From: Azoarcus olearius
GTDB lineage: Bacteria > Pseudomonadota > Gammaproteobacteria > Burkholderiales > Rhodocyclaceae
Assembly: GCF_001682385.1 (NCBI RefSeq)
Contig: NZ_CP016210.1
Location: 372,001 to 436,000 of the forward strand
DNA length: 64,000 nt
Reading direction: 5' to 3'
This document shows positions 1-64,000 of the stretch, one piece after another (within the stretch, counting starts at the first letter, position 1; every line of letters starts with the position of its first letter). Below the pieces are notes generated by a model that saw nothing but the letters and a program-made list of their open reading frames with translations, was not told where the DNA came from and made no database searches. The translations under genes were made by a program, and so were the position numbers.

Positions 1-268
1 CGAACTCGAGTCCGACTCGATCAAGGCGCTGCTGGACGAGGCCGAGGTGGAGCACGCTTCGGCGAAGGAGCTGATCCAGCAGATCGAAGGCATCGGTGCC
101 GACGATGCGCTGTTCGAGGCCAAGGTGACCGTGCTGGGCGAGTACGTCAGCCACCACATCCGCGAGGAAGAAGAGGAGTTGTTCCCCAAGCTTGTCGAGG
201 AGAAGGTGGACCTGCGCGAGGTGGGCGCGGCGATGGAGGAAAAGCGGAACGAGCTGGTCGCGCACTGA
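1..268 (+). CDS. Hemerythrin HHE-domain protein, C-terminal part
   Basis: The open frame runs in from the window edge (codons from base 2), so the N-terminus is missing. The visible 88 residues are helical and acidic, with a His-His pair followed by a Glu-rich run (HHIREEEEELFP) and an earlier His in EHASAKEL. This is the layout of the HHE cation-binding (hemerythrin-like) domain, whose His and Glu residues hold a di-iron centre that binds O2 or senses redox state. A GTG at 47 could be read as a start but would cut off one helix, so I take the gene as truncated by the window. The family is recognised from its metal-ligand pattern only. Confidence 0.75.
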   Translation, partial: ELESDSIKALLDEAEVEHASAKELIQQIEGIGADDALFEAKVTVLGEYVSHHIREEEEELFPKLVEEKVDLREVGAAMEEKRNELVAH

Positions 269-292
269 CCGCCCGTTCCTGCCCGCCGGGGT

Positions 293-1621
293 TCAGAGAT
301 GGACGATCTGAGGCTGCTGCGCCGTGGTGTAGGCCGCTGCCAGATGGGCGCGCGTCTCCTTGTAGCGCGCCCAGTCGAAGCGGCGCAGGAAGCCGACGGC
401 GGCTTCCGCGCCGCGCCGGAACAGGTCGAGCTTGGCCTCGTCGGGCATCTCGAACTTCAGCCAGTCGTGGTCCGCGGTGTCGATGCAGGCCACCAGTTGC
501 TTGAAGTCGGGGTTGCGGCGGATGAACTCGTAGTCCAGGCAGTGGCGCGCGGAGTTGAAGGTCTGCGTGATCAGCTTGGCGAGCTTGTTCACATCGTGGC
601 TGCGTTCGTCCCACTGCAGCTTCACGCCGAAGGTGGGCCGTGCCGGCACCTTGTTGGGGCGGTGGAACACGTCGATCGGGAAGTTGGACAGCACGCCGCC
701 ATCGACGAACACCGCGCGCGGCGGCGGAAAGCGTGCGGGCTTCAGATCGTCGTCGCCCATCCCCGCGAGGTCGCGCCACAGCGCCTCGTGGGCGGCGTCG
801 CGGATGCGGATCGGCCTGGTCACCGGCTTGAAGAACACCGGGATCGACATCGAGCAGCGCACGTAGTCGGCCGGGTTCACCTGGTCCGGCTCGTCCCAGT
901 ACAGCGCGGCCATGCAGGGAAATTCCACCTTGGTCTCGGTCGCCACGTCGGCCGCCACCACGCACAGGTAGTCCGCCGCCGGATCGAGCGGCGCCAGCCG
1001 CGCTTCGCCGCGCAGCTGGGACTCGCGCTGCGGGCTGTCCTCGCGCAGGTGCCAGCCGGCCGGCGTGGTCGCCATCCGCGCGCGCAGCTGCGCGGTGGTG
1101 TGGACGCCGTGGGCCCGCAGCACGTCCTCGGTCAGCCAGCGGTGGAAGCGGTCGCCGCGGTTCAGCCCGATCATCTCGTCCAGGTTGTCGAGGATCTGCA
1201 TGCCCTTCCACGCCAGCTTGGCCAGCCCCGGGCGCTTGAGCAGGGTGTCGATGAAGTCGGCCGCATCCTCGTCGTCGTCGTCCTTGCCGTCGATGAAATC
1301 CGCCATCGGCATGTTGGCGACGATCTCGATCAGGCGGTCGCTCTTGGCGGCGGCGGGCACGTCGAGCGCGGCCAGCGCCAGCGCGGTGATCGAGCCGGCC
1401 GACGCGCCGCCGAGGCCGACGAAGCGCAGCCCGGCCTTTTCCAGCACGTGGATGTAGCCGAGCAGCGCGACACCGAGCACGCCGCCGCCCTCCATCACCA
1501 GGTCGACGTACTGGTAGCCCTCGCCGTCCAGCGTGTCGCTGTAGCGGCGGCGGTCCAGCCCTTCGGCGGTCATTGCCGCCAGCGCCGCGTCCGCCGCGCG
1601 GTGAAAGTCTGCTGCGTTCAT
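293..1621 (-). CDS. Patatin-like phospholipase family protein
   Basis: 442 residues. A glycine-rich oxyanion-hole loop (EGGGVLG, about 44-50) precedes the nucleophile elbow GASAGS with Ser74, and the catalytic Asp lies in the DGG motif at 307-309. This is the Ser-Asp dyad of patatin lipid acyl hydrolases. There is no signal peptide, so it is probably cytoplasmic or a peripheral membrane protein. An acidic stretch (DGKDDDDEDAADF, 111-123) after the elbow is unusual. The gene is divergent from a second, unrelated-length patatin gene starting at 1716, with under 100 bases between them. Substrate cannot be read from sequence. Confidence 0.9.
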   Translation of the reverse strand: MNAADFHRAADAALAAMTAEGLDRRRYSDTLDGEGYQYVDLVMEGGGVLGVALLGYIHVLEKAGLRFVGLGGASAGSITALALAALDVPAAAKSDRLIEIVANMPMADFIDGKDDDDEDAADFIDTLLKRPGLAKLAWKGMQILDNLDEMIGLNRGDRFHRWLTEDVLRAHGVHTTAQLRARMATTPAGWHLREDSPQRESQLRGEARLAPLDPAADYLCVVAADVATETKVEFPCMAALYWDEPDQVNPADYVRCSMSIPVFFKPVTRPIRIRDAAHEALWRDLAGMGDDDLKPARFPPPRAVFVDGGVLSNFPIDVFHRPNKVPARPTFGVKLQWDERSHDVNKLAKLITQTFNSARHCLDYEFIRRNPDFKQLVACIDTADHDWLKFEMPDEAKLDLFRRGAEAAVGFLRRFDWARYKETRAHLAAAYTTAQQPQIVHL

Positions 1622-1715
1622 CTTCGTCTCCCTCCCCAGGGGGCCGGCGGGTGCCGGCGCCTTACCCGTTCAACATAGACCCGGGCAGCCGGAAGGCAAC
1701 CGGAGGATGGAAGTC

Positions 1716-2813
1716 ATGAACCACACCGAACCGCTCCCCGTCGCGCTGATCCTGGGCGGTGGCCTCGCCCTCGGCGCCTACCAGGCCGGCGTGCTCGCCG
1801 CGCTCGAAACCTCGCGCGAGGTGCGCATCGTCGCCGTTACCGGGGCCTCGATCGGCGCCATCAACGGCGCCCTGCTGGCCGGCAACCGGCCGGCCGAGCG
1901 GGTGAACCGCCTGCGCGGCTTCTGGGACCGGGTGACGACCGACCTTGCGCCCGGCTGGTTAGAACCCGCCGGGCGCACCGGCCCCTTTCGCCACGCCCGC
2001 AACTGGGTGAACACGCTGGGCACGCATCTGGCCGGCGCACGCGGGCTGTATCGCCCGCGCATCTTTTTCGATAGCGGGCCGAGCGCGGTGCCGAGCTTCT
2101 ATGATTCCTCGCTCGCCGCGGCGACGCTGGCGCAGCTGGTGGATTTCGACGTGCTCAACGGCGGCGCGGTGCGCTACTGCGCGGTGGCGACCGACGTCGA
2201 AACCGCGGCGGCGGTGCCGTTCGACACCGCCGCCGGCGTCCGCATCGGCATTCCGCACCTGCTCGCGTCCTCCGCCCTGATGCCGTCCTTCGCCCCGGTG
2301 GCGATCGACGGCCGCCTGTACGCGGACGGCGGGCTCGCAGCGAACGCGCCACTGGAGCTGTTCCTGTCGTCGGCGCGGGTGGGGCCGCTGCCGCCGCTGT
2401 GCATCCTGATCGACCTGTTCGCGCCGCAGTCGCCCCCGCCGCGCACGCTGGAAGCCGCGATGGCGCGCGGCAGCGACCTGAAATTTGCCGCGCAGACCCG
2501 CCTGCGGCTGGAGGCGATCGAACGCGAACGCAGCCTGGAGGCGGCGCTCGCACTGCCGGCGGCGGACGCGGCGGACGAGGGGCCGGCAGGCGCGGCGCCC
2601 GGCACCGAGCTGATCTATCTCAGCTACCGGCCGCTGGCGCACGACGCGGGTTCGGAAAAGCAGTACGACTTCTCGCGCCCCACACTGGCCGACCGCTGGC
2701 AGCGGGGCGAGGACGATGCCGCCGAGGTGCTGCGGATGGTGGCGGCGGTGGCGCCGGCGGCGGGGGCGCAGCCGGGGCTGCGCATCCACCGCTGCGGCGC
2801 CTGGGTGCGCTAG
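1716..2813 (+). CDS. Patatin-like phospholipase family protein
   Basis: 365 residues from the ATG at 1716. That start is preferred because a GGAGG at 1702-1706 sits 9 bases before it, whereas the in-frame ATG at 1707 directly abuts the ribosome site. Counting from 1707, the GGGLALG oxyanion loop is at 18-24, the nucleophile elbow GASIGA has Ser48, and DGG is at 207-209, so the Ser-Asp dyad is intact (subtract 3 for the preferred start). It is a shorter relative of the divergent neighbour and probably also a lipid acyl hydrolase of unknown substrate. The C-terminal third is rich in Ala and Glu and resembles the extended tail of bacterial patatins. Confidence 0.9.
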   Translation: MNHTEPLPVALILGGGLALGAYQAGVLAALETSREVRIVAVTGASIGAINGALLAGNRPAERVNRLRGFWDRVTTDLAPGWLEPAGRTGPFRHARNWVNTLGTHLAGARGLYRPRIFFDSGPSAVPSFYDSSLAAATLAQLVDFDVLNGGAVRYCAVATDVETAAAVPFDTAAGVRIGIPHLLASSALMPSFAPVAIDGRLYADGGLAANAPLELFLSSARVGPLPPLCILIDLFAPQSPPPRTLEAAMARGSDLKFAAQTRLRLEAIERERSLEAALALPAADAADEGPAGAAPGTELIYLSYRPLAHDAGSEKQYDFSRPTLADRWQRGEDDAAEVLRMVAAVAPAAGAQPGLRIHRCGAWVR

Positions 2814-2823
2814 CGCGGGGCCG

Positions 2824-3402
2824 TCATTCCTTGCCCACGCGATCGCGCAGCGTGCGCGCCATGCCCAGGTGTTTTTCCAGGGCCGGCACGTACTTGGCGG
2901 CGTAGGCCTTGATCTCCGGGTCCTTCGCCTTGCTGGCGGCCTCGCGGAACAGCTCCAGCGTCTTCTCGTGGGCATTCACACCGATGCGCGACGCATACAT
3001 CTTGTCGAAGGTCTCGCCGCTGACGGCCTTCAACGCGGTCAGCTCGGTGCGCTGCATGATCGAGCCCTCGTCCGGCAGCGTGAACCCCTTGCGCGTGGCC
3101 AGCGTCACCAACTCGCGGTGCGCCTTGGTGTGATCCTCGATCATCTGCTTCGCAAAGGTCTTCACTTCCGCGCTGGTGGCCTTTTCCTCGGCCAGCCGGC
3201 TGCCCTCGATTTCCACCTGCCCGGCCTGCGAGGCGTTTTCGAGGAAATCGCGGTCCTCGCTGGCGAGCCTGTTGTCCATGCGCCGTTCGCTGCTCTTGTC
3301 GCCGGTGGGGGCGGGGGGATAGCTGCTCTGGGCCAGCGCGCCGGTGGCGAACAGCGCGGCACAGGCGACGAGGGCGTGACGGGTGAGTCGGGTTGCGCTC
3401 AT
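2824..3402 (-). CDS. DUF4142 exported protein
   Basis: 192 residues. The first about 24 form a signal peptide ending ALA-Q, so the protein is exported to the periplasm. The mature part has the DUF4142 pattern: a helical bundle with EDRDFLENASQAGQVEIEG, a conserved AEVKTFAKQMIEDHTKAH segment, and a final long helix. DUF4142 proteins are ferritin-like four-helix bundles of unknown function, often stress-induced. The start at 3402 is chosen over longer frames because it gives a signal peptide and has GGAGGAG about 5 bases upstream. It converges on the patatin gene with about 10 bases between the stops. Confidence 0.88.
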   Translation of the reverse strand: MSATRLTRHALVACAALFATGALAQSSYPPAPTGDKSSERRMDNRLASEDRDFLENASQAGQVEIEGSRLAEEKATSAEVKTFAKQMIEDHTKAHRELVTLATRKGFTLPDEGSIMQRTELTALKAVSGETFDKMYASRIGVNAHEKTLELFREAASKAKDPEIKAYAAKYVPALEKHLGMARTLRDRVGKE

Positions 3403-3705
3403 GGTCTCCTCCGTGATGAGGTGGGACAGGGATGGGCACCGCCGCAAGTGGTCGGTGCCGTGCGCCCTTGCCGGCAAGCGCCATGCCCGCCGCCGCGCAC
3501 CCCGGAAATCGCGCCGCAGCGCAGACCTGGCGCGGCCTTGGCGGCGGCGCGCGGTGCGTGTACAACTTGCAGGGGCCACGTAAGCGCTACATCGCGCGCT
3601 GCGCCATCCCCGCCCGCGCGGGTAGACTGGCGTGTCTTGCGCAAGCACCCGTCGGCGGCCAGCCGACCCCGGCATCCTCAACCCTGCGATCAGGAGCGCG
3701 CCACG

Positions 3706-4485
3706 ATGAGCGACCACCCGCCATGTGCCGGCTGCAGCGGCCAGCCGCTGGCGTTCGGATTCAGCTACGCCTACCAGCCGATCGTCGATCTTGCGGCGCG
3801 CCAGATCTTTGCCCACGAGGCGCTGGTGCGCGGCCCGGCCGGCGAGGGCGCGGGCACCGTGCTGGCGCAGGTCAATGCCGACAACCGCTACCGCTTCGAC
3901 CAGGCCTGCCGGGTGCGGGCGATCGAAACCGCGGCGCGGCTGGGCATGCAGTCGCGGCTGTCGATCAACTTCCTGCCCAACGCCATCCAGCGTCCCGACC
4001 TGTGCATCCGTTCGACGCTGGAGGCGGCGCGCCTTCACGGCTTTCCGCTGGAGCGCATCATCTTCGAGAGCGTGGAGGGCGAGCGCATCGCCGACGCGCG
4101 CTGGTTGGCCGAGGTGTTCCGCGAATGGCAGCACCACGGCTTTCTGACCGCGATCGACGATTTCGGCGCCGGCTACGCCGGCCTCAACCTGCTGGCCGAT
4201 TTCCAGCCCGACCTGGTCAAGCTCGACATGGGGCTGGTGCGCGCGGTGCACCGTCATCCGGCGCGCCAGGCCATCGTGCGCGGCGTCGCGCGGATCTGCG
4301 AGGAACTCGACATCCCGGTGGTGGCCGAGGGCGTGGAGGAACTCGATGAGGCGCGCTGCCTCAGCGACGCCGGCATCCGGTTGATGCAGGGCTTCCTGTT
4401 CTGCCGTCCCTTGTTCGAAGGCGTGGGCGAGGCCGCCACGCTCGCGTGGCCCGCGCTTGCGCCGCAGGCCGGAGGACGGCAGTGA
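3706..4485 (+). CDS. EAL-domain c-di-GMP phosphodiesterase
   Basis: 259 residues, essentially one EAL domain. The signature EAL is at 38-40, followed by NFLP (Asn88), the FES glutamate (121), DDFGAGY at 151-157, the lysine of VKLD (172), AEGVE (207-211) and the QG pair (228-229). These are the metal- and substrate-binding residues, so it should hydrolyse c-di-GMP. The N-terminus has a short CAGC pair but no sensor domain. Its stop overlaps the GTG of a diguanylate cyclase gene (GTGA overlap), so hydrolase and synthase are translationally coupled and may form one signalling unit. Confidence 0.93.
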   Translation: MSDHPPCAGCSGQPLAFGFSYAYQPIVDLAARQIFAHEALVRGPAGEGAGTVLAQVNADNRYRFDQACRVRAIETAARLGMQSRLSINFLPNAIQRPDLCIRSTLEAARLHGFPLERIIFESVEGERIADARWLAEVFREWQHHGFLTAIDDFGAGYAGLNLLADFQPDLVKLDMGLVRAVHRHPARQAIVRGVARICEELDIPVVAEGVEELDEARCLSDAGIRLMQGFLFCRPLFEGVGEAATLAWPALAPQAGGRQ

Positions 4486-5744
4486 GCAGCCAGCGCGAGA
4501 AACTGCTCGAAGCCGCGGTTGCACAGTCGTTCAACGCGGTCGTGATCACCGACGCCCGCCTGGATGGCGGCGGCCCCCACATCGTCTATGTGAATCGCGC
4601 CTTCTGCGAGATGACCGGCTATGCGGCGGAGGACCTGATCGGCCAGTCGCCGCGCATCCTGCAGGGACCGGACACCGACCCCGAGGTGATCGACCGCCTG
4701 CGCACGGCGCTGCGCAGCGGCAGCTTCTTCGAGGGCGCGACGGTGAATTACCGGCGCGACGGTTCGGCCTACGACGTGGAGTGGAACATCTCGCCGGTGC
4801 GTGACGACGGCGGTGAGCTGAGCCACTTCGTCTCGGTGCAGCACAACATCAGCGACAAGATGCGGATGCGGCGCGAGCGCGACCTGCTCGCGCAGGCGCT
4901 CAACGTCGCAAGCGATCCGATCATCGTCACCGACCGCGGCGGCGCCATCGTCTTCGTCAATCAGGCGTTCGAGCGCCTGACCGGCTACCCCGCCGACGAG
5001 ATGCTCGGCCGCACGCCCGCAGTGCTGCGCTCGGGCGCGCACGACGCGGCCTTCTACAGCGGGCTGTATGCCGCCCTCGCGCGCGGACGGCCGTTCCGCG
5101 CCACCTTCACCAACCGGCGCAAGGACGGCTCGCTGTTCCATGCCGAGCAGAGCATCGCCCCGCTGTGCGACGGCGAAGGCGAGGTCACCCATTTCGTCAG
5201 CGTCAGCAAGGACCTCACCGAGCGCATCGAGCGCGAGCGCGCGCTGCAGGAGATCGCCAGCCGCGATCCGCTCACCGGGCTCTACAACCGCCGCGCCGGC
5301 GAACAGGCGCTGGAACTCCAGGTGCAGGCCGCCCATGCGGAGGGCACGGCGCTCAGCCTCATCATCGGTGACATCGACCACTTCAAGTCGATCAACGACC
5401 GTCACGGCCATCCGGCGGGCGACCGTGTGCTGGCCGGCGTGGGCGAGGCGCTGCGGGGCGCGGTGCGGTCGCGCGATCTGGCGGTGCGCTGGGGCGGGGA
5501 GGAATTCGTGGTGCTGGTGCCCGAGTGTGGCGCGGCGCGCGCGCTGGAACTGGCGGAGCGACTGCGCAGCAGCGTGGCGGGCTTGCAGTTTCCCGCCGTC
5601 GGCCGGGTGACGATGTCGCTCGGGCTGGCCACGCTGGTCGCGGGCGAAACCGCGGCGGGCCTGGTGATGCGCGCCGACCGCGCGCTGTACCGCGCCAAGC
5701 ACGGCGGGCGCGACCGGGTGGAGACCGCAGCCGCGCTGGATTGA
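4482..5744 (+). CDS. PAS-PAS-GGDEF diguanylate cyclase
   Basis: 420 residues from GTG at 4482, with GGAGGA 5 bases upstream. Two PAS domains span about 10-125 and 140-250. Each has the N-R/Q-AF-E-TGY core and a PAC-like segment. A GGDEF domain follows with RDPLTGLYNRR (261-271), DIDHFKSIND (297-306) and the active site GGEEF (338-342). An RxxD inhibitory site (RSRD, 329-332) lies five residues before GGEEF, so product inhibition is expected. There are no membrane segments, which points to a cytoplasmic sensor. It overlaps the upstream EAL gene by four bases. Confidence 0.95.
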   Translation: MSSQREKLLEAAVAQSFNAVVITDARLDGGGPHIVYVNRAFCEMTGYAAEDLIGQSPRILQGPDTDPEVIDRLRTALRSGSFFEGATVNYRRDGSAYDVEWNISPVRDDGGELSHFVSVQHNISDKMRMRRERDLLAQALNVASDPIIVTDRGGAIVFVNQAFERLTGYPADEMLGRTPAVLRSGAHDAAFYSGLYAALARGRPFRATFTNRRKDGSLFHAEQSIAPLCDGEGEVTHFVSVSKDLTERIERERALQEIASRDPLTGLYNRRAGEQALELQVQAAHAEGTALSLIIGDIDHFKSINDRHGHPAGDRVLAGVGEALRGAVRSRDLAVRWGGEEFVVLVPECGAARALELAERLRSSVAGLQFPAVGRVTMSLGLATLVAGETAAGLVMRADRALYRAKHGGRDRVETAAALD

Positions 5745-5746
5745 GC

Positions 5747-5765
5747 GGGGCGGCGGTGCCGCCCC
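5747..5765. terminator. GC hairpin between convergent genes
   Basis: GGGGCGGC and GCCGCCCC form an 8-bp perfect stem with a 3-base loop just after the diguanylate cyclase stop, in the 35 bases between convergent genes. No U-run follows on either strand, so this is a hairpin that could help end transcription from both sides rather than a classical intrinsic terminator. Confidence 0.4.
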
Positions 5766-5779
5766 TGGGCAAGACAGGA

Positions 5780-6352
5780 TCAGCCGGCGCGGCGGCGGTC
5801 GGCGAAGTCGATATGGCGCACGTTCTGGCGGCGCTCGACCAGCGGGCGGTCCGCATAGTCGGCACTGGCCGCGGTCCTGTCCGCGGTACGGGGCATGTAG
5901 CCGGTGAGCGTGCCCATGCTCGCCTGCGCCATGCCGATGATGTCGAACCACGCCCGCGTCAGTGCCATCAGCCGCTGCGCGCTGTCCTCCGACAGCGGTT
6001 CGGGGCCGGCGGCCATCTCCGCGCCGCCCGCGTCGGTGGACTTGCGCATGCCCATCTCGGCGATCGCCAGGTTGGACATGTCGTTGGTCAGGCGCAGCAG
6101 GCGTTCGCGCAGCGCCACGTTGAGCGTGTTGATCCGCACCACGGTCTGCATCGTGGGGCGGAAGTCGCCGCTGGCTTCGAGCGGGTCACGCCACTGGCAG
6201 GCTTCGTCGTCGCGCGGGCAGGCCTCGTGGAAGTCCTGCGCGGTCTGTACCTGGATTTCCCACGAGATCACGGTCGCGCCGGTCTCGTCGTAAGGCGGGA
6301 AGAACTCGTAGCCCTGGTGTTCGAGCCCGGGCGGGTTGCTCGTTGCGCGCAT
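5780..6352 (-). CDS. Hypothetical protein, mostly helical
   Basis: 190 residues from the ATG at 6352, with a GAGGAG ribosome site about 9 bases upstream. I do not recognise a family. The N-terminal 60 residues are mixed (FPPYDETGATVISWEIQVQ). The middle (about 65-155) is predicted helical and Met/Leu-rich (NTLNVALRERLLRLTNDMSNL, ALTRAWFDIIGMAQASM). The C-terminus is short, charged and Arg-rich. There is no signal peptide or membrane helix. The helical middle is vaguely phasin-like, but that is a weak impression only. It is divergent from the phosphate-binding gene. Confidence 0.7.
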   Translation of the reverse strand: MRATSNPPGLEHQGYEFFPPYDETGATVISWEIQVQTAQDFHEACPRDDEACQWRDPLEASGDFRPTMQTVVRINTLNVALRERLLRLTNDMSNLAIAEMGMRKSTDAGGAEMAAGPEPLSEDSAQRLMALTRAWFDIIGMAQASMGTLTGYMPRTADRTAASADYADRPLVERRQNVRHIDFADRRRAG

Positions 6353-6578
6353 GGTGTGGTCTCCTCGTCTGGGTTTATGTGTCGATGCCGCTGTCCTTGC
6401 CCAAACCGGGCGCAGAGGCATCGCGTTTCAAGAATAGGAGATTCGCGTGCACTTTTCCGGCTGTCTGCGGCTTTGCATTAGCGGGTTACGAAATAGCCCG
6501 CCATCGCGCCGTTTGCGCCGGCTGCGGGGCGTGCCGGCACGGCAGGCGACGGCCCGCGGGCCGGCGTGGACCGCCGCG

Positions 6579-6596
6579 CTGTAACGCCGCGGTAAC
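6579..6596 (+). promoter_or_regulatory. Candidate Pho box upstream of pstS-like gene
   Basis: CTGTAAC, four bases, CGGTAAC: two 7-base direct repeats with an 11-base period, the architecture of a PhoB site (E. coli consensus CTGTCAT-N4-CTGTCAT). It ends 49 bases before the ATG of the phosphate-binding gene at 6646, a suitable place for activation. The match is by eye; related species may use a slightly different consensus. Confidence 0.5.
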
Positions 6597-6645
6597 AGAT
6601 CGCGGGCAGCATCGCCGCCCCTGTGTTTTCCGCTGGTCTGCGCCG

Positions 6646-7689
6646 ATGGCGATCCGTTTCCTGCTGCTGTTGAGCCTTGCCTGGAGTGCCTGCGTCGCGG
6701 CCGCCCCCGATGTGCTGCGCGGGGCGGGCTCGTCGGCCGCCCAGCCGGTGTATGCCGCGTGGGCCGCGGCCTACGCCGCCACGCATGGCACGGTGCTGGA
6801 ATACGACCCCGCGGGCTCCGGCGCCGGCATCAAGAAGCTGCTCGCGGCCGAGGTCGATTTCGGCGCTTCGGACCTGGTGCCCGACGCGGCCGCGCTGCAG
6901 GGGCGCGACATCGTGGTGGTGCCCACCGCGGTTACCGGCGCAGTGCCGGTGATCAACCTGCCGGGCCTGCGCGGCGCGCTGCGGCTGGACGGCGCAACGC
7001 TGGCGGAGATATTCGCGGGCCGCATCCGGCGCTGGGACGACGCCGCGATTCGCCGTCTCAACCCCGGCCTGACCTTGCCCGAGCGCGCGATCGAGCGTGT
7101 GGTCCGCAGCGACAGTTCGGGCACCACCTGGAACTTCGCTGACTACCTCGCCAAGCTCAGCCCGCGCTGGCGTGCCGAATTCGGCGTGGCGGCGCGCTTC
7201 GACTGGGGCGAAGGCGTGATTGCGGCCAAGGGCAGCGGTGGCGTGGCCGAAGCGGTGGCGCGCACGCCGGGCGCGATCGGCTATGTGGATTACAACTACG
7301 TGGTGCGCCACGGCCTGCAGGCGGTGACGCTGCAGAACCGCGACGGCGCCTTCGTGCAGGCCGGCACCGACGGCTTCGCGGCCGCGCTGTCCGCCAGCCC
7401 CTGGCCGCGCAGCGGCGACTTCACCGCCACGCTGACCGACCAGCCCGGCGCCCGCAGCTGGCCGATCACGATGGGCACCTTCATCCTGGTGCCGCGCCAC
7501 GGCGGCGGAGACGGCGTGCGCCGCGCGCTGGCGTTCTTCACTTGGGCCTACCTCCACGGCGACGAGCTCATCCGCAGCAGCCACTTCGTCCGCCTGCCCG
7601 ACCGCGTGCAGGCCAAGGCCTTCCGCAGCCTCGCTGCCGTGACGGACGCGAATGGCACGCCGATCGGTTTCGGGGGGTTGGCGCGCTAG
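6646..7689 (+). CDS. pstS: Phosphate ABC transporter substrate-binding protein (PstS family)
   Basis: 347 residues with a signal peptide (about 1-20, ending CVAAA). Phosphate-binding loops typical of PstS are visible: GAGSSAAQPVY near the mature N-terminus, AGSGAGIKKL, FGASDL and SDSSGTTWNFADYL. It should be a periplasmic solute-binding protein delivering phosphate to a PstCAB permease, but no pstC, pstA, pstB or phoU follows. It may work with a permease encoded elsewhere, or act as a scavenging or sensory copy. The candidate Pho box just upstream fits phosphate-starvation control. Confidence 0.88.
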   Translation: MAIRFLLLLSLAWSACVAAAPDVLRGAGSSAAQPVYAAWAAAYAATHGTVLEYDPAGSGAGIKKLLAAEVDFGASDLVPDAAALQGRDIVVVPTAVTGAVPVINLPGLRGALRLDGATLAEIFAGRIRRWDDAAIRRLNPGLTLPERAIERVVRSDSSGTTWNFADYLAKLSPRWRAEFGVAARFDWGEGVIAAKGSGGVAEAVARTPGAIGYVDYNYVVRHGLQAVTLQNRDGAFVQAGTDGFAAALSASPWPRSGDFTATLTDQPGARSWPITMGTFILVPRHGGGDGVRRALAFFTWAYLHGDELIRSSHFVRLPDRVQAKAFRSLAAVTDANGTPIGFGGLAR

Positions 7690-7779
7690 AAGGCCTTGAA
7701 GTTGCGAACCGGCGACCGGTCGGGTGGCCGGGAGTCGCGGTCAGTTCACGCTAAGCAGTCGGCGCACCCTCGACACCCT

Positions 7780-7983
7780 CTAGGCGTAGGCGAAAGCGAT
7801 CGTCACCAGCACAGTGACCAGTGGAAGCAGGGCAACGAGATCGTGGTTGTGCTCGATAGGGCGGGGCGGGGGATAACGACCCAGCGTCAGCGCGCGCAGC
7901 ATGAGCCAGCCGGCCCCGTAGAGCACGGTGTGGAACAGGAATTCCAACAAGGCCTGGGCGAGTATCAGCAGGACTTCCAACAT
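7780..7983 (-). CDS. Small two-helix membrane protein, hypothetical
   Basis: 67 residues from the ATG at 7983. Residues 1-30 (MLEVLLILAQALLEFLFHTV onward) and 48-66 (LVALLPLVTVLVTIAFAYA) are hydrophobic membrane segments separated by a short polar loop rich in Pro and Arg. I recognise no family. A longer in-frame reading exists but its extra part lacks hydrophobic character. No clear ribosome site precedes the ATG, so the start is uncertain. Confidence 0.5.
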   Translation of the reverse strand: MLEVLLILAQALLEFLFHTVLYGAGWLMLRALTLGRYPPPRPIEHNHDLVALLPLVTVLVTIAFAYA

Positions 7984-8111
7984 GCGCGGGCGGAAGGGAA
8001 AGGTGACGGCGGAGGGCAATTCTATGCAGTCGTCTTGATCCCTGCCGTGTCCAGCGTCGCGGGCCCGCAGCAGCAGCGGGTCGCCCGTCAGCACGCGTGC
8101 GCGGCGCGCCC

Positions 8112-8117
8112 TATAAT
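8112..8117 (+). promoter_or_regulatory. Candidate -10 element (TATAAT) for cytochrome gene
   Basis: A perfect TATAAT in otherwise GC-rich DNA, about 35 bases before the cytochrome c' start. No good -35 is visible at the right spacing, so the promoter would need an activator or be an extended type. Confidence 0.4.
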
Positions 8118-8152
8118 CCGCCGCCAGTCCCCGCCTTCCACCCTGTTTCCGG

Positions 8153-8608
8153 ATGCCGCCCATGCCCCGCCCGCTGCTGCCTGCCTTGTTGATCCTGCTT
8201 ACGCTTGCCGGCTGTGGTCCGGTGGAAGACACCCGCCCGGGGCAGCCGGTGAAGCAGCGCCAGGAGGCGTTCAAGTCCATCCTGCGCAGCTTCGAGCCGA
8301 TGGGCGTGATGCTGCGCGACAACAAGTATCAGGCTGACAAGTTTGCTTCGCTCGCCGGCGAACTGGTCGCCAAGCGCGATGCGCCGTGGTCGCACTTCGG
8401 GCCCGACACGAATTACCCGCCGACCAAGGCCAAGGCGGCGGTGTGGAGCGAGGGTGAAACCTTCGAGCGCGAACGGCTCGCCTTCGTGGCCGCCACTGAT
8501 GCGCTGTTCGCCGCCGCCCAGACCCGCGATCAGGCGCAGGCCAAGGCGGCGTACGAGAAGGTCTACGGCAGCTGCAAGAGCTGCCACGACCGCTTCAAGG
8601 AAAAGTAA
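8153..8608 (+). CDS. Cytochrome c' (class II c-type) lipoprotein
   Basis: 151 residues. The N-terminus is a lipoprotein signal with the lipobox LTLAGC (Cys21), so the protein is probably anchored to a membrane facing the periplasm. The heme attachment motif CKSCH lies at the extreme C-terminus (141-145), as in cytochrome c' four-helix bundles. Such proteins bind NO or CO and protect against nitrosative stress, useful for a denitrifier. The ATGs at 8153 and 8162 are both possible; the first is kept. It converges on the NAT gene with 15 bases between. Confidence 0.85.
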   Translation: MPPMPRPLLPALLILLTLAGCGPVEDTRPGQPVKQRQEAFKSILRSFEPMGVMLRDNKYQADKFASLAGELVAKRDAPWSHFGPDTNYPPTKAKAAVWSEGETFERERLAFVAATDALFAAAQTRDQAQAKAAYEKVYGSCKSCHDRFKEK

Positions 8609-8623
8609 GCGACCCGCCGGCGC

Positions 8624-9448
8624 TCAGCCGGCGTCGAACAGGCGCGCGAGCCGCGGCTGCGCTGTGGCGCAGAGCGCAGGCGGGATGCCGAACGCGCGCT
8701 GCAAAACCTCCGTCAGCTCCGCCAGGTCGGCCAGCGTGCGGCGCACGGTGCGGCCGTCGCCGTGGTATTCGGCGTAGTCGCGGTTGAACAGCGTCCAGCG
8801 CTGGTTGCGGCCGGCGCGGGCCAGCATCAGGTTGGCGGTGAAGACCGAATCCGGGTGGGTGGCGAGGAAGTAGTTGGGCGCGATGTAGTCGCAGGCGTGG
8901 TGGCGCACGCGGTCGAAGCGGTAGAGCGGCTTCCAGGCCTCGCCCAGACGGGCCTGCAGCGTCCAGTCGTCGCCATCGCGCAGCAGGCGGAAGGGTTCGT
9001 GCGGCGTGATCTGCTCGATATCCGCCTGCAGGCGCAGCGCGCTGGTCAGCGTCAGGCCGCCGAAGCCCACATCGACCAGGCGCGGGCCATCCGCGGTATC
9101 CACTTCCAGCAGCATGTGCGAGCGCGGCGTGATCGCCCCGGGCGGCTGGTTCCACACCACGCGCGCGCCGAGTTCATGCACGGTGAAGCCGAGATGGCGC
9201 AGCACGTCGGCGAAGAGCCGGTTGTGCTCGTAGCAGTAGCCGCCGCGCCCGCCCGCCACCAGCTTGGCCTGCACGGCGGCGGGGCTGATATCCACCGGCT
9301 CGCCCAGCAGCGGCGACAGGTTTTCGAAGGGAATCGCCGCCACATGCTGCGCGATCAGCGCATTGAGCGTGGTCAGCGTGGTGTCGGGCGCTGCGGCGAG
9401 GCCGCCGATGCGGGCGAGGTAGGCGTCGAGGTCGAGGGGCGGCGTCAT
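8624..9448 (-). CDS. nat: Arylamine N-acetyltransferase
   Basis: 274 residues from the ATG at 9448, which fits the usual NAT start (PLDLDAYLARIG). The catalytic triad is complete: Cys72 in RGGYCYEHN, His111 in PRSHMLLEV and Asp126 in LVDVGFGG. NATs transfer acetyl from acetyl-CoA to arylamines or hydrazines by a ping-pong mechanism through the cysteine. Length matches the bacterial family. The gene is isolated between convergent and divergent neighbours, so the physiological substrate is unknown. Confidence 0.95.
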   Translation of the reverse strand: MTPPLDLDAYLARIGGLAAAPDTTLTTLNALIAQHVAAIPFENLSPLLGEPVDISPAAVQAKLVAGGRGGYCYEHNRLFADVLRHLGFTVHELGARVVWNQPPGAITPRSHMLLEVDTADGPRLVDVGFGGLTLTSALRLQADIEQITPHEPFRLLRDGDDWTLQARLGEAWKPLYRFDRVRHHACDYIAPNYFLATHPDSVFTANLMLARAGRNQRWTLFNRDYAEYHGDGRTVRRTLADLAELTEVLQRAFGIPPALCATAQPRLARLFDAG

Positions 9449-9555
9449 CGGAGGGGTCTCCCGGGGTGGGCGTGCATGGTCGCACATCGAGGAGCTGCCG
9501 CGTATGACCACCGGATGACCGGGGTCAGGTTGCCGGCCCGTGCGCGGCGATGCAA

Positions 9556-9568
9556 TAATAAGTTATTA
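9556..9568. promoter_or_regulatory. AT-rich palindrome upstream of parA-like gene
   Basis: TAATAA-G-TTATTA, a perfect 13-base palindrome inside a short AT-rich patch 20 bases before the ATG at 9589. It may be promoter DNA or an operator, possibly for the DNA-binding partner encoded downstream. There is no direct evidence for either. Confidence 0.4.
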
Positions 9569-9588
9569 CAGTATTACCTTTAGGACGA

Positions 9589-10251
9589 ATGGGCGGCACA
9601 AGGATCGTTGCACTGCTCTCGCAGAAGGGCGGGTCGGGAAAGACCACGGTGGCGATGCAGCTTGCCGCCGGGCTGGCGCTGGCGGGCTACCGGGTGGTGG
9701 TCGCGGATCTCGATCCGCAGGAAAGCGCCTCGCGCTGGGCGGACGCCGCGGCCGCCGAGGCGCCGTTTCCCGCGCCGGTGATGCGGCTGCGCGGCAGCGC
9801 GGAGGACATGCGGCAGGCGCTGCGGGCTGCCGCCAACCGGGCGGATTTCGTCGTCTTCGACTGCCCGCCGTCGATCGACCATCCCCACACCGGCAGTGCG
9901 CTGGCGCTGTGCGACCTGGCGCTGGTGCCGGTGGTGCCCAGCCCCACCGACCTGTGGGCGACGCGCGGCATGGAAAAGCTGATCCTCAACCAGATGGCCA
10001 CCCGCACGCCGCTGCGTGCCGCGCTGCTGCCCAACCGCGTGATGCGCACCGCGCTCGCGGCCGACGTGCTCGAAGTGCTGGGCGATTTTTCCCTGCCGGT
10101 GCTCGATGCCGCGCTGACACAGCGCAGCGCCTATGCGCAAAGCGCGGTGCAGGGGGCCTCCGTCTATGAACTCGGCCGCAGCGCGCAGCCCGCGCAGGCA
10201 GAAGTCGATCGGCTCGTCGCCGCCGTTCTCAACCAATTCGAGGAGTCGTAA
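9589..10251 (+). CDS. Orphan ParA-family ATPase
   Basis: 220 residues. A deviant Walker A box KGGSGKTT (13-20), switch DLDPQES and the FDCPPS Walker B segment define a short ParA/MinD-type ATPase without the N-terminal HTH of plasmid ParA. Such proteins position DNA or protein cargo on the nucleoid through ATP-dependent dimerisation and non-specific DNA binding. The stop codon abuts the ATG of the next gene (10252), so the two are co-translated and the neighbour is the likely partner. No replication gene is near, so it is not obviously plasmid-derived. Confidence 0.9.
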   Translation: MGGTRIVALLSQKGGSGKTTVAMQLAAGLALAGYRVVVADLDPQESASRWADAAAAEAPFPAPVMRLRGSAEDMRQALRAAANRADFVVFDCPPSIDHPHTGSALALCDLALVPVVPSPTDLWATRGMEKLILNQMATRTPLRAALLPNRVMRTALAADVLEVLGDFSLPVLDAALTQRSAYAQSAVQGASVYELGRSAQPAQAEVDRLVAAVLNQFEES

Positions 10252-11121
10252 ATGGCCAGTACCAAGACCCAATCCGCGCTGCGCGCCGCGCTCAAGCAGG
10301 AAGACGCCGCGCTGACCGAGCGCCTGCCGGCCGCCGGGGCGCCGGCCAGGCCCAAGGCTGCGAAGGCCACGGCGGCGAAGCCGGTTGTGGCGGAGCAGGG
10401 CAAGCTTGCGGACGCCCTCATCGTGCCGCCGGCGGAGGGCGATGGGGCGGCGAAGGCGAAGCCGGCGGCCGCGGCCGGACCGGCCAAGCCGGCTGCGACG
10501 AAGAAGCAAGCCGCGCCCGCCGCCGGCAAGACGAAGGCGAAGAGCACGGCTGCCAAGGGTAGTGCAGCAAGCAAGGCGGCCGCGGCGCCCGCTCCGGTGG
10601 CTGAAACTGCGGCCGGATCGCCCGCCGGCGCGGCCAAGGCGAAGGCAAAGGCCGCACCGGTCAAGACCCGCCCGGCGGCGGCTGCCGCGGCACCTGCGGT
10701 CGAACCCGCCGTGACGCCGGCGCCCGCGGCCGCGAAGAAGGCCAAGGCGGTCAGGAATGGCGGTGCGGCCGTGAGCAAGGCGGCCGCTGCCCCGGCCGCC
10801 GAGCTTGCCGTGGCGCCGGAGGCCGCAGCCAAGACCAAGGCCAAGGTGGAGAAAGCCGAAAAGGCCGAAAAGGCCGAAAAAACCGACAAGGCGGACAAGG
10901 TGGAAAAGGTTGTGCGCGACTCGTTCTCGCTGCCGGCCAGCGAGCACCGCCGGATCAAGTCGGTGCGCGAGCAGCTGGGTAAGAGCGGCCGCCTGGTCAG
11001 CAAGTCGGAAGTGCTGCGCGCGGCGCTGGTCGCACTCGGCGAGCGCAGCGCCGACGAGCTGGCGGCACTGTTCGACGCGCTGCCGCCGGTGGTCAAGGGC
11101 AAGCGCAGCAAGAAGCACTGA
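10252..11121 (+). CDS. Ala/Lys-rich protein with C-terminal RHH-like DNA-binding domain
   Basis: 289 residues. Residues about 20-220 are low complexity, dominated by Ala, Lys and Pro (histone H1- or AlgP-like), ending in repeats of EKAEKAEKAEKTDKADK. The last about 70 residues are ordered: DSFSLPASEHRRIKSVREQL, then VSKSEVLRAALVALGERS. A beta-strand, helix, turn, helix with a Ser-Lys-Ser-Glu start to helix two matches a ribbon-helix-helix fold, as in CopG/ParG-type centromere-binding proteins. Together with the abutting ParA gene this looks like an ATPase and DNA-binding adaptor pair with a long basic tail. Function is inferred. Confidence 0.8.
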   Translation: MASTKTQSALRAALKQEDAALTERLPAAGAPARPKAAKATAAKPVVAEQGKLADALIVPPAEGDGAAKAKPAAAAGPAKPAATKKQAAPAAGKTKAKSTAAKGSAASKAAAAPAPVAETAAGSPAGAAKAKAKAAPVKTRPAAAAAAPAVEPAVTPAPAAAKKAKAVRNGGAAVSKAAAAPAAELAVAPEAAAKTKAKVEKAEKAEKAEKTDKADKVEKVVRDSFSLPASEHRRIKSVREQLGKSGRLVSKSEVLRAALVALGERSADELAALFDALPPVVKGKRSKKH

Positions 11122-11238
11122 GCGCGGGTTGCGGGGGCGGGGCCGGAGGTCGGCTCCGCATCCTGGACCTTACCTGGCGACCATCCGACCCGCGCGGGTT
11201 TTGTCTCTTGCGCGGCAAGCGGGCTTCGACACGCTCAG

Positions 11239-11256
11239 CCCCGACGGTGGTCGGGG
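11239..11256. terminator. Hairpin in convergent intergenic region
   Basis: CCCCGAC and GTCGGGG pair over a 4-base loop in the 188 bases between the convergent RHH-protein and helicase genes. It lies within a GCTTCGACACGCTCAGCCC-type segment that resembles intergenic repeats common in GC-rich proteobacteria. No U-run is present, so a terminator role is only suggested. Confidence 0.35.
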
Positions 11257-11309
11257 TGTCCGGGCCCGAACGGGGTGGGGTGCGGCTCAGCCCGGCCGTC
11301 GCTTCGCCC

Positions 11310-13412
11310 TTAATCCCACATGCCGCGCATCTTCGCCGCCAGATCCAGCGCGGCCTGACGCGACTGTGGCGTGCCGCGGAATTCCGGCGGCGGCTCCGGC
11401 CACGACACCTGTTCGAACTGCGGCAGCAGCCGGTTGGGGATGAAGCGGGTGCGGCCGGCGTACACATGGCGGTCGCCCATGCCCTGCTGCTGCGACACGT
11501 AGAAGCGCTGCGGCACCAGCAGCTCCAGATGGTCCTTGGCGCGCGTCATCGCCACGTAGAGCAGGCGGCGTTCTTCCTCGATTTCCGCGCTGCTGCGGGT
11601 GGCGATGTCGGAGGGCACGCAGCCGTCCACCACGTTGAGCACGCTCACCGAATTCCATTCCTGGCCCTTGGCCGAATGCATGGTCGACAGGATCAGATAG
11701 TCCTCGTCGAGCAGCGGCACGCCGGCCTCGTCGCTGGTGGCGCTGGGTGGATCGAGCGTGAGTTCGGTGAGGAAGCGCTGGCGGCTCGGGTAGGTGGCGG
11801 CGATGCGGCCGAGCTGCTGGATGTCGCCCTGGCGCACCACCGCGTCGTCGTATAGCCGCGGCATCTGGCCCTCGTACCAGCGGCAGGCGAGTTCGAAGCT
11901 CGCCGGCCACGGCGCATCGGGCCGGCGCAGGTGTTCGATCAGCGTGGAAAATGCCTGCCAGTCGGCGCGTGCGGCTTCCGGCACCGGCTGCTCGGCGAGC
12001 AGTTCGCAGCCTTCCGGCGCCGCAACCACGTGGTCCAGCACCTTGCCGGCGGTCTTGGGGCCAATGCCGGCGAGCAGTTGCACCACGCGGAAGCCGGACA
12101 CCCGGTCGCGCAGGTTTTCCACCCAGCGCAGCACCGCCAGCATGTCCTTCACATGCGCGGCCTCGAGGAACTTGAGTCCGCCGAACTTCACGAACGGAAT
12201 GTTGCGCCGGGTCAGCTCCATCTCCAGCCGCGCGCTGTGGCTGGCGGCGCGGAACAGCACCGCCTGCTGCTTGAGCTTGATGCCCTGCTCGCGGCGGGCC
12301 AGCACGCGTTCCACCACGAAGGCGGACTGGTCGGCGTCGTCGCGCACCGACACCAATTGAGGGCGCGCGGTGGATTCGCGCAGCGACCACAGGTCCTTGC
12401 TGTAGCGCTCGGCGGCCTGCGCGATCACCGCGTTGGCGGCGTCGAGGATGGGCCGCGTCGAGCGGTAGTTCTGCTCCAGCGTCACCCGGTGCGCGGGTGG
12501 TTCGAAGCGGGCGGGAAAATCCAGGATGTTGCGGATGGTGGCGCCGCGGAAGGCGTAGATCGACTGGGCGTCGTCGCCCACCACGGTGAGGCCGCGGCCG
12601 TCCGGCTTCATCGCCAGCAGGATCTCGGCCTGCAGGTGGTTGGTGTCCTGGTATTCGTCGACCAGCACATGCTGGAAGAGGCCGCCGATCTCCGCCCCCA
12701 GCGCCGGCTCCGCCACCATGTGCGCCCAGTACAGCAGCAGGTCGTCGTAATCCAGCACCTGCTGCGCCTGCTTGGCCTGCACATAGGCGCGGAACAGCGT
12801 CTTCAGCTCGGCTTCCCATTCGGCGCACCACGGGAAGGTGGTCTGCAGCACCTCGGCCAGCGGCGCGCGCGTGTTCACCGCCGCCGAGTAGATCGCCAGG
12901 CAGGTGCCCTTGAGCGGAAAGCGCTTGTTGCGGGTGGACAGCCCGGCCTCGTGGCGCGCGAGGTTCATCAGGTCGGCGGAATCCTCGCGGTCGTGGATGG
13001 TGAAGGCGGGGTCCAGGCCGATGCGGCCGGCGTATTCGCGCAGCAGCCGCGCGCCGATGCCGTGGAAGGTGCCGGACCACTGCAGCGTGGCCTGCGCCAG
13101 CCAGGGGGTATCGACCGCCACCTGGGCGAGGATGCGCTGTACCCGCCGGCCCATTTCGTCGGCCGCGCGGCGCGAGAAGGTGAGCAGCAGGATGCGGCCG
13201 GGATCGGCGCCGTTGGCGATCAGGTGGGCGACACGGTGCGCGAGCGTGTTGGTCTTGCCCGAGCCGGCGCCGGCGATGACCAGCAGCGGGCCGGGGATGT
13301 CGCGCCCGGCGTTGCCGCGCACACCATATTCCACCGCCTCGCGCTGCGCGGCATTGAGACGGTCGAGATAGGCGGGGGCCGGCGCGCAGGCGGCAGGAGC
13401 GGGGCTGTTCAT
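11310..13412 (-). CDS. UvrD/Rep-family ATP-dependent DNA helicase
   Basis: 700 residues from the ATG at 13412. Superfamily 1 motifs appear in order: QREAVEYG (Q motif), Walker A GAGSGKT (48-54), TFHGIGARLLR, DEYQDTN (motif II), VVGDDAQSIYAFRGA (III), QNYRS (IV), STMHSAKGQEW (V) and VAMTRAKDHL (VI). This is a complete 3'-5' helicase of the UvrD/Rep/PcrA group for repair or replication restart. DEYQDTN rather than DEFQDTN and the short C-terminus suggest a Rep-like paralogue rather than the main UvrD. A much longer upstream frame has no start-like features and runs antisense through the antiporter gene. Confidence 0.95.
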   Translation of the reverse strand: MNSPAPAACAPAPAYLDRLNAAQREAVEYGVRGNAGRDIPGPLLVIAGAGSGKTNTLAHRVAHLIANGADPGRILLLTFSRRAADEMGRRVQRILAQVAVDTPWLAQATLQWSGTFHGIGARLLREYAGRIGLDPAFTIHDREDSADLMNLARHEAGLSTRNKRFPLKGTCLAIYSAAVNTRAPLAEVLQTTFPWCAEWEAELKTLFRAYVQAKQAQQVLDYDDLLLYWAHMVAEPALGAEIGGLFQHVLVDEYQDTNHLQAEILLAMKPDGRGLTVVGDDAQSIYAFRGATIRNILDFPARFEPPAHRVTLEQNYRSTRPILDAANAVIAQAAERYSKDLWSLRESTARPQLVSVRDDADQSAFVVERVLARREQGIKLKQQAVLFRAASHSARLEMELTRRNIPFVKFGGLKFLEAAHVKDMLAVLRWVENLRDRVSGFRVVQLLAGIGPKTAGKVLDHVVAAPEGCELLAEQPVPEAARADWQAFSTLIEHLRRPDAPWPASFELACRWYEGQMPRLYDDAVVRQGDIQQLGRIAATYPSRQRFLTELTLDPPSATSDEAGVPLLDEDYLILSTMHSAKGQEWNSVSVLNVVDGCVPSDIATRSSAEIEEERRLLYVAMTRAKDHLELLVPQRFYVSQQQGMGDRHVYAGRTRFIPNRLLPQFEQVSWPEPPPEFRGTPQSRQAALDLAAKMRGMWD

Positions 13413-13511
13413 GCCTGTAATTCTATCCAGTCCACCCCCGCCTACGGTAGCCGCGCGGCAGGCGGCGGGCGGCGGCGCTAAACTGGCGCCCGTCCGGGGA
13501 GAGCGGGGTCT

Positions 13512-15152
13512 ATGCAATCGATCGAAGTGGTGCTGGCAATGCTGCTGGCAGTGGTAGCCAGCGGCTATCTGGTGCGGGTGGTGCCGGTGTCGCTGCCGCT
13601 GCCGCTGGTGCAGATCGCCCTCGGCGCCGGCATCGCCGCCATCTCCGGCCACGGCGTGCGGCTGGACCCGGAAATCTTCTTCCTGCTGTTCCTGCCGCCG
13701 CTGCTGTTCCTGGATGGCTGGCGCATTCCCAAGGTCGGCCTGTTCCGCGACAAGGGCACCATCCTCGAACTCGCCTTCGGGCTGGTGGTGTTCACCGTGC
13801 TCGGCGCCGGGCTGCTGATCCACTGGATGATTCCGGCGATGCCGCTGGCGGTGGCCTTCGCGCTTGCCGCCATCGTCTCGCCCACCGACCCCGTGGCGGT
13901 GTCGTCGATTGCCGCGCGGGTGCCGATTCCGAAGCGGCTGATGCACATCCTGGAAGGCGAATCCCTGCTCAACGACGCCTCCGGCCTGGTGTGCTTCCGC
14001 TTTGCGGTGGCCGCGGTGATGACCGGCGGCTTCTCGCTCGCGGCGGCCTCGCTCACCTTCCTGTGGGTGGCGTTTGCGGGGCTGGCGGTGGGCGTCATCG
14101 TCACCTGGGGCATCAGCCTCGCGCAGCGCTGGCTGTCGCGCCACCTGGGCGAGGAGGCCGGCTCGCCGATCCTGGTCAATCTGCTGATTCCTTTCGGCGC
14201 CTACCTGGTGGCGGAACACCTGGACGCCTCCGGCATCCTCGCCGCGGTGGCCGCCGGGGTGACGATGAGCTACGTCGAACTCAGCGGCCGCGCGCTTGCC
14301 ACCACCCGTGTGCAGCGCGCCGCGGTGTGGGACACGGTGCAGTTCTCGCTCAACGGCATCATGTTCGTGCTGCTGGGCGAACAACTGCCGGGCATCGTGC
14401 AGCGCGCGGCCGCGGCGGTGGAAGACAGCGGCCATGTTTCGCGCTGGTGGCTGCTGGTGTATGCGCTGGCGATCAGCGCCATCCTCGCCGCGCTGCGTTT
14501 CGCCTGGGTGTGGGTGTCGCTGCGGGTCACCTTGTTCAAGGCGCGCGAAGCGGGCGAGCCGCTGCAGCGTCCGGACTGGCGCATCGTCGCCGCGGTGTCG
14601 CTCGCCGGGGTGCGTGGCGCGATCACGCTGGCCGGCGTGCTGACCTTGCCGCTGCTGCTGCCCGACGGGCGCGATTTCCCCGCGCGTGATCTGGTGATCT
14701 TCCTCGCCGCGGCGGTCATCCTGGTGTCGCTGCTGCTCGCCAGCGTGGGCCTGCCGCGCCTGCTGCGCGGGCTGGCGCTGCCGGACGAACCTGCCGAACG
14801 GCGGGAGGAAGACCGCGCCCGGCGCGAGGCCGCGGCGGCCGCGATCGCCGCGATCGAGAAGGCGCGCCACGCATTGTCGGAACCCGGCGCCGCCGACGCC
14901 GATCTCTATACCAATGCCGCCGTGCGCGTGATGGCCAACTACCAGCGCCGGCTGGCCGACAGCGCCATGCCCGGCAGCGTCGCCGCAGACCGCCTGCGGG
15001 CGGCGGACCGCGCCGAGATGGCGCTGTGGCTGGCGGCGCTGCAGGCCGAGCGCGAAGCCATCTTCCGCCTCGCGCGCGACTACGAACTGTCGGACGAGAC
15101 CTCGCGCAAGCTGGTGCGCCAGATCGATCTGATGGAAGCGCGCTACCGCTGA
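13512..15152 (+). CDS. CPA1-family Na+/H+ antiporter (NhaP type)
   Basis: 546 residues with about 12 hydrophobic membrane segments over the first 420. The conserved ESLLNDASGLV motif (Asn-Asp ion site) and SPTDPVAVSSI are hallmarks of monovalent cation:proton antiporters of the CPA1 family. A cytoplasmic tail of about 120 residues, rich in Ala, Arg and Glu, follows and is probably regulatory. It exchanges Na+ or K+ for H+ at the inner membrane for pH and salt control. It is divergent from the helicase gene and followed at 48 bases by a small exported protein gene. Confidence 0.93.
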   Translation: MQSIEVVLAMLLAVVASGYLVRVVPVSLPLPLVQIALGAGIAAISGHGVRLDPEIFFLLFLPPLLFLDGWRIPKVGLFRDKGTILELAFGLVVFTVLGAGLLIHWMIPAMPLAVAFALAAIVSPTDPVAVSSIAARVPIPKRLMHILEGESLLNDASGLVCFRFAVAAVMTGGFSLAAASLTFLWVAFAGLAVGVIVTWGISLAQRWLSRHLGEEAGSPILVNLLIPFGAYLVAEHLDASGILAAVAAGVTMSYVELSGRALATTRVQRAAVWDTVQFSLNGIMFVLLGEQLPGIVQRAAAAVEDSGHVSRWWLLVYALAISAILAALRFAWVWVSLRVTLFKAREAGEPLQRPDWRIVAAVSLAGVRGAITLAGVLTLPLLLPDGRDFPARDLVIFLAAAVILVSLLLASVGLPRLLRGLALPDEPAERREEDRARREAAAAAIAAIEKARHALSEPGAADADLYTNAAVRVMANYQRRLADSAMPGSVAADRLRAADRAEMALWLAALQAEREAIFRLARDYELSDETSRKLVRQIDLMEARYR

Positions 15153-15199
15153 CCTGCCGGGAACCCGGCGCGTCGCACCCTGCCGTCCGGAGGCCCGTC

Positions 15200-15655
15200 A
15201 TGTCCCCCTCCCGTCTCGCCGTCCTGCTGATCCTGCTGCTTGCCGCGCCGGCCGCGTCCGCCGAGGTCTACCAATGGGTGGATCAGCAGGGCCGCGTGCA
15301 CTACGGCGACCGCCCCGCCCCCGGCGTGCCGGCCACCCCGCGCGAGGAACTGAGCGTGCCCGAGCCCACCCAGGCAGACCGCGACGCCGCCGCCGAACGC
15401 GCGGAACGCGCCCGCGCCCGCCTGCAGTCCCTGCCTCCATCCCCACCCCCCGAGCCCACCGGCACCGACGGCGAGCGAAGCGCGCCGCAAGCCGAAGCCG
15501 AAGCCGAAGCCGAGGACGACTCCTGCGCCGCCCAGCATCGCCGCTACCGTGCGAGCCAGGAATGCTTCGCGCCCTATGTCACCGTCACCGGCGCCGTCAA
15601 ACCCGAAGCCTTCCAGCACTGCGAGAACCTGCCGCAACCGCAGTGCGAGGAGTGA
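15200..15655 (+). CDS. DUF4124 exported protein
   Basis: 151 residues. A signal peptide (1-21, ending ASA) is followed by the DUF4124 pattern EVYQWVDQQGRVHYGDRP. A Pro/Ala/Glu-rich linker with an EAEAEAEAE run comes next, then a C-terminal part with four Cys (DSCAAQ, QECFAP, QHCENL, PQCEE) that may form disulfides. DUF4124 proteins are periplasmic or envelope proteins of unknown function, common in beta- and gammaproteobacteria. The ribosome site GGAGG lies 8 bases before the ATG. Confidence 0.88.
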   Translation: MSPSRLAVLLILLLAAPAASAEVYQWVDQQGRVHYGDRPAPGVPATPREELSVPEPTQADRDAAAERAERARARLQSLPPSPPPEPTGTDGERSAPQAEAEAEAEDDSCAAQHRRYRASQECFAPYVTVTGAVKPEAFQHCENLPQPQCEE

Positions 15656-15679
15656 TGCGTCTGGCCCTGGTGTCGCGTC

Positions 15680-15716
15680 AGCGGGGCGGGCACTGGTTTC
15701 ACACTGCCGCCCCGCT
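15680..15716. terminator. Inverted repeat between convergent genes
   Basis: AGCGGGGCGG and CCGCCCCGCT are perfect 10-base arms separated by 17 bases, between the convergent DUF4124 and esterase genes and overlapping the stop codon of the latter. It can fold on both strands; with no U-run, termination is likely but not certain. Confidence 0.45.
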
Positions 15717-17011
15717 TACTTCCCTACGTGCGGATCGCGGATCGGGCGCGGGAGCCGGATCTTCAGGAACTCGGTGTCGTCCGACGCCAGTTCGCGGCCG
15801 CCGCCGTACGGGAAGTTGTTGTCGTTGATCACCAGCAGCGAGTTGGCGTCCAGGATCAGCACGTCCTCGATGGTGGTGTAGGGGAAGCTGAAACGGGTCT
15901 GGCCGTCGCCGTTGAGATCGTCCGGGTCGGCGACGTCCATCAGGTTCACCAGCTCGGTCTTCACCACCTCGCCGCCGTTCGCCACGCCGGAGACATCCGC
16001 CAGGAACAGCTTCTTGAACGGCGCGCACGCGCTGGTGGCGGTGCAGCCGTTGCGCTCGATGACGATGAAGCGCTCGTCGTCGATCGCGGTCATGTCGCCG
16101 ATTGCGGTGCCGTCCGCCTCCAGCCGGTAGCGGTAATTGACCCCGGTGTAGGCGCCCTTGCGGATGTCGAACTCGTTGATGCGCAGCGTCTTCGCCGCGT
16201 CGCCGGTCACGGTCTTTTCCAGCAGGGTGTACAGGCGGTCGCCGCGCTTGTTGATCGCCATGCCTTCAAAGCCGCCCGAGCTGCCCAGGTTGGCCGTCAC
16301 CGCGCCGCTGGTCACCGCCGGGTTTTGCGGCGCGAACACGCCGGGCAGCGCCACCTCGCGGCGCAGCACCTTGCCGTCGGCATCGGTCTGGATCAGGTAG
16401 GGGCCGAACTCGTCGCCAAACCACAGCCGGCCGAATTGGTCCTCGCGCACCGATTCAATGTCGAAATCCGCCCCGGTCAGCAGGCGGCCGGCGCGGATCG
16501 CCGGGTCCACTTCCGGATTGGCCGGGTTGTTGTAGTAATGGGTGTAATCCGCCTGGATGCGGTTGCCGAGCAGGTTGTCCGGGTCGTGCAGCGTGATGCG
16601 GCTGGCCTCGGTGAAGGCGGCCAGCGGACGGCCGGTCTTCCAGTCCGCCGCCGACACCGTGCCGCTGCCGCCGCGCGCGGTCTTGAAGTCCGGCACCAGT
16701 GCGTAGGCGCGCAGCAGCGTATCGGCCGAATTGGTCTGCGCGCCAAAGCCGTTGTCCGCAATCACCCGGATGCTGTGGCCGGGGCCGCGCAGCACGCCGG
16801 AAAAGCCCTGCACCGGCTGTTGCGCCACATAGGGCGGCAGGTTGCTGCCATAGGGGTTGGCAGCGGCGAACTGGCCCGAGGTGGGGCCGTCGGAGAAAGT
16901 GGCGGCCGGCAGCCGCGCCCAGCCCACCAGCGTGCTGGTATCGGCATGGGCGGCAGCCGCGGCGGCGGCGAGGGCAAGCGCAAGGGCGATGCGGGTAGGT
17001 GCAGCGGGCAT
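15716..17011 (-). CDS. Esterase-like activity of phytase family protein, exported
   Basis: 431 residues with a signal peptide of about 23 residues (ending AHA). The mature protein is a beta-propeller-like chain with ADNGFGAQTNSADTLLRAY, GGFEGMAINKRGDRLYTLLE and DIESVREDQFGRLWFGDEFGPYLI, typical of the phytase-like domain family. Acidic clusters such as DVADPDDLNGDGQTRF suggest Ca2+ binding. It is periplasmic or secreted; phosphoesterase or esterase activity is assumed from the family name and substrate is unknown. Confidence 0.88.
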   Translation of the reverse strand: MPAAPTRIALALALAAAAAAAHADTSTLVGWARLPAATFSDGPTSGQFAAANPYGSNLPPYVAQQPVQGFSGVLRGPGHSIRVIADNGFGAQTNSADTLLRAYALVPDFKTARGGSGTVSAADWKTGRPLAAFTEASRITLHDPDNLLGNRIQADYTHYYNNPANPEVDPAIRAGRLLTGADFDIESVREDQFGRLWFGDEFGPYLIQTDADGKVLRREVALPGVFAPQNPAVTSGAVTANLGSSGGFEGMAINKRGDRLYTLLEKTVTGDAAKTLRINEFDIRKGAYTGVNYRYRLEADGTAIGDMTAIDDERFIVIERNGCTATSACAPFKKLFLADVSGVANGGEVVKTELVNLMDVADPDDLNGDGQTRFSFPYTTIEDVLILDANSLLVINDNNFPYGGGRELASDDTEFLKIRLPRPIRDPHVGK

Positions 17012-17135
17012 GGTGCCTCCGTAAGGGCGGGTGGCCGACCGGTTCGGCCGGAAACCCGAGGAGGCTAAAGCCCGCCATTTGCATGACGGTGAAGCGGGGG
17101 ATGGTCCTATCGGACCATGCCCCCACCCAGTGCAG

Positions 17136-17921
17136 CTACTTCTGCAGGCGACGCCGCGTCAGCGCCAGCGCCACCCAGAACGCCACCACCGCGTAGCTGG
17201 CCAGCACCGCCAGATGCAGCCCGACGCTCTCCGGCACCCGCCCAAGCAGCAGCGGCCGCGCAATCTCCACCGCATGCGTCAGCGGCAGCGCGCGCGTCGC
17301 CGCATGCAGCAGCGGCGGCAACTGGTCTGCCGGAAAGAACACCCCGGACACCAGCATCATCGGCGTGACGAACAGGGTGAAGTAGTACATGAAGAAGTCG
17401 TAGCTCGGCGCCAGCGCGGTCATGATCAGCCCGAGCGCGGCGAACGTGAGCCCCACCAGGAAGATCAGCGGCAGCACCCACAGCGCGTAGCGCACCTCCA
17501 CCAGCCCGAACAGCGTCGTCACCAGCAGGATCGCCGCGCCCGACAGCAGCGCCTTGGACGCCGCCCACACCAGCTCGGCGAACACCACGTCGTCCAGTGC
17601 CACCGGCGCATTGAGGATCGCATCCCAGGTGCGCTGCACATGCATGCGCGAAAAGCTGGAATACAGCACCTCGAAGGTGGCGCTGTTCATCGTCGAATAG
17701 CACACCATGCCGGCCGCCAGAAAACTGATGTACGACACCCCGCCCACCTCCGGCACCAGCAGGCCGATGCCGAAGCCGAGGCCGAAGAGGTAGATCACCG
17801 GGTCGGCGAGGTTGCCCAGCACCGAGGGCAGGGCCAGCTTGCGCCAGACCAGGAAGTTGCGCTGCCAGACGGGGATGAAGCGGCGGGAGAGGGCGGGCGG
17901 GCGCCAGGGGTTGGGGGTCAT
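17136..17921 (-). CDS. NodJ-type ABC-2 exporter permease
   Basis: 261 residues from the ATG at 17921; a TTG at 17957 would add 12 residues and is less likely. Six hydrophobic segments and phrases such as NSATFEVLYSSFSRMH, WDAILNAPVALDDVV and VSGVFFPADQLPP match the NodJ branch of ABC-2 permeases. NodJ works with a NodI ATPase, normally encoded immediately upstream on the same strand. Here the matching NodI-like gene (24878-25864) lies about 7 kb away across an inserted segment. The exported substrate is unknown; outside rhizobia these pairs have poorly defined roles. Confidence 0.9.
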   Translation of the reverse strand: MTPNPWRPPALSRRFIPVWQRNFLVWRKLALPSVLGNLADPVIYLFGLGFGIGLLVPEVGGVSYISFLAAGMVCYSTMNSATFEVLYSSFSRMHVQRTWDAILNAPVALDDVVFAELVWAASKALLSGAAILLVTTLFGLVEVRYALWVLPLIFLVGLTFAALGLIMTALAPSYDFFMYYFTLFVTPMMLVSGVFFPADQLPPLLHAATRALPLTHAVEIARPLLLGRVPESVGLHLAVLASYAVVAFWVALALTRRRLQK

Positions 17922-17960
17922 GGTGGGGTTTCGGGCCGGGAGAGGAACGGTAGGCAACGG

Positions 17961-18236
17961 TCAGGGACCGATCGACTTTTTCAGTTCTTCCAGTTGTTCC
18001 AGGTCGGGGCTCGTCTGTTCGGCGTCCAGCGCAGTTCGCCCGGTCATCAGCCACAAGGTGTATTCCGGGTAGAGCAGGCAGATCTGTTCCAGGTGATCCG
18101 CGCTCGGCCTCGTCCGCCCATGCCACACGTGCGCCCAGGCCCGCGCGCTGATACCCGTTTTCTCTTCAAGCAAAGCGAATGCCCCGTGCCGCGGCAGGCG
18201 GGCATTGATGATCTTTATCAGGCGCTCAAAAACCAT
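17961..18236 (-). CDS. Small HTH regulator, phage-repressor-like
   Basis: 91 residues. A helix-turn-helix can be read in AFALLEEKTGISARAWAHVW followed by HGRTRPSADHLEQICLLYPEYTLWLM, resembling small XRE/CI-type repressors that guard phage or ICE regulatory switches. It starts at 18236 with no obvious ribosome site and faces a divergent small gene across an AT-rich region with two operator-like palindromes. It probably represses the divergent genes and itself. The family is inferred from shape and position. Confidence 0.65.
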   Translation of the reverse strand: MVFERLIKIINARLPRHGAFALLEEKTGISARAWAHVWHGRTRPSADHLEQICLLYPEYTLWLMTGRTALDAEQTSPDLEQLEELKKSIGP

Positions 18237-18251
18237 AAAGAATGATCATTT

Positions 18252-18302
18252 GAACAAATTTTGTTCATGAGAAAAAATAGCTCAAATGAACAAAAATTGT
18301 TC
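18252..18302. promoter_or_regulatory. Twin GAACAA-N3-TTGTTC operators
   Basis: GAACAAATTTTGTTC at 18252-18266 and GAACAAAAATTGTTC at 18288-18302 are palindromes with the same half-sites, starting 36 bases apart, in the AT-rich gap between the HTH regulator and the divergent small gene. Paired identical operators between divergent regulators are the classic layout of a phage-type switch. The HTH protein encoded at 17961-18236 is the obvious candidate binder. Confidence 0.7.
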
Positions 18303-18314
18303 GTTAATCCAGAT

Positions 18315-18340
18315 AGTGGTCAACAGTGGTGAATAGTGGT
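18315..18340 (+). repeat. Three AGTGGT direct repeats at 10-base period
   Basis: AGTGGT occurs at 18315-18320, 18325-18330 and 18335-18340, exactly one helical turn apart, immediately before the ATG at 18345. Helically phased short repeats suggest cooperative protein binding, or a transcript feature near the ribosome site. They are distinct from the neighbouring palindromic operators. Confidence 0.55.
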
Positions 18341-18344
18341 CGAC

Positions 18345-18548
18345 ATGTCCGAATCCATCAAGCTGGTCCAGCTCTACCCGGTTCCGATCATGCATTGGCG
18401 ATTCTTCGCGCAGCAGGTGGGCGTCGACGAAGGCGTCGTGCGGGGGCTGTGCGAGAAAGGGCATCTGCCGGTCACTCACTTTGGCCGGCATCGCTTCATC
18501 AATCTTGCCCGGCCTACCGCGGACTGCATGATTGAGGTGGCGGACTGA
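18345..18548 (+). CDS. Small winged-helix/excisionase-like protein
   Basis: 67 residues. The core HWRFFAQQVGVDEGVVRGLCEKGHLPVTHFGRHRFINL resembles the MerR/AlpA/excisionase type of short winged helix (helix-turn-helix then a GHLP-basic-Arg wing). Such proteins act as phage Cro/Xis-like regulators or directionality factors. It is divergent from the HTH repressor across two operators. The ribosome site is weak. No integrase is nearby, so regulation seems likelier than excision. Confidence 0.6.
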   Translation: MSESIKLVQLYPVPIMHWRFFAQQVGVDEGVVRGLCEKGHLPVTHFGRHRFINLARPTADCMIEVAD

Positions 18549-18621
18549 TGGGCGGGGAGGCTCGCACTCGTGACTCCGCCCATTGGGGTCAGGCGGCTCA
18601 AGCGCAGAAAGGAGGCGCCGG

Positions 18622-18978
18622 ATGAATCTCGCCCTAGCGGTAAAGATCGTGGAGCGTGTTGCCGGCATTACGGGGCATCCGCCGCATCTGGAGTGTTGGA
18701 GTCTGGATTGGTGTAGCGAAGGCAATCACTCGCTGGCGGTGCTCGCCCGCCGGCGGGCGGGGCTGCGGGGTGGGTTCGAACTCAGTTACGCGGAGCCGGA
18801 GAGCGAGGCGGAGTGGCACTACTGGTTTTGTTTGAGTGATCCGAACGCGCCTGCTATTCAGCTACCAGGTGTTGTCCGCCTCCAGTTATCAGAAGCTGTG
18901 TTGGATCTGTTGGATGTCTATGGGCGTCCGCTGCCGTTGAACGCAACTCTGCAACGTCACCTAGGGAAGGGGGCATGA
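18622..18978 (+). CDS. Hypothetical protein in phage-like module
   Basis: 118 residues. The start is well supported: AAAGGAGG ends 6 bases before the ATG. I recognise no family. The protein has a Trp/Cys-rich middle (HLECWSLDWCSEGNHS, EWHYWFCLSD) and no signal peptide or membrane helix. It follows the excisionase-like gene at 73 bases, and its stop overlaps the ATG of a 38-codon reading frame. GC content here is intermediate, nearer the chromosome than the genes downstream. Confidence 0.65.
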   Translation: MNLALAVKIVERVAGITGHPPHLECWSLDWCSEGNHSLAVLARRRAGLRGGFELSYAEPESEAEWHYWFCLSDPNAPAIQLPGVVRLQLSEAVLDLLDVYGRPLPLNATLQRHLGKGA

Positions 18979-19091
18979 TGATCGTGCAGAGGATGAGTGG
19001 GCGCCTGAATTTTCAGTCGAGCGACCAATGCTCGGCCAAAGCGGCCTGTCGAGACATGCGCCGAGAACGACTGCTTACAGGGTCAATTTGA
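18975..19091 (+). CDS. Short open frame, possibly the broken start of a lost gene
   Basis: 38 codons, overlapping the previous stop by ATGA, which suggests real translational coupling. The product (MMIVQRMSGRLN...) is too short to assign and ends just before the low-GC toxin-antitoxin region. One reading is that the left module was cut here when the next block joined, leaving only a gene start. It could equally be chance. Confidence 0.3.
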   Translation: MMIVQRMSGRLNFQSSDQCSAKAACRDMRRERLLTGSI

Positions 19092-19170
19092 CGATATCAA
19101 AACATGGCTCGCCTGCATTCAAGAAGAGCGCAGTCGGTGATTCGAAACTGGTAGAATCTGCTAAGCCCAT

Positions 19171-19512
19171 ATGCCAGCATTCCCCGCCGTGGAAATTAGC
19201 TTCGAGACGAAGTCACTCCGTGATATGTGCGAAATCGATTCGCTCGCAATAGAGGCTATCGGCGCGCCGGCGGCGGAAGCACTGAAACGTCGCCTCTCGG
19301 ACATCCGGGCTGCGGATGCTATATATGAAGTGCTGGCAGGGCGCCCTCAGACCGTCACAGCAAACGGCGTTGAATGCCGTCAGTTTCAGCTGTCCCTCGA
19401 ACTTGTTTTGCGGGTCGTCCCTAATCACGTCGAACCGCGGCTAAAGGCAGACGGTGCTCCTGACTGGGAGCGCATTCGCCGAGTTCGCGTCATCTCTGTG
19501 GAGCATCAATGA
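19171..19512 (+). CDS. HigB-like (RelE-superfamily) toxin
   Basis: 113 residues. The pattern ISFETKSLRDMCEI, ALKRRLSDIRAADAIYEVLAGRPQ and the final strand RIRRVRVISVEHQ match RelE/HigB-type proteins annotated as killer or plasmid-maintenance toxins, ribosome-dependent mRNA interferases. The key basic residues are spread through the chain, so activity cannot be confirmed by eye. It overlaps the antitoxin-like gene by ATGA and precedes it, the toxin-first order of higBA. Confidence 0.75.
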   Translation: MPAFPAVEISFETKSLRDMCEIDSLAIEAIGAPAAEALKRRLSDIRAADAIYEVLAGRPQTVTANGVECRQFQLSLELVLRVVPNHVEPRLKADGAPDWERIRRVRVISVEHQ

Positions 19513-20597
19513 CAGCTATGACCACGTTCCAACCAATGTGGGCCAACCCTCCCGGAGCCACGATTGCCGACCTGCTTGAAGAGCGAGGTCAGCCGATTCG
19601 GGATTTTGCCAGCTCTATCGATTCGAGCATTGCAAGCCTTTCCCGGCTTCTGTTTGGTGTTGAACCTCTTACCAACGACATGGCTGAACGGCTCTCCAGC
19701 GCATTGGGGGCTTCACCTGATTTTTGGTTGAAGAGAGAGGAAATGTATCGCGCCGACTTGAAGCGGCTAGTCGAAAATACCGCGAGAAATAACACTGCTC
19801 ACTGGTTTGACAGTCTTCCACTGAAAGATATGGTGCGGTTTGGTTGGATTGCCGAGGGAGGCACGCAACAAGAGACCATTTTCAATGCATGTGCTTTCTT
19901 TGGCACGACTACGCCCGACGAATTTGAGCGCAAATATCATCGACTATTGTCAACCGCCGCTTACCGAAAAAGCGATGCATTCGAAACGAGGCCATCGGCA
20001 GTGGCTGCGTGGCTGAGACAAGGGGAGATTGCCGCCGCCGCAATTGACTGCGCCCCCTGGAGCAGCAAGATGCTAAGAGCCTCGTTGGATGATATTCGGG
20101 AACTCACGCGCGTAAAAGCTCCCGGGGACTTTCTCCCGGCACTAGAGATTATTTTGTCGAGATGTGGCGTTGCGTTGGTTGTAGCCAGAACGCCTCAAGG
20201 GTGTCGAGCAAGCGGCGCGAGTCGATTTCTTAGTGCCGATAAAGCGTCAATCCAGCTGAGTTTTCGTTATCTCGTGGATGACCAATTCTGGTTTACAGTG
20301 TTCCATGAGATAGGGCATTTGCTGCTTCACTCCCATGACGACTTGTTTCTTGAGGGTCTAGAGAATCGCAACTCTGACGCGGAACGAGAAGCCAACCAAT
20401 TTGCCGAGGAGTACTTGCTCGCCAAGGTAGGCAAAGACGCTCTTAATGTGGTTCCGCTCTCCGATTTAGGCATTGCGCGGCTTGCCCGCAAAGCTGGCAT
20501 CTCCCCCGGGATTGTAGTCGGTCAATTGCAAGAAAGAGGCCGAGTTCCGTACGAGCATTTCAACTATTTGAAGGTGCGCTATTCGTGGAGTGATTGA
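19509..20597 (+). CDS. XRE antitoxin fused to ImmA/IrrE metallopeptidase
   Basis: 362 residues. The N-terminal about 80 residues are a HigA-like XRE domain (PPGATIADLLEERGQPIRDFA through ALGASPDFWLKRE). The C-terminal half carries the zinc-peptidase motif HEIGH (266-270) with a downstream AEREANQFAEEYLL helix that supplies the third ligand, as in ImmA/IrrE (DUF955) proteins. It should neutralise the upstream toxin and autoregulate; the protease might cleave a repressor or the antitoxin itself. It is coupled to the toxin by a 4-base overlap. GC is clearly below that of the chromosome. Confidence 0.88.
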   Translation: MTAMTTFQPMWANPPGATIADLLEERGQPIRDFASSIDSSIASLSRLLFGVEPLTNDMAERLSSALGASPDFWLKREEMYRADLKRLVENTARNNTAHWFDSLPLKDMVRFGWIAEGGTQQETIFNACAFFGTTTPDEFERKYHRLLSTAAYRKSDAFETRPSAVAAWLRQGEIAAAAIDCAPWSSKMLRASLDDIRELTRVKAPGDFLPALEIILSRCGVALVVARTPQGCRASGASRFLSADKASIQLSFRYLVDDQFWFTVFHEIGHLLLHSHDDLFLEGLENRNSDAEREANQFAEEYLLAKVGKDALNVVPLSDLGIARLARKAGISPGIVVGQLQERGRVPYEHFNYLKVRYSWSD

Positions 20598-20601
20598 CTC
20601 G

Positions 20602-21537
20602 TCAGCCTTTAAAGTAGGTATATGAATTGGGGTCTTTCCCCCAATTGCAGAGTGAGTCTTCCATCTCCTGCATGCCAACGGAGAGTGCAGAGCCGACGAG
20701 GGTGGTTCTTCGTTCCAGCTCAGCAATACTCAACGTCGCGCCAGATTCAAGAAGTTTGCGGGCTCCAGAATTTGGGCCTTTGGTTGAGCCGTCGAAATAT
20801 GGCCGCCCAGGCCGAATGTTGGCGAAATGCAGCTTCTGTATCATCGTCAGGTAATCGAATCTGCCGATTCGCCCGAATGACGCTACGGACCGCATTGACC
20901 TATACAGCCATTCGAAGGCTGCCTCGGGAGAGCCGTCCGAGAAATGCAGTGCCAAATCGAAGAGATTCTGATGGCCGCCGTGCGCGTTAACCCACTGAGC
21001 ATACGTGACAAAAGCGTCGCCTGTGCCGTTGGGCTTCGACCCCGACATGCTCAAGTATTTTCTGTGATTGCCAAATCCCCGGTTGGATCCCCGCTTCAGG
21101 TGCGCTTCATTAGCATCTAGCCAAGCCCTCAGTTCATCCGGGTGACTGGATACCTGTTCAAACGTCCACGGCCCTCTTTGCCCAAGAGCACCATACACGT
21201 CGCGGGTATACCGATAACCAGACCGAGGATGACGGCCGAAGTGGACAAACAGAAAAACAAGCCAACAAGCGTCGTCAAAATGTCCCGCGCGGCGCTTCAA
21301 AATTGCTGCTCGAATTGGGTCGAACAATGAGCTCGAACCGTTTGCCCTGTCAGCGTGTATGTCGCGATTAGCGACGGCCGATACGAACTGTACTCTGCGG
21401 ATGCTGTCGATTAATTGCCTTATGTACGTGTCTCGACGTGTCGGGTTTTGAACGCCGGGTAGCGGGACGGCTCGCTCATGGCACGCCGTCAACCGAGCAT
21501 CGATTTCGTGATAAAGCTGGGAAACTTTCAACCTCAT
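20602..21537 (-). CDS. Alpha-glutamyl/putrescinyl thymine pyrophosphorylase-like (clade 3) protein
   Basis: 311 residues, all-helical in character. Conserved-looking blocks are FDDACWLVFLFVHFGRHPRSG (87-107), GFGNHRKYLS (154-163), the GGHQNLFDLAL region and SMRSVASFGRIGRFDYLTM (214-232). I recognise these from proteins annotated as alpha-glutamyl/putrescinyl thymine pyrophosphorylase clade 3, a group related to helical (HhH-type) DNA glycosylases and linked to thymine hypermodification. Biochemical activity of this clade is not established. It overlaps the upstream gene by ATGA and is last in the minus-strand cassette, converging 4 bases from the TA operon. Confidence 0.65.
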   Translation of the reverse strand: MRLKVSQLYHEIDARLTACHERAVPLPGVQNPTRRDTYIRQLIDSIRRVQFVSAVANRDIHADRANGSSSLFDPIRAAILKRRAGHFDDACWLVFLFVHFGRHPRSGYRYTRDVYGALGQRGPWTFEQVSSHPDELRAWLDANEAHLKRGSNRGFGNHRKYLSMSGSKPNGTGDAFVTYAQWVNAHGGHQNLFDLALHFSDGSPEAAFEWLYRSMRSVASFGRIGRFDYLTMIQKLHFANIRPGRPYFDGSTKGPNSGARKLLESGATLSIAELERRTTLVGSALSVGMQEMEDSLCNWGKDPNSYTYFKG

Positions 21538-22346
21538 GCAAGGGCCTCCGCGGTCTTTTCAGCAATCCAGTTGGCGATAGATGCAGTAACTTTTGATGTT
21601 ACGCCGAAGGTGCTTTGAATATTGTGGTTGTACCCTAGAACAACCAGTTCTCTGTCCAACTTCATCCCGCTTAACTCGGACAGCCTCCCGAAATATGAAA
21701 TCCCAGCCACCTTTCCTCCCTGCAAAGACCACTCGGGAACAATTGCGGAACTTATCGAGCTATCGATGCTAAGGCGGTTGAATTCGCGAATCACGGCGCT
21801 CCCGTTCAACACGAGAACCCGGATGTCAGAGGCTCGAATGGTGCGTACCAGCGCCGGCGTCCCCGCGTTCACGAGTGCAGCGCGTTGAGATGATGTCAGT
21901 GCGGACCATTTGCGCTCGGTGGCAAAGGGCGAGAGGTCAAGGTGACATGCTGAGTCAGCGAGCTTGGAATAATATGAGGCGCTTGTGTCCACCAGTAGGC
22001 GTTCCAACCTATTGAACCATCGTCCATACGGATTACGGTCAAAGTAGTTTTCACACGCCTTCCATATCCGCTCTATGTCGGAATCGCCGACAGCTCCCCA
22101 GTTGACCGCTTGCAAGGTGTAGAGCGTTTCGAAGCGGTTGAGCGGCGGATTAAGTGGCACACCCCCTCGCCCTTGAAATTCAAGATTGCTTGGATTCAGG
22201 CCAAGCGTCGCCAGCTTTGCGTTGACAGGGCTTCCAAATGAAATAACGGGTGAAGCCCAAGGGATAACTCCGGCCTCATCTAGGCAGCCGCTTCGCAATA
22301 TGTCGACGAGAGAGCCGATTTCGTCTAATAGCCTTCTTTCGCCCAA
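21534..22346 (-). CDS. UDG-superfamily-like protein of base-modification cassette
   Basis: 270 residues from a TTG at 22346, with GAGGG 6 bases upstream and 11 bases after the previous stop. The arrangement resembles uracil-DNA glycosylases: LGLNPSNLEF (48-57, motif I-like), CHLDLSPFAT (134-143), RVLVLNG strand (176-182) and LGYNHNIQST (237-246, motif II-like). The usual catalytic Asp or His of classical UDGs is not obvious, so it may be a divergent nucleic-acid or nucleotide glycosidase. Middle gene of a three-gene coupled set. Confidence 0.55.
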   Translation of the reverse strand: MGERRLLDEIGSLVDILRSGCLDEAGVIPWASPVISFGSPVNAKLATLGLNPSNLEFQGRGGVPLNPPLNRFETLYTLQAVNWGAVGDSDIERIWKACENYFDRNPYGRWFNRLERLLVDTSASYYSKLADSACHLDLSPFATERKWSALTSSQRAALVNAGTPALVRTIRASDIRVLVLNGSAVIREFNRLSIDSSISSAIVPEWSLQGGKVAGISYFGRLSELSGMKLDRELVVLGYNHNIQSTFGVTSKVTASIANWIAEKTAEALA

Positions 22347-22357
22347 GATGCCCTCGA

Positions 22358-23329
22358 CTATGCGCCTGCGGGTACTGCAACTACGCTATCGAGCTTGGCC
22401 TGTACGAACATTTTGTATACGCCTGAGTTGATTCGTTTCATCACCTCGGCGATGGATGCGGAGTCTGACTCTCGCCCAGCACGCAGCACAACGAGCAGGT
22501 ATGCCAAATCCTGCCAATATGGGTCTAAGTGACATTGGTCGAAGTCAATTGCGTCACCACCACGCAGGGATGATTCAATAGCCTGAAGCTCGCCAATCGC
22601 TGGCCAAGGGTCACCTTCTGGCATTTCTGGCATTGCGATTGTTGAATGCCATCCTTCGCTTAAATACCTCTGCGCTGCTGGTCTGTTGGTGTCGTATAGG
22701 TGCAAGCTTCCGGCAATGTGCTTATATTCCCCCAGCTCAAGCTCCAAACTTCGGGCCAGAATTTCTTGCAGTAATGTAAATGCAAATACATCATGGGGCA
22801 ACCCAATGTACGCGTCGTTTGATCGCATGCTGACTACAAGATGGAGACGTCCATCGCGAACAAGAAACTGCAATGTACATGTACAGGGAATCGACGGATA
22901 GTGTTCGGCCAAGTCGGCCGCATCGAAAAGCTGAATAACTCCTCTTCGGGAGCCTGGATGAGCTTTGAGCAGCGCCTGTACGTTGGCGACTTGATTCAGG
23001 CCCCGGAAAGAAAAGAGACGGTCGCCATAGCCGCTTCGAACTCTGACCTGGTCTTCAGATTCTTCTTGAAATCTATTGGGAACGTAGTAGTCGATAAAGT
23101 CCAGCTTGGTATCGCCGGACATGTACCAAAGAAACTCTCCCAAAGCGCTGAATATTTTCCCCTTGCCTTCGCTTCGACTCAGCCGGGCCCTTGGATTGGT
23201 CAAATGCAAGCAGCAGCCGATGAGTTCGGAGAATTCCCCGCGGGTTGCCGTAATCGACGGATGAGCTTTGAGCAACTCATTCAGTACATCATTCAATAAA
23301 TCATCCAGAGTGCTGCGTGCAATGTACAT
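22358..23329 (-). CDS. Thymidylate-synthase-like nucleotide C5-modifying enzyme
   Basis: 323 residues. Aligned with E. coli ThyA, the core is clear: catalytic Cys149 (PCTCTLQF), RS at 169-170, Asp172, GLPHD at 176-180, and HLY with His210 and Tyr212. Two changes stand out: Thr150 replaces the His after the catalytic Cys, and Asp180 replaces the base-reading Asn177. In T4 dCMP hydroxymethylase the same Asn-to-Asp change gives cytosine specificity. N- and C-termini differ from ThyA, and a helical tail replaces the usual end. It probably methylates or hydroxymethylates a pyrimidine nucleotide, perhaps dCMP, rather than serving as housekeeping ThyA. Confidence 0.8.
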   Translation of the reverse strand: MYIARSTLDDLLNDVLNELLKAHPSITATRGEFSELIGCCLHLTNPRARLSRSEGKGKIFSALGEFLWYMSGDTKLDFIDYYVPNRFQEESEDQVRVRSGYGDRLFSFRGLNQVANVQALLKAHPGSRRGVIQLFDAADLAEHYPSIPCTCTLQFLVRDGRLHLVVSMRSNDAYIGLPHDVFAFTLLQEILARSLELELGEYKHIAGSLHLYDTNRPAAQRYLSEGWHSTIAMPEMPEGDPWPAIGELQAIESSLRGGDAIDFDQCHLDPYWQDLAYLLVVLRAGRESDSASIAEVMKRINSGVYKMFVQAKLDSVVAVPAGA

Positions 23330-23387
23330 TTTTTCTCGCTAGCAGGTCGATGATTGGGGGCGTGAGGTGATGGCCGAAAAGACGTCG

Positions 23388-23672
23388 TTAGGCAAATAGC
23401 TCTTGCTGTATCGGAGCGTGTATTGAAATTTCCATCGCCCTTACGACGCGAATTGCGTAACGCGGAGATATGCTTTGCGCGCCGTGGTGTATCGCTCTTT
23501 CCCTCTGTGAGGTACTTATGTCGTAGTGAGGGTGGCGTGCTTGGCGATGGAAGGCGTGCGGATGAATGCCAATTTCTGCAGCAAACTTATGGAGTTCCTC
23601 AAGGCTGTCTGCAACGAGGTGACACCAATGGCGACCATGCTTGGATACCATTGCATCGTCGACGTAAACCAC
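23388..23672 (-). CDS. DUF4031 protein
   Basis: 94 residues from GTG at 23672, with GGGGGA just upstream. VYVDDAMVSKHGRHWCHLVADSLEELHKFAAEIGI, then HYDISTSQRERAIHHGAQ, is the DUF4031 pattern, a small family frequent in phages and actinobacteria with unknown function. It lies 58 bases upstream of the thymidylate-synthase-like gene on the same strand and is probably first in that operon. Confidence 0.8.
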   Translation of the reverse strand: MVYVDDAMVSKHGRHWCHLVADSLEELHKFAAEIGIHPHAFHRQARHPHYDISTSQRERAIHHGAQSISPRYAIRVVRAMEISIHAPIQQELFA

Positions 23673-23987
23673 TATTCCCCCTTATTTTCGCTGATATGCA
23701 ATCCATTTTCTATTCGATACATCTTATCAGGGTTGTGCTATTGACGTTCCGTCGATTATGGGTTGCAGTCAACTCTTTCGAGTCTTGACATCCTGGCGCT
23801 AAGCCTGAACTAGCGTCTTGGCCTCTCCTGTAACAACCGAGAAACCCGCTTCAAACCGCCTCTTAACAGCCGTTTGTGAGATTCTGCCTCGCTGGCCGCT
23901 TTGGCCGTCGAACAGACGCTCTGGCAGTCATCGACACAGACCGTGTGTCGTAGGCCCTAGCGGACCAAATAGCCCCAACAAAACAAC
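23673..23987. other. Gene-free stretch between DUF4031 and NERD genes
   Basis: No convincing gene on either strand; a 72-codon plus-strand frame at 23818 has no ribosome site or family features. The part next to the DUF4031 start (23673-23780) is AT-rich and should hold the promoter of the minus-strand cassette. The rest shows nothing I can name. Confidence 0.5.
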
Positions 23988-24743
23988 TCAACCCCACCGC
24001 ATAAACCGACACGCCGGAAAAGTCGAGCATCCATAAAACTGCCTACCCGCCTTCTCCCCCGATTTCACCGTCCGCAACACCAGCGGACTCGAACACTTCG
24101 GGCAGGTATCGGTACTGGAATGCCGTGCTTTCAGGGATTCCACATGCGCGGTCCGCGTCGCCCAGGTGCGCGGCAGGTGACCGGTCTGGATCGCGGTGAT
24201 GAGGGCGCCGACCTCTTCGTCAGAGAACAGCACGTGCTGCTTGCTCTTGATGTAGCTCGCGTAGCCGTGGGTCAGGACGTTGGGCGGCAGCGGGTTCTTA
24301 AGGGTGGCGTCGCCCCAGAACATCACCACCGAATGAAAATGGCTGTCATCCAGCTTGAGGAATTCGGCCAGGGCGCGAACGTGGCGGTAGTTCTGATGCA
24401 GGGGGTTCTGGAAGCGGTACTTCCGGCCGTACAGGTTCTGAGTCCAGGTGGCGCCCTTCTCGCTGCCGTAGATCCAGCCCTTCATGTTCTTCGTTTCGAC
24501 GACGAAGATGCCGTAACGCGAAACCACTACATGGTCGATCTGGGTGGTGCCGTTGGCTGTGGGCAGGGTGATGTCGTTGATGGCGGTGTAGATCGCCTTG
24601 TCGAGCAAGAGCTCTTGCGCCAGGGCGCTCTGGGCCTCGCCGAACCAGCCTTTCACCAGCGGGCTGCGCAGTAGCGCGGCGACTACAGCCAGCAAGAACA
24701 GCAGCAACATGCCGTTGTAGGCGGCGCCTAGGATTTCCGTCAT
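23988..24743 (-). CDS. NERD-domain nuclease-like protein with topoisomerase-type zinc ribbon
   Basis: 251 residues. An N-terminal membrane helix (about 10-26) is followed by a NERD domain: GEAQSALAQELL, then QIDHVVVSRYGIFVVETKN, whose Asp70, Glu83 and Lys85 form a restriction-endonuclease-like D-ExK core. The C-terminus has four cysteines (CPKC and, about 24 residues on, YGCSTFPAC), as in the C4 ribbon of topoisomerase I. The membrane-anchored nuclease layout fits DNA processing or defence. Its GC content is higher than that of the TA and base-modification genes, so it may have a separate origin. Confidence 0.88.
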   Translation of the reverse strand: MTEILGAAYNGMLLLFLLAVVAALLRSPLVKGWFGEAQSALAQELLLDKAIYTAINDITLPTANGTTQIDHVVVSRYGIFVVETKNMKGWIYGSEKGATWTQNLYGRKYRFQNPLHQNYRHVRALAEFLKLDDSHFHSVVMFWGDATLKNPLPPNVLTHGYASYIKSKQHVLFSDEEVGALITAIQTGHLPRTWATRTAHVESLKARHSSTDTCPKCSSPLVLRTVKSGEKAGRQFYGCSTFPACRFMRWG

Positions 24744-24877
24744 TTCGCAGCTTCTCGAACCGGTCGTACGTCATAGTACGGCTGCGTAGGGCGAGAAGTC
24801 TGCCGACTCCTTCACGATGAAGGGGTATGCGACTTGCGTTGTGGCGGTGGTGCTGCCCAGCCGCGGGGAGGCGGCGT

Positions 24878-25864
<987 letters not shown>

Positions 25865-25934
25865 CGCGCGCTGCTCCGGGCGCGGCCGGGGATGCGCGGT
25901 GCCATCTCCGCGGCGGGACGGGCCGGCGCCTTCA

Positions 25935-26552
25935 TCAGCCCGCGGGCGGCACCGTGGCGGCAAAGCTGGGGCGGGCGAACATGCGCTGCGCGAACGCTTC
26001 CAGCACCGGGCGGCCGGCGCGCCACTCGAGATAGCCAAGGCGCAGGTCGAGGTAGCCCAGCGCAACGCCGAGCGCGATGTCGCCGAGCTGCATGCTGTCG
26101 CCGTCCAGCCAGTTGCGGCCGGCAAGGCGCTCTTCCAGAAGGTCCAGGCTGCGCTGGATCTTGTCGTACTGGCGGTCGAGATTGGGCGCGCTTTGCTGCG
26201 CCTCCGGGCGGCGGCCTTCCAGATAGGCGGTGACGGCGGCGTCCAGGATGCCATCGACCAGCGCCTCGCTCTGGCGCACGCGCACGCGCTCGATGCCGCC
26301 GGCCGGCAGCAGCGCGGGGGCGTGGCCCAGGGTTTCGATGTAGCCGGCGATCACCGGGGAGTCGAAGAACACTTCGCCGTCGTCCAGCACCAGCGCGGGC
26401 ACCTTGCCCAGCGGATTGACGTCCGGCACGCGGGTGGCGGCTTCCCACGGGGAATCGACGACCAGCTCGAACGGGATGTTCTTTTCCGCCAGCGCGATGC
26501 GGATCTTGCGGGCGTAGGGGCTGGTGAGCGAGGCGAGCAGTTTCATGGTCAT
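25935..26552 (-). CDS. Glutathione S-transferase family protein
   Basis: 205 residues. A thioredoxin-fold N-terminal domain ([44 protein letters not shown], with the cis-Pro and SNAIL-like DSP site) and an all-helical C-terminal domain are present. The active-site position is a Ser in TSPYARK. It is probably cytoplasmic, conjugating glutathione or reducing peroxides. It is part of a minus-strand run with the hydrolase and ferredoxin genes (24 bases from the hydrolase start). Start at 26552 or the Met two codons on. Confidence 0.93.
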
Positions 26553-26576
26553 GGCGGGTTCCGGGCGGGAGGGGCG

Positions 26577-27248
26577 TCAGGCAGCCTGGCCGGCGGGCGG
26601 CACGTTGCGCAGCATCAGGTCGCGGATCAGGTGCAGGCGGGCGTGGAAGAAGTGGTCGGCGCCGGGAATGACGATGACCGGCAGTTCCTGCGGCCGTGCC
26701 CAGTCGAACACGTTGTCCAGCGGCACGGTGTCGTCGGCTTCGCCGTGGATGATGAGCGCCGGCACGTTCTTGGCCAGCTCGGGTGTTTCGTAGTGGCGCG
26801 CGCCGTCGGCGGCAGTGCCGGCCGCCATGCCCACCAGCACGATCTGGCGCGGCGGGGCCACGCCTTCGGCCAGCCGGTTGGCCACCCGCGTCTGCACGAA
26901 GCCGCCGAACGAGAAGCCGCCCAGCGCCAGCGGCAACTGCCCCCAGCGCGACTGCATCCACGCGATCACCGACAGCATGTCTTCGGTTTCGCCGTTGCCC
27001 AGGTCGTGCGTGCCTTCGCTCTTGCCCACGCCGCGGAAGTTGGGCCGCACTGCGGCGTAACCCAGGTCGCGGAAGGTGCGCGCCAGCGTGTGGGCCACCT
27101 TGTTGGTGTTGGCGCCGCCGTACAGCGGGTGCGGGTGGCAAATCAGCGCGATGCCGCGCACGTGTTCGGGGGCGTCGATCAGCACCTCGATGGCGCCGGC
27201 GCCGCCGCGCAGCAGCGCGGATTCGGTGGCCAGGGGACGATTCGTCAT
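26577..27248 (-). CDS. Alpha/beta hydrolase
   Basis: 223 residues with no signal peptide. CHPHPLYGGANTNKV (oxyanion region), the nucleophile elbow GFSFGG, the acidic residue in GEADDTVP and the His in GADHFFH give a complete Ser-Asp-His triad. This is the short cytoplasmic hydrolase type often annotated as dienelactone hydrolase- or YheT-like. It begins 9 bases after the ferredoxin stop, so the two are almost certainly co-transcribed. The substrate is unknown. Confidence 0.92.
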   Translation of the reverse strand: MTNRPLATESALLRGGAGAIEVLIDAPEHVRGIALICHPHPLYGGANTNKVAHTLARTFRDLGYAAVRPNFRGVGKSEGTHDLGNGETEDMLSVIAWMQSRWGQLPLALGGFSFGGFVQTRVANRLAEGVAPPRQIVLVGMAAGTAADGARHYETPELAKNVPALIIHGEADDTVPLDNVFDWARPQELPVIVIPGADHFFHARLHLIRDLMLRNVPPAGQAA

Positions 27249-27257
27249 CCGCGCACC

Positions 27258-27578
27258 TCAGGCGGGGTCGGCCAGGCGCAGGCGTTCGACGATGCGGCCG
27301 TGCGCGAGGTGTTCGTTGATGATCTCGTCGATGTCGTCCTTGTCGACGTAGGTGTACCAGACGTTGTCCGGATAGACGACCAGCACCGGGCCGTCGTCGC
27401 AGCGGCCGAGGCAGCCGGCCTTGTTGATGCGCACGCTGCCCTTGCCCTTGAGGCCGAGTTCGGCGGTGCGTTCCTTGGCATAGACCTGCATCGCGCTGGC
27501 GCCGTGGTCGTTGCAACTGGTTTCGCCGCCCTGGCGCTGGTTGCAGCAGAAGAAAACGTGGTGTTTGAAGTAGCTCAT
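27258..27578 (-). CDS. Thioredoxin-like [2Fe-2S] ferredoxin
   Basis: 106 residues. HHVFFCCNQRQGG and KAGCLGRCDDGP provide the four cysteine ligands of the thioredoxin-fold [2Fe-2S] ferredoxin family (like Aquifex Fd4 and NuoE-type domains). DGPVLVVYPDNVWYTYVDKDDIDEII is the typical C-terminal half. It is an electron carrier in the cytoplasm. It heads the operon with the alpha/beta hydrolase and GST genes; the VanZ gene lies just upstream. Confidence 0.93.
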   Translation of the reverse strand: MSYFKHHVFFCCNQRQGGETSCNDHGASAMQVYAKERTAELGLKGKGSVRINKAGCLGRCDDGPVLVVYPDNVWYTYVDKDDIDEIINEHLAHGRIVERLRLADPA

Positions 27579-27600
27579 GGGTTCTCCGTGGGTCGGCCGA

Positions 27601-28686
27601 TTATAGGCGTCGTTCGCCGGCCAGATGCTCGCCGCGCCACAGCCCCAGCGCCGACAGGTAGGCCAGCGCGGCAAAGGGCCACAGGCTGGCGACAAGCTGG
27701 GTGAGACCGTGGAAATTGAGGAAGTTGCCCTGGTTGAGCAGACGGCGGCCGAGGAACAGATAGGGGTTCTCGGGCATCAGGTTGATCAGCGCGGTGGCGG
27801 CCAGCAGCGCGGAACCGGCTAGCGCGTGCTGCAGCACCCGCGGCAGCAGCAGCGCCAGCGCCAGCAGCACGCTGCCCAGCGCCAGCCCGCGCGCGGCGCC
27901 CGGCGTCAGCCAGGCCAGCGGCTCGCCGGGCACGAAGAAGGTGGAGGTGGCGATCGACTTGGCGCCCAGCCCCAGCAGGAACAGCACCACCACCGGCCAT
28001 GGCCGCGGCACGCGCATCATGCAGCGCGCCAGCAGCCCCAGCGCCAGCACCGAGGCCGCGATCAGCCCGGTTTCGAAGCCGATGAAACGCTCCGGGCTGA
28101 ACAACAGCGGGGCAGGCAGCCCGAGCAGGCCGCGCAGGTCGCCGCTGCCGAACAGCAGCCCGTCGGGCGTCAATTGCGCCAGCAGCCACAACCCGAGCAG
28201 GATCAACCCGGCGTCGCCCGTGTGCCCGCCCACGATGCGCTCCGCCCGCCAGCGATGCAGCCCGCCGCGGTGGTCGAACAAGGGATGCGCCCAGCGCGCG
28301 CCAAGCAGCGCACCGGCCAGCGCGCCGGCCGCGTTGGCGCCCAGATCCACATTGCTGGAAACCCGCGACGGCAGCAGGTTCTGCACCGTTTCCAGGCCGA
28401 AGCTGAGGCCGGCGCCAAGCAGCGCCGCCACCACCACCCACCGCCAGCGCGGCCACCCACGCGGCAGCGCCGCGACGGTAACGAAACCCAGCGGCAGGTA
28501 GCCGAGCATGTTCAGCACCAGATCGATCGGCTGGAAGTACTTGGGCCACGGCGCCACCAGGAAATCGAACAGCGGCAACCCGCTGGCTTTCCACCCGGCA
28601 AAGGGATGCAGGCAGGCGTAAATGACGAGCACCGCATAGGCCAGGGCGAGATTGCGCGGCAGGGAAGATGCGGGACGCGGGGGCAT
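27601..28686 (-). CDS. VanZ-family membrane protein
   Basis: 361 residues with about 9-10 hydrophobic helices. The N-terminal half has the VanZ pattern (PKYFQPIDLVLNMLGYLPLGFV, then FGLETVQNLLPSRVSSNVDLGANAAGALAGALLG). VanZ relatives are integral membrane proteins of unclear function, some linked to envelope or phosphorus sugar processes. A 22-base gap separates it from the ferredoxin gene, so they may form one transcript. Confidence 0.85.
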   Translation of the reverse strand: MPPRPASSLPRNLALAYAVLVIYACLHPFAGWKASGLPLFDFLVAPWPKYFQPIDLVLNMLGYLPLGFVTVAALPRGWPRWRWVVVAALLGAGLSFGLETVQNLLPSRVSSNVDLGANAAGALAGALLGARWAHPLFDHRGGLHRWRAERIVGGHTGDAGLILLGLWLLAQLTPDGLLFGSGDLRGLLGLPAPLLFSPERFIGFETGLIAASVLALGLLARCMMRVPRPWPVVVLFLLGLGAKSIATSTFFVPGEPLAWLTPGAARGLALGSVLLALALLLPRVLQHALAGSALLAATALINLMPENPYLFLGRRLLNQGNFLNFHGLTQLVASLWPFAALAYLSALGLWRGEHLAGERRL

Positions 28687-29390
28687 CGGGTTGGAGGGCT
28701 GGGGCGGGAGCGGGGGAGTTTAGCGGAGGTGGGGGGATTGCGCCGTGGGAGGGCGGAGTACGGCTTTTGGCGAGCATTGCTTACCGCCTGCGTGGCGGCG
28801 AGGTGAAACCGGGGCTTCTCGTCAGGAGGTGGCTTCCACTTCCTCCCCCTTCAAGGGGGCGGTGAGGAGGGGATGGGGGTGGGCGCGCGCTGAGCCTGAC
28901 CCCATCCCCCCCCTCCGACCCGGTAGCCTCCGCTTCGCTCCGTGTCGAAACCCCAGCTTCACCCCCTTGAAGGGGAGGGAGAAAACCATTTCAGCCGGAA
29001 GTCTTCTTCGTTGGAAGTTTTCTTCGTCATTACCCAAGCGAGCGCCGCATGCCTGAAACGTCGGAGGTGAGGCCTGTGTCATCGCGCATGCGGGCGGCTC
29101 TGTAAGGAACCGCCGACACCTCCTGCCCCCGCCGCCGCAACGTCTCCAACGGGTTTTACCCGAACGTCTGCCGATACGTCTGCTGGCCCTCCGTGCGGCA
29201 CGCCCCTTCCGTGCCTCGCTGGTGATGCCTTTGGCATTTCCTCGTCTGCTATATCAATCTGAAGTTTTATTCGTTCTTGGAATTTGTCGCGGCGACTAGA
29301 TTAGCGGCGATAGACGCCAACGCAGTGGTTCCCGGTTGGCGCCCCGATTCCGGTCGCCGTGCGCGACCCCAACGCATCGAAGGGTTTGCC
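28687..29390. other. Long intergenic region before sulfur-encapsulin locus
   Basis: Seven hundred bases with no credible gene. The first half holds the fold-back repeat described separately. The second half includes an AT-richer patch (29250-29305) with GTCGC-G-GCGAC, an 11-base palindrome at 29286-29296, close to TAGATT; this is a plausible regulatory region for the rhodanese-led operon that starts at 29391. Confidence 0.45.
28843..28981. repeat. Intergenic element with inverted CCCCCTTCAAGGGG ends
   Basis: The left end CTCCCCCTTCAAGGGGG (28843-28859) is repeated in inverted form near the right end as CCCCCTTGAAGGGGAG (28962-28977). Inside, GGGGATGGGGG faces CCCCATCCCCC across about 25 bases. 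The same CTCCCCCTTCAAGGGGG word followed by GGGGATGGGG occurs at 44231. This is a dispersed, fold-back intergenic repeat of unknown role. Confidence 0.65.
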
Positions 29391-29903
29391 ATGAGCGAAG
29401 CAAGCATCGAAGCACCGGACGTGGCGAGCGCACCGCGCTCGATTGCCGACGCCGTTCCCACGGCGCCCGCGGTTCTGGAGGCGGCGCGGCGCCGTGCCCG
29501 CGAGGAAGGCCTCCCCTATGCCGGCAGCCTTGCCCCGGTGGATGCGTGGGCGCTGGTCGAGGCCGGCGCAGCCCTGCTGGTCGACGTGCGCAGCGCCGAG
29601 GAGCGCCGCTTTGTCGGCCACGTGCCGGATTCCCTGCACGTGGCGTGGATGACCGGGCTGTCCTTGTCGCGCAACCCGCGCTTCGTGCGCGAGCTGGAGG
29701 GCAAGGCCGGCAAGGACCGCGTGGTGCTGCTGCTGTGCCGCAGCGGCAAGCGCTCGGCGGCGGCGGCGGAGGCCGCGGCGAAAGCCGGTTTCACCCACGT
29801 CTTCAACGTGCTCGAAGGTTTCGAGGGCGACCTGGACGACCGCCAGCGCCGCGGCGCCTTCAACGGCTGGCGCCACGCCGGCTTGCCTTGGATCCAGGAC
29901 TGA
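29391..29903 (+). CDS. Rhodanese-like sulfurtransferase
   Basis: 170 residues from the ATG at 29391; longer upstream frames lack support. A single rhodanese domain: LLVDVRSAEERRFVGHVPDSLHV and the active loop CRSGKRS with Cys116. It carries persulfide sulfur. It leads a plus-strand series with serine acetyltransferase, an XRE regulator, a family 2A encapsulin and a cysteine desulfurase. It probably accepts or supplies sulfane sulfur for that compartment. The extension before the domain (about 50 residues) is Ala-rich. Confidence 0.92.
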   Translation: MSEASIEAPDVASAPRSIADAVPTAPAVLEAARRRAREEGLPYAGSLAPVDAWALVEAGAALLVDVRSAEERRFVGHVPDSLHVAWMTGLSLSRNPRFVRELEGKAGKDRVVLLLCRSGKRSAAAAEAAAKAGFTHVFNVLEGFEGDLDDRQRRGAFNGWRHAGLPWIQD

Positions 29904-29967
29904 GTCGGACGGGGAATTCCATGTCGCAAGGCTGCAGGACGCATGGCGTCCATACCGCGAGGGCATC

Positions 29968-30930
29968 ATGAGCGCGAGCACGGGTGCGGTGGAGGCCGCT
30001 TACGAGGACGTGGGTGGCTGGGGCGTGAGCCAGGTGGTGGCCGAATTGCGCGCCGCGCGCGAGCGCTGGCGCGCGGCGCAACAACGCAACCGCGAGTTCG
30101 CAGTGCGCGAGTTCCCGTCGCGCGATGCGCTGCGCCAGATCGCCGCCGACCTGTGCGGGGTGCTGTTCCCGATGCGGCTGGGGCCGCCCGAGCTGCACCA
30201 GGAAGGCGAGGACTACTACGTTGGCCACACGCTGGATAGCACACTGAATGCGCTCTTCCACCAGGTCCGGCTGGAACTCGGCTACCTCGCGCGCCATCGC
30301 GGTATCGAGGCGGACATCGACGCCGACGCCGCGCGCATCGTGAAGCGCTTTGCCGGCGGTCTGCCCACGCTGCGCACCCTGCTCGACAGCGACGTGGAGG
30401 CCGCCTATACCGGCGATCCCGCCGCGCGCAGCGTGGACGAAGTGCTGCTGTGCTATCCGGGCACGCTCGCCATCATCCACCATCGCCTCGCGCACAGCCT
30501 GCACGCGCTGGGCGCGCGCCTGGTGGCCCGCATCATCGCCGAGATCGCCCACTCGGCGACCGGCATCGACATCCATCCCGGCGCGCAGATCGGTTCGGGC
30601 TTTTTCATCGACCACGGCACGGGCGTCGTGATCGGCGAAACCACGGTCATCGGCAACCGGGTGCGGCTGTACCAGGCGGTCACGCTGGGTGCGCGGCGCT
30701 TTGCGGTCGATGAGAACGGTGCGCTGGAGAAGGGCGCCGCGCGCCATCCGGTGCTGGAGGACGATGTGGTGGTCTATGCCGGCGCCACCATCCTCGGCCG
30801 CGTCACCATCGGGCGCGGTTCCAGCATCGGCGGCAATGTGTGGCTGACGCGCAGCGTGCCGCCCGGCAGCCACGTGTCACAGGCCAGCCTGCAGCACGAG
30901 TCGGCCGCGCAGCGGGTGGCCGCATCGTGA
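29968..30930 (+). CDS. cysE: Serine O-acetyltransferase
   Basis: 320 residues. A long N-terminal helical part and a left-handed beta-helix with hexapeptide repeats: GIDIHPGAQIGSGFFIDHG, GVVIGETTVIGN, ATILGRVTIGRGSSIGGNVW. The His in IDHGTG is the catalytic base of CysE/EpsC enzymes. It makes O-acetylserine, the carbon acceptor for cysteine synthesis. Its stop overlaps the GTG of the XRE gene. Association with encapsulin and cysteine desulfurase is a known family 2A context (SrpH in cyanobacteria). Confidence 0.93.
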   Translation: MSASTGAVEAAYEDVGGWGVSQVVAELRAARERWRAAQQRNREFAVREFPSRDALRQIAADLCGVLFPMRLGPPELHQEGEDYYVGHTLDSTLNALFHQVRLELGYLARHRGIEADIDADAARIVKRFAGGLPTLRTLLDSDVEAAYTGDPAARSVDEVLLCYPGTLAIIHHRLAHSLHALGARLVARIIAEIAHSATGIDIHPGAQIGSGFFIDHGTGVVIGETTVIGNRVRLYQAVTLGARRFAVDENGALEKGAARHPVLEDDVVVYAGATILGRVTIGRGSSIGGNVWLTRSVPPGSHVSQASLQHESAAQRVAAS

Positions 30931-31160
30931 GCCCCGCCAGCGTGATTGCTTCGTTCGGCGCGGCGGTACGGCAGTTCCGCGAGCGCCACGGCTGGTCGCA
31001 GGAACTGCTGGCCGAGCGCGCGGACCTCAACCGGTCCTATCTCGGCGAGGTCGAGCGCGGCACCGTGGTGCCTTCGCTAGCCACGGCGGTCAAGCTGGCC
31101 GCGGCGCTCGACATTCCGCTCTCCAACCTGCTGTCGCACTGCGAGAACGGCCGCTCCTGA
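30927..31160 (+). CDS. XRE-family transcriptional regulator
   Basis: 77 residues from GTG at 30927, overlapping the cysE stop. A single HTH: VRQFRERHGWSQELLAERADLNRSYLGEVERGTVVPSLATAVKLAAAL. The C-terminal Cys in LSHCENG is notable. It has no sensor domain. Coupling to the serine acetyltransferase and position before the encapsulin gene suggest it controls this locus, perhaps in response to sulfur supply. Confidence 0.9.
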   Translation: MSPASVIASFGAAVRQFRERHGWSQELLAERADLNRSYLGEVERGTVVPSLATAVKLAAALDIPLSNLLSHCENGRS

Positions 31161-31277
31161 AGTTCCACGCGCGGACCGGGATGATGGCTATAGCATGTTG
31201 AAGCGGCCCCGCCCCGGTCACGACAATCCAACGCAGATTTCCTGCATTGCATTTCACGACCGACCACGGAGCCCCGC

Positions 31278-32204
31278 ATGTCCACCCTTCCCGAACCGAC
31301 CGCGCTCGGCGATGCCGCCGCGCGGCAGTTGGCCAACGCGACCAAGACCACCGCCCAGCTGTCCACGATCAGCCCGCGCTGGCTGACCCACCTGCTGCAG
31401 TGGCTGCCGGTCGAAGCCGGTATCTACCGCCTCAACACCGTCAAGAATCCGCGCGACGTGCGGGTCGCGTGCTCGCAGCGCGACGAATCCGAGCTGCCGC
31501 AGACCTTCGTCGATTACGACGAGGCGCCGCGCGAATACTTCCTCAACGCGGTCACCACCATCCTCGACGTGCATACGCGCGTCTCCGATCTCTATTCCAG
31601 CCCGCACGACCAGATCAAGGAACAGCTCCGGCTCACGATCGAGACCATCAAGGAGCGCCAGGAGTCCGAGCTGATCAACAACCCGGACTACGGCCTGCTG
31701 GCGAATGTGGCCGACGAGCAGATCATCTCGACGCTGACCGGCGCGCCGACGCCGGACGACCTCGACGAGTTGCTGACCAAGGTGTGGAAGGAGCCGGCCT
31801 TCTTCCTGACCCACCCGCTGGCGATCGCCGCCTTCGGCCGTGAATGCACCCGCCGCGGCGTGCCGCCGCCCACGGTGTCGCTGTTCGGCGCGCAGTTCCT
31901 CACCTGGCGCGGCATTCCGCTGATCCCGTCGGACAAGGTGCCGGTCGATGGCGGCAAGACCAAGATCCTGCTGCTGCGTGTGGGCGAGAAGCGCCAGGGC
32001 GTGGTGGGCCTGTTCCAGCCGGGGCTGGTGGGCGAGCAGTCGCCCGGGCTGTCGGTCCGCTTCATGGGCATCAACCGCAACGCCATCGCGTCCTACCTGA
32101 TCTCGCTCTACTGCTCGCTGGCCGTGCTGGTGCCGGATGCCCTGGCGGTTCTCGATGACGTGGAGGTCGGCAAGTACCATGACTATCCCGACACCTACAA
32201 GTAA
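31278..32204 (+). CDS. srpI: Family 2A encapsulin shell protein
   Basis: 308 residues. The sequence matches the SrpI-type encapsulin shell (HK97 fold): TPDDLDELLTKVWKEPAFFLTHPLAIAAFGRECTRRGVPPPTV, TWRGIPLIPSDKVPV and GLVGEQSPGLSVRFMGINRNAIASYL. No cyclic-nucleotide-binding domain is inserted, so it is family 2A rather than 2B. It self-assembles into a protein nanocompartment. The following gene encodes the typical cargo and overlaps by 26 bases. A TATAGC (31189-31194) 83 bases upstream may be a -10 element for a promoter of its own. Confidence 0.95.
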   Translation: MSTLPEPTALGDAAARQLANATKTTAQLSTISPRWLTHLLQWLPVEAGIYRLNTVKNPRDVRVACSQRDESELPQTFVDYDEAPREYFLNAVTTILDVHTRVSDLYSSPHDQIKEQLRLTIETIKERQESELINNPDYGLLANVADEQIISTLTGAPTPDDLDELLTKVWKEPAFFLTHPLAIAAFGRECTRRGVPPPTVSLFGAQFLTWRGIPLIPSDKVPVDGGKTKILLLRVGEKRQGVVGLFQPGLVGEQSPGLSVRFMGINRNAIASYLISLYCSLAVLVPDALAVLDDVEVGKYHDYPDTYK

Positions 32205-34011
32205 GGGCGCCGAGGGTCTGTCCGGCGCGCCGCTGCCGGATCTGCCCGACGAGGCCACGCTCGGCGCGCTCGCCTCGGCGTTCTTTCGCGCGCTGCCCGG
32301 TGCCGCGCTGCCGCCGGCCGACCCCGTGCGGGCGCAGGTGGCGTCGGCGCCCGAACTGAGCCTTGCCCAGGGCGGCTCGCGGTTGGCGCCGGCCCCGGTG
32401 GCGTCCGATCCGGTCGACCCGGTTGGCGGCGCGGGGGCCTTCGGTGTGCCGCAAGCCTATGCTGCCGCGCTGCCGCAGGTTGCGCCGCCGCAGGTGCCGG
32501 CCGGTGTGGCCGAGGGGCTGCCGCTGGCGGTGCCGGGTTCGCCGTATTACTTCATCGGAGAGGCGAGCCCGTATCTGCAGGCCGGCGCGGCCCCCGCGTT
32601 ACCGGAAAACCGCGTCGTGGCGCGCAGCTTCGGGCTGCCGGGCGAGGGCGAGCTGAAGGCGCTGCTGGCGGAGATTGCCGCCGGACGGCCCTTGGCGGAT
32701 GCGCCGGAGGCGGACCCGGGCGGCCGCTTCTACTTCATCGACGCGGCGAAGGTGCCGGCGGCGGAGCCGAGCGCGCGGGCGCCGTTCGACGTCAATGCGG
32801 TGCGGCGCGACTTTCCCATCCTGCAGGAGCGGGTGAACGGCAAGCCGCTGGTGTGGTTCGACAACGCCGCGACCACCCACAAGCCGCAGGCGGTGATCGA
32901 CCGGCTGGCCCATTTCTACGCCCACGAAAACTCCAATATCCACCGTGCCGCGCACGAACTGGCGGCGCGCGCCACCGACGCCTACGAGGCGGCGCGGCAG
33001 AAGGTGCAGCGCTTCCTTGGCGCGGGTTCGGCGGACGAGATCATCTTCGTGCGCGGCGCCACCGAAGCGATCAACCTGGTGGCGAAGACCTGGGGCGTGC
33101 AGAACATCGGCGAGGGCGACGAAATCGTGGTGTCGCTGCTCGAACACCACGCCAACATCGTGCCGTGGCAGCAGCTTGCAGCCCAGGTCGGCGCCACGAT
33201 CCGAGTGATTCCGGTAGACGACAATGGCCAGCTGAAGCTCGACGAGTTGCAGAAGCTGCTCAATCCGCGCACCCGGCTGGTGTCGGTGACGCAGGTGTCG
33301 AACGCGCTCGGCACCGTGACGCCGATCAAGCAGGTCATCGACATGGCCCATGCTGCCGGCGCCAGGGTGCTGGTGGATGGAGCGCAATCGGTGTCGCACA
33401 TGCGGGTGAACGTGCAGGCGCTGGATGCGGACTTCTTCGTGTTCTCGGGCCACAAGATCTTCGGCCCGACGGGCATCGGCGTGGTGTACGGCAAGGCCGC
33501 GCTGCTGGAGCAGATGCCCCCTTGGCAGGGCGGCGGCAACATGATCGCGGACGTCACCTTCGAGCGCACGCTGTTCCAGCCCGCGCCCAACAAGTTCGAG
33601 GCCGGCACCGGCAACATCGCCGACGCGGTCGGACTGGGGGCGGCGCTGGACTACGTGGAGCGCATCGGGCTGGAGAATATCGCGAGCTACGAGCACGACC
33701 TGCTGGTCTATGCGACGCGCGGGCTGTCGTCGATCGCCGGGGTACGCCTGATCGGCACCGCCGCGGACAAGGCCAGCGTGGCGTCCTTCGTGCTCGCCGG
33801 GTATTCCACCGAGGAAGTGGGCCGCGCCCTCAACGAGGAAGGCATTGCGGTGCGCTCCGGCCACCACTGCGCGCAGCCCATCCTGCGCCGCTTCGGGGTC
33901 GAAACCACGGTGCGGCCGTCGCTGGCGTTCTACAACACCTGCGAGGAAATCGACCGCATGCTCGCGGTGGTGCGCCGTCTGGCGCGCGGCAAGGGCCGGG
34001 TGGGCGCCTGA
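32179..34011 (+). CDS. Encapsulin cargo cysteine desulfurase (SufS type, N-terminally extended)
   Basis: 610 residues. Residues 1-200 are Pro/Ala-rich and disordered, with two aromatic motifs, SPYYFIGEASPYL (121-133) and GRFYFIDAAKVP (182-193), likely shell-targeting signals. The catalytic part (201 on) is a class V aminotransferase: DNAATTHKP, the PLP lysine Lys426 in SGHKIFGP, and the persulfide Cys564 in RSGHHCAQP. It releases sulfur from cysteine inside the shell; family 2A compartments are linked to sulfur storage. GGAGG lies 12 bases upstream, within the end of the shell gene. Confidence 0.95.
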   Translation: MTIPTPTSKGAEGLSGAPLPDLPDEATLGALASAFFRALPGAALPPADPVRAQVASAPELSLAQGGSRLAPAPVASDPVDPVGGAGAFGVPQAYAAALPQVAPPQVPAGVAEGLPLAVPGSPYYFIGEASPYLQAGAAPALPENRVVARSFGLPGEGELKALLAEIAAGRPLADAPEADPGGRFYFIDAAKVPAAEPSARAPFDVNAVRRDFPILQERVNGKPLVWFDNAATTHKPQAVIDRLAHFYAHENSNIHRAAHELAARATDAYEAARQKVQRFLGAGSADEIIFVRGATEAINLVAKTWGVQNIGEGDEIVVSLLEHHANIVPWQQLAAQVGATIRVIPVDDNGQLKLDELQKLLNPRTRLVSVTQVSNALGTVTPIKQVIDMAHAAGARVLVDGAQSVSHMRVNVQALDADFFVFSGHKIFGPTGIGVVYGKAALLEQMPPWQGGGNMIADVTFERTLFQPAPNKFEAGTGNIADAVGLGAALDYVERIGLENIASYEHDLLVYATRGLSSIAGVRLIGTAADKASVASFVLAGYSTEEVGRALNEEGIAVRSGHHCAQPILRRFGVETTVRPSLAFYNTCEEIDRMLAVVRRLARGKGRVGA

Positions 34012-34094
34012 GGCCCGCCCGTGCGCGGCGCCACGCCGGCCGCTGCGCACGGGTGCTGGACGCTGCACCGCGTCATCGCTAATATCCGCGCCTT

Positions 34095-34267
34095 CATTGG
34101 GGAGTAGCCGCCCTTCACCGTGGTGAAGGGGCTTGCGTCAACACACTTGGCCGTCCGGCCATGGCGCAGGCGGTTCCTGGACTTGGCAAGACCTTTGATC
34201 ACGATGCCTCTGGTATGGCCGGGGAGGCGCGTGGTCATCGGTTGTACCGGCCAGGGATCATCACTGC
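34095..34267 (+). promoter_or_regulatory. yybP-ykoY manganese riboswitch
   Basis: The aptamer signature is present in order: GGGGAGTAGCC (34099-34109), a 9-bp hairpin CCCTTCACC/GGTGAAGGG, GTCAACA (34137-34143) and GGCAAGACCTTTG (34185-34197). Downstream, TGGCCGG (34216-34222) can pair with CCGGCCA (34247-34253) near the ribosome site, giving an expression platform for translation control. It immediately precedes an UPF0016 transporter gene, the standard partner of this Mn2+ sensor. Confidence 0.9.
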
Positions 34268-34843
34268 ATGGAAGCTTTCCTCGTCTCCACCAGCATCGTT
34301 GCGCTCGCCGAGATCGGCGACAAGACGCAACTGCTCGCCTTCATCCTCGCCGCCAAGTTCCGCAAGCCCTGGCCCATCGTGCTCGGCATCCTGGTTGCCA
34401 CGCTGGCCAACCACGCCGGCGCCGGTGCGCTCGGCAGTTTCGTCACCTCGCTGGTGTCGCCGGAAGTCATGCGCTGGGTGCTCGGCCTGTCCTTCATCGG
34501 CATGGCGATCTGGACGCTGATTCCCGACAAGTTCGAGGAAGACGACGCCACCTTCGCCCGCTTCGGCGTGTTCGGCACCACGCTGATCGCCTTCTTCCTC
34601 GCCGAAATGGGCGACAAGACCCAGGTCGCCACGGTGGCGCTGGCGGCGCAGTACCAAGCGCTGGTGGCGGTGGTGATGGGCACCACGCTGGGCATGATGA
34701 TCGCCAACGTGCCGGCGGTGCTGCTCGGCGACCGCATCGCCAACCGCATCCCGGTGAAGCTGGTGCACGGCATCGCCGCGGCGATCTTCGCGGTACTGGG
34801 CCTGGCGACGCTGCTGGGGGCGGGGGAAAGCCTGGGGCTGTAG
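34268..34843 (+). CDS. UPF0016/GDT1-family manganese exporter
   Basis: 191 residues with about six membrane helices. The family hallmark, ExGDKT, occurs twice in the two halves (AEIGDKTQLLAF and AEMGDKTQVATV). Bacterial members export Mn2+, and the gene lies behind a Mn2+-sensing yybP-ykoY riboswitch, so induction by excess manganese is expected. The length matches the family (190-200 residues). Confidence 0.95.
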   Translation: MEAFLVSTSIVALAEIGDKTQLLAFILAAKFRKPWPIVLGILVATLANHAGAGALGSFVTSLVSPEVMRWVLGLSFIGMAIWTLIPDKFEEDDATFARFGVFGTTLIAFFLAEMGDKTQVATVALAAQYQALVAVVMGTTLGMMIANVPAVLLGDRIANRIPVKLVHGIAAAIFAVLGLATLLGAGESLGL

Positions 34844-34895
34844 GCCGCAGGGCCGGCCCCGCCGCTCAGTTTCCCTGCCCGGAGCATGGTCCTGA

Positions 34896-34930
34896 ATATT
34901 TCTTTGTCATTTTAAATGACAAAGAAATAT
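34896..34930. repeat. Perfect 35-base AT-rich palindrome
   Basis: ATATTTCTTTGTCATTT, one base (T), and AAATGACAAAGAAATAT are perfect 17-base complementary arms. In DNA of about 70 percent GC this AT-rich inverted repeat stands out. It lies 52 bases after the Mn exporter stop and 92 bases before the next gene. There is no U-run beyond the stem, so it is not a standard terminator; an operator, an excision scar or a recombination site are alternatives. Confidence 0.85.
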
Positions 34931-35022
34931 CATCGCGCTGCACCTGCGGCGCCCGGCGTGTAGAGACGCGTCTTCCTGGCGGTCCCACGGTGCCTTTCCC
35001 GTTGATCTCTTGGAGGACGATC

Positions 35023-36054
35023 GTGTTGCGACCGCTGCGTCATGTGCTTTGGGCTGGGTTGATTGGGCTGATAGGGGAGGCGGCTGCTGCGCCATGCGAT
35101 CCGCTGGTAGGCGAATTCCTCATGGAGTTCGGCAAGGAGGAGATCCAGCTCCGCATCGAGCGCAGCGACGGCCGCTATTTCGTACGTCTGGACGATGGCC
35201 GCGGGCAATGGAGGGAGCAGCTCGAGGCCCTGCAGGAGGTTCCGCTCGACGAGTTGAAGGGGCTCGTGCCGGATGTGGAGTGCGGTCTGGGCGGCGGTGG
35301 GGGCGTGTTCGTCAAGACCGCCGTCGGTGGCGCCCGCCTTGCCGACAACCCGGCGGAGAATGGGCACGAGGTCGGTTATGCGCTGACCGGGTTTCTGATG
35401 GTGATTCCGCAGGGGTTCAGCATTTCGGTGTTCGATCTGTTTCCGCTGGCGGATCACACCGGGGCGGCGGAACCCCGGGTGGAGCCGTCTCCCGAGCGGG
35501 CCGTGGCCGGCGTCATGCGGTGCCCTGGAGATCGTGCGCCAGACCTGACGCAGGCGTCGTACGACGCCCTGCCGAAGTACATGAAAGACAACATACAGGA
35601 GGGGCAGCCTTTAGAGAGACGGACCGAGCGGATGTGCGGCCAGGATCTGGTCCAGTCTGTAGATAGCTATTACGCGAAAGGTGCCTATGCCAAGATCCAC
35701 GGTGAGAGTCTCCAGGAGTTGCGCAGTTTGCTCGAGGCGGGGCAAGTACCGCGTGACGACAAAGGTGTTTCCCAATGGTGGGAGCTGGGTAAGGTCTTGC
35801 TCACCTACCACGGTGATGGCAAACCGAGCGAAGACCCGTTGGCTGCCACCTCCAGTGCCATCTTCCTGAATTTCATCGTGCCGCACCTCACTCAGGAAAG
35901 CTTGAAAGCGCGACCGGTACGCCTGCGCGCCTTGGGCCAGATTGTTACTACCTTGGCCGGTCGTTCCGACGCCGATGCACGAGAGGCGTTGGCCCGGATG
36001 AAGGCGGCCGGTCTGCCGGTCCATGTGCAGGCCGCCGCCGGTGAACGAGGCTGA
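35023..36054 (+). CDS. Exported hypothetical protein
   Basis: 343 residues from GTG at 35023, with GGAGGA 5 bases upstream, the only good ribosome site here. The N-terminal 23 residues form a signal peptide (ending EAAAA). I recognise no domain. The mature protein has two parts: a beta-rich section to about 140 (FLMEFGKEEIQLRIERSDGRYFVRLDDG, GYALTGFLMVIP) and a helical, charged section after a Pro-rich linker (about 155-340). Cysteines 25, 88, 167 and 205 (approximate) could pair. It is probably periplasmic. It follows the AT-rich palindrome, and codon use is somewhat less GC-extreme than in neighbours. Confidence 0.75.
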   Translation: MLRPLRHVLWAGLIGLIGEAAAAPCDPLVGEFLMEFGKEEIQLRIERSDGRYFVRLDDGRGQWREQLEALQEVPLDELKGLVPDVECGLGGGGGVFVKTAVGGARLADNPAENGHEVGYALTGFLMVIPQGFSISVFDLFPLADHTGAAEPRVEPSPERAVAGVMRCPGDRAPDLTQASYDALPKYMKDNIQEGQPLERRTERMCGQDLVQSVDSYYAKGAYAKIHGESLQELRSLLEAGQVPRDDKGVSQWWELGKVLLTYHGDGKPSEDPLAATSSAIFLNFIVPHLTQESLKARPVRLRALGQIVTTLAGRSDADAREALARMKAAGLPVHVQAAAGERG

Positions 36055-36085
36055 AGCAGGGCGTGCTCCTCGCTGAGCTGGCGAA

Positions 36086-36604
36086 TCAGACCGGCCTCAG
36101 CGCGCTCCAGTCCACCGCATCCAGCGTGTTCTTCACCAGCAGCCCGAGTTCGGTGTCGCCTTCCATTAGCAGGCGGCGGCTGAAGAACAGGGTGTCGGCG
36201 TCTTCCTCGCGCAGGGCCAGCGCGAGGAAGTCGCGGGTGCTGGCCGAAATGATGAGGTCGGGCGTGCTGCTGCCAGCGGCGCGGCGGAAGCCCTTGTCGC
36301 CCAGCGTGAAGTCCAGTGTCAGGCCGGCGTCGGTGACGCGGATGCGCAGGCCGCGGCCGCTGAGCGCTTCGAGCTGATCGCGCGGCAGGATGCGGCCGAG
36401 CGCGAGGTTGAGGGCGGTGACCAGCGCCTGAGTCGGAATCTGCTGCGGCAGCCGGGCGGCGATGCGGGCGAGTGGCGCGGGCACAGTGAAGGCCGGGATG
36501 CGCAGGCTGGCGAGGCGTTGTTCGAACTGCTGCGCGACGCGCTGGCGCAGGCTGTGCGGCAGCATCTCGGTCAATGGCAATGCGGGCAGGGCGGGAACAT
36601 GCAT
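36086..36604 (-). CDS. ubiT: Ubiquinone biosynthesis accessory protein UbiT (SCP2 domain)
   Basis: 172 residues. The SCP2-like lipid-binding part (LIISASTRDFLALALREEDADTLFFSRRLLMEGDTELGLLVKNTLDAVDW) is typical of UbiT. In O2-independent ubiquinone synthesis UbiT binds the hydrophobic intermediates while UbiU-UbiV hydroxylate the ring. It is last in the minus-strand ubiU-ubiV-ubiT operon, 14 bases from ubiV. Confidence 0.92.
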   Translation of the reverse strand: MHVPALPALPLTEMLPHSLRQRVAQQFEQRLASLRIPAFTVPAPLARIAARLPQQIPTQALVTALNLALGRILPRDQLEALSGRGLRIRVTDAGLTLDFTLGDKGFRRAAGSSTPDLIISASTRDFLALALREEDADTLFFSRRLLMEGDTELGLLVKNTLDAVDWSALRPV

Positions 36605-36618
36605 GCGGGGCTCCGGGT

Positions 36619-37533
36619 TCAGGCGGGGACGAACTGCTCGACACCCGGGCGGCCGTGCCAGAAGCCATTGCAGGGCGCGGCGGGCATGTGGGCGCTGCTG
36701 GCGGCGAGCGCCTCGGCCGGCGTCTGGCGACCGTCGAGCGCGGCGCGGAAGCGTTCGATGATGTCGCGGGTGTGGGCGCCCTGCGGGCTGATACGCAGGA
36801 CTTCGGCGCGCCCGTCGAGCGCCGACAGGTCACCGAGCAGGGTGTGCACCTTGGCGGACTGCGTCTGCACCCCGTTCAGCGTCAGGAAGGGTTCGCCTTC
36901 GCGGGTGCGCAGCACCAGGCCGTCGGCGATGCCGAGACAGCGGAATTCGCAGCCGTCCTTCTGCAGGTTGTAGTGGCGGGCGGTGAAGCAGCGCGCCGAA
37001 TGCGCCAGCGGCAGGCGGCCGTAGGCGAAGACTTCGGTTTCGATCGGTGCGGGCAACGTTGAGCGCACTTCGGCGAGCGCGGCGCCCGACATTTCCGGGG
37101 CCACCACCCAGCGGCTGGCGCCGGCCTCGACCAGCAGGCCGAGCGTGTGCGGGTTGAAGACATTCAGCGTGGGCCCGGCGATCCAGTCGCGGCGGCCGGC
37201 TTCGGCGAGCAGGCGCACCGCCGCCATGTCGTTGGCTTCGACGCGGAAGCGCTGCTGGCCGACGACGCGGCGCAGGGTCTTGAGGTCGGATTCCGATTCG
37301 ATCAGCGACTGCGAGGACAGCACCGCCTCCTTGCCGGCATCGGCCAGCATCGCCGCGACCTCGATCCAGTCGTCCAGGCGCAGTTCGTGGCGGCGCGAGC
37401 ACACGGTTTCGCCGAGATGGACGATGTCGACCGGGCTGTCGGCGATCTCCGCGTAGAAGTCGAGCACGCTCTGGCGCGGCCAGTAGTAGAGCAGGGGGCC
37501 GAGGGACAGCTTCATGGCGGTCTGCATCCTCAT
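36619..37533 (-). CDS. ubiV: O2-independent ubiquinone hydroxylase subunit UbiV (U32 family)
   Basis: 304 residues from the ATG at 37533, which overlaps the ubiU stop (ATGA); an ATG at 37515 giving [13 protein letters not shown] is the usual family start and is also possible. Four conserved cysteines for the [4Fe-4S] cluster include [11 protein letters not shown] (Cys45) and the group in [20 protein letters not shown]. UbiV forms a complex with UbiU and uses prephenate as oxygen donor to hydroxylate ubiquinone precursors without O2. Confidence 0.94.
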
Positions 37534-38543
37534 TTCCAGGGGCGGTAGTAGGCGCCGAGGGTGTGGCTCTGGCCTTCGGAGACCTTGTTGAGTTCGGCCA
37601 TCCACGCGGGCAGCGCATGGAAGCCGGCGGGGTCGACGGCGACGCGGTCGAGCGCGGCGCGCCACACCTTGGTGACCTGGGCGACGTAGGCCGGGCTGCG
37701 TTGGCGGCCCTCGATCTTGATCGCGGCGACGCCGACGCGGGCGAGTTCCGGCAGCATCTCCAGGGTGTTGAGGCTGGTCGGCTCCTCGATTGCGTAGTAG
37801 GTCTCGTCGTTCACCTCGAAGCGGCCCTTGCACAGCGTCGGGTAGCCGGCGCGCTCGTGTTCGCCGAAGCGGTCGATCAGGATGCCGTTGAGCCGCGTCT
37901 CCATGCCCTGCGGCGTCTGTTCCCAGCGCACGTGCTTGCCCGGCGAGCAGGCGCCGTTGCAGTTGGGCGATTCGCCGGTGGCATAGGCGGAGAGCGCGCA
38001 GCGGCCTTCCACCATCACGCACAGGCCGCCGAAGCCGAAGACCTCGATTTCCACCGGCGTGCGGCCGACCACCTGCTCGACCTGCGCCATCGACAGCACC
38101 CGCGGCAGCACCGCGCGCTGGATGCCGAAGCGCTCGTGATAGAAGTTGATCGCCTCGTAGCTGGTGGCCGAACCCTGTACCGAGAGGTGCAGCCGCAGTT
38201 GCGGATGGGTCTTGGCCGCGTAGGCCATCAGGCCGGGGTCGGCGAGGATCACCGCGTCGATACCGAATTCGGCGGCGCGGTCTACCGCGGCGGTCCAGCC
38301 CGCCCAGTTGGCGGTCTGGGGGTAGGTGTTGAGCGCCAGCAGCACCTTGCGCCGGCGCGCATGGGCGTAGGCGATGCCTTCGCGCATCTGCGCCGGATCG
38401 AAGTTGAGCCCGGTGAAGTTGCGTGCGTTGGTGGCGTCCTTGAAGCCGAGATAGACGCAGTCGGCGCCGTGGTCGATGGCCGTCTTGAGCGCCGGCAGCG
38501 AGCCGGCGGGGCAGACGAGTTCGATGCGCTGGGAGGAGGTCAT
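37530..38543 (-). CDS. ubiU: O2-independent ubiquinone hydroxylase subunit UbiU (U32 family)
   Basis: 337 residues. U32-family blocks: [27 protein letters not shown], then [13 protein letters not shown] (Cys175, Cys182), NCNGACSP (Cys195/199) and YPTLCKGRF (Cys238), which supply the [4Fe-4S] ligands. First gene of the ubiUVT operon. GGAGG lies directly upstream on the minus strand's leader, and a palindromic FNR-type box is centred about 71 bases before the start. This suits ubiquinone production during anaerobic nitrate respiration. Confidence 0.95.
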
Positions 38544-38607
38544 GGGGTCGTCGCGAAGGCCCGGGGGCGGAGCGGCGCCACCTTAGTGCGCGGGCGCGAG
38601 CCGTGCT

Positions 38608-38621
38608 TTGACACGGGTCAA
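38608..38621 (-). promoter_or_regulatory. FNR/ANR-type box upstream of ubiUVT
   Basis: TTGAC-ACGG-GTCAA, extended to CTTTGAC/GTCAAAG (38606-38623), is a close palindromic match to the FNR consensus TTGAT-N4-ATCAA. The centre is about 71 bases before the ubiU start, leaving room for a promoter with the box near -41. E. coli ubiTUV genes are known to be under Fnr control, so activation at low oxygen is expected. Confidence 0.7.
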
Positions 38622-38688
38622 AGGTGGGGTGGCGGCGCCGGCGCCGATTCCACCCTCATGCAAGGGGAGGGCGCCGCAGCCGTGAACG

Positions 38689-38714
38689 AAAAAGGCCGGG
38701 CTTGGCCCGGCCTT
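38689..38714 (-). terminator. Intrinsic terminator of the SSS symporter gene
   Basis: Read on the minus strand, GGCCGGGC-CAA-GCCCGGCC is a perfect 8-bp stem (10 with flanking A:T pairs) followed by five U. It lies 20 bases after the symporter stop and upstream of the FNR box, separating the symporter from ubiUVT transcription. Confidence 0.85.
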
Positions 38715-38733
38715 CCGTGCCCAAGGGGCGCGC

Positions 38734-40197
38734 TCAGTTGCGCGACTGCGGGTGCGCCCCGATGTTGAGGTGCGCGCTGTGGCCGTGGCTTTGGCGCACC
38801 AGGGTCTGCGGCGCGAGCGAGCCCACCACCATGCCGACCACGCCGGCCAGCATGCCGGCAAAGTGCGGCGGCACGTCGGCCTCGGGGGCGACGATCTCCA
38901 GCAGCACCCACACCGCCAGGCCCGCCACGATCGATACCAGCGCGCCCTGGGTGCTCGCGCGCTTCCAGTACAGGCCGAAGGCGAGCGGCACGAAGGCGGT
39001 GGCCAGCGTGACCTTGTAGGCGTTCTCCACCATCCCGTGGATGCTCTCGTCCGTGTGGATCGCGTACCAGGTGACCAGCAGCGCGAACAGCACGACGACG
39101 ACGCGAGTCATCACCAGGAACTGGCGGTCGTTCATGCCGCGGAAGGTGCTGCGCAGAATGTTCTCGGAGAAGGTCACCGAGGGCGCCAGCAGCGTGCCCG
39201 ACGCGGTACTCATGATCGCGGACAGCAGCGCGCCGAAGAACAGCACCTGCGCGAACAGGGGCGTGTGCTCCAGGATCAGCTGGGGCAGGATCTGTTGGCT
39301 GTCGCTTTCCTGGTAGTTGGCTACCAGCGCGGGGTCGATCAGCGTGGCGGAGTAGGCGATGAACAGCGGGATGAAGGCGAACAGGAAATACCCGCTGCCG
39401 CCGAGCAGCGTGCCCTGCACCGCGATGCGCTCGTTACGCGCGGCGTTGAAGCGCTGGAACACGTCCTGCTGCGGGATGGAGCCGAAGCCCATGGTCAGGA
39501 TGCCGGCAGTGAAGGCGATGATGTCCTTGGCGTCGAAGGCGGGCAGGAAGTTGAGCTTGCCGGCCTCGTCGGTGTGGGCGACCACCGCGCCCACACCACC
39601 CGCCATGTCGCCCACCAGCCAAGCGATGTAGGCGAGGCCGACGATGATGATCGCCATCTGCATGAAGTCGGTCAGTGCCACCGACCACATGCCGCCGAAC
39701 AGGGTGTAGGCCAGCACGATGCCCGCGCCGACCAGCATGCCGGTTTCGGCGGAGATCGATCCTTCGGACAGGATGTTGAACACCAGCCCGAGCGCACTGA
39801 TCTGCGCCGACACCCAGCCGAGGTAGGACACCACGATCGCCAGCGAGCACAGCACTTCCACCGTGCGGCCGTAGCGTGTGCGGTAGTAGTCGCCCAGCGT
39901 CAGCAGGTTCATGCGGTACAGCGGGCGGGCGAAGAACAGGCCCGCCAGGATCAGGCACAGCGAGGCGCCAAAGGGGTCGGACCACAGCCCGCGCAAGCCT
40001 TCGTCGATGAAGGTGGCTGAGATGCCGAGCACGGTTTCGGAGCCGAACCAGGTGGCGAACACCGTGGCGGTGACGATGTACAGCGGCAGGTTGCGGCCGG
40101 CGGCGACATAGTCGGTGGAGTTCTTGACCCGCGTGGCGGCGTACAGGCCGATGGCGATGGAGAGGACGAGGTAGGCGGTGACGAAGCCGATCAGCAT
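38734..40197 (-). CDS. Sodium:solute symporter (SSS family)
   Basis: 487 residues with about 13 membrane helices. FATWFGSETVLGISATFIDEGLRGL, GDYYRTRYGRTVEVL and the GGMWSVALTDFMQM block match SSS-family Na+-coupled transporters (PutP/PanF-like). A His-rich tail (RQSHGHSAHLNIGAHPQ) ends the protein. The substrate cannot be decided; the arginase-aminotransferase fusion gene next upstream (196 bases away, same strand) makes an amino acid such as proline, or a related compound, a possibility. Confidence 0.9.
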   Translation of the reverse strand: MLIGFVTAYLVLSIAIGLYAATRVKNSTDYVAAGRNLPLYIVTATVFATWFGSETVLGISATFIDEGLRGLWSDPFGASLCLILAGLFFARPLYRMNLLTLGDYYRTRYGRTVEVLCSLAIVVSYLGWVSAQISALGLVFNILSEGSISAETGMLVGAGIVLAYTLFGGMWSVALTDFMQMAIIIVGLAYIAWLVGDMAGGVGAVVAHTDEAGKLNFLPAFDAKDIIAFTAGILTMGFGSIPQQDVFQRFNAARNERIAVQGTLLGGSGYFLFAFIPLFIAYSATLIDPALVANYQESDSQQILPQLILEHTPLFAQVLFFGALLSAIMSTASGTLLAPSVTFSENILRSTFRGMNDRQFLVMTRVVVVLFALLVTWYAIHTDESIHGMVENAYKVTLATAFVPLAFGLYWKRASTQGALVSIVAGLAVWVLLEIVAPEADVPPHFAGMLAGVVGMVVGSLAPQTLVRQSHGHSAHLNIGAHPQSRN

Positions 40198-40393
40198 GGC
40201 GAGCTTTCCGGCGCGGGGCCGGCGGGTTCCGGAGCGCGGCAGTGTAACAACGAATCGTGCCGGCAGCCCGAAAAATCGCCTCTAAGCACCTGATTGGGCG
40301 GAACAATATGGCGCAGCCGGCGCACCGTGGTGGTGCGTCCGGCAGCGCATATGAGGGTGGAATTGTCAGCTGTGCGACAGCGGGTGGCAGCGC

Positions 40394-42514
40394 TCAGCGG
40401 CCTAGCGGGTTGAGGGTGTCGATGATGATCGCGGCGGCGCGGTCCAGCGTGCCTTCGTCGATGGTCAGCGGCGGCGCCAGCCGGATCACGTTGCCATTGG
40501 TGTCGCGGGTGGCGATGCCGCGCGCCAGCAGCAACTCGGCAACCAGCTGCGCGGGCGCCTTCACCGGGTCCAGCGCCACCCCGATCAGCAGCCCGCGCCC
40601 GCGCACTTCGCGCACGCAGGGCAGCTCGGCGGCTTCCAGCTCCGCGCGCAGGCGCCGGCCGAGGCGCTCGGCGGCTTCCCACGGCCGGGTTTCGGCGAGC
40701 AGGTCGAGCACTTCCAGCGCCACCGCGGCGCCCAGCGGGTTGCCGCCGAAGGTGGAGCCGTGGTCGCCGGGGCGGAACACGTCCATCACCTCGCGGTCGG
40801 CCAGGAAGGCCGACACCGGCAATAGCCCACCGCCCAGCGCCTTGCCCAGGATCAGCCCGTCGGGCCGCACGCCGTCGTGGTCGCAGGCGAGCAGGCGGCC
40901 GGTGCGGCCAAGGCCGGTCTGCACCTCGTCGGCGATCAGCAGCACGTTGTGGCGGCGGCAGATTTCGGCGCAGTGGGCCAGATACCCCGGCGGCGGCACG
41001 ATGATGCCGCCTTCGCCCTGGATGGGTTCGACCAGGAAGGCCGCGGTGTGGGGGGTGATCGCCGCTTCGAGTGCGGTCGGGTCGCCGAACGGCACCCGCC
41101 GCAGCCCGGGCGGGAAGGGGCCGAAGCCGTCGCGGTACTGCTCCTTCGAAGAAAGCCCGACGATGGTGATCGAGCGGCCGTGGAAATTGCCCTCGCAGGC
41201 GATGATCTCGGCCCGGTCGGGCGGCACGCCCTTGACGATGTAAGCCCATTTGCGCGCCGCCTTCAGCGCGGTTTCCACCGCCTCCAGCCCGGTATTGACC
41301 GGCAGCGCGCGCTCGAAGCCGAGCAGCGAGCACAGCCTTTCCAGCAGCAGCGGCAGGCGGTCGTTGGAGAACGAGCGCGAAGTCAGCGTCAGCAACTGCG
41401 CCTGGTCCTGCAGCGCGCGCAGCAGGCGCGGGTTGGCGTGGCCGAAGCTGACCGCCGAATAGGCGCTCATCATGTCGAGGTAGCGCGTGCCCTCGACGTC
41501 CCACAGCCATACGCCTTCGCCGCGGTGGAACACCACCGGCATCGGCGCGTAGTTGGTGGCGCCGAAGCGGCGCTCCTTCTCGCGCAGCCAGTAGGTCGCC
41601 GGGCCGAGCGCGGCGGCGACGAGGCGCGCGGTGAGCGCGGCGGAGTGGCCGTCGGGGTCGAGGTCGGGGCGGTATTCGACGATCTCCAGCCCGACGAAGT
41701 CGCCGCAGCTGCGCAGCGTATGGAAGACATCGACCAGTTGCTGCGGGTCGATGCCGTCCGGCGTGGGGCAGGTCACCGCCGGCACCGCGAGCGGGTCGAG
41801 TGCGTCGAGGTCGAGCGTGACGCCGAAGCCGCCGTCGCGGCCGTGGCCGCTGCGCGCGAGCGTCAGCGCCTCGCAGAACACCGTGGGCAGCCCGCGCTCG
41901 CGCACCTCGGCGATGTCGAACACGCGCACGCCGAGCCGGTCCAGCCGTTCGCGCTCGGCCGGCTCCCAGTCGCGCGCGCCGATGATGCAGACGCGCGCGG
42001 GGTCGAGTCGCGGGCCGGGGATCGCGGTCAGCGCGGGGGCGCCTTCGCCCAGTAGCGCGGCCAGCGGCATGCCGTGAATGTTGCCGGACCAGGTGGATTG
42101 GTCGGTGTGGCTGTCCAGATGGGCATCAATCCAGATCAGCCCCGGCGCGCCGCCCTGGCGGCGGGCAACGCCGCGCCAGGTGCCGATCGCCACCGCGTGG
42201 TCGCCACCGAGCACGAGCGGAAAGCCGTCCTCCGGCAGCCCGGCGATCTGCTCGGCCAGCCGGGCGCAGTACTCGCCCACCGCGGCGAGGCGTTCTTCCA
42301 TCGGCGCGTCGGGTGGCGGGGTGCGCAGCGGGCGCAGGGGTTCCAGCCAGGTGCCGGTGATGCCGGTGGTCCGCAGCCGTTCGGGCAGCATCGCGTGGCG
42401 CAGCGCTTCCGGTCCGTCGGCGCTGCCGCCATGCGGCGCGCCGAGCGCGAACGCGGCGCCGACGATGTGGACGCGATCATGCGGCCCGGAGGGCAGCGGG
42501 GTGGGAACGTTCAT
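40394..42514 (-). CDS. Arginase-ornithine aminotransferase fusion
   Basis: 706 residues. Residues 1-310 are an arginase/ureohydrolase domain with the Mn ligands of GGDHA (103-107), DAHLD (130-134) and DLDALD (235-240). Residues 320-706 are a class III aminotransferase closest to ornithine aminotransferase: NTGLEAVETALKAARKW, HGRSIT, IADEVQTGLGRTG (Asp528) and PLP Lys557 in LILGKALGGG. One chain could thus turn arginine into ornithine plus urea and then into glutamate semialdehyde. No stop or frameshift separates the halves, and GGAGG precedes the start. Confidence 0.93.
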   Translation of the reverse strand: MNVPTPLPSGPHDRVHIVGAAFALGAPHGGSADGPEALRHAMLPERLRTTGITGTWLEPLRPLRTPPPDAPMEERLAAVGEYCARLAEQIAGLPEDGFPLVLGGDHAVAIGTWRGVARRQGGAPGLIWIDAHLDSHTDQSTWSGNIHGMPLAALLGEGAPALTAIPGPRLDPARVCIIGARDWEPAERERLDRLGVRVFDIAEVRERGLPTVFCEALTLARSGHGRDGGFGVTLDLDALDPLAVPAVTCPTPDGIDPQQLVDVFHTLRSCGDFVGLEIVEYRPDLDPDGHSAALTARLVAAALGPATYWLREKERRFGATNYAPMPVVFHRGEGVWLWDVEGTRYLDMMSAYSAVSFGHANPRLLRALQDQAQLLTLTSRSFSNDRLPLLLERLCSLLGFERALPVNTGLEAVETALKAARKWAYIVKGVPPDRAEIIACEGNFHGRSITIVGLSSKEQYRDGFGPFPPGLRRVPFGDPTALEAAITPHTAAFLVEPIQGEGGIIVPPPGYLAHCAEICRRHNVLLIADEVQTGLGRTGRLLACDHDGVRPDGLILGKALGGGLLPVSAFLADREVMDVFRPGDHGSTFGGNPLGAAVALEVLDLLAETRPWEAAERLGRRLRAELEAAELPCVREVRGRGLLIGVALDPVKAPAQLVAELLLARGIATRDTNGNVIRLAPPLTIDEGTLDRAAAIIIDTLNPLGR

Positions 42515-42610
42515 GGCGTGCCTCCCGTCGAGCCCTTGCCGGCGGGTTGCGCTAGCGCGGGCGAATAAGCATTGAGCGTAAGGCTTGGAGCCGGGGGGCG
42601 GCGGAAACGT

Positions 42611-44140
42611 TCAGCCGAGCAGGCGGTGGAGTTCGAGCGCGACCAGCGCCGCGGCGGCAATCACCAGCAGCGCGAGCAGTCGGCCCTGGCGGCGTTGGGT
42701 GACCGCCAGGCTGGCGAGAGCAGCCTGCTGAACGACGTGGTGATGGCTGGATTCGACCAGGTTGTGATGCACCAGGCGCGGCAGCTGCGGCAGCGTGCCG
42801 GCCCAGGCGGGCGCTTCTTCCTTGATGCCGCGCACGAGGGCGCGCCAGCCCATCTGCTCGTTCATCCAGCGCTCGAGGAAGGGCTTGGCGGTCTTCCACA
42901 GGTCCAGCTCGGGGTCGAGCTGGCGGCCGAGGCCTTCGATGTTGAGCAGGGTCTTCTGCAGCAGCACCAGCTGCGGCTGCACTTCCATTTCGAAGCGGCG
43001 CGCGGTCTGGAACAGGCGCAGCAGGGTCTTGCCGAAGGAGATGTCCTTCAGCGGTTTGTCGAAGATCGGCTCGCACACGGTGCGGATCGCGGCCTCGAAT
43101 TCATCGACGCGGGTCTTGGCCGGCACCCAGCCCGCTTCGATGTGGGCCATCGCCACGCGCTTGTAGTCGCGCTTGAAGAAGGCGAGGAAGTTCTGCGCGA
43201 GGTAGTTCTTGTCCACCTCGTTGAGCGTGCCCATGATGCCGAAGTCGAGCGCGATGTAGCGGCCGTCGGCATGCACGAAGATGTTGCCCGGGTGCATGTC
43301 GGCGTGGAAGAAGCCGTCGCGGAACACCTGGGTGAAGAAGATCTCGACACCGGCGCGCGACAGGGCCTTGAGGTCGGTGCCCTGGGCGGTGACCGCGGCG
43401 GTCTGCGAGATCGGTACGCCGTGCATGCGCTCCATCACCATCACGCTGCGCCCGCACCAGTCCCAATACACCTCGGGCACCAGCAGCAGCGGCGAATCCT
43501 TGAAGTTGCGCCGCAGCTGCGAGCAGTTGGCGGCCTCGCGCATCAGGTCGAGTTCGTCGCGCAGGTATTTGCTGAACTCGGCGACTACCTCGCGCGGTTT
43601 CAGCCGCCGGCCTTCCGGCCAGGCCTTGTCCAGCAGCATCGCGCCGACTTCCATCAGCGCGAGGTCGTGCGCGATCACGCGTTCGATGCCGGGCCGCAGG
43701 ATCTTGACCGCCACCTCGGTGCCGTCGGGCAGGCGGGCGAAATGCACCTGTGCGACGGAGGCCGAGGCCACCGGCGTGCGCTCGAAGTCGCGGAACACCG
43801 CGTCCACCGGCCGGCCGTAGAAGCCTTCCAGCACTGCCAGCGCCTGCTCGGTGGGGAAGGGCGGCACGCGGTCCTGGAGCAGCGCGAGTTCGTCGGCGAG
43901 GTCAGGCGGCAGCAGGTCGCGCCGGGTGGACAGCATCTGGCCGAACTTGACGAAGATCGGCCCGAGCGATTCGAGTGCCTTGCGCAAGCGCACCGCGCGC
44001 GGCTCCGAGAAACGCCGCCAGAAGAACACCCGGTGCCAGATGCGACCGAGGCGGCCGCTGGCGTCGGCGTCGAGGATCATGCGATCGAGGCCGAAACGCA
44101 GGCTGACGGTGATGATCTTGGCGAGGCGGAGGAGGCGCAC
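42611..44140 (-). CDS. ubiB: UbiB (ABC1/ADCK-family ubiquinone biosynthesis protein)
   Basis: 509 residues from a GTG at 44140, chosen because the chain then begins like UbiB ([17 protein letters not shown]); longer starts add only Pro/Arg-rich residues. The atypical kinase core includes [20 protein letters not shown] (KxGQ motif), [10 protein letters not shown] (Ala-rich loop), [15 protein letters not shown] and DFGIMG. The C-terminus ends in a membrane helix. It supports ubiquinone biosynthesis, probably by extracting lipid intermediates from the membrane with ATP use. No clear ribosome site is seen. Confidence 0.92.
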
Positions 44141-44230
44141 GAGAGGGCGGGGAACGGACGGCGGAGAAGCGCGGACTTTAGCCGGAAAGCGGGGGGCGGG
44201 GAAAGGGCGGGGCGGGGCGCGGGGTTGCGC

Positions 44231-44300
44231 CTCCCCCTTCAAGGGGGAGGTTGGAAGGGGGATGGGGTTTCACCGGGGCAGCGTGACCTCATCCCCATCC
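44231..44300. repeat. Second copy of the CTCCCCCTTCAAGGGGG intergenic repeat
   Basis: CTCCCCCTTCAAGGGGGAG (44231-44249) followed by GGGGATGGGG and an inverted CCCCATCC about 30 bases on. The leading 17 bases equal those at 28843-28859. It lies in the gap between the TonB receptor stop and the UbiB start, so it could fold in either transcript. Confidence 0.6.
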
Positions 44301-44383
44301 CGGTCCGGGACGCTCGTGGTCCGCTCCACCGCGCCAGCGCGCTGCTCGGCGAATCCCGCCCGGGGAGCGCCCACTGTTCCCGG

Positions 44384-46459
44384 TCAGAACGTCACTTTCA
44401 CCCCCATGGTCAGGTTGCGGCCCATCAGCGGGGCGGCGTCCTTGATGAAGGAGGTGTGGCTGTAGGCGAGTTCGTCGGTGAGGTTGGCCGCCTTCACGTA
44501 GAACAGGTAGGGCACGCTGGCGATGCGGCCGGCGTAGCTGGCGCCGAGGTTGACCATGTTGTAGCCCGGCGTGCTGCTCTCGAACTCGGCGACCTGGCGC
44601 TGGCGGCCGACGCGATAGACCTCCAGTTCGCCCTGCCACGCGCCCTGGCGCGCGTCCAGCCGCAGGCCGACGCGGTGCGCCGGGATGCGCGGCAGGTCGC
44701 GGTCGCCGTCGCCGCCGGCGAGGCGTGCGCGCACGTAGTCGCCGAACAGCGTGAGCCCGAACACGCGGTCGAGCTGCTGGCGGACCTGGCCTTCCACGCC
44801 GGTGAAGATGGCGTCGCGCTGGGCGTATTCGATCAGTTGCACGCCCTCCAGCGCATCCAGCGTGTGGGCGTAGATGAAGTCGTTCACCCGGTTGTGGAAC
44901 ACGCTGAGGTTGAAGGTGGTGGCGCCGGCCAGCTTCTTCAGGCTGAGGTCGATATTGTGCGAAGTCTCGGCCTTCAGGTCGGCGTTGCCGCGTTCGATCG
45001 TGCGCGTCGCCATGTGCAGGCCATCGGCGTACAACTCCTCGGCGGTGGGCAGCCGTTGCGCGCGCGCCAGCGACAGGCCCAGCGCGTAATCGGGGGCGAA
45101 GTTCCACACCGCGCCGAGCGACAGCGAGTTGCCGCGATGGCTGCGGTCGCGCGCGTCGGCATCGACCTCCACCTGCTGCCATTCGTGGCGCAGGCCGGCT
45201 TCGAAACGCCAGTCGCCGGTGATGTACTCCTCGATCAGGAAGGCGCCGTGGCGGCGGGTGAGCGTGGGCGGCACATAGGCCTCCTCGCCGATGGCGGAGA
45301 AGTCGCGCCGCGTGGTCTGCAGCCCGAACACCCCGCGCCAGCCGCCCAGCGGCGCGTGCTGCAGTTCCACCCGGCCTTCGCTGGCGTTGTTGCGGAAGCG
45401 GGTGGAGACCGCGCCGTCTTCGATCTCGTCGTGGCGGTAGCGGGTGTGGCTGGCGCGCAGGCGCAGCCGGCTGATGCCGGCGAAGGGGTCGAGGTATTCC
45501 CCGCGCAGATCCCAGCGTTCGCTGTCGAGCTTCACGTAGGGCACGCCGCCGCCTTCGTCGGCGTGGTCGTGGTCGTCCTCGTCGTCGCCGTCGTGGCCGC
45601 CGCAGTGCAGGCTGTTGCCGTGGGTGTGGCAGTCCTCCAGGTCGTGGGCGTGGCCGGGCAGGCCGTATTCGTTGCGCTGACGGGTCCAGGCGACGCCGAG
45701 GTAGCCGCGCTCGCCGATCCATGACAGGCCAAGGCTGCCGGTTTCGGTTTCGTTGTAGCTGCCGTCCACCCGGCGTCCGCCCGCCCAACCGTCGCCGACG
45801 CGGTAGTCGCGCGCGTCGCGCTTGAGGCCTTCCGCGTGGATCGCGATGTTGCCGGCGCCGGCGGTCACTTCGAACGCGCCGGCGGCTTCGCGCGCGGCGG
45901 TGTTGCCGCGCAGTTCCACGCTGCCCTCCACGCCGCGCTCCGGAATCGCGGTGGGGATACGGCGATCGAGCACATTCACCACGCCGCCCACCGCCCCACC
46001 GCCGTAGGCGAGCGCGGACGGGCCGCGCAGCACCTCGATGCGCTCGCTGAGCAGCGGCTCGGCCGCCACCGCGTGGTCCGGGCTGATGGTGGAGGCGTCC
46101 ATGATCTCCGCGCCGTCGCTCAGCAGCCGCACGCGCGCCCCGTCCATGCCGCGGATCACCGGGCGGCTGGCGCCGGCGCCGAATTCGGTGGCGTGGATGC
46201 CGGGCTCGGTGGCGAGGGTTTCACCCAGCGTCGCCGCGCGCCGGCGTACGAGTTCGTCGCCGCCGAGCACGGTGGCCGGCGTGCTCATCGCGCCGCTGTC
46301 GACGTCGAGCCCGCTGGCCGAAACGGTGACGGCTTCGAGCTGGACCGGCGGCGCGGCGGTGGGGTCGTTGGGGGCTGCCGATTGGGCGGCAGCGTGGGCG
46401 GTGCCGAGCGCGCAAAGGAGGGCGAGCGAGAGCGGGGAAAGGCGGGGCAGCATTGTCAT
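44384..46459 (-). CDS. TonB-dependent receptor, ZnuD-like zinc uptake candidate
   Basis: 691 residues from the ATG at 46459; signal peptide to about 25. Plug domain at about 40-165 (RPVIRGMDGARVRLLSDG, IEVLRGPSALAYGGGAVGGVVNV) and a 22-strand barrel ending in Phe. A His/Asp-rich extracellular loop (270-305: GHAHDLEDCHTHGNS, HDGDDEDDHDHADE) is typical of ZnuD-type zinc receptors. It is the outer-membrane gate for zinc or a zinc complex. The gene upstream encodes a small DUF2946-like exported protein, a frequent partner of metal receptors. Confidence 0.9.
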   Translation of the reverse strand: MTMLPRLSPLSLALLCALGTAHAAAQSAAPNDPTAAPPVQLEAVTVSASGLDVDSGAMSTPATVLGGDELVRRRAATLGETLATEPGIHATEFGAGASRPVIRGMDGARVRLLSDGAEIMDASTISPDHAVAAEPLLSERIEVLRGPSALAYGGGAVGGVVNVLDRRIPTAIPERGVEGSVELRGNTAAREAAGAFEVTAGAGNIAIHAEGLKRDARDYRVGDGWAGGRRVDGSYNETETGSLGLSWIGERGYLGVAWTRQRNEYGLPGHAHDLEDCHTHGNSLHCGGHDGDDEDDHDHADEGGGVPYVKLDSERWDLRGEYLDPFAGISRLRLRASHTRYRHDEIEDGAVSTRFRNNASEGRVELQHAPLGGWRGVFGLQTTRRDFSAIGEEAYVPPTLTRRHGAFLIEEYITGDWRFEAGLRHEWQQVEVDADARDRSHRGNSLSLGAVWNFAPDYALGLSLARAQRLPTAEELYADGLHMATRTIERGNADLKAETSHNIDLSLKKLAGATTFNLSVFHNRVNDFIYAHTLDALEGVQLIEYAQRDAIFTGVEGQVRQQLDRVFGLTLFGDYVRARLAGGDGDRDLPRIPAHRVGLRLDARQGAWQGELEVYRVGRQRQVAEFESSTPGYNMVNLGASYAGRIASVPYLFYVKAANLTDELAYSHTSFIKDAAPLMGRNLTMGVKVTF

Positions 46460-46634
46460 TGTCCTGGCGGGCTGCCGGCACAGGTGCGGGAGACAGGCGC
46501 GTATCGGCGCACGGCCTCGGGCGGCGCGCACGCAAGCGTGGCGCACCGGCAGCGGATTTCAAGATGCGGTGTGGGGAGGTGGGCGAGGGCGTCCGGCGCC
46601 ACCCGGTGGCGGCGCGGACAACGCGGCAGGGCGC

Positions 46635-47054
46635 TCAGGCGAGCGCGGGCGGGGCGCGGCAGCGCGGAAGGGCGGGGGCGGAGGAGGGCGGCAGCGGCAG
46701 CGCGTGCGTCGCGTGGGCGACGCCGGGCCGGCCCGGGTCGAGCGCCGCGCTGCCAGCGCCCAGCGGCAGGTCGAGCCCGCCGAGCGCGAGGCACTGCAGG
46801 CAGACCCCGAAGGCGTCGACCGGTGCGCGGTCGTCGCTGGCGATGCGGGTCGAAGCAGACCTGGCCTGCGGCACCTCGGCGGCATGGCCGAGCAGGTGAG
46901 TCAGGGCGCCGGTCTGCGCCAGCACCAGCACCAGCGCGAGCACGGCGCGCAACAGCGGCGTTCGCACCGGTTCCGCCCGACGCGCGAGCGCCACCGCGCC
47001 ACGCCGGCAGGCGCTGCGGAAAGACGCGGGGAGGGAGGCGGAAACGGCGGTCAC
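46635..47054 (-). CDS. DUF2946-like small envelope protein
   Basis: 139 residues. An N-terminal basic segment precedes one hydrophobic helix (LLRAVLALVLVLAQTGALTHLL). A CLQCLALGG cysteine pair and an Ala/Pro-rich tail follow, as in DUF2946 proteins that accompany TonB receptors for copper or zinc. It lies 175 bases upstream of the receptor gene on the same strand and probably shares its metal control. Family assignment is moderate. Confidence 0.65.
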   Translation of the reverse strand: MTAVSASLPASFRSACRRGAVALARRAEPVRTPLLRAVLALVLVLAQTGALTHLLGHAAEVPQARSASTRIASDDRAPVDAFGVCLQCLALGGLDLPLGAGSAALDPGRPGVAHATHALPLPPSSAPALPRCRAPPALA

Positions 47055-47086
47055 GGCAGGATTCTAGATTTCGCGCGAAGGTTAAT

Positions 47087-47099
47087 GCAACGCTGTTGC
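47087..47099. promoter_or_regulatory. Palindrome GCAAC-GCT-GTTGC between zinc genes and argS
   Basis: A perfect 5+5 inverted repeat, extendable imperfectly to AATGCAAC/GTTGCGATT, 33 bases upstream of the DUF2946-like start. The place and form suit a Zur-type operator for the zinc receptor genes, but the sequence is not the E. coli Zur consensus. Confidence 0.4.
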
Positions 47100-47169
47100 G
47101 ATTCTATTGCAGTGACGCGCGCAGGGGCGGAGCGCCCACGGCAGCGGCCGGGGCGTGGGGTGCATCCGC

Positions 47170-47175
47170 TATAAT
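47170..47175 (+). promoter_or_regulatory. Candidate -10 element for argS
   Basis: TATAAT 28 bases before the argS ATG. No convincing -35 lies 16-18 bases upstream. The divergent metal-uptake genes read away on the other side. Confidence 0.4.
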
Positions 47176-47203
47176 TGCGCGTTTCGATCTTCCGCCGAGT
47201 GCC

Positions 47204-48967
47204 ATGAGCGCCGATCCCAAAGTCCTGCTGACCGATCTGATCAAAACCGCCCTCAAGAGCGTGGCGCCGGAGCATGCCGACACCGCCATCCTGCTGGAGC
47301 GCCCGAAGCAGGCGAGCCATGGCGATTTCGCCACCAACGTGGCGCTGCAGCTGGCCAAGCCGCTGAAGCGCAATCCGCGCGAACTGGCCGCGCTGCTGCT
47401 GGCCGAGCTGCCCGCATCAAACCTGGTGGCGAAGACCGAGGTGGCCGGTGCCGGTTTCATCAACTTCACCCTGGCCGCCGCCGCCAAGACCGCGGTGGTG
47501 GGCGAGGTGCTGGCGAAGGGCGCCGACTTCGGTCGCGGCGCGAAGAAGAACGTGAAGGTGCAGGTGGAGTTCGTCTCCGCCAACCCCACCGGCCCGCTGC
47601 ACGTGGGCCACGGCCGCGGCGCCGCCTATGGCGCCTCGCTGTCGGACGTGCTGAGCTTTGCCGGCTACGACGTCACCCGCGAGTACTACGTGAATGACGC
47701 CGGCCGCCAGATGGACATCCTGGCGCTGTCGACCTGGCTGCGCTACCTCGCGCTGTTCGGCATCGACGTGCCCTTCCCGCCCAACGCCTACCAGGGCGAT
47801 TACGTGATCGACATGGCGCGCGGCCTGCGCGACGCCCACCAGGGCCGCTACGCCGGCGTCACGCTGGCGCAGGTGCTGGAAGGCACGCCCGGTCTGCCGG
47901 TTGCCGAGCGCAAGGACGACGAGGCCAAGCAGCAACGCGAGCTGCACCTCGACGGCCTGATCGCCAACGCCAAACGCCTGCTCGGCGAGGACTACGCCTT
48001 CGTGCATGGCTTCGCGCTCAACGAGCAGCTCGGCGACGGCCGCGACGACCTGCAGGAATTCGGCGTCCATTTCGACAAGTGGTTCTCGGAGAAGAGCCTG
48101 TTCGACACCGGCCTGGTCGAGCGCGCGGTGGCCGAGCTGGAAAAGCGCGGCCACATCTACCTGCAGGACGGCGCCAAGTGGTTCCGTTCCACCGATTTCG
48201 GCGACGAGAAGGACCGCGTCGTGCAGCGCGAGAACGGCCTTTACACCTACTTCGCCTCCGACATCGCCTACCACCTCAACAAGTACGAGCGCGGCTTCGA
48301 CCGCATCATCGACATCTGGGGTGCCGACCACCACGGCTACATCCCGCGGGTGAAGGGCGCCATCGCCGCGCTCGGCCTGCCGCCGGAAAAGCTGGAAGTG
48401 GCGCTGGTGCAGTTCGCGGTGCTCTACCGCGACGGCCAGAAGACCTCGATGTCCACGCGCTCGGGCGAATTCGTCACGCTGCGCGAGCTGCGCCGCGAAG
48501 TCGGCAACGACGCCTGCCGGTTCTTCTACGTGCTGCGCAAGTCCGACCAACACCTGGATTTCGACCTCGACCTCGCCAAGAGCCAGAGCAACGAGAACCC
48601 GGTGTACTACATCCAGTACGCCCATGCCCGCGTGTGCTCGGTGCTCAACCAGTGGGGCGGTGAACCCGCCGAACTGCAGGCGGCCGATCTCGGCAAGCTG
48701 GAGAACGAGCGCGAACTCGCACTGTGCGCCCGCCTCGCCGGCTTTCCGGAGGTGGTGCAGGGCGCCGCCGCCGACTACGCGCCGCACCAGATCGCCTTCT
48801 ACCTGAAGGACCTCGCCGCCGATTTCCACAGCTGGTACAACGCCGAGCGCATGCTGGTCGACGACGAGGCGGTGAAGCTCGCCCGCCTCGCGCTGGCCGC
48901 GGCGGTGCGCAGCGTGCTGCGCGGCGGGCTGGCGGTGCTGGGCGTGTCCGCGCCCGAATCGATGTAA
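47204..48967 (+). CDS. argS: Arginyl-tRNA synthetase
   Basis: 587 residues from the ATG at 47204. Class I synthetase with the HIGH-type motif HVGH (133-136) in ANPTGPLHVGHGRGAAYG, an N-terminal Add-1 domain, the KTSMSTRSG loop in place of KMSKS and a C-terminal DALR anticodon-binding helical domain (SWYNAERML). It charges tRNA-Arg. A long upstream extension of the frame is antisense to the TonB receptor and is not coding. It is followed at 16 bases by the SPOR gene. Confidence 0.97.
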   Translation: MSADPKVLLTDLIKTALKSVAPEHADTAILLERPKQASHGDFATNVALQLAKPLKRNPRELAALLLAELPASNLVAKTEVAGAGFINFTLAAAAKTAVVGEVLAKGADFGRGAKKNVKVQVEFVSANPTGPLHVGHGRGAAYGASLSDVLSFAGYDVTREYYVNDAGRQMDILALSTWLRYLALFGIDVPFPPNAYQGDYVIDMARGLRDAHQGRYAGVTLAQVLEGTPGLPVAERKDDEAKQQRELHLDGLIANAKRLLGEDYAFVHGFALNEQLGDGRDDLQEFGVHFDKWFSEKSLFDTGLVERAVAELEKRGHIYLQDGAKWFRSTDFGDEKDRVVQRENGLYTYFASDIAYHLNKYERGFDRIIDIWGADHHGYIPRVKGAIAALGLPPEKLEVALVQFAVLYRDGQKTSMSTRSGEFVTLRELRREVGNDACRFFYVLRKSDQHLDFDLDLAKSQSNENPVYYIQYAHARVCSVLNQWGGEPAELQAADLGKLENERELALCARLAGFPEVVQGAAADYAPHQIAFYLKDLAADFHSWYNAERMLVDDEAVKLARLALAAAVRSVLRGGLAVLGVSAPESM

Positions 48968-48983
48968 GCCTACGGAGCCCGTT

Positions 48984-49568
48984 GTGAGCCGCGATCGCAA
49001 ACCCACCCGCAAGCCTGCCCGCTCGCCCGCCCGTAGCGGCGGCGGCACGCTGGTCGGCATCTTCATCGGACTGGTCATGGGGGCGGTGATCGCTGCCGGC
49101 GCGGCGTGGTACTTCACCCGTGCCAATCCCTTCCAGGCTGCTGCGCCGGCGCCCGCGCGCGCGCCGGTCGCGGTCGATCAGCCGCCGGCGGCGCTGCCCG
49201 GCAAGCCGGGCGACCGCCCGGTGGTGAAGCAGGACTTCGAGTTCTACAAGATCCTGCCTCAGGGTGATGGTGGCACCCACGCCGCGGTCGAGCCGCCGAA
49301 GCCGGTCGAAAAGGCGCCGGAGAAGCCGGCCGAGAAGCTGTGGCTGCAGGTCGGCGCGTTTGGCGCCGCGGACGAGGCCGAGAACCTCAAGGCCCGTCTT
49401 GCGCTGTCCGGCATCCAGGCCAGTTCGCAGCGCGCGCAGCTGGCCGACGGGCGGGTGGTGCAGCGGGTCCGCATCGGTCCGTTCGACAAGCCGGAAGACA
49501 TGAATTCCATCCGCGCCCGCCTGGCCTCGGCCGGGTTCGAGGCCAGCGTCACCAAGTCGGCGCCCTGA
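48984..49568 (+). CDS. SPOR-domain protein
   Basis: 194 residues from GTG at 48984. A basic N-terminus, one membrane helix (LVGIFIGLVMGAVIAAGAAWYF), a Pro/Ala linker and a C-terminal SPOR domain (WLQVGAFGAADEAENLKARLALSGI, RVRIGPFDKPEDMNSIRARL) give the standard FtsN-like layout. SPOR domains bind denuded peptidoglycan at the septum. The argS-SPOR-dsbA order is typical of Rhodocyclales and relatives. Confidence 0.93.
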   Translation: MSRDRKPTRKPARSPARSGGGTLVGIFIGLVMGAVIAAGAAWYFTRANPFQAAAPAPARAPVAVDQPPAALPGKPGDRPVVKQDFEFYKILPQGDGGTHAAVEPPKPVEKAPEKPAEKLWLQVGAFGAADEAENLKARLALSGIQASSQRAQLADGRVVQRVRIGPFDKPEDMNSIRARLASAGFEASVTKSAP

Positions 49569-49647
49569 AGCGCCTGCAATTCGGCCGCACCGAGGAACGC
49601 GGCGCAGCAAACCGCGTCTGAGCCTCGTCACTGTCCAGGAGTCCCGA

Positions 49648-50295
49648 ATGAATCGCCGCATCGCCCTCAAGCAGCTCGCCGGTCTTGCCGTCCTCGCCGG
49701 CGCCGCCGGTCCCGTCGTCGCCCAGCGCGCCGCTGCCGCGCCCTTCGTCGAACTCGATACGGTCGTCGCCACCGACAGCAAGGGCAAGGTCGAGGTGATC
49801 GAGTTCTTCCACTACGGCTGCCCGCACTGCCGCGCCTTCGATCCGCTGCTGGAGTCCTGGCTCAAGCGCCTGCCGACCGACGTCGCCTTCCTCCGCGTGC
49901 CGGCGATCTGGGGCAATGCTCAGCTCGGCAAGCTCGCCCAGCTGTATTACGCGATCGAGCTGAGCGGCAAGGTGGAGCCGTTGCACGGCAAGGTGTTCGT
50001 GGCGGTGCAGGACGACAAGGTGCCGCTGCATACCGAAGAGGGCGTGCGCGAATGGGTCGCCAAGCAGGGCGTGGACACGAAGGCCTTCATGGATGCCTAC
50101 AAGTCGTTCGGCATGCAGGCGCTGCTCAAGCAGGCGGACCAGCGCGCGCGCGACTACAAGATCCAGGGCGTGCCGACGATGGCGGTCGACGGCCGCTTCC
50201 TGACCTCGGCGTCGATGACCGGCAGCCACGAGGCGACGCTGAAGGTGGTGGACGATCTCATCGCCCGCGCCCGCAGCCAGCCGCGCCGCGGTTGA
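49648..50295 (+). CDS. dsbA: Thiol:disulfide interchange protein DsbA
   Basis: 215 residues. A signal peptide (to about 25) precedes a thioredoxin fold with the CPHC active site (58-61), the usual DsbA dipeptide. The inserted helical domain and cis-Pro loop (GVPTM) are present. It oxidises cysteines of exported proteins in the periplasm. Confidence 0.96.
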   Translation: MNRRIALKQLAGLAVLAGAAGPVVAQRAAAAPFVELDTVVATDSKGKVEVIEFFHYGCPHCRAFDPLLESWLKRLPTDVAFLRVPAIWGNAQLGKLAQLYYAIELSGKVEPLHGKVFVAVQDDKVPLHTEEGVREWVAKQGVDTKAFMDAYKSFGMQALLKQADQRARDYKIQGVPTMAVDGRFLTSASMTGSHEATLKVVDDLIARARSQPRRG

Positions 50296-50323
50296 TTTCC
50301 CGCAGCGTCAGGACTCCGGCGGC

Positions 50324-51112
50324 ATGCTGACGGCCGCCGCCGCAGGGTCTCCACGGGTATTCCTCACCGGCGCCTCCAGCGGGCTCGGTGCCGCGCTCGC
50401 GCGCCACTACGCAGCACGCGGCGCCAGCCTCGCCTTGGTCGCGCGCCGGGCCGATGCGCTCGATGAACTGGTCGCCAGCCTGCCGGGGCGCCATCTTGCC
50501 CTCGTCGCCGACGTCGCCGATCCTGCTGCGCTGCGCTCGGCAGCGGCGCGGTTCGAGGCCGCGTTCGGCGTGCCGGACATCGTCATCGCCAACGCGGGCG
50601 TTTCGGTCGGCACGCTGACCGAGTACGCCGAGGACCTCGACGCCTTCGAGCGCGTGCTGCGCACCAACCTGCTCGGCATGGCGGCCACGTTCCAGCCTTT
50701 CGTCGAAGCCATGCGCGCGCGCGGTCGCGGACGGCTCGCCGGCATCGCTTCGGTGGCCGGCATCCGCGGCCTGCCGGGGGCGGGCGCCTACAGCGCCTCC
50801 AAGGCGGCCGCGATCACCTACCTCGAAAGTCTGCGCGTCGAACTGCACGGCAGCGGTGTCACCGTCACCACCATCGCGCCCGGCTACGTCGCCACACCGA
50901 TGACCGCGGTCAATCCGTATCCGATGCCGTTCATGTTGCCGGCGGCGGAGGCTGCGGCCCGCATCGCGCGCCATATCGACACCGGGCGACGCTACGCGGT
51001 GGTGCCATGGCAGATGGCGCTGGTTGCCAAGCTGCTGCGCGTGCTGCCGGATGCGCTGTTTGACCGCCTGTTCGCGCACGCCGGCCGCAAGCCGCGCGGG
51101 CTGCCGCTGTAG
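50324..51112 (+). CDS. Short-chain dehydrogenase/reductase
   Basis: 262 residues. The Rossmann motif TGASSGLG (15-22), NAG (about 88), and the catalytic YSASKAA (Tyr-x-x-x-Lys) are intact. This is a classical NAD(P)H-dependent SDR; the short C-terminal hydrophobic tail resembles YbbO/sdh-like members. It follows dsbA by 28 bases in the same direction and may share a transcript. Confidence 0.94.
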   Translation: MLTAAAAGSPRVFLTGASSGLGAALARHYAARGASLALVARRADALDELVASLPGRHLALVADVADPAALRSAAARFEAAFGVPDIVIANAGVSVGTLTEYAEDLDAFERVLRTNLLGMAATFQPFVEAMRARGRGRLAGIASVAGIRGLPGAGAYSASKAAAITYLESLRVELHGSGVTVTTIAPGYVATPMTAVNPYPMPFMLPAAEAAARIARHIDTGRRYAVVPWQMALVAKLLRVLPDALFDRLFAHAGRKPRGLPL

Positions 51113-51195
51113 CACGATTCCACTGCCGCGCACGATGGGTGCGCGGGTTCCTTCGTTTATCATGCGGGCATTTTCCCCGCATGGTGATAGCGAAG

Positions 51196-51615
51196 ATGGA
51201 TATGAAAAGCGGCTTGCCGCCCGAATCCCCGGAACGCCGTACGCGTCAGCGCTTCCTCGCCTTGCGGCGCGGTGAACCCTGCTTCTGGGCGAGCGTTGCC
51301 GGGCGCCGCGTGGCCTTGGTCGATCTGTCGATCGAAGGTTTCGCCTTCGTTGGCCCGGCGACAACGGCGACCGAGCCGTTCGCCGTCGTGCTGCACCGGG
51401 CCGGGGTGCCCGACGAAATCCACGCCCGCGCCTCGGTGGTGAATGTGGGCGGCAGCGGCGACGACGCGCTGCTCGGTTGCCGTTTCACCAGTCTGGGTAA
51501 CGCGGAGGCGGCGCTGCTGCAGGACTGGCTGGTCGCGCATGTCATCATGAACGCTACGGTGCGGATCACCGAAAAGGATGCAATCGCGATCGTGCGCGGC
51601 GGCAGTCTCATCTAG
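51196..51615 (+). CDS. PilZ-domain protein
   Basis: 139 residues from the ATG at 51196; an ATG at 51181 would add five residues. The two c-di-GMP motifs are RxxxR (Arg15-Arg19 in RRTRQR) and DxSxxG (DLSIEG, 43-48). A single PilZ domain with no partner suggests a small c-di-GMP receptor acting on motility or surface traits. It could be served by the GGDEF/EAL pair at 3706-5744, but no link is shown. Confidence 0.9.
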   Translation: MDMKSGLPPESPERRTRQRFLALRRGEPCFWASVAGRRVALVDLSIEGFAFVGPATTATEPFAVVLHRAGVPDEIHARASVVNVGGSGDDALLGCRFTSLGNAEAALLQDWLVAHVIMNATVRITEKDAIAIVRGGSLI

Positions 51616-51656
51616 CACGCCGCGGCACGGTCGCGGCGCAACGCGGAGGGCGGGGG

Positions 51657-51803
51657 ATGACCGAAACTGAACATGGGCCGGTGGGCCCTCCCGGCGGGCG
51701 CTGGGTCCGGATCGGTGTCGTCTGGCGCCAACTCGTCCGTGTCCCGGATGCGCGCCGGGCGGCGGTTGTTCCCCGGACGCTCGCGCAGGAGTGGGCGGCA
51801 TGA
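51657..51803 (+). CDS. Small hypothetical protein before truncated GT39 gene
   Basis: 48 codons with a good ribosome site (GGAGG at 51645-51649, 7 bases upstream) and a 4-base ATGA overlap with the next gene, so translation is likely. The product is basic and Arg-rich with no recognisable domain. It may be a leader peptide or a small partner of the following truncated membrane gene. Confidence 0.45.
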   Translation: MTETEHGPVGPPGGRWVRIGVVWRQLVRVPDARRAAVVPRTLAQEWAA

Positions 51804-52324
51804 ATCCCTTGCGCGCGTTTTCCGGTGCGGACGAAAGGCTGCTGCTCGCGGCGGTTGTGGCGATTGGCCTGGCACTGCGCGTGGCGGCGATGCTGTTTGT
51901 CGGCCACACCCCGGAAAGCGATGAACTCGCCTACCGCGCCATGGCCGCCAGCCTGCTGGCCGGCGAGGGCATCGTAGACAACATGGGCAACCGGGCGATG
52001 TACAACGTCGGCTATCCGCTGTTCGTGATCGCGCCCGTGTCATGGCTGTTTGGCGACAGTGTCCGGGTGGTGCAACTCGCCAATGCCGTGCTGGGTGCGG
52101 TTTCGGTGGTGCTGTGCTACTGCGTGGCAGCAGCAGCGGGGTGCGCGTCACGGCTGGCGAGCCGTCCGGCGCTGAGTACCGGTGTTGTCTGCGGGGTGTG
52201 GTTCGGCCCGCTTGCCCTGTCGGGGAGTGCCGCCCGGGAACTGGCGGTGGTGTGCGTTCCGGCGGCGCTGGTCGTTCGCAGGGTGTTCCCGAGCGAGCCG
52301 GTGGCGTTGGCAAGCCGGGGCTGA
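51800..52324 (+). pseudogene. Truncated GT39-like (PMT/ArnT) membrane glycosyltransferase
   Basis: 174 residues. The first about 120 resemble the start of GT39 membrane glycosyltransferases (membrane helix LLLAAVVAIGLALRVAAMLF, then SDELAYRAMAASLLAGEGIVDNMGNRAMYNVGYPL with the acidic catalytic-type Asp-Glu). Full-length relatives exceed 400 residues, so the remaining membrane helices and C-terminal domain are absent and the last part (CASRLASRPALS onward) no longer looks membrane-embedded. It is probably the remnant of a deletion; a short functional product cannot be excluded. Confidence 0.6.
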
Positions 52325-52332
52325 ACGGCGGC

Positions 52333-53214
52333 ATGGACGTGTCGCGCGACGTGGAAGAGCATACCGGTGGGGCGGGCGGTGGCCCGCGGCCCGCAGGCCC
52401 GCCGCCGGACGCGGCGGGGTGGGCAGATGCGGTGGGCGCCCGTCACGGTCGGGCGGACGCGGGCGCGCGCATTGTGTGCCTGGTTCCGTCCATCACCGAG
52501 CTGCTGTTCGACCTTGGCGTGGGCGATCGGCTCGTCGGACGCACCGGGTTCTGCATTCACCCGCGTGACCGGGTGCGCGCGCTGCCCAAGCTGGGTGGGA
52601 CGAAGGACGTGAAGCTCGACGCGCTGCGCGGGCTCGCGCCCACGCACGTCATCGTCAATATCGACGAGAACCGGCGCGACACGGTGGAGGACATCTCGCG
52701 TTTCGTGCCCAACGTGATCGTCACCCATCCGTGCGCCCCGGAAGACAATCTGGCGCTGTACGCGCTGCTTGGCGGGATATTCGACTGCGAGGCGGCCGCC
52801 ACCTCGCTCAGCGTCAGCTTGCAGACGGCGCTTGCCGAGGCGGCGGAACTGCGTGCGGCGCTGGTGCCGGAGCGCGTGCTTTACCTGATCTGGCGCGAGC
52901 CCTGGATGACGGTTTCAAGCGCCACCTACATCGCCGCGATGCTCGCCGCGGTGGGCTGGGAGAGCATGCCGCGGGCGCCCGAGCCGCGCTATCCGGTGGT
53001 GGACTGGGAGGACGCGTCGATGGCGGACGTCGCGCGCGTGTTCCTGTCGTCGGAACCCTATCGCTTCGGTCCGGCCCATGTGGGCGAGGTCGGCGCGCTG
53101 GCGAGCCGGCCGGCGATGCTGATCGATGGCGAGATGTGCTCCTGGTACGGCAGCCGGGCGATTGCCGGGGTGCGTTACCTCACCGCCTTGCGGCGGCGCC
53201 TGGCTAAGGGCTGA
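52333..53214 (+). CDS. BtuF-like metal/cobalamin-binding protein
   Basis: 293 residues from the ATG at 52333. The family core is clear: RIVCLVPSITELLFDLGVGDRLVGRTGFCIHP, LPKLGGTKDVKLDALRGLAPTHVIVNIDENR and a C-terminal GSRAIAGVRYLTALRRRL. These are the lobes of helical-backbone (BtuF/FhuD-type) binding proteins. No signal peptide is seen, which is unusual for a periplasmic receptor; cytoplasmic members of this family are also annotated. It starts 8 bases after the truncated GT39 frame. Confidence 0.85.
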   Translation: MDVSRDVEEHTGGAGGGPRPAGPPPDAAGWADAVGARHGRADAGARIVCLVPSITELLFDLGVGDRLVGRTGFCIHPRDRVRALPKLGGTKDVKLDALRGLAPTHVIVNIDENRRDTVEDISRFVPNVIVTHPCAPEDNLALYALLGGIFDCEAAATSLSVSLQTALAEAAELRAALVPERVLYLIWREPWMTVSSATYIAAMLAAVGWESMPRAPEPRYPVVDWEDASMADVARVFLSSEPYRFGPAHVGEVGALASRPAMLIDGEMCSWYGSRAIAGVRYLTALRRRLAKG

Positions 53215-53245
53215 GCGCGCTTCCGTGGTGCGCGGTGCGGTCCGT

Positions 53246-53695
53246 CTACTGGCACCAGCCGTCAGAGACGAAACGTTCCGGGGTCAGGATGGAGAAGCGC
53301 TCGCGCACGAGGCGGTGGCGCGCCAGCCGCAGCAAGGCCTTGTCGCGCGTCAGCAGGAATTCGGCTTGCGCGTCGCGGCTGATCTCGAGGAACTTCTGAT
53401 CGTCGCGGTCGCGGCACAGCGGCAGGGGCAAGGCGTCGGCCGCATCGCCGAGGCCATCGACCAGCGTCACCCGTTCGCTGTAGCCGGCGATCAGGCGCTG
53501 CTGTTCATCGGCGTCGATTCCGAAATGCGTGTAGGCCAGCACCCGCCGCAGTTCTTCCACCGCGTCCGGGCGGCAGCAGGGCTGGAAGCGTGCCGCGGCG
53601 ATCGCGGCGTCGAGTGCGGCAAGGCGTGGATCGCGGAACAGCCACAGGGCCATCACGGTGTTGGTGTCGAGCACCAGGCGGCGGGGGAAACTCAT
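53246..53695 (-). CDS. PIN-domain protein (VapC-like toxin family)
   Basis: 149 residues. The acidic residues of a PIN nuclease are in place: Asp10 in VLDTNTVM, Glu48 in AVEELRR, Asp98 region in CRDRDDQKFLE and Asp118 in LLTRDKALL. These proteins are annotated as putative toxin-antitoxin PIN toxins. No antitoxin gene is adjacent on this strand, so it may be a solitary nuclease. The strong phaC terminator lies just upstream of its start. Confidence 0.9.
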   Translation of the reverse strand: MSFPRRLVLDTNTVMALWLFRDPRLAALDAAIAAARFQPCCRPDAVEELRRVLAYTHFGIDADEQQRLIAGYSERVTLVDGLGDAADALPLPLCRDRDDQKFLEISRDAQAEFLLTRDKALLRLARHRLVRERFSILTPERFVSDGWCQ

Positions 53696-53707
53696 CGGCA
53701 GCGCATG

Positions 53708-53735
53708 AAAAAGGGGAAGGACGTCGTCCTTCCCC
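53708..53735 (-). terminator. Intrinsic terminator of phaC
   Basis: On the minus strand GGGGAAGGAC, a 3-base loop and GTCCTTCCCC form a perfect 10-bp stem followed by five U. It starts 28 bases after the phaC stop and insulates the PIN gene downstream. Confidence 0.9.
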
Positions 53736-53763
53736 CGGGTTGAGGCTCAGGTGGGTCCTGTAC

Positions 53764-55593
53764 TCAGGAGGCGAGTGCCTTGTGCGCGTCCAGACGGATC
53801 TTGACGAAGGAGCCGGGCGCGTCTTCCAGCGCCTTCAGCTTGCCCTTGGCCGGATCGCGCGGCGCCACCTGCTCGGTGTCGTGTGCGCTGACCCAGGCCT
53901 GCCAGTCGGTCCACCACGAACCCGGCTGTTGCTGCGCGCCTTCAAACCACGCATCCGCCGTGGCGGGCAGCTTCGCAACCGGGTTGAGCCAGTAGCCGTA
54001 CTTGTTGGCCGCCGGCGGATTGACGATGCCGGCGATGTGGCCCGAGCCGCCGAGCACGAAGCGCACCGGGCCGCCGAAGTTGCGCGCGCCCATGTAGGTG
54101 CTCTTCCACGGTGCGATATGGTCTTCGATCGCCGAGATGAAATAGCACGGGACCTTGATCTTGCCGAGGTCGATCGGCACCCCGTCGATCTCGACCCCAC
54201 CCGGCTGGACCAGGCGGTTTTCCATGTACATCTTGCGCAGGTAGAAGCTGTGCATCTTCGCCGGCATGCGCGTGGAATCGGAGTTCCAGTACAGCAGGTC
54301 GAACGGGAACGGATCCTTGCCCATCAGGTAGTTATTGACCACGAAGGACCAGATCAGGTCGTTGGCGCGCATCATGTTGAAGGTGCCGGCCATTTCCGAG
54401 CCTTCCAGATAGCCGCGCTCGAACATCTTCTTTTCGAGGCTGGAAACCTGGCCTTCGTCGATGAACACCCCGAGTTCGCCCGGCTCCGAGAAGTCGGTCA
54501 TGGTCGTGAAGAAGGTGGCCGACGCGATGCGCTTGTCCTTCTTTGCGGCGAGGTAGGCGAGCGTGGTCGAGAGCAGTGTGCCGCCGAGGCAATAGCCGGC
54601 CGCGTTCACTTCCTTTTCGCCGGTCTGCTTCTCGATCGCGTCGAGCGCGGCGACCACGCCTTCCTTGACATAGGATTCGAAGGTCTTCTCGGCCTGGCGC
54701 TCGTCCGGGTTCACCCACGAGATCACGAACACCGTGTGGCCCTGGTCCACGCACCACTTGATGTAGGAGTTCTTCTCGCGCAGGTCGAGGATGTAGAACT
54801 TGTTGATCCACGGCGGGATGATCAGCAGCGGACGCTTGAGCACGTTCTCGGTGCTCGGCGAGTACTGGATCAGCTGCATCATGTCGGTCTGGAACACGAC
54901 CTTGCCCGGCGTGGTGGCGACGTTCTTGCCCAGCTCGAAGGCCGTGGTGTCGGTCATCTTGACGCGCAGGTTGCCGCCGCCTTCTTCGACGTCGCGCAGC
55001 AGGTTGTTCAGCCCCTTCAGCAGGTTCTGGCCGTGGCTCTTGACGGTTTCGCGGAAGACTTCGGGGTTGGTCACCGCGAAGTTGGACGGCGACAGCGCGT
55101 CGATGTACTGGCGGGTGTAGAAGTTGACCTTCTTTTGCGTCTGCTCTTCCAGGCCCTCGACGCAGCACACGGTGTCGTGGATGTGGCGCGCGGCGATCAG
55201 GTACGACTGCTTGATGAAGTCGAACATGAAGTGTTCCTGCCACTCCTCGTCCTTGAAGCGCTTGTCGGACTTTTCCGGCGCGGCCACCGGCGCGGCGTTG
55301 ACGCCCATGAAGCGCAGCATGGAGTGCTGCCACAGCGAGAAGTAGTCCCACACCAGGTTCATCTGCGCCTGGGCGAGCTTGTACGGGTTGGCGAGCAGCT
55401 TGGCCATCATGTCCATGAAGGCCTGGGCGATGCCAAGTTCGTCGGCAGGAGCGGAGACGCCCTTCTTCAGCTGGCGCTGCACGTGTTCGCTGATCAGGTG
55501 CGAGGCACGCTGGGCGACTTCTGCGTAGGTCCGTGCCACTTCCTTGGGGTCGGGCAGTTCGGGATGCATGTGCTGGGTCTCGGGTGCAGCCAT
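53764..55593 (-). CDS. phaC: Class I poly(3-hydroxyalkanoate) synthase
   Basis: 609 residues. The lipase-like box GYCLGG contains catalytic Cys335, with Asp in AIEDHIAPW and His in GGSGHIAG completing the triad. The conserved PPWINKFYILDL and NPPAANKYGYW are typical of class I PhaC. It polymerises 3-hydroxyacyl-CoA into storage polyester on granules. No phaA, phaB or phaP is adjacent. GAGGAG precedes the start. Confidence 0.96.
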   Translation of the reverse strand: MAAPETQHMHPELPDPKEVARTYAEVAQRASHLISEHVQRQLKKGVSAPADELGIAQAFMDMMAKLLANPYKLAQAQMNLVWDYFSLWQHSMLRFMGVNAAPVAAPEKSDKRFKDEEWQEHFMFDFIKQSYLIAARHIHDTVCCVEGLEEQTQKKVNFYTRQYIDALSPSNFAVTNPEVFRETVKSHGQNLLKGLNNLLRDVEEGGGNLRVKMTDTTAFELGKNVATTPGKVVFQTDMMQLIQYSPSTENVLKRPLLIIPPWINKFYILDLREKNSYIKWCVDQGHTVFVISWVNPDERQAEKTFESYVKEGVVAALDAIEKQTGEKEVNAAGYCLGGTLLSTTLAYLAAKKDKRIASATFFTTMTDFSEPGELGVFIDEGQVSSLEKKMFERGYLEGSEMAGTFNMMRANDLIWSFVVNNYLMGKDPFPFDLLYWNSDSTRMPAKMHSFYLRKMYMENRLVQPGGVEIDGVPIDLGKIKVPCYFISAIEDHIAPWKSTYMGARNFGGPVRFVLGGSGHIAGIVNPPAANKYGYWLNPVAKLPATADAWFEGAQQQPGSWWTDWQAWVSAHDTEQVAPRDPAKGKLKALEDAPGSFVKIRLDAHKALAS

Positions 55594-55633
55594 TGGTGTT
55601 CCACTCCTCGTTCCCGCAGTCCGGGGCGGACTG

Positions 55634-56662
55634 CTATCTGGTTATGGTGTGTCGGATGCCCGTCTCAGGATTGCCCACCCGGCATAGCTCTCCCCGCTTC
55701 ACCAGGTAGTTGAGATGGGCGATCGCCTCCCCCATGGCGAACATGACCTGATGGGTATCGAGCGCGCGTGCAAACAGGGTGCCGAGCAGGTCGGCCGCCG
55801 AGCGCGGCTGGGTACAGGCGGCGACGAGTGCGTCGCAGCGTTCGCGGTGGTGGGCGATGAGTTGCGCCACCCGCGCCCTGATGCCCTTGAAAGGTCTGCC
55901 GTGGGATGGTAGCACGAGCGTATTGTCAGGCAAGTGACTGATGCGGCGCAGCGAATCCAGGAACCAGCCGAGCGGATCGTCGTCCGGCGTGGCGGCATAG
56001 ACGCTGATGTTGGTGGAGATTCGTGGCAGCAGCATGTCACCCGAAACGAGCACGCCGAGACGCTCGCAATACAGACTCACATGTTCGGGCGCGTGGCCGT
56101 AGCCGACGATGACTTCCCAGCGCTGGCCGCCGATCTCGACCTGGTCGCCATCGAAAAGACGGCTGTATTGCTGGGGAATCTCCGGGATGCCGCGGCGGTA
56201 GGCGTTGCCGCGTTCGGCGAGTGCGGACAGGCGCGCGTCGTCGAGCCCGTGGATGCGGAACTGTGCGACCATGTCGGCCACCGAATAGCCGGGCAACTGG
56301 TGCCAGACGGCCTGACCGCCGAGAAACTCTCCCAGCGACATGTGCAGCGTGGCGCCGTTGCGCTGCATCAGCCAACTGGCCAGGCCAAGGTGATCCGGAT
56401 GGTGGTGGGTGACGAAAACGCGGCTCAGCGGACGCGGTTCGGCGGCCAGCACCGCCTCCCAGTTGGCCTGGATCGGCTCGAGCCCGAAACCGGTGTCGAT
56501 CACGGCGACCTCGTCGCCGTCGTCCAGCAGCCACAGGTTGATGTGGTCCAGCGCGAAGGGCAAGGGCATCCGGATCCAGCGGATGCCGGGGGCGATTTCG
56601 ACGGCGGTGCCCGGGGCCGGCAGGTCGGCCACCGGATATTCGATCTGCTGTTCTGTGCTCAT
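55634..56662 (-). CDS. MBL-fold metallo-hydrolase
   Basis: 342 residues. The zinc site HHHPDH (86-91), later His in VIVGYGHAPEH, Asp in SGDM and His in SHGRPF give a complete binuclear metallo-beta-lactamase centre. A helical tail of about 90 residues follows, as in LACTB2-like hydrolases. It is 40 bases upstream of phaC on the same strand, possibly co-transcribed; it may be a thioester hydrolase, but the substrate is not known. Confidence 0.92.
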   Translation of the reverse strand: MSTEQQIEYPVADLPAPGTAVEIAPGIRWIRMPLPFALDHINLWLLDDGDEVAVIDTGFGLEPIQANWEAVLAAEPRPLSRVFVTHHHPDHLGLASWLMQRNGATLHMSLGEFLGGQAVWHQLPGYSVADMVAQFRIHGLDDARLSALAERGNAYRRGIPEIPQQYSRLFDGDQVEIGGQRWEVIVGYGHAPEHVSLYCERLGVLVSGDMLLPRISTNISVYAATPDDDPLGWFLDSLRRISHLPDNTLVLPSHGRPFKGIRARVAQLIAHHRERCDALVAACTQPRSAADLLGTLFARALDTHQVMFAMGEAIAHLNYLVKRGELCRVGNPETGIRHTITR

Positions 56663-56803
56663 CGGTTGGGGACGGGCGCCGGGCTCGCGGATGAGGCGGG
56701 GGCGCTGTGCTCCTTGTTTGGTTAATAATTCCCGCTGCGGCCACCCCGGTCGCAGACGGACATCGACAACAGCCGGCGACGCACCGGCGATCATTCGGCA
56801 GCC

Positions 56804-57247
56804 ATGGCCCGCGAACAAACCTACACGATTACCGAGCTGGCACGCGAGTTCGACATCACCCCGCGGGCAATCCGCTTCTACGAGGACCAGGGTCTGCTGA
56901 CCCCGGCTCGCGCCGGCCGCGCCCGCGTCTATACCCGCAGCGACCGTACCCGCCTCAAGCTCACGCTGCGCGGCAAGCGGCTCGGCTTTTCGCTCGCCGA
57001 CATCAAGGAACTGCTCGACATGTACGACGGCGTGCGCAACTCGGCGCCGCAGCTCGAGCGCTTCCTCACCGGCCTTGGCGCCCGCCGCGCCGCGCTGGAG
57101 CAGCAACGGCTGGACATCGAAGCCGTCCTGCAGGAAATCGACGTGCTCGAAGACCAGTGCCGGGCGCTGCTGGGCCACAACGCGGAAGGGGCCGCGGCCG
57201 CGCGCGCCGAACTCGTCCGCCGTCTCGACAATGCCGGGACGGCTTGA
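56804..57247 (+). CDS. MerR-family regulator (LiuR-like)
   Basis: 147 residues. An N-terminal MerR HTH (YTITELAREFDITPRAIRFYEDQGLLTP), wing (GRARVYTRSDRTRLKLTLRGKRLGFSLADIKELLDMY) and a C-terminal coiled-coil dimer helix without metal-binding cysteines. This fits the LiuR/acyl-CoA-degradation branch. It is followed by thioesterase, thiolase and acyl-CoA dehydrogenase genes and a perfect palindrome that suits MerR binding. Confidence 0.9.
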   Translation: MAREQTYTITELAREFDITPRAIRFYEDQGLLTPARAGRARVYTRSDRTRLKLTLRGKRLGFSLADIKELLDMYDGVRNSAPQLERFLTGLGARRAALEQQRLDIEAVLQEIDVLEDQCRALLGHNAEGAAAARAELVRRLDNAGTA

Positions 57248-57264
57248 TTTTTTTCGCCGTTGGT

Positions 57265-57284
57265 TTACGTTGACGTCAACGTAA
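57265..57284 (+). promoter_or_regulatory. Perfect 20-base palindrome, MerR/LiuR operator
   Basis: TTACGTTGACGTCAACGTAA is a perfect palindrome 17 bases after the MerR gene stop and 92 bases before the thioesterase start. MerR proteins bind such sites within promoter spacers; LiuR motifs reported for proteobacteria share the TTACGT/ACGTAA ends. It probably controls the downstream acyl-CoA genes. Confidence 0.75.
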
Positions 57285-57376
57285 TCAAAAGATTCCCCGC
57301 CGGCAAGCGGAATACCCTGCCGGCGATGACCTGCGCAGCAGGCGGGAGCCGATCTGGCGGTGGAGGAGACAAGTCG

Positions 57377-57844
57377 ATGCGACACGAAAGCCCGCCCTTC
57401 CAGCCGCGGGACCCCGACTACGCCGCCCGCGTGCGCGCCAGCTTCGCCCAGCAGCGCGCGATGGCGCTGATCGGTGCCGAACTGGTGGCGGTGGAGCCCG
57501 GCTATACCGAAATCCATCTGCCGCACCGCGCCGAGGTGACCCAGCAGCACGGCTACATCCACGGCGGGGTGGTCGGGATGATTGCCGATTCCGCCGCCGG
57601 CTATGCCGCCAATACGCTGACCCCGGCGGAAACCAGCGTGCTGACCGTGGAATACAAGCTGAACCTGGTGGCCCCCGCGGACGGTCAACGCTTGGTGGCA
57701 CGCGGCGAGGTGATCAAGCCCGGGCGCACGCTGCTGATCACGCGCGCCGAGGTGTACGCGGTGCGCGACGAGAAATGGACGCTGTGCGCCGTCATGCAGC
57801 AGACCATCATGGCGATGCACGGCAAGAAGGAACTCGCCGGCTGA
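57377..57844 (+). CDS. PaaI-family hotdog thioesterase
   Basis: 155 residues from the ATG at 57377, with GGAGGAG 8 bases upstream. HGYIHGGVVGMIADSAAGYAA is the hotdog-helix signature of PaaI thioesterases (His-Gly-Gly then Asp). It hydrolyses acyl- or aryl-CoA, probably relieving trapped intermediates of the pathway encoded next. First gene of the presumed MerR-controlled operon. Confidence 0.92.
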   Translation: MRHESPPFQPRDPDYAARVRASFAQQRAMALIGAELVAVEPGYTEIHLPHRAEVTQQHGYIHGGVVGMIADSAAGYAANTLTPAETSVLTVEYKLNLVAPADGQRLVARGEVIKPGRTLLITRAEVYAVRDEKWTLCAVMQQTIMAMHGKKELAG

Positions 57845-57920
57845 GTATTCGCCGGCACCCCCGCCGCGCCCGTTCCGGCGGCGCGGCGCAAGAACCCACA
57901 GACCGCAACAGGAGAGCAGC

Positions 57921-59132
57921 ATGTCCGATCCCGTAGTCATCGTTTCCGTCGCCCGCACGCCGATGGGCGGCTTCCAGGGCGATCTTTCCGGCCTCACCGG
58001 GCCGCAGCTCGGCGCCATCGCGATCAAGTCGGCGGTGGAGCGCGCGCGTCTTGCGCCCGAGCAGGTGCAGGAGGTGATCATGGGTTGCGTGCTGCCGGCC
58101 GGCGTCGGCCAGGCGCCGGCGCGTCAGGCAGCGCTGGGCGCCGGGCTGCCGCTGGGCGCGGGCTGCACGACGATCAACAAGGTCTGCGGGTCCGGCATGA
58201 AGGCGACGATGCTGGCCCACGACCTGCTGTTGGCGGGCACCAACGAGGTGATGGTGGCGGGCGGCATGGAGTCGATGTCGAACGCGCCGTATCTGTTGCC
58301 GAAGGCGCGCGGCGGTTATCGCCTGGGCCACGGCCAGTTGCTCGACCACATGTTCCTCGACGGGCTGGAAGACAGCTATTCGAAGGAGAACAAGGGCCGG
58401 CTGATGGGCACCTTTGCCGAGGATTGCGCCGGCCATTTCGATTTCAGCCGCAGCGCGCAGGACGCGTTCGCGGTGGCCTCCACCGAGCGCGCGCAGGCGG
58501 CGATCACCGAAGGCGCCTTCAGCTGGGAAGTGGTGCCGGTGACGGTGGCCGGGCGCAAGGGCGATGTGGTGGTCGACAAGGACGAGCAGCCGCTGAAGGC
58601 GCAGCTCGACAAGATCGGCACGCTGAAGCCGGCGTTCAAGAAGGATGGCACGGTGACCGCGGCGAATTCGTCGTCGATTTCGGATGGTGCGGCGGCGCTG
58701 GTGCTGATGCGCAAGTCGACGGCCGACAAGCTGGGGCTGGCGCCGCTGGCGACCATCGTCGGCCACGCCACCCACGCGCAGGAGCCGCAGTGGTTCACCA
58801 CCGCGCCGGTGGGGGCGATGCAGAAGGTGCTGGCGAAGGCGGGCTGGGGCGTGGGCGACGTCGATCTGTGGGAGATCAACGAGGCCTTCGCGGTGGTGAC
58901 GATGGCGGCGATGAAGGAACTGAACCTGCCGCACGACAAGGTCAATGTGAATGGCGGCGCGTGTGCGCTCGGCCATCCGATCGGCGCGTCCGGTGCCCGC
59001 ATCCTGGTGACGCTGATCGGCGCGCTGCGCCGGCGCGGGCTGAAGCGCGGCGTGGCCAGCTTGTGCATCGGCGGCGGCGAGGCCACGGCGATGGCGATCG
59101 AACTCAACGCATCGGTGGCCTGCGGCGGTTGA
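57921..59132 (+). CDS. Acetyl-CoA C-acyltransferase (thiolase)
   Basis: 403 residues. Nucleophilic Cys89 in NKVCGSGMKA, the GGMESMSNAPYLL signature, NGGACALGHPIGASG with the catalytic His and a second Cys in SLCIGGGEA are all present. It is the degradative or acetoacetyl-type thiolase, either cleaving 3-ketoacyl-CoA or making acetoacetyl-CoA for PHA. Its partners here favour acyl-CoA degradation. Confidence 0.95.
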   Translation: MSDPVVIVSVARTPMGGFQGDLSGLTGPQLGAIAIKSAVERARLAPEQVQEVIMGCVLPAGVGQAPARQAALGAGLPLGAGCTTINKVCGSGMKATMLAHDLLLAGTNEVMVAGGMESMSNAPYLLPKARGGYRLGHGQLLDHMFLDGLEDSYSKENKGRLMGTFAEDCAGHFDFSRSAQDAFAVASTERAQAAITEGAFSWEVVPVTVAGRKGDVVVDKDEQPLKAQLDKIGTLKPAFKKDGTVTAANSSSISDGAAALVLMRKSTADKLGLAPLATIVGHATHAQEPQWFTTAPVGAMQKVLAKAGWGVGDVDLWEINEAFAVVTMAAMKELNLPHDKVNVNGGACALGHPIGASGARILVTLIGALRRRGLKRGVASLCIGGGEATAMAIELNASVACGG

Positions 59133-59179
59133 TCGTTCGTATGTTCCCGGCGGTTTGAGTGTTGAACCGCCGGCCGCGC

Positions 59180-59253
59180 CGGGTGCTTGTTCCGCGTGCT
59201 GCGGAACTCGCCCTCCGGGCTCGGACAGTCCTCGCACGCTCCACAAGCACCCG
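59180..59253. repeat. Nested inverted-repeat element between thiolase and ACAD genes
   Basis: CGGGTGCTTGT (59180-59190) and ACAAGCACCCG (59243-59253) are perfect 11-base outer arms. Inside, TTCCGC/GCGGAA forms a hairpin around 5 bases and GCCCTCCGGGC a second. The layout is a three-way-junction-like fold in transcripts. It may be a dispersed intergenic repeat or an mRNA processing element separating the two genes. Confidence 0.55.
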
Positions 59254-59324
59254 ACACGTCCGGCTCGACGCGGGGGCTTGCTGAACCCTTGTTATGGAAG
59301 GCTTTGCCTTCCCACGGAAATCCC

Positions 59325-60458
59325 ATGATTCTGACCTCCGAACAGGAACTCATCCGCGACTCCATCCGCGCCTTCGCGCAGGAGCGCCTCGCCCCCTTCG
59401 CCGCCGAATGGGACCGCAACCACACCTTTCCGCGCCAGGCGCTGAAGGAACTCGCCGAACTCGGCGCGCTCGGCATGGTGGTGCCGGAAGAATGGGGCGG
59501 CGCCGGCATGGACTACATGAGCCTGGTGCTGGCGCTCGAAGAGATCGCCGCCGGCGATGGCGCCACCTCCACCATCGTCAGCGTGCAGAACTCGCTCGCC
59601 TGCGGCATCCCGGCCAAGTACGGCACCGATGCGCAGAAGGAGCGCTGGCTCAAGCCGCTGGCGCGCGGCGAGATGCTGGGCTGCTTCTGCCTGACCGAGC
59701 CGCACGTCGGCTCCGACGCCTCGGCGCTGCGGACTACCGCGGTGCGCGACGGTGACGACTGGGTGCTCAACGGCGTCAAGCAGTTCATCACCACCGGGCG
59801 CGAGGCCGATGTCGCCATCGTGTTCGCGGTCACCGACAAGGCGGCCGGCAAGAAGGGGATTTCCTGCTTCATCGTGCCGACCGCGACGCCCGGCTACATC
59901 GTCGCCCGCATCGAGGAGAAGATGGGCCAGAAGGCCTCCGACACCGCGCAGATCCTGTTCGAGAACTGTCGCGTGCCGGCCGACGCGCTGCTCGGTGCGG
60001 AAGGCGACGGCTACCGCATCGCGCTCTCCAACCTCGAAGCCGGCCGCATCGGCATCGCCTCGCAGTGCCTGGGCATGGCGCGCGCCGCGCTCGAGGCCGC
60101 GGTGAAATACGCGCAGGAGCGCGAGACCTTCGGCAAGCCCATCTTCGAACACCAGGCGGTGAACTTCCGCCTCGCCGACATGGCGACGCAACTGGAGGCC
60201 GCGCGCCAGCTGGTGTGGCACGCCGCCAGCCTGAAGGACGCCGGCCGGCCCTGCCTGAAGGAGGCGTCGATGGCCAAGCTGTTCGCCTCCGAGATGGCGG
60301 AGAAGGTGTGCTCGGATGCGATCCAGATCCACGGCGGTTACGGCTACGTCAGCGACTTTCCGGTCGAGCGCATCTACCGCGACGTGCGGGTGTGCCAGAT
60401 CTACGAGGGCGCTTCCGATATCCAGAAGCTGGTGATTGGGCGCGCGCTGGCGCAGTAG
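59325..60458 (+). CDS. Acyl-CoA dehydrogenase
   Basis: 377 residues. FAD-binding [28 protein letters not shown], the C-terminal [30 protein letters not shown] and catalytic Glu361 in YEGAS mark a short-chain type acyl-CoA dehydrogenase. It oxidises acyl-CoA to enoyl-CoA and passes electrons to ETF. It follows the thiolase after a structured 192-base gap, suggesting related function but perhaps a separate transcript. Confidence 0.95.
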
Positions 60459-60595
60459 TCTTTCGCGATCCTGCGGACGGGTCGCGGCGGTTTTCCCGCT
60501 TTCCCTCCCCCGTTCGACCGCCGCGCCCGCGGGATCTTTTTTACATCGCCTTGCGCTGCGCCCCCGGGCGTGGTGCTGGCCTCGGAGGCCGCCGC

Positions 60596-61213
60596 GTGAC
60601 ACTGCCGAAGACGATCGACTTCTGGTTCGATTTCTCCTCGCCCTACGGCTATTTCATGAGCGAGAAGATCGACGCCGTCGCGCGCCACCACGGCCGTGAC
60701 GTGCACTGGCGGCCCTTCCTGCTCGGTGTGGTCTACAAGGAGATCGGGTCGCGGCCGCTCACTGAGGTGCCGCTGAAAGGCGAGTACACCCGGCGCGACC
60801 TGCTACGGACTGCGCGTTTCCTCGATCTGCCGTTCGCGCTGCCGTCGCCGTTTCCAGTGGCAACCCAGCATGCGGCGCGCTGCTTCTACTGGCTGCAGGC
60901 GGACGATGAGGCGCTCGCGCGGCGTTTCGCCCACGCGGCCTACCGCGCCTATTTCATCGAGGGGCGTGACATCTCGCAGCAGGCGGAGGTGGTGTCGATC
61001 GCCGCCGCGCTGGGGGCGGACGGCGCGGCGCTGGGCGCTGCCCTGGGCGACGCGGCGGTGAAGGAGCGTCTGCGCGCCGCGTCGGCGGAGGCGATCGCCG
61101 CCGGCGTTTTCGGTTCGCCCTATGTCATCATCGACGGCGAACCGTTCTGGGGCGTGGACCGTCTGCCGCAGATCGAAGCCTGGCTCGCGGAACGTTCCGC
61201 CGCGGGCCGCTGA
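60596..61213 (+). CDS. 2-hydroxychromene-2-carboxylate isomerase-like (DsbA-fold) protein
   Basis: 205 residues from GTG at 60596, with GGAGG 7 bases upstream; a longer frame runs out of phase through the ACAD gene. FWFDFSSPYGYFMSEKIDAV, PFLLGVVYKEIG, and GVFGSPYVIIDGEPFWGVDRL match HCCA isomerases, GSH-dependent kappa-class-like thioredoxin-fold enzymes of aromatic breakdown. The Ser of SSPYG is the expected active residue. Whether a naphthalene-type pathway exists here is unknown. Confidence 0.9.
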   Translation: MTLPKTIDFWFDFSSPYGYFMSEKIDAVARHHGRDVHWRPFLLGVVYKEIGSRPLTEVPLKGEYTRRDLLRTARFLDLPFALPSPFPVATQHAARCFYWLQADDEALARRFAHAAYRAYFIEGRDISQQAEVVSIAAALGADGAALGAALGDAAVKERLRAASAEAIAAGVFGSPYVIIDGEPFWGVDRLPQIEAWLAERSAAGR

Positions 61214-61263
61214 CCAAAGCGCTGTCAGCGCCAGATAACGATATTCGCCTCCCGACCCCCGAC

Positions 61264-61461
61264 ATGAGCCCCGTCTCCCCTTGCATCAACGTCTGTCGCA
61301 TGGATGCCGCCACCGGCTGGTGCGAAGGCTGCCTGCGCACGCTGGACGAGATCGCCCGCTGGGGCCGCGCCAGCGACGACGACAAGCGCCGCATCCTGGC
61401 CGCGGTTGCCGAACGCCGCGCGACCGCCGCCGTTCCCCACCCGCGTGAGGCCGCCGCATGA
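61264..61461 (+). CDS. DUF1289 protein
   Basis: 65 residues with the DUF1289 cysteine pattern CINVCRMDAATGWCEGCLRTLDEIARW (four Cys, probably a metal or Fe-S site). Function is unknown. Its stop overlaps the next DUF1289 gene by ATGA. Confidence 0.9.
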   Translation: MSPVSPCINVCRMDAATGWCEGCLRTLDEIARWGRASDDDKRRILAAVAERRATAAVPHPREAAA

Positions 61462-61643
61462 GTAGCGATGCGCTCTGCGTCGGCGTCTGCATGATCGACT
61501 GGGACGCCGGCATCTGCCTCGGCTGCGGCCGCACGCCGGAAGAAATCGAGGGCGTGCCGGTGCCGTCGCCGGCCGAGACGATGCCCGAGGCGGTGCCGCT
61601 GCCACCCAACGTCGCCGCCCAGGTCGGCGAAGGCAGCGATTGA
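61458..61643 (+). CDS. Second DUF1289-like protein
   Basis: 61 residues. CVGVCMIDWDAGICLGCGRTPEEIEG keeps the same four-cysteine spacing as its neighbour, but the tail is Pro/Val-rich and acidic rather than basic. It overlaps both neighbouring genes by 4 bases, so three genes are translationally coupled. It probably arose by duplication and divergence. Confidence 0.85.
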   Translation: MSSDALCVGVCMIDWDAGICLGCGRTPEEIEGVPVPSPAETMPEAVPLPPNVAAQVGEGSD

Positions 61644-62557
61644 GCGCGCCGCGTCTGCCCGCCAGCGTGCAGGTGTTCGAGCGCGGCTGGCTGTCGGCAA
61701 ACAATGTGGTGCTGGACGATGGCGGCGAGGTCACGCTGATCGACTCCGGCTACGTCACCCACGCCGCGCAGACGCTCGCGCTGGTGGCCGGCGCGCTCGG
61801 CGGCCGGCGGCTGGCGCAGTTGATCAACACCCACTCGCATTCGGACCACATCGGCGGCAACGCCGCCGTGCAGCGCGCGTTCGGTGGCCGCATCGTGGTG
61901 CCGGCCGGCATGGCGGACGCGGTTGAACGCTGGGACGAGGATGCGCTGCTGCTGCGCACCGCCGACCAGCGCGGCGAGCGTTTCGCCCACGACGCGGTGC
62001 TCACCGCGGGCGACCGCTTCATCGCCGGCGGGCTGGAATGGCAGGCGCTCCCCGCCGCAGGCCACGACATGGACGCGCTCGCGTTCTACAACGCGGAACG
62101 CCGCATCCTGGTGTCGGGCGATGCGCTGTGGCGCGACGGCTTCGGCATCCTGTTCGCCGACGTGCTCGGCCGCGGCGATGCCCTCGGCGCGGCGCGCGAA
62201 ACGCTCGAAGCCTTCGGCCGGCTTGCGGTCGACGTGGTGATTCCGGGGCACGGCGCACCCTTCGCCGACGTCGATGGCGCGCTCGAACGCGCCTTTGCGC
62301 GCCTTGCCGCGTTCGAGGCCGACGGCGCCCGGATGGCGCGCAACGCGATCCGCGCCTGCATCACCTTCCGCCTGCTCGAACACCGGCGCCTCGCGCTCGA
62401 CGACCTCGCCGCCCATCTCGACGCCACCCCGCTGTACCGCAGCGCGAACGCGCGCTTCCTCGGTCTGGAGGCGCAGGCGCTCGCCGACTGGCTGGTGGCC
62501 GAACTGCTGCGCGCCGGCGTGGCGCGGCGTGAAGGTGAAACGCTGGTACCGGCCTGA
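61640..62557 (+). CDS. MBL-fold metallo-hydrolase
   Basis: 305 residues from a TTG at 61640 overlapping the previous stop; a later start is possible. The zinc motif HSHSDH (65-70), GHDMDALAFYN, SGDALWRDGFG and GHGAPF complete the site. The C-terminal helical domain (LLEHRRLALDDLAAHL) is typical of quinoprotein-relay-type hydrolases. Tight coupling to the DUF1289 genes suggests joint function, which is unknown. Confidence 0.88.
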   Translation: MSAPRLPASVQVFERGWLSANNVVLDDGGEVTLIDSGYVTHAAQTLALVAGALGGRRLAQLINTHSHSDHIGGNAAVQRAFGGRIVVPAGMADAVERWDEDALLLRTADQRGERFAHDAVLTAGDRFIAGGLEWQALPAAGHDMDALAFYNAERRILVSGDALWRDGFGILFADVLGRGDALGAARETLEAFGRLAVDVVIPGHGAPFADVDGALERAFARLAAFEADGARMARNAIRACITFRLLEHRRLALDDLAAHLDATPLYRSANARFLGLEAQALADWLVAELLRAGVARREGETLVPA

Positions 62558-62595
62558 GCCCGCGTGGCGGACTGCCCGCGACGGTGCGCTCGCGC

Positions 62596-62601
62596 TATAG
62601 T
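62596..62601 (+). promoter_or_regulatory. Candidate -10 element for rapZ
   Basis: TATAGT 28 bases before the rapZ ATG. The -35 region is not recognisable. Confidence 0.35.
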
Positions 62602-62629
62602 TGGTAACACTTCTCGTTAGCGCGCAGCC

Positions 62630-63508
62630 ATGCAGATCGTACTCATCAGCGGCCTTTCCGGGTCGGGCAAGAGCATCGCCCTCCACGTGCTGGAGGACGC
62701 CGGCTACTACGTCGTCGACAACCTGCCTTCGGCCCTGCTGCTGCAGCTGGTGCTGCACCTGCGCGGGGCCGGCTATCAGCGCGTCGCGGTGGCGGTGGAC
62801 ATGCGTTCCGGCAGCAGCATCGCCGCGCTGCCGGAGCAGGTGGAGTCGCTGCGCGGCATGGTGGACGACCTGCGCTTCATCTTCCTCGAGGCGCGCGACG
62901 ACACCTTGATCGCGCGCTTCTCCGAAACCCGCCGCCGTCATCCGCTCGCCGACGAGAACGTGTCGCTCGACGAGGCGATCCAGCGCGAGCGCGACGCGCT
63001 CGCCAGCGTGGCCGAACTCGGTCACCGCATGGACACCAGCGACATCCACGCCAACACGCTGCGCGCCTGGATCAAGGATTTCATCGGCGCCGCCGCCAGC
63101 GAAGGGCTGACGCTGATGTTCCAGTCCTTCGGCTTCAAGTACGGCATCCCGCTCGACGCCGACCTGGTATTCGACGTGCGCTGCCTGCCCAATCCGTACT
63201 ACGACCCGCTGCTGCGGCCGCTCACCGGGCGCGACCAGGGCGTCATCGACTACCTCGAGAAAGTGCCGGAAGTCGGGCGCATGGCCGAGGACATCCGCCG
63301 CTTCGTCGCCGACTGGCTGCCGGCCTACATGCGCGACAACCGCAGCTATCTCACCGTGGCGATCGGCTGTACCGGGGGCCAGCACCGTTCGGTGTACATG
63401 GCGGAATGGCTCGCGCGCCGCTTCGCGGACCGCGTGCGCGTGATCGTGCGCCACCGTTCCGCGGCGCGGCGGGTGCAGGATGCACCGCCGGCTGCGTCCG
63501 GCAAGTGA
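62630..63508 (+). CDS. rapZ: RNase adapter protein RapZ
   Basis: 292 residues. Walker A GLSGSGKS (8-15), VAVDMRSGS (Walker B-like) and the C-terminal [21 protein letters not shown] give the RapZ/YvcJ family. In enterobacteria RapZ binds glucosamine-6-phosphate and directs RNase E to the GlmZ sRNA; many other bacteria have it near rpoN, hpr or pts genes. Here the following genes encode a NusG-II protein and a Gx transporter instead. It overlaps the next gene by GTGA. Confidence 0.95.
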
Positions 63509-63900
63509 GACTGGCGGGCGACGCGCGCGCCTGGCTGGCGCTGTTGCGTCCGGGCGACGTGCTGGTGGCCGCGCTCGGACTGCTGGCCTGCGCCGGCTCG
63601 GTGGTGGCGCTGTGGCGCGGCGGCGCGCCCGATGGGGCGGTGATCCGCGCCGGCGGCAAGGTGTTTGCCGAGGTGGACCTGCGCCAGCCGCGCATCATCG
63701 ACGTGCCGGGCCCGATCGGCACCACCCGGATCGAGATCGCCCCCGGCCGGGCGCGCGTTGCGGCCGATCCCGGCCCGCGCCAGTACTGCGTGCGCCAGGG
63801 CTGGCTGTCGCGCGCCGGGGCGGTGGCGATCTGCGCGCCCAATGAAGTCAGCCTCGCCCTCACCGGGCGGGGGGCGGACTATGACTCCCTCAACTATTGA
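63505..63900 (+). CDS. NusG domain II-containing protein
   Basis: 131 residues from GTG at 63505. One membrane helix ([19 protein letters not shown]) is followed by a NusG-II-like beta domain ([54 protein letters not shown]). Such proteins are usually paired with Gx transporter (heptaprenyl synthase component I-like) genes, as is the case here. Possibly part of an apolipoprotein or quinone-related membrane system; function is unknown. Confidence 0.88.
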
Positions 63901-64000
63901 GCTGGTGCCGAGCGCGGAGGACCGCCGCGTGGCGCGCCACGCCGCCGCCGCCATCGTGCTGACCGTGGCCGAGGCGGCGATCCCGCTGCCGCTGCCGGGT
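63881..64000 (+). CDS. Gx transporter family membrane protein, N-terminal part
   Basis: ATG at 63881 overlaps the NusG-II stop by 20 bases; the gene runs out of the window after 40 codons. The start AAAIVLTVAEAAIPLPLPG matches the first helix of Gx transporter proteins (formerly called heptaprenyl diphosphate synthase component I). The pairing with a NusG-II protein supports the call. The remainder cannot be seen. Confidence 0.75.
   Translation, partial: MTPSTIELVPSAEDRRVARHAAAAIVLTVAEAAIPLPLPG

Follow-up and report, generated by a model that had tools for sequence, protein, structure and literature searches.

A six-gene module with a predicted dCMP hydroxymethylase, predicted base-acting proteins and a TA-like pair: a candidate 5hmC-based anti-phage system in bacteria

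Organization of the locus

The window analyzed in this work is a 64,000-nt stretch of the Azoarcus olearius contig NZ_CP016210.1 (GCF_001682385.1, positions 372,001-436,000, forward strand), and all coordinates below refer to this stretch. A previous sequence-only reading had described a four-gene cassette in low-GC island DNA. The GC content is indeed 0.51-0.54 at 19-24 kb and about 0.67-0.73 around the island, and the four minus-strand ORFs, with gaps of 58 and 11 bases and one 4-base overlap, were exact on re-check. The extent of the cassette, on the other hand, had to be revised: the unit comprises six genes, since a convergent pair reaches back to position 19171. The features are as follows:

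19171..19512, plus strand: small HigB-like protein of 113 aa; opens the convergent pair and overlaps the next gene by 4 bases
19509..20597, plus strand: HigA-type HTH fused to an M78/IrrE metallopeptidase (HTH-M78), 362 aa; PF06114, E=2e-8
20602..21537, minus strand: aGPT-Pplase clade 3/ADDT-like protein, 311 aa; its 3' end faces that of the peptidase gene
21534..22346, minus strand: UDG-superfamily protein with a Brig3-type pocket, 270 aa; assigned by fold and named residues
22358..23329, minus strand: TS-superfamily predicted dCMP hydroxymethylase, 323 aa; assigned by MilA likeness and specificity residues
23388..23672, minus strand: DUF4031 protein, 94 aa, an optional accessory; PF13223, E=1e-25
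19033..19046, plus strand: left arm of a 14-bp perfect inverted repeat, outside the six genes
23894..23907, minus strand: right arm of the same repeat, outside the six genes

The 14-mer of the inverted repeat occurs twice in the whole 4.45-Mb genome, i.e., only as these two arms, and could be an element end, an operator or a product of chance.

The TS-like protein

The TS-like protein matches PF00303 (E=3e-24), and its closest solved relative is the CMP hydroxymethylase MilA (E=1e-70), compared with 2e-28 for the best thymidylate synthase. The residues highlighted in the sequence-only reading are all present and conserved: all 86 aligned homologues share Cys149, the Thr150 that follows it and Arg169, and 85 of the 86 have Asp180 where thymidylate synthase carries the Asn that reads the base. 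In the Asp180 column, the TS of phage M6, which we take to be a 5hmdU-type enzyme, has Asn. Ser170 is likewise found in all 86 homologues, and Arg128 in 82 of the 84 having a residue at that column; together with Asp180, these correspond to the cytosine-reading Asp and the deoxy-selecting Ser and Arg at the positions defined in PMC5175136. Because these published deoxy-cytidylate-selecting positions are kept, the enzyme is predicted from its sequence to make 5-hydroxymethyl-dCMP from dCMP, and the dCMP-hydroxymethylase likeness proposed earlier gains from the agreement of the three positions and from MilA being the nearest solved relative. As in MilA and T4 dCMP hydroxymethylase (PMC5175136), a TS-superfamily fold is combined with the catalytic Cys and the cytosine-selecting Asp, and the Cys-Thr pair is also present in MilA. 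Unlike MilA, the protein carries at its two sugar positions the Ser and Arg of the dCMP enzyme; it also differs by its bacterial, immune-like context.

The association with thymine hypermodification put forward in the sequence-only reading was therefore rejected for the TS: its residues are of the dCMP type, so that the predicted modified base is cytosine-derived. Of the traits of a thymine-hypermodification cassette, neither a dUMP-type hydroxymethylase nor a 5hmdU DNA kinase was found, and none of the six genes encodes a kinase.

The UDG-like protein

The 270-aa protein has no Pfam match at E<=0.5. The UDG-like assignment of the sequence-only reading had been staked on the fold, and here it held: the AF2 model (pLDDT 95) shows a uracil-DNA-glycosylase fold, with a family-4 UDG as the best Foldseek match (E=6e-5), followed by TDG and UdgX. 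Searched against PDB sequences, the UDG and aGPT profiles gave no credible match.

The most informative comparison is with Brig3, a 5hmC DNA glycosylase of the UDG superfamily which, according to a 2026 preprint (PMC13160076), excises 5hmC from phage DNA. Matched by named residues and not by sequence alignment to Brig3, nine of the ten residues that the preprint lists for the pocket (N50, P51, S52, E55, Y97, W100, F101, H125 and D127) correspond to N51, P52, S53, E56, Y107, W110, F111, H135 and D137 of the UDG-like protein, in the motifs NPSxxE, YxxWF and HxD; the tenth, F31, was unplaced. Each of the nine UDG-like residues is conserved in at least 36 of the 37 homologues. Outside the pocket, Brig3 R53 corresponds to Asn54, and equivalents of R197 and N225 were unplaced. 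Based on the model and these residues, the UDG-like protein is predicted to excise 5hmC. The partners differ: Brig3 is coupled to BapA, a deglucosylase, whereas here the neighbors are the dCMP-hydroxymethylase-like TS, the clade 3 aGPT protein and a TA-like pair.

This pocket, and the protection against T-even phages described for Brig1 and Brig3 (PMC11078745, PMC13160076), would suit a dedicated defense against phages with 5hmC or hypermodified bases, in which the glycosylase would excise 5hmC, the aGPT protein a bulkier derivative, and the TS, working in reverse, would drain the phage 5hm-dCMP pool. Nevertheless, the UDG gene is present in only 37 of 88 loci, so that more than half of the loci have the TS and aGPT genes and no glycosylase. 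With the UDG missing from 51 of 88, its excision cannot be the only effector in the scheme proposed below either, unless the aGPT protein also excises. In addition, we know of no reverse activity for this TS subfamily, and we consider such a dedicated defense quite unlikely. One UDG homologue without a TS was found between terminase and portal genes on a prophage-like contig.

The aGPT/ADDT-like protein

The 311-aa protein matches aGPT-Pplase3 (PF18746, E=3e-84) and ADDT (PF18724, E=7e-60). In a viral fold search with its AF2 model (pLDDT 95), the best match, and the only one at E<=0.001, was a phage amino acid:DNA transferase (E=4e-4, TM 0.51/0.54), most fold matches being weak. Against the PDB, Foldseek gave no match below E=1; OGG1-type glycosylases came up repeatedly. 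The glycosylase-like fold expected for this protein was thus borne out: it is close to that of phage amino acid:DNA transferases, with a weak resemblance to HhH glycosylases, and from it we infer the role of the protein in the module.

Sets for thymine hypermodification that include aGPT-Pplase or ADDT proteins occur in the phages M6, PhiW-14 and SP10, where they act on dUMP/thymine with DNA kinases. They share with the present module a hydroxymethylating TS and an enzyme of the aGPT/ADDT fold, whereas the module is predicted to be of the dCMP type and is kinase-free, bacterial and accompanied by a TA pair. The aGPT profile matched none of the ORFs of phage M6 (49 kb). No relatives of the aGPT and UDG proteins were found by tblastn (E<=0.001) in 50,697 phage records; a viral scan with one aGPT sequence gave zero matches and with the aGPT alignment 25. 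The TS-like protein has matches in 2549 phage records, none of which spans 80% of the TS, and two of these regions that were inspected carry no aGPT or UDG annotation.

In the DefensePredictor study (2026, PMC13092281), aGPT-Pplase genes had already been predicted as defensive, a prediction left untested there. Compared by figure labels only, the figure with the aGPT-Pplase candidate also includes the labels UDG and HTH; a tested defensive unit in the same study contains a thymidylate synthase, and the labels include dNMP kinase and 5hmdU kinase.

The HTH-M78/HigB-like pair

The HTH-M78 protein matches PADLOC PD-Lambda-2_B (E=5e-28, residues 24-352) and HigA structures (E=5e-11), and each residue of its HExxH motif (His266, Glu267 and His270) is present in 85 of 86 homologues. 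The HigB-like protein has no PADLOC match and only a weak likeness to a HigB-type 'killer' protein in the PDB (E=0.74); it resembles component A of PD-lambda-2 by position and this weak likeness only. PD-lambda-2, an abortive defense (2022, PMC9519451), has the same arrangement of a HigB-like gene followed by a HigA-HTH plus peptidase gene. It differs in that here the pair faces a convergent TS/UDG/aGPT operon, and no P4-antitoxin-like component C was matched among the seven island proteins scanned with PADLOC, a set that does not extend to the genes at 17961-18978. By the precedent of PD-lambda-2, the HTH-M78 protein would be the toxic partner. The Xre-COG2856 systems with RelE or PIN toxins (2009, PMC2701414) also place an HTH-M78-type Zn protease fusion beside a RelE-type gene; the TS/UDG/aGPT partner is peculiar to the present case, and the word 'thymidylate' is absent from that paper.

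Without a TS, the pair was found in type I R-M gene sets at two loci (L153 and L154) and, at a third (L156), between a type I methyltransferase gene and GajA/GajB genes.

Conservation of the module

We surveyed 87 related loci (80 from GTDB, in nine phyla, and 7 from plasmids). The aGPT, TS, HTH-M78 and HigB-like genes are all present in 81 of them, a HigB-like homologue being found in 76/80 GTDB and 7/7 plasmid loci. The TS accompanies the aGPT protein in 84/87 loci and the UDG in 36/87; DUF4031 occurs in 15 of 88. The usual core is TS, aGPT, HTH-M78 and HigB-like, with UDG and DUF4031 optional. Given this survey, the gene grouping is not due to chance, and the conserved linkage on which the sequence-only reading depended is kept. 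In 84/87 loci the aGPT gene lies on the strand opposite to that of the peptidase gene, and where the two converge, the gap between them has a median of -4 bp (85 pairs, window included). One locus (L052) has TS and aGPT within a single 635-aa ORF, which could be a missed stop instead of a true fusion. All ten pairwise distance correlations among the five proteins fall between 0.59 and 0.80 (null <=0.30), with trees built by FastTree only and weak support on 36 of 83 inner branches.

An operator common to both transcription units was considered and discarded: of 82 loci, 6 fell below p=0.05 for the same orientation and 1 for the opposite orientation, with no general signal. In the exact-match test (>=11 bases), only L034, L039 and the window stood out.

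The more frequent company of TS and aGPT, compared with that of the UDG, bears on a second explanation, a marking system similar to R-M, in which the TS product would enter host DNA, the aGPT/ADDT-like protein would decorate 5hmC (e.g., with an amino acid), the glycosylase would remove undecorated 5hmC, and the HTH-M78/HigB pair would serve as addiction or back-up killer, as in R-M-embedded toxins. The match to families named for hypermodifying hydroxymethylated bases and the presence of the guard pair in type I R-M gene sets are consistent with it. A maker and a remover of 5hmC, as the pairing of modification and restriction on one base would require, are both predicted here. Nevertheless, the module lacks an activating DNA kinase and further decorating enzymes, has no site-specific component and no nucleotide kinase for 5hm-dCMP, and we regard this explanation as possible, although not probable.

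Genomic context

In three of three genomes of the same genus, the site of the module is taken by CRISPR-Cas I-C genes and arrays, which adjoin the same permease. Flanking genes were sampled at 139 of 282 candidates, one sampled row (the TS fragment of L017) being dropped before the scan. Neither a nucleotide kinase for 5hm-dCMP nor a 5hmdU-type DNA kinase was found in the module or among 25 of the 93 Pfam families listed for these 139 genes. Beside the loci, at least about 12 of the 139 genes have a PADLOC match at E<=1e-15 (first 25 of 73 families); in 15 regions chosen arbitrarily and unmatched for taxon, the figure is about 6 of 119 genes. By this comparison, the defense-island enrichment proposed as a check is weak.

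This weak enrichment, the phage integrases (at least 7 of the 139 flanking genes), the plasmid locations (7 of 87 loci) and the proximity of the TS to MilA would agree with a non-immune selfish or metabolic cassette, e.g., a TA-stabilized mobile element whose modified-nucleoside pathway would resemble the mildiomycin one (MilA, then a glycosidase). Such a cassette seems unlikely to us, as the deoxy-selecting TS residues are unlike those of MilA, proteins of the UDG and aGPT/ADDT folds are known to act on DNA, the site is common to CRISPR-Cas, and the unit has no further biosynthetic genes. Since predicted makers and actors of 5hmC are found together with a TA-like pair at a site where sister species keep CRISPR, the module is probably anti-phage.

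Proposed function

Our best explanation, to which we give about an even chance, is that the module moves horizontally, acts against phages by means of 5hmC and carries a TA-like guard. Judging by its specificity residues, the TS-like enzyme would convert dCMP to 5-hydroxymethyl-dCMP. The modified nucleotide would enter new DNA, with phage DNA the worst hit, as phage DNA synthesis can coincide with high dCMP released by host DNA degradation. Where encoded, the Brig3-like glycosylase would excise 5hmC, as its pocket and fold suggest, and the aGPT/ADDT-like protein, from its fold, would flip and process the same hydroxymethylated base, so that 5hmC-bearing DNA would be broken at abasic sites or changed. 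The HTH-M78/HigB-like pair may serve as a guard, halting the cell should the damage spread or the module be disturbed; PD-lambda-2 and the links of M78 proteins with the DNA-damage response suggest this role. Within this scheme, we infer the arrival of the TS product in DNA, the aGPT role and the phage-stopping step.

The two alternatives of the sequence-only reading, making or excising a modified base, may both be true of one module. A make-and-excise booby trap, in which the TS would turn phage-released dCMP into 5-hydroxymethyl-dCMP, the phage would build it in, the base-flipping enzymes of the module would excise it, and the HTH-M78/HigB pair would kill the cell once the cell's own DNA is affected, is doubtful; if true, the defense itself would place in the invader the target that it attacks.

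The base-excision immunity of Brig1-3 attacks phage-made bases; in the present candidate module, the predicted maker and, in many loci, the predicted remover share an operon. This combination of a predicted 5hmC maker and remover with a TA-like guard, also found in R-M gene sets, spans nine phyla. If active, the module would mean that bacteria have their own 5hmC chemistry, could be a source of cytosine-modifying enzymes, and would allow the function of prokaryotic aGPT/ADDT-like proteins to be tested directly.

Gene set and conserved linkage

The sequence-only reading had described four genes on one strand in a low-GC island, encoding an aGPT-pyrophosphorylase-like protein (aGPT, 311 aa), a UDG-like protein (270 aa), a TS-like protein (TS) and DUF4031. 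The four ORFs (323 aa for TS), their minus strand and their spacing were reproduced exactly from the window sequence, and the island has a GC content of 0.51-0.54, AT-richer than its surroundings. A Pfam scan of the four proteins matched aGPT-Pplase3, TS and DUF4031, with no Pfam match for the UDG-like protein. A convergent pair, HigB-like and HTH-M78 peptidase, is also present at 19171-20597, and the unit is larger than four genes. A perfect 14-bp inverted repeat encloses the six genes, and a whole-genome pattern search found no further copy of it. The reversed pattern, used as a control, has three genomic copies, so the copy number is ordinary; the location of both copies within 4.9 kb is not.

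Eight plasmid records with aGPT homologues were found, and the seven examined share the order TS, (UDG-like in one), aGPT and a convergent HTH + M78 (ImmA/IrrE) metallopeptidase gene, with a small HigB-like gene upstream of the latter in 7/7. Together with the best 80 of 203 GTDB relatives retained from a scan with aGPT, these plasmid loci form a sample of 87 (88 with the window), in which TS is present in 84, HTH-M78 in 85, HigB-like in 83, UDG in 36 and DUF4031 in 14. The four core genes (aGPT, TS, HTH-M78 and HigB-like) occur together in 81/87 loci; counting the window, the values are 82/88 for the core, 37/88 for UDG and 15/88 for DUF4031. Among the six exceptions, L018, L056 and L070 are truncated by contig ends, L052 (7957-9864, a Microbacteriaceae genome) encodes TS and aGPT in a single 635-aa ORF, L077 contains a short UDG ORF but no TS, and in L090 aGPT stands alone. 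In 84/87 of these loci, aGPT and the peptidase are encoded on opposite strands (on the same strand in L042); the median gap between them is -4 bp (n=85, window included). In viral contigs, 25/25 aGPT loci contain TS and 24/25 the peptidase. All ten pairwise distance correlations of the five proteins fall between 0.59 and 0.80, against a null maximum of 0.30; common host descent contributes to these values.

The module also lies on a Pantoea plasmid (L007) alongside phage structural genes, and twice within one 118-kb viral contig (L101/L102), possibly as a terminal repeat. The aGPT of the Leptospira plasmid (L004, 7980-8913) is split into two ORFs; therefore, that copy may be inactive.

The GTDB loci (best 80 of 203) cover nine phyla, and presence is sporadic (3/185 genomes of the class, 2/101 of the family). 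On a FastTree tree of aGPT, 16 phylum changes against a minimum of 8 suggest, short of proof, that the module moved between phyla, and 13 changes in UDG presence likewise suggest its repeated loss or gain.

Predicted activities

The nearest solved relative of TS is the CMP hydroxymethylase MilA (E=1e-70), and its best thymidylate synthase match has an E-value of 2e-28. According to the MilA paper (PMC5175136), Asp marks cytosine substrates, while Ser and Arg mark deoxy substrates. Because these residues are kept among the homologues (Asp180 in 85/86, Ser170 in 86/86 and Arg128 in 82/84), we predict that TS is a dCMP hydroxymethylase. In phage M6, the TS carries Asn at the alignment position of Asp180. 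Alternatively, TS may be a methylase.

The AF2 model of the UDG-like protein (pLDDT 95) belongs to the UDG superfamily, with family-4 UDG, TDG and UdgX matches. A preprint on Brig3 (PMC13160076) identifies the residues that enclose 5hmC and those responsible for its excision, and nine of the ten pocket residues are found in the window protein, F31 not being placed. The spacing is identical within the individual motifs and between YxxWF and HxD, but the NPSxxE-to-YxxWF interval is nine residues longer in the window protein. Each of the nine pocket residues is kept in 36 or 37 of 37 homologues; the YxxWF-to-HxD spacing varies, with the exact pattern in 7/37. Within the data searched, the family is rare outside the module, being found in 1/398 genomes (the window's own), on one plasmid (the Leptospira set) and in six viral contigs, four of them with the module. 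The two free-standing viral proteins keep the motifs and have Arg at the place of Brig3 R53. One of these two (L201, 5947-7245) has a C-terminal extension and is encoded in a prophage-like contig, with a terminase gene on one side and a portal gene on the other.

For the aGPT model (pLDDT 95), the closest fold match is a phage amino acid:DNA transferase (E=4e-4), followed by a 5-hmdU-kinase helical domain (0.013), an aGPT clade 1 protein (0.11) and an EndoIII-like protein (0.36), with OGG1-type enzymes among the PDB matches at E>1. Based on these matches, aGPT is probably a DNA base-flipping enzyme.

The HigB-like/HTH-M78 pair

With the peptidase as the query, 33 of 398 genomes of the phylum matched, and 17 loci above 250 bits (window included) were examined. 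All 17 have a HigB-like profile match, although in L124, L131 and L132 this match is weak or fragmentary, and aGPT adjoins the peptidase in 3/17; in viral contigs, 24/35 peptidase loci have aGPT. Thus, HigB-like and HTH-M78 form a portable module. In L153 and L154, the pair occurs without TS among type I R-M genes (methyltransferase, specificity or restriction), and in L156, also without TS, a type I methyltransferase gene stands on one side of it and GajA/GajB (Gabija) genes on the other; the other loci examined have mixed neighbours. By analogy with PrrC, the pair in these three loci is possibly a back-up killer of R-M.

The window pair resembles PD-lambda-2, with HTH-M78 matching component B and HigB-like resembling component A by its position and a weak likeness. 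As described in PMC9519451, B is toxic by itself, A rescues and C is required for defence; no counterpart of C was found among the seven island proteins scanned with PADLOC. HTH fusions to such proteases adjoin RelE or PIN toxin genes, and the protease family is tied to DNA damage, as stated in PMC2701414.

A genomic site shared with CRISPR-Cas

The island is flanked by ABC ATPase and permease genes, with these features:

17136-18978 and 24878-26254: ABC ATPase/permease junction
18336-18548: 70-aa excisionase-like gene (xis70), weak HTH_17 match, 91% identical in a sister genome with different cargo
18583-18978: 131-aa gene (u131), 94% identical in a sister genome with different cargo
23988-24743: gene separating the module from the ABC ATPase gene and encoding a NERD-domain protein that carries a topoisomerase-type zinc ribbon; the permease loci of the nine relatives, a few kb in length, contain no match to it

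The two flanking genes are adjacent in 6/9 relatives' loci. The other three are same-genus genomes (L173, L174 and L175), in which the permease lies near CRISPR-Cas I-C genes, with repeat arrays of 51, 42 and 35 copies. A PADLOC scan of eight proteins identified Cas3 in 3/3 and Cas1, Cas4, Cas7, Cas8c and Cas5c each in at least one. The genes HTH91 and xis70 are retained in L173 and L174, and u131 in L173; in L174, the ABC ATPase is reached beyond CRISPR-Cas on the far side. In the window, the module stands where these three sister genomes carry CRISPR-Cas I-C, and the junction is a hot spot.

Biological interpretation

The literature searched contains no description of the six-gene set, although some of its parts may be covered in Iyer et al. 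2013 and Burroughs et al. 2015. In the DefensePredictor paper (PMC13092281), aGPT-Pplase is named an unvalidated defence domain, and a tested defensive unit includes thymidylate synthase. The best reading of the whole set is an immune module based on 5hmC: a predicted 5hm-dCMP synthase shares an operon with an ADDT-like base enzyme and, where kept, a predicted 5hmC glycosylase, and this operon faces a PD-lambda-2-like pair and sits at a CRISPR site. The main weaknesses of this reading are that the module has no kinase for 5hm-dCMP and that defence-gene enrichment around the loci is weak. In the order of events that we infer, TS would make 5hm-dCMP, which would presumably enter DNA; the UDG-like protein, where kept, would excise 5hmC, and the PD-lambda-2-like pair would serve as a guard that responds to a presumed trigger.
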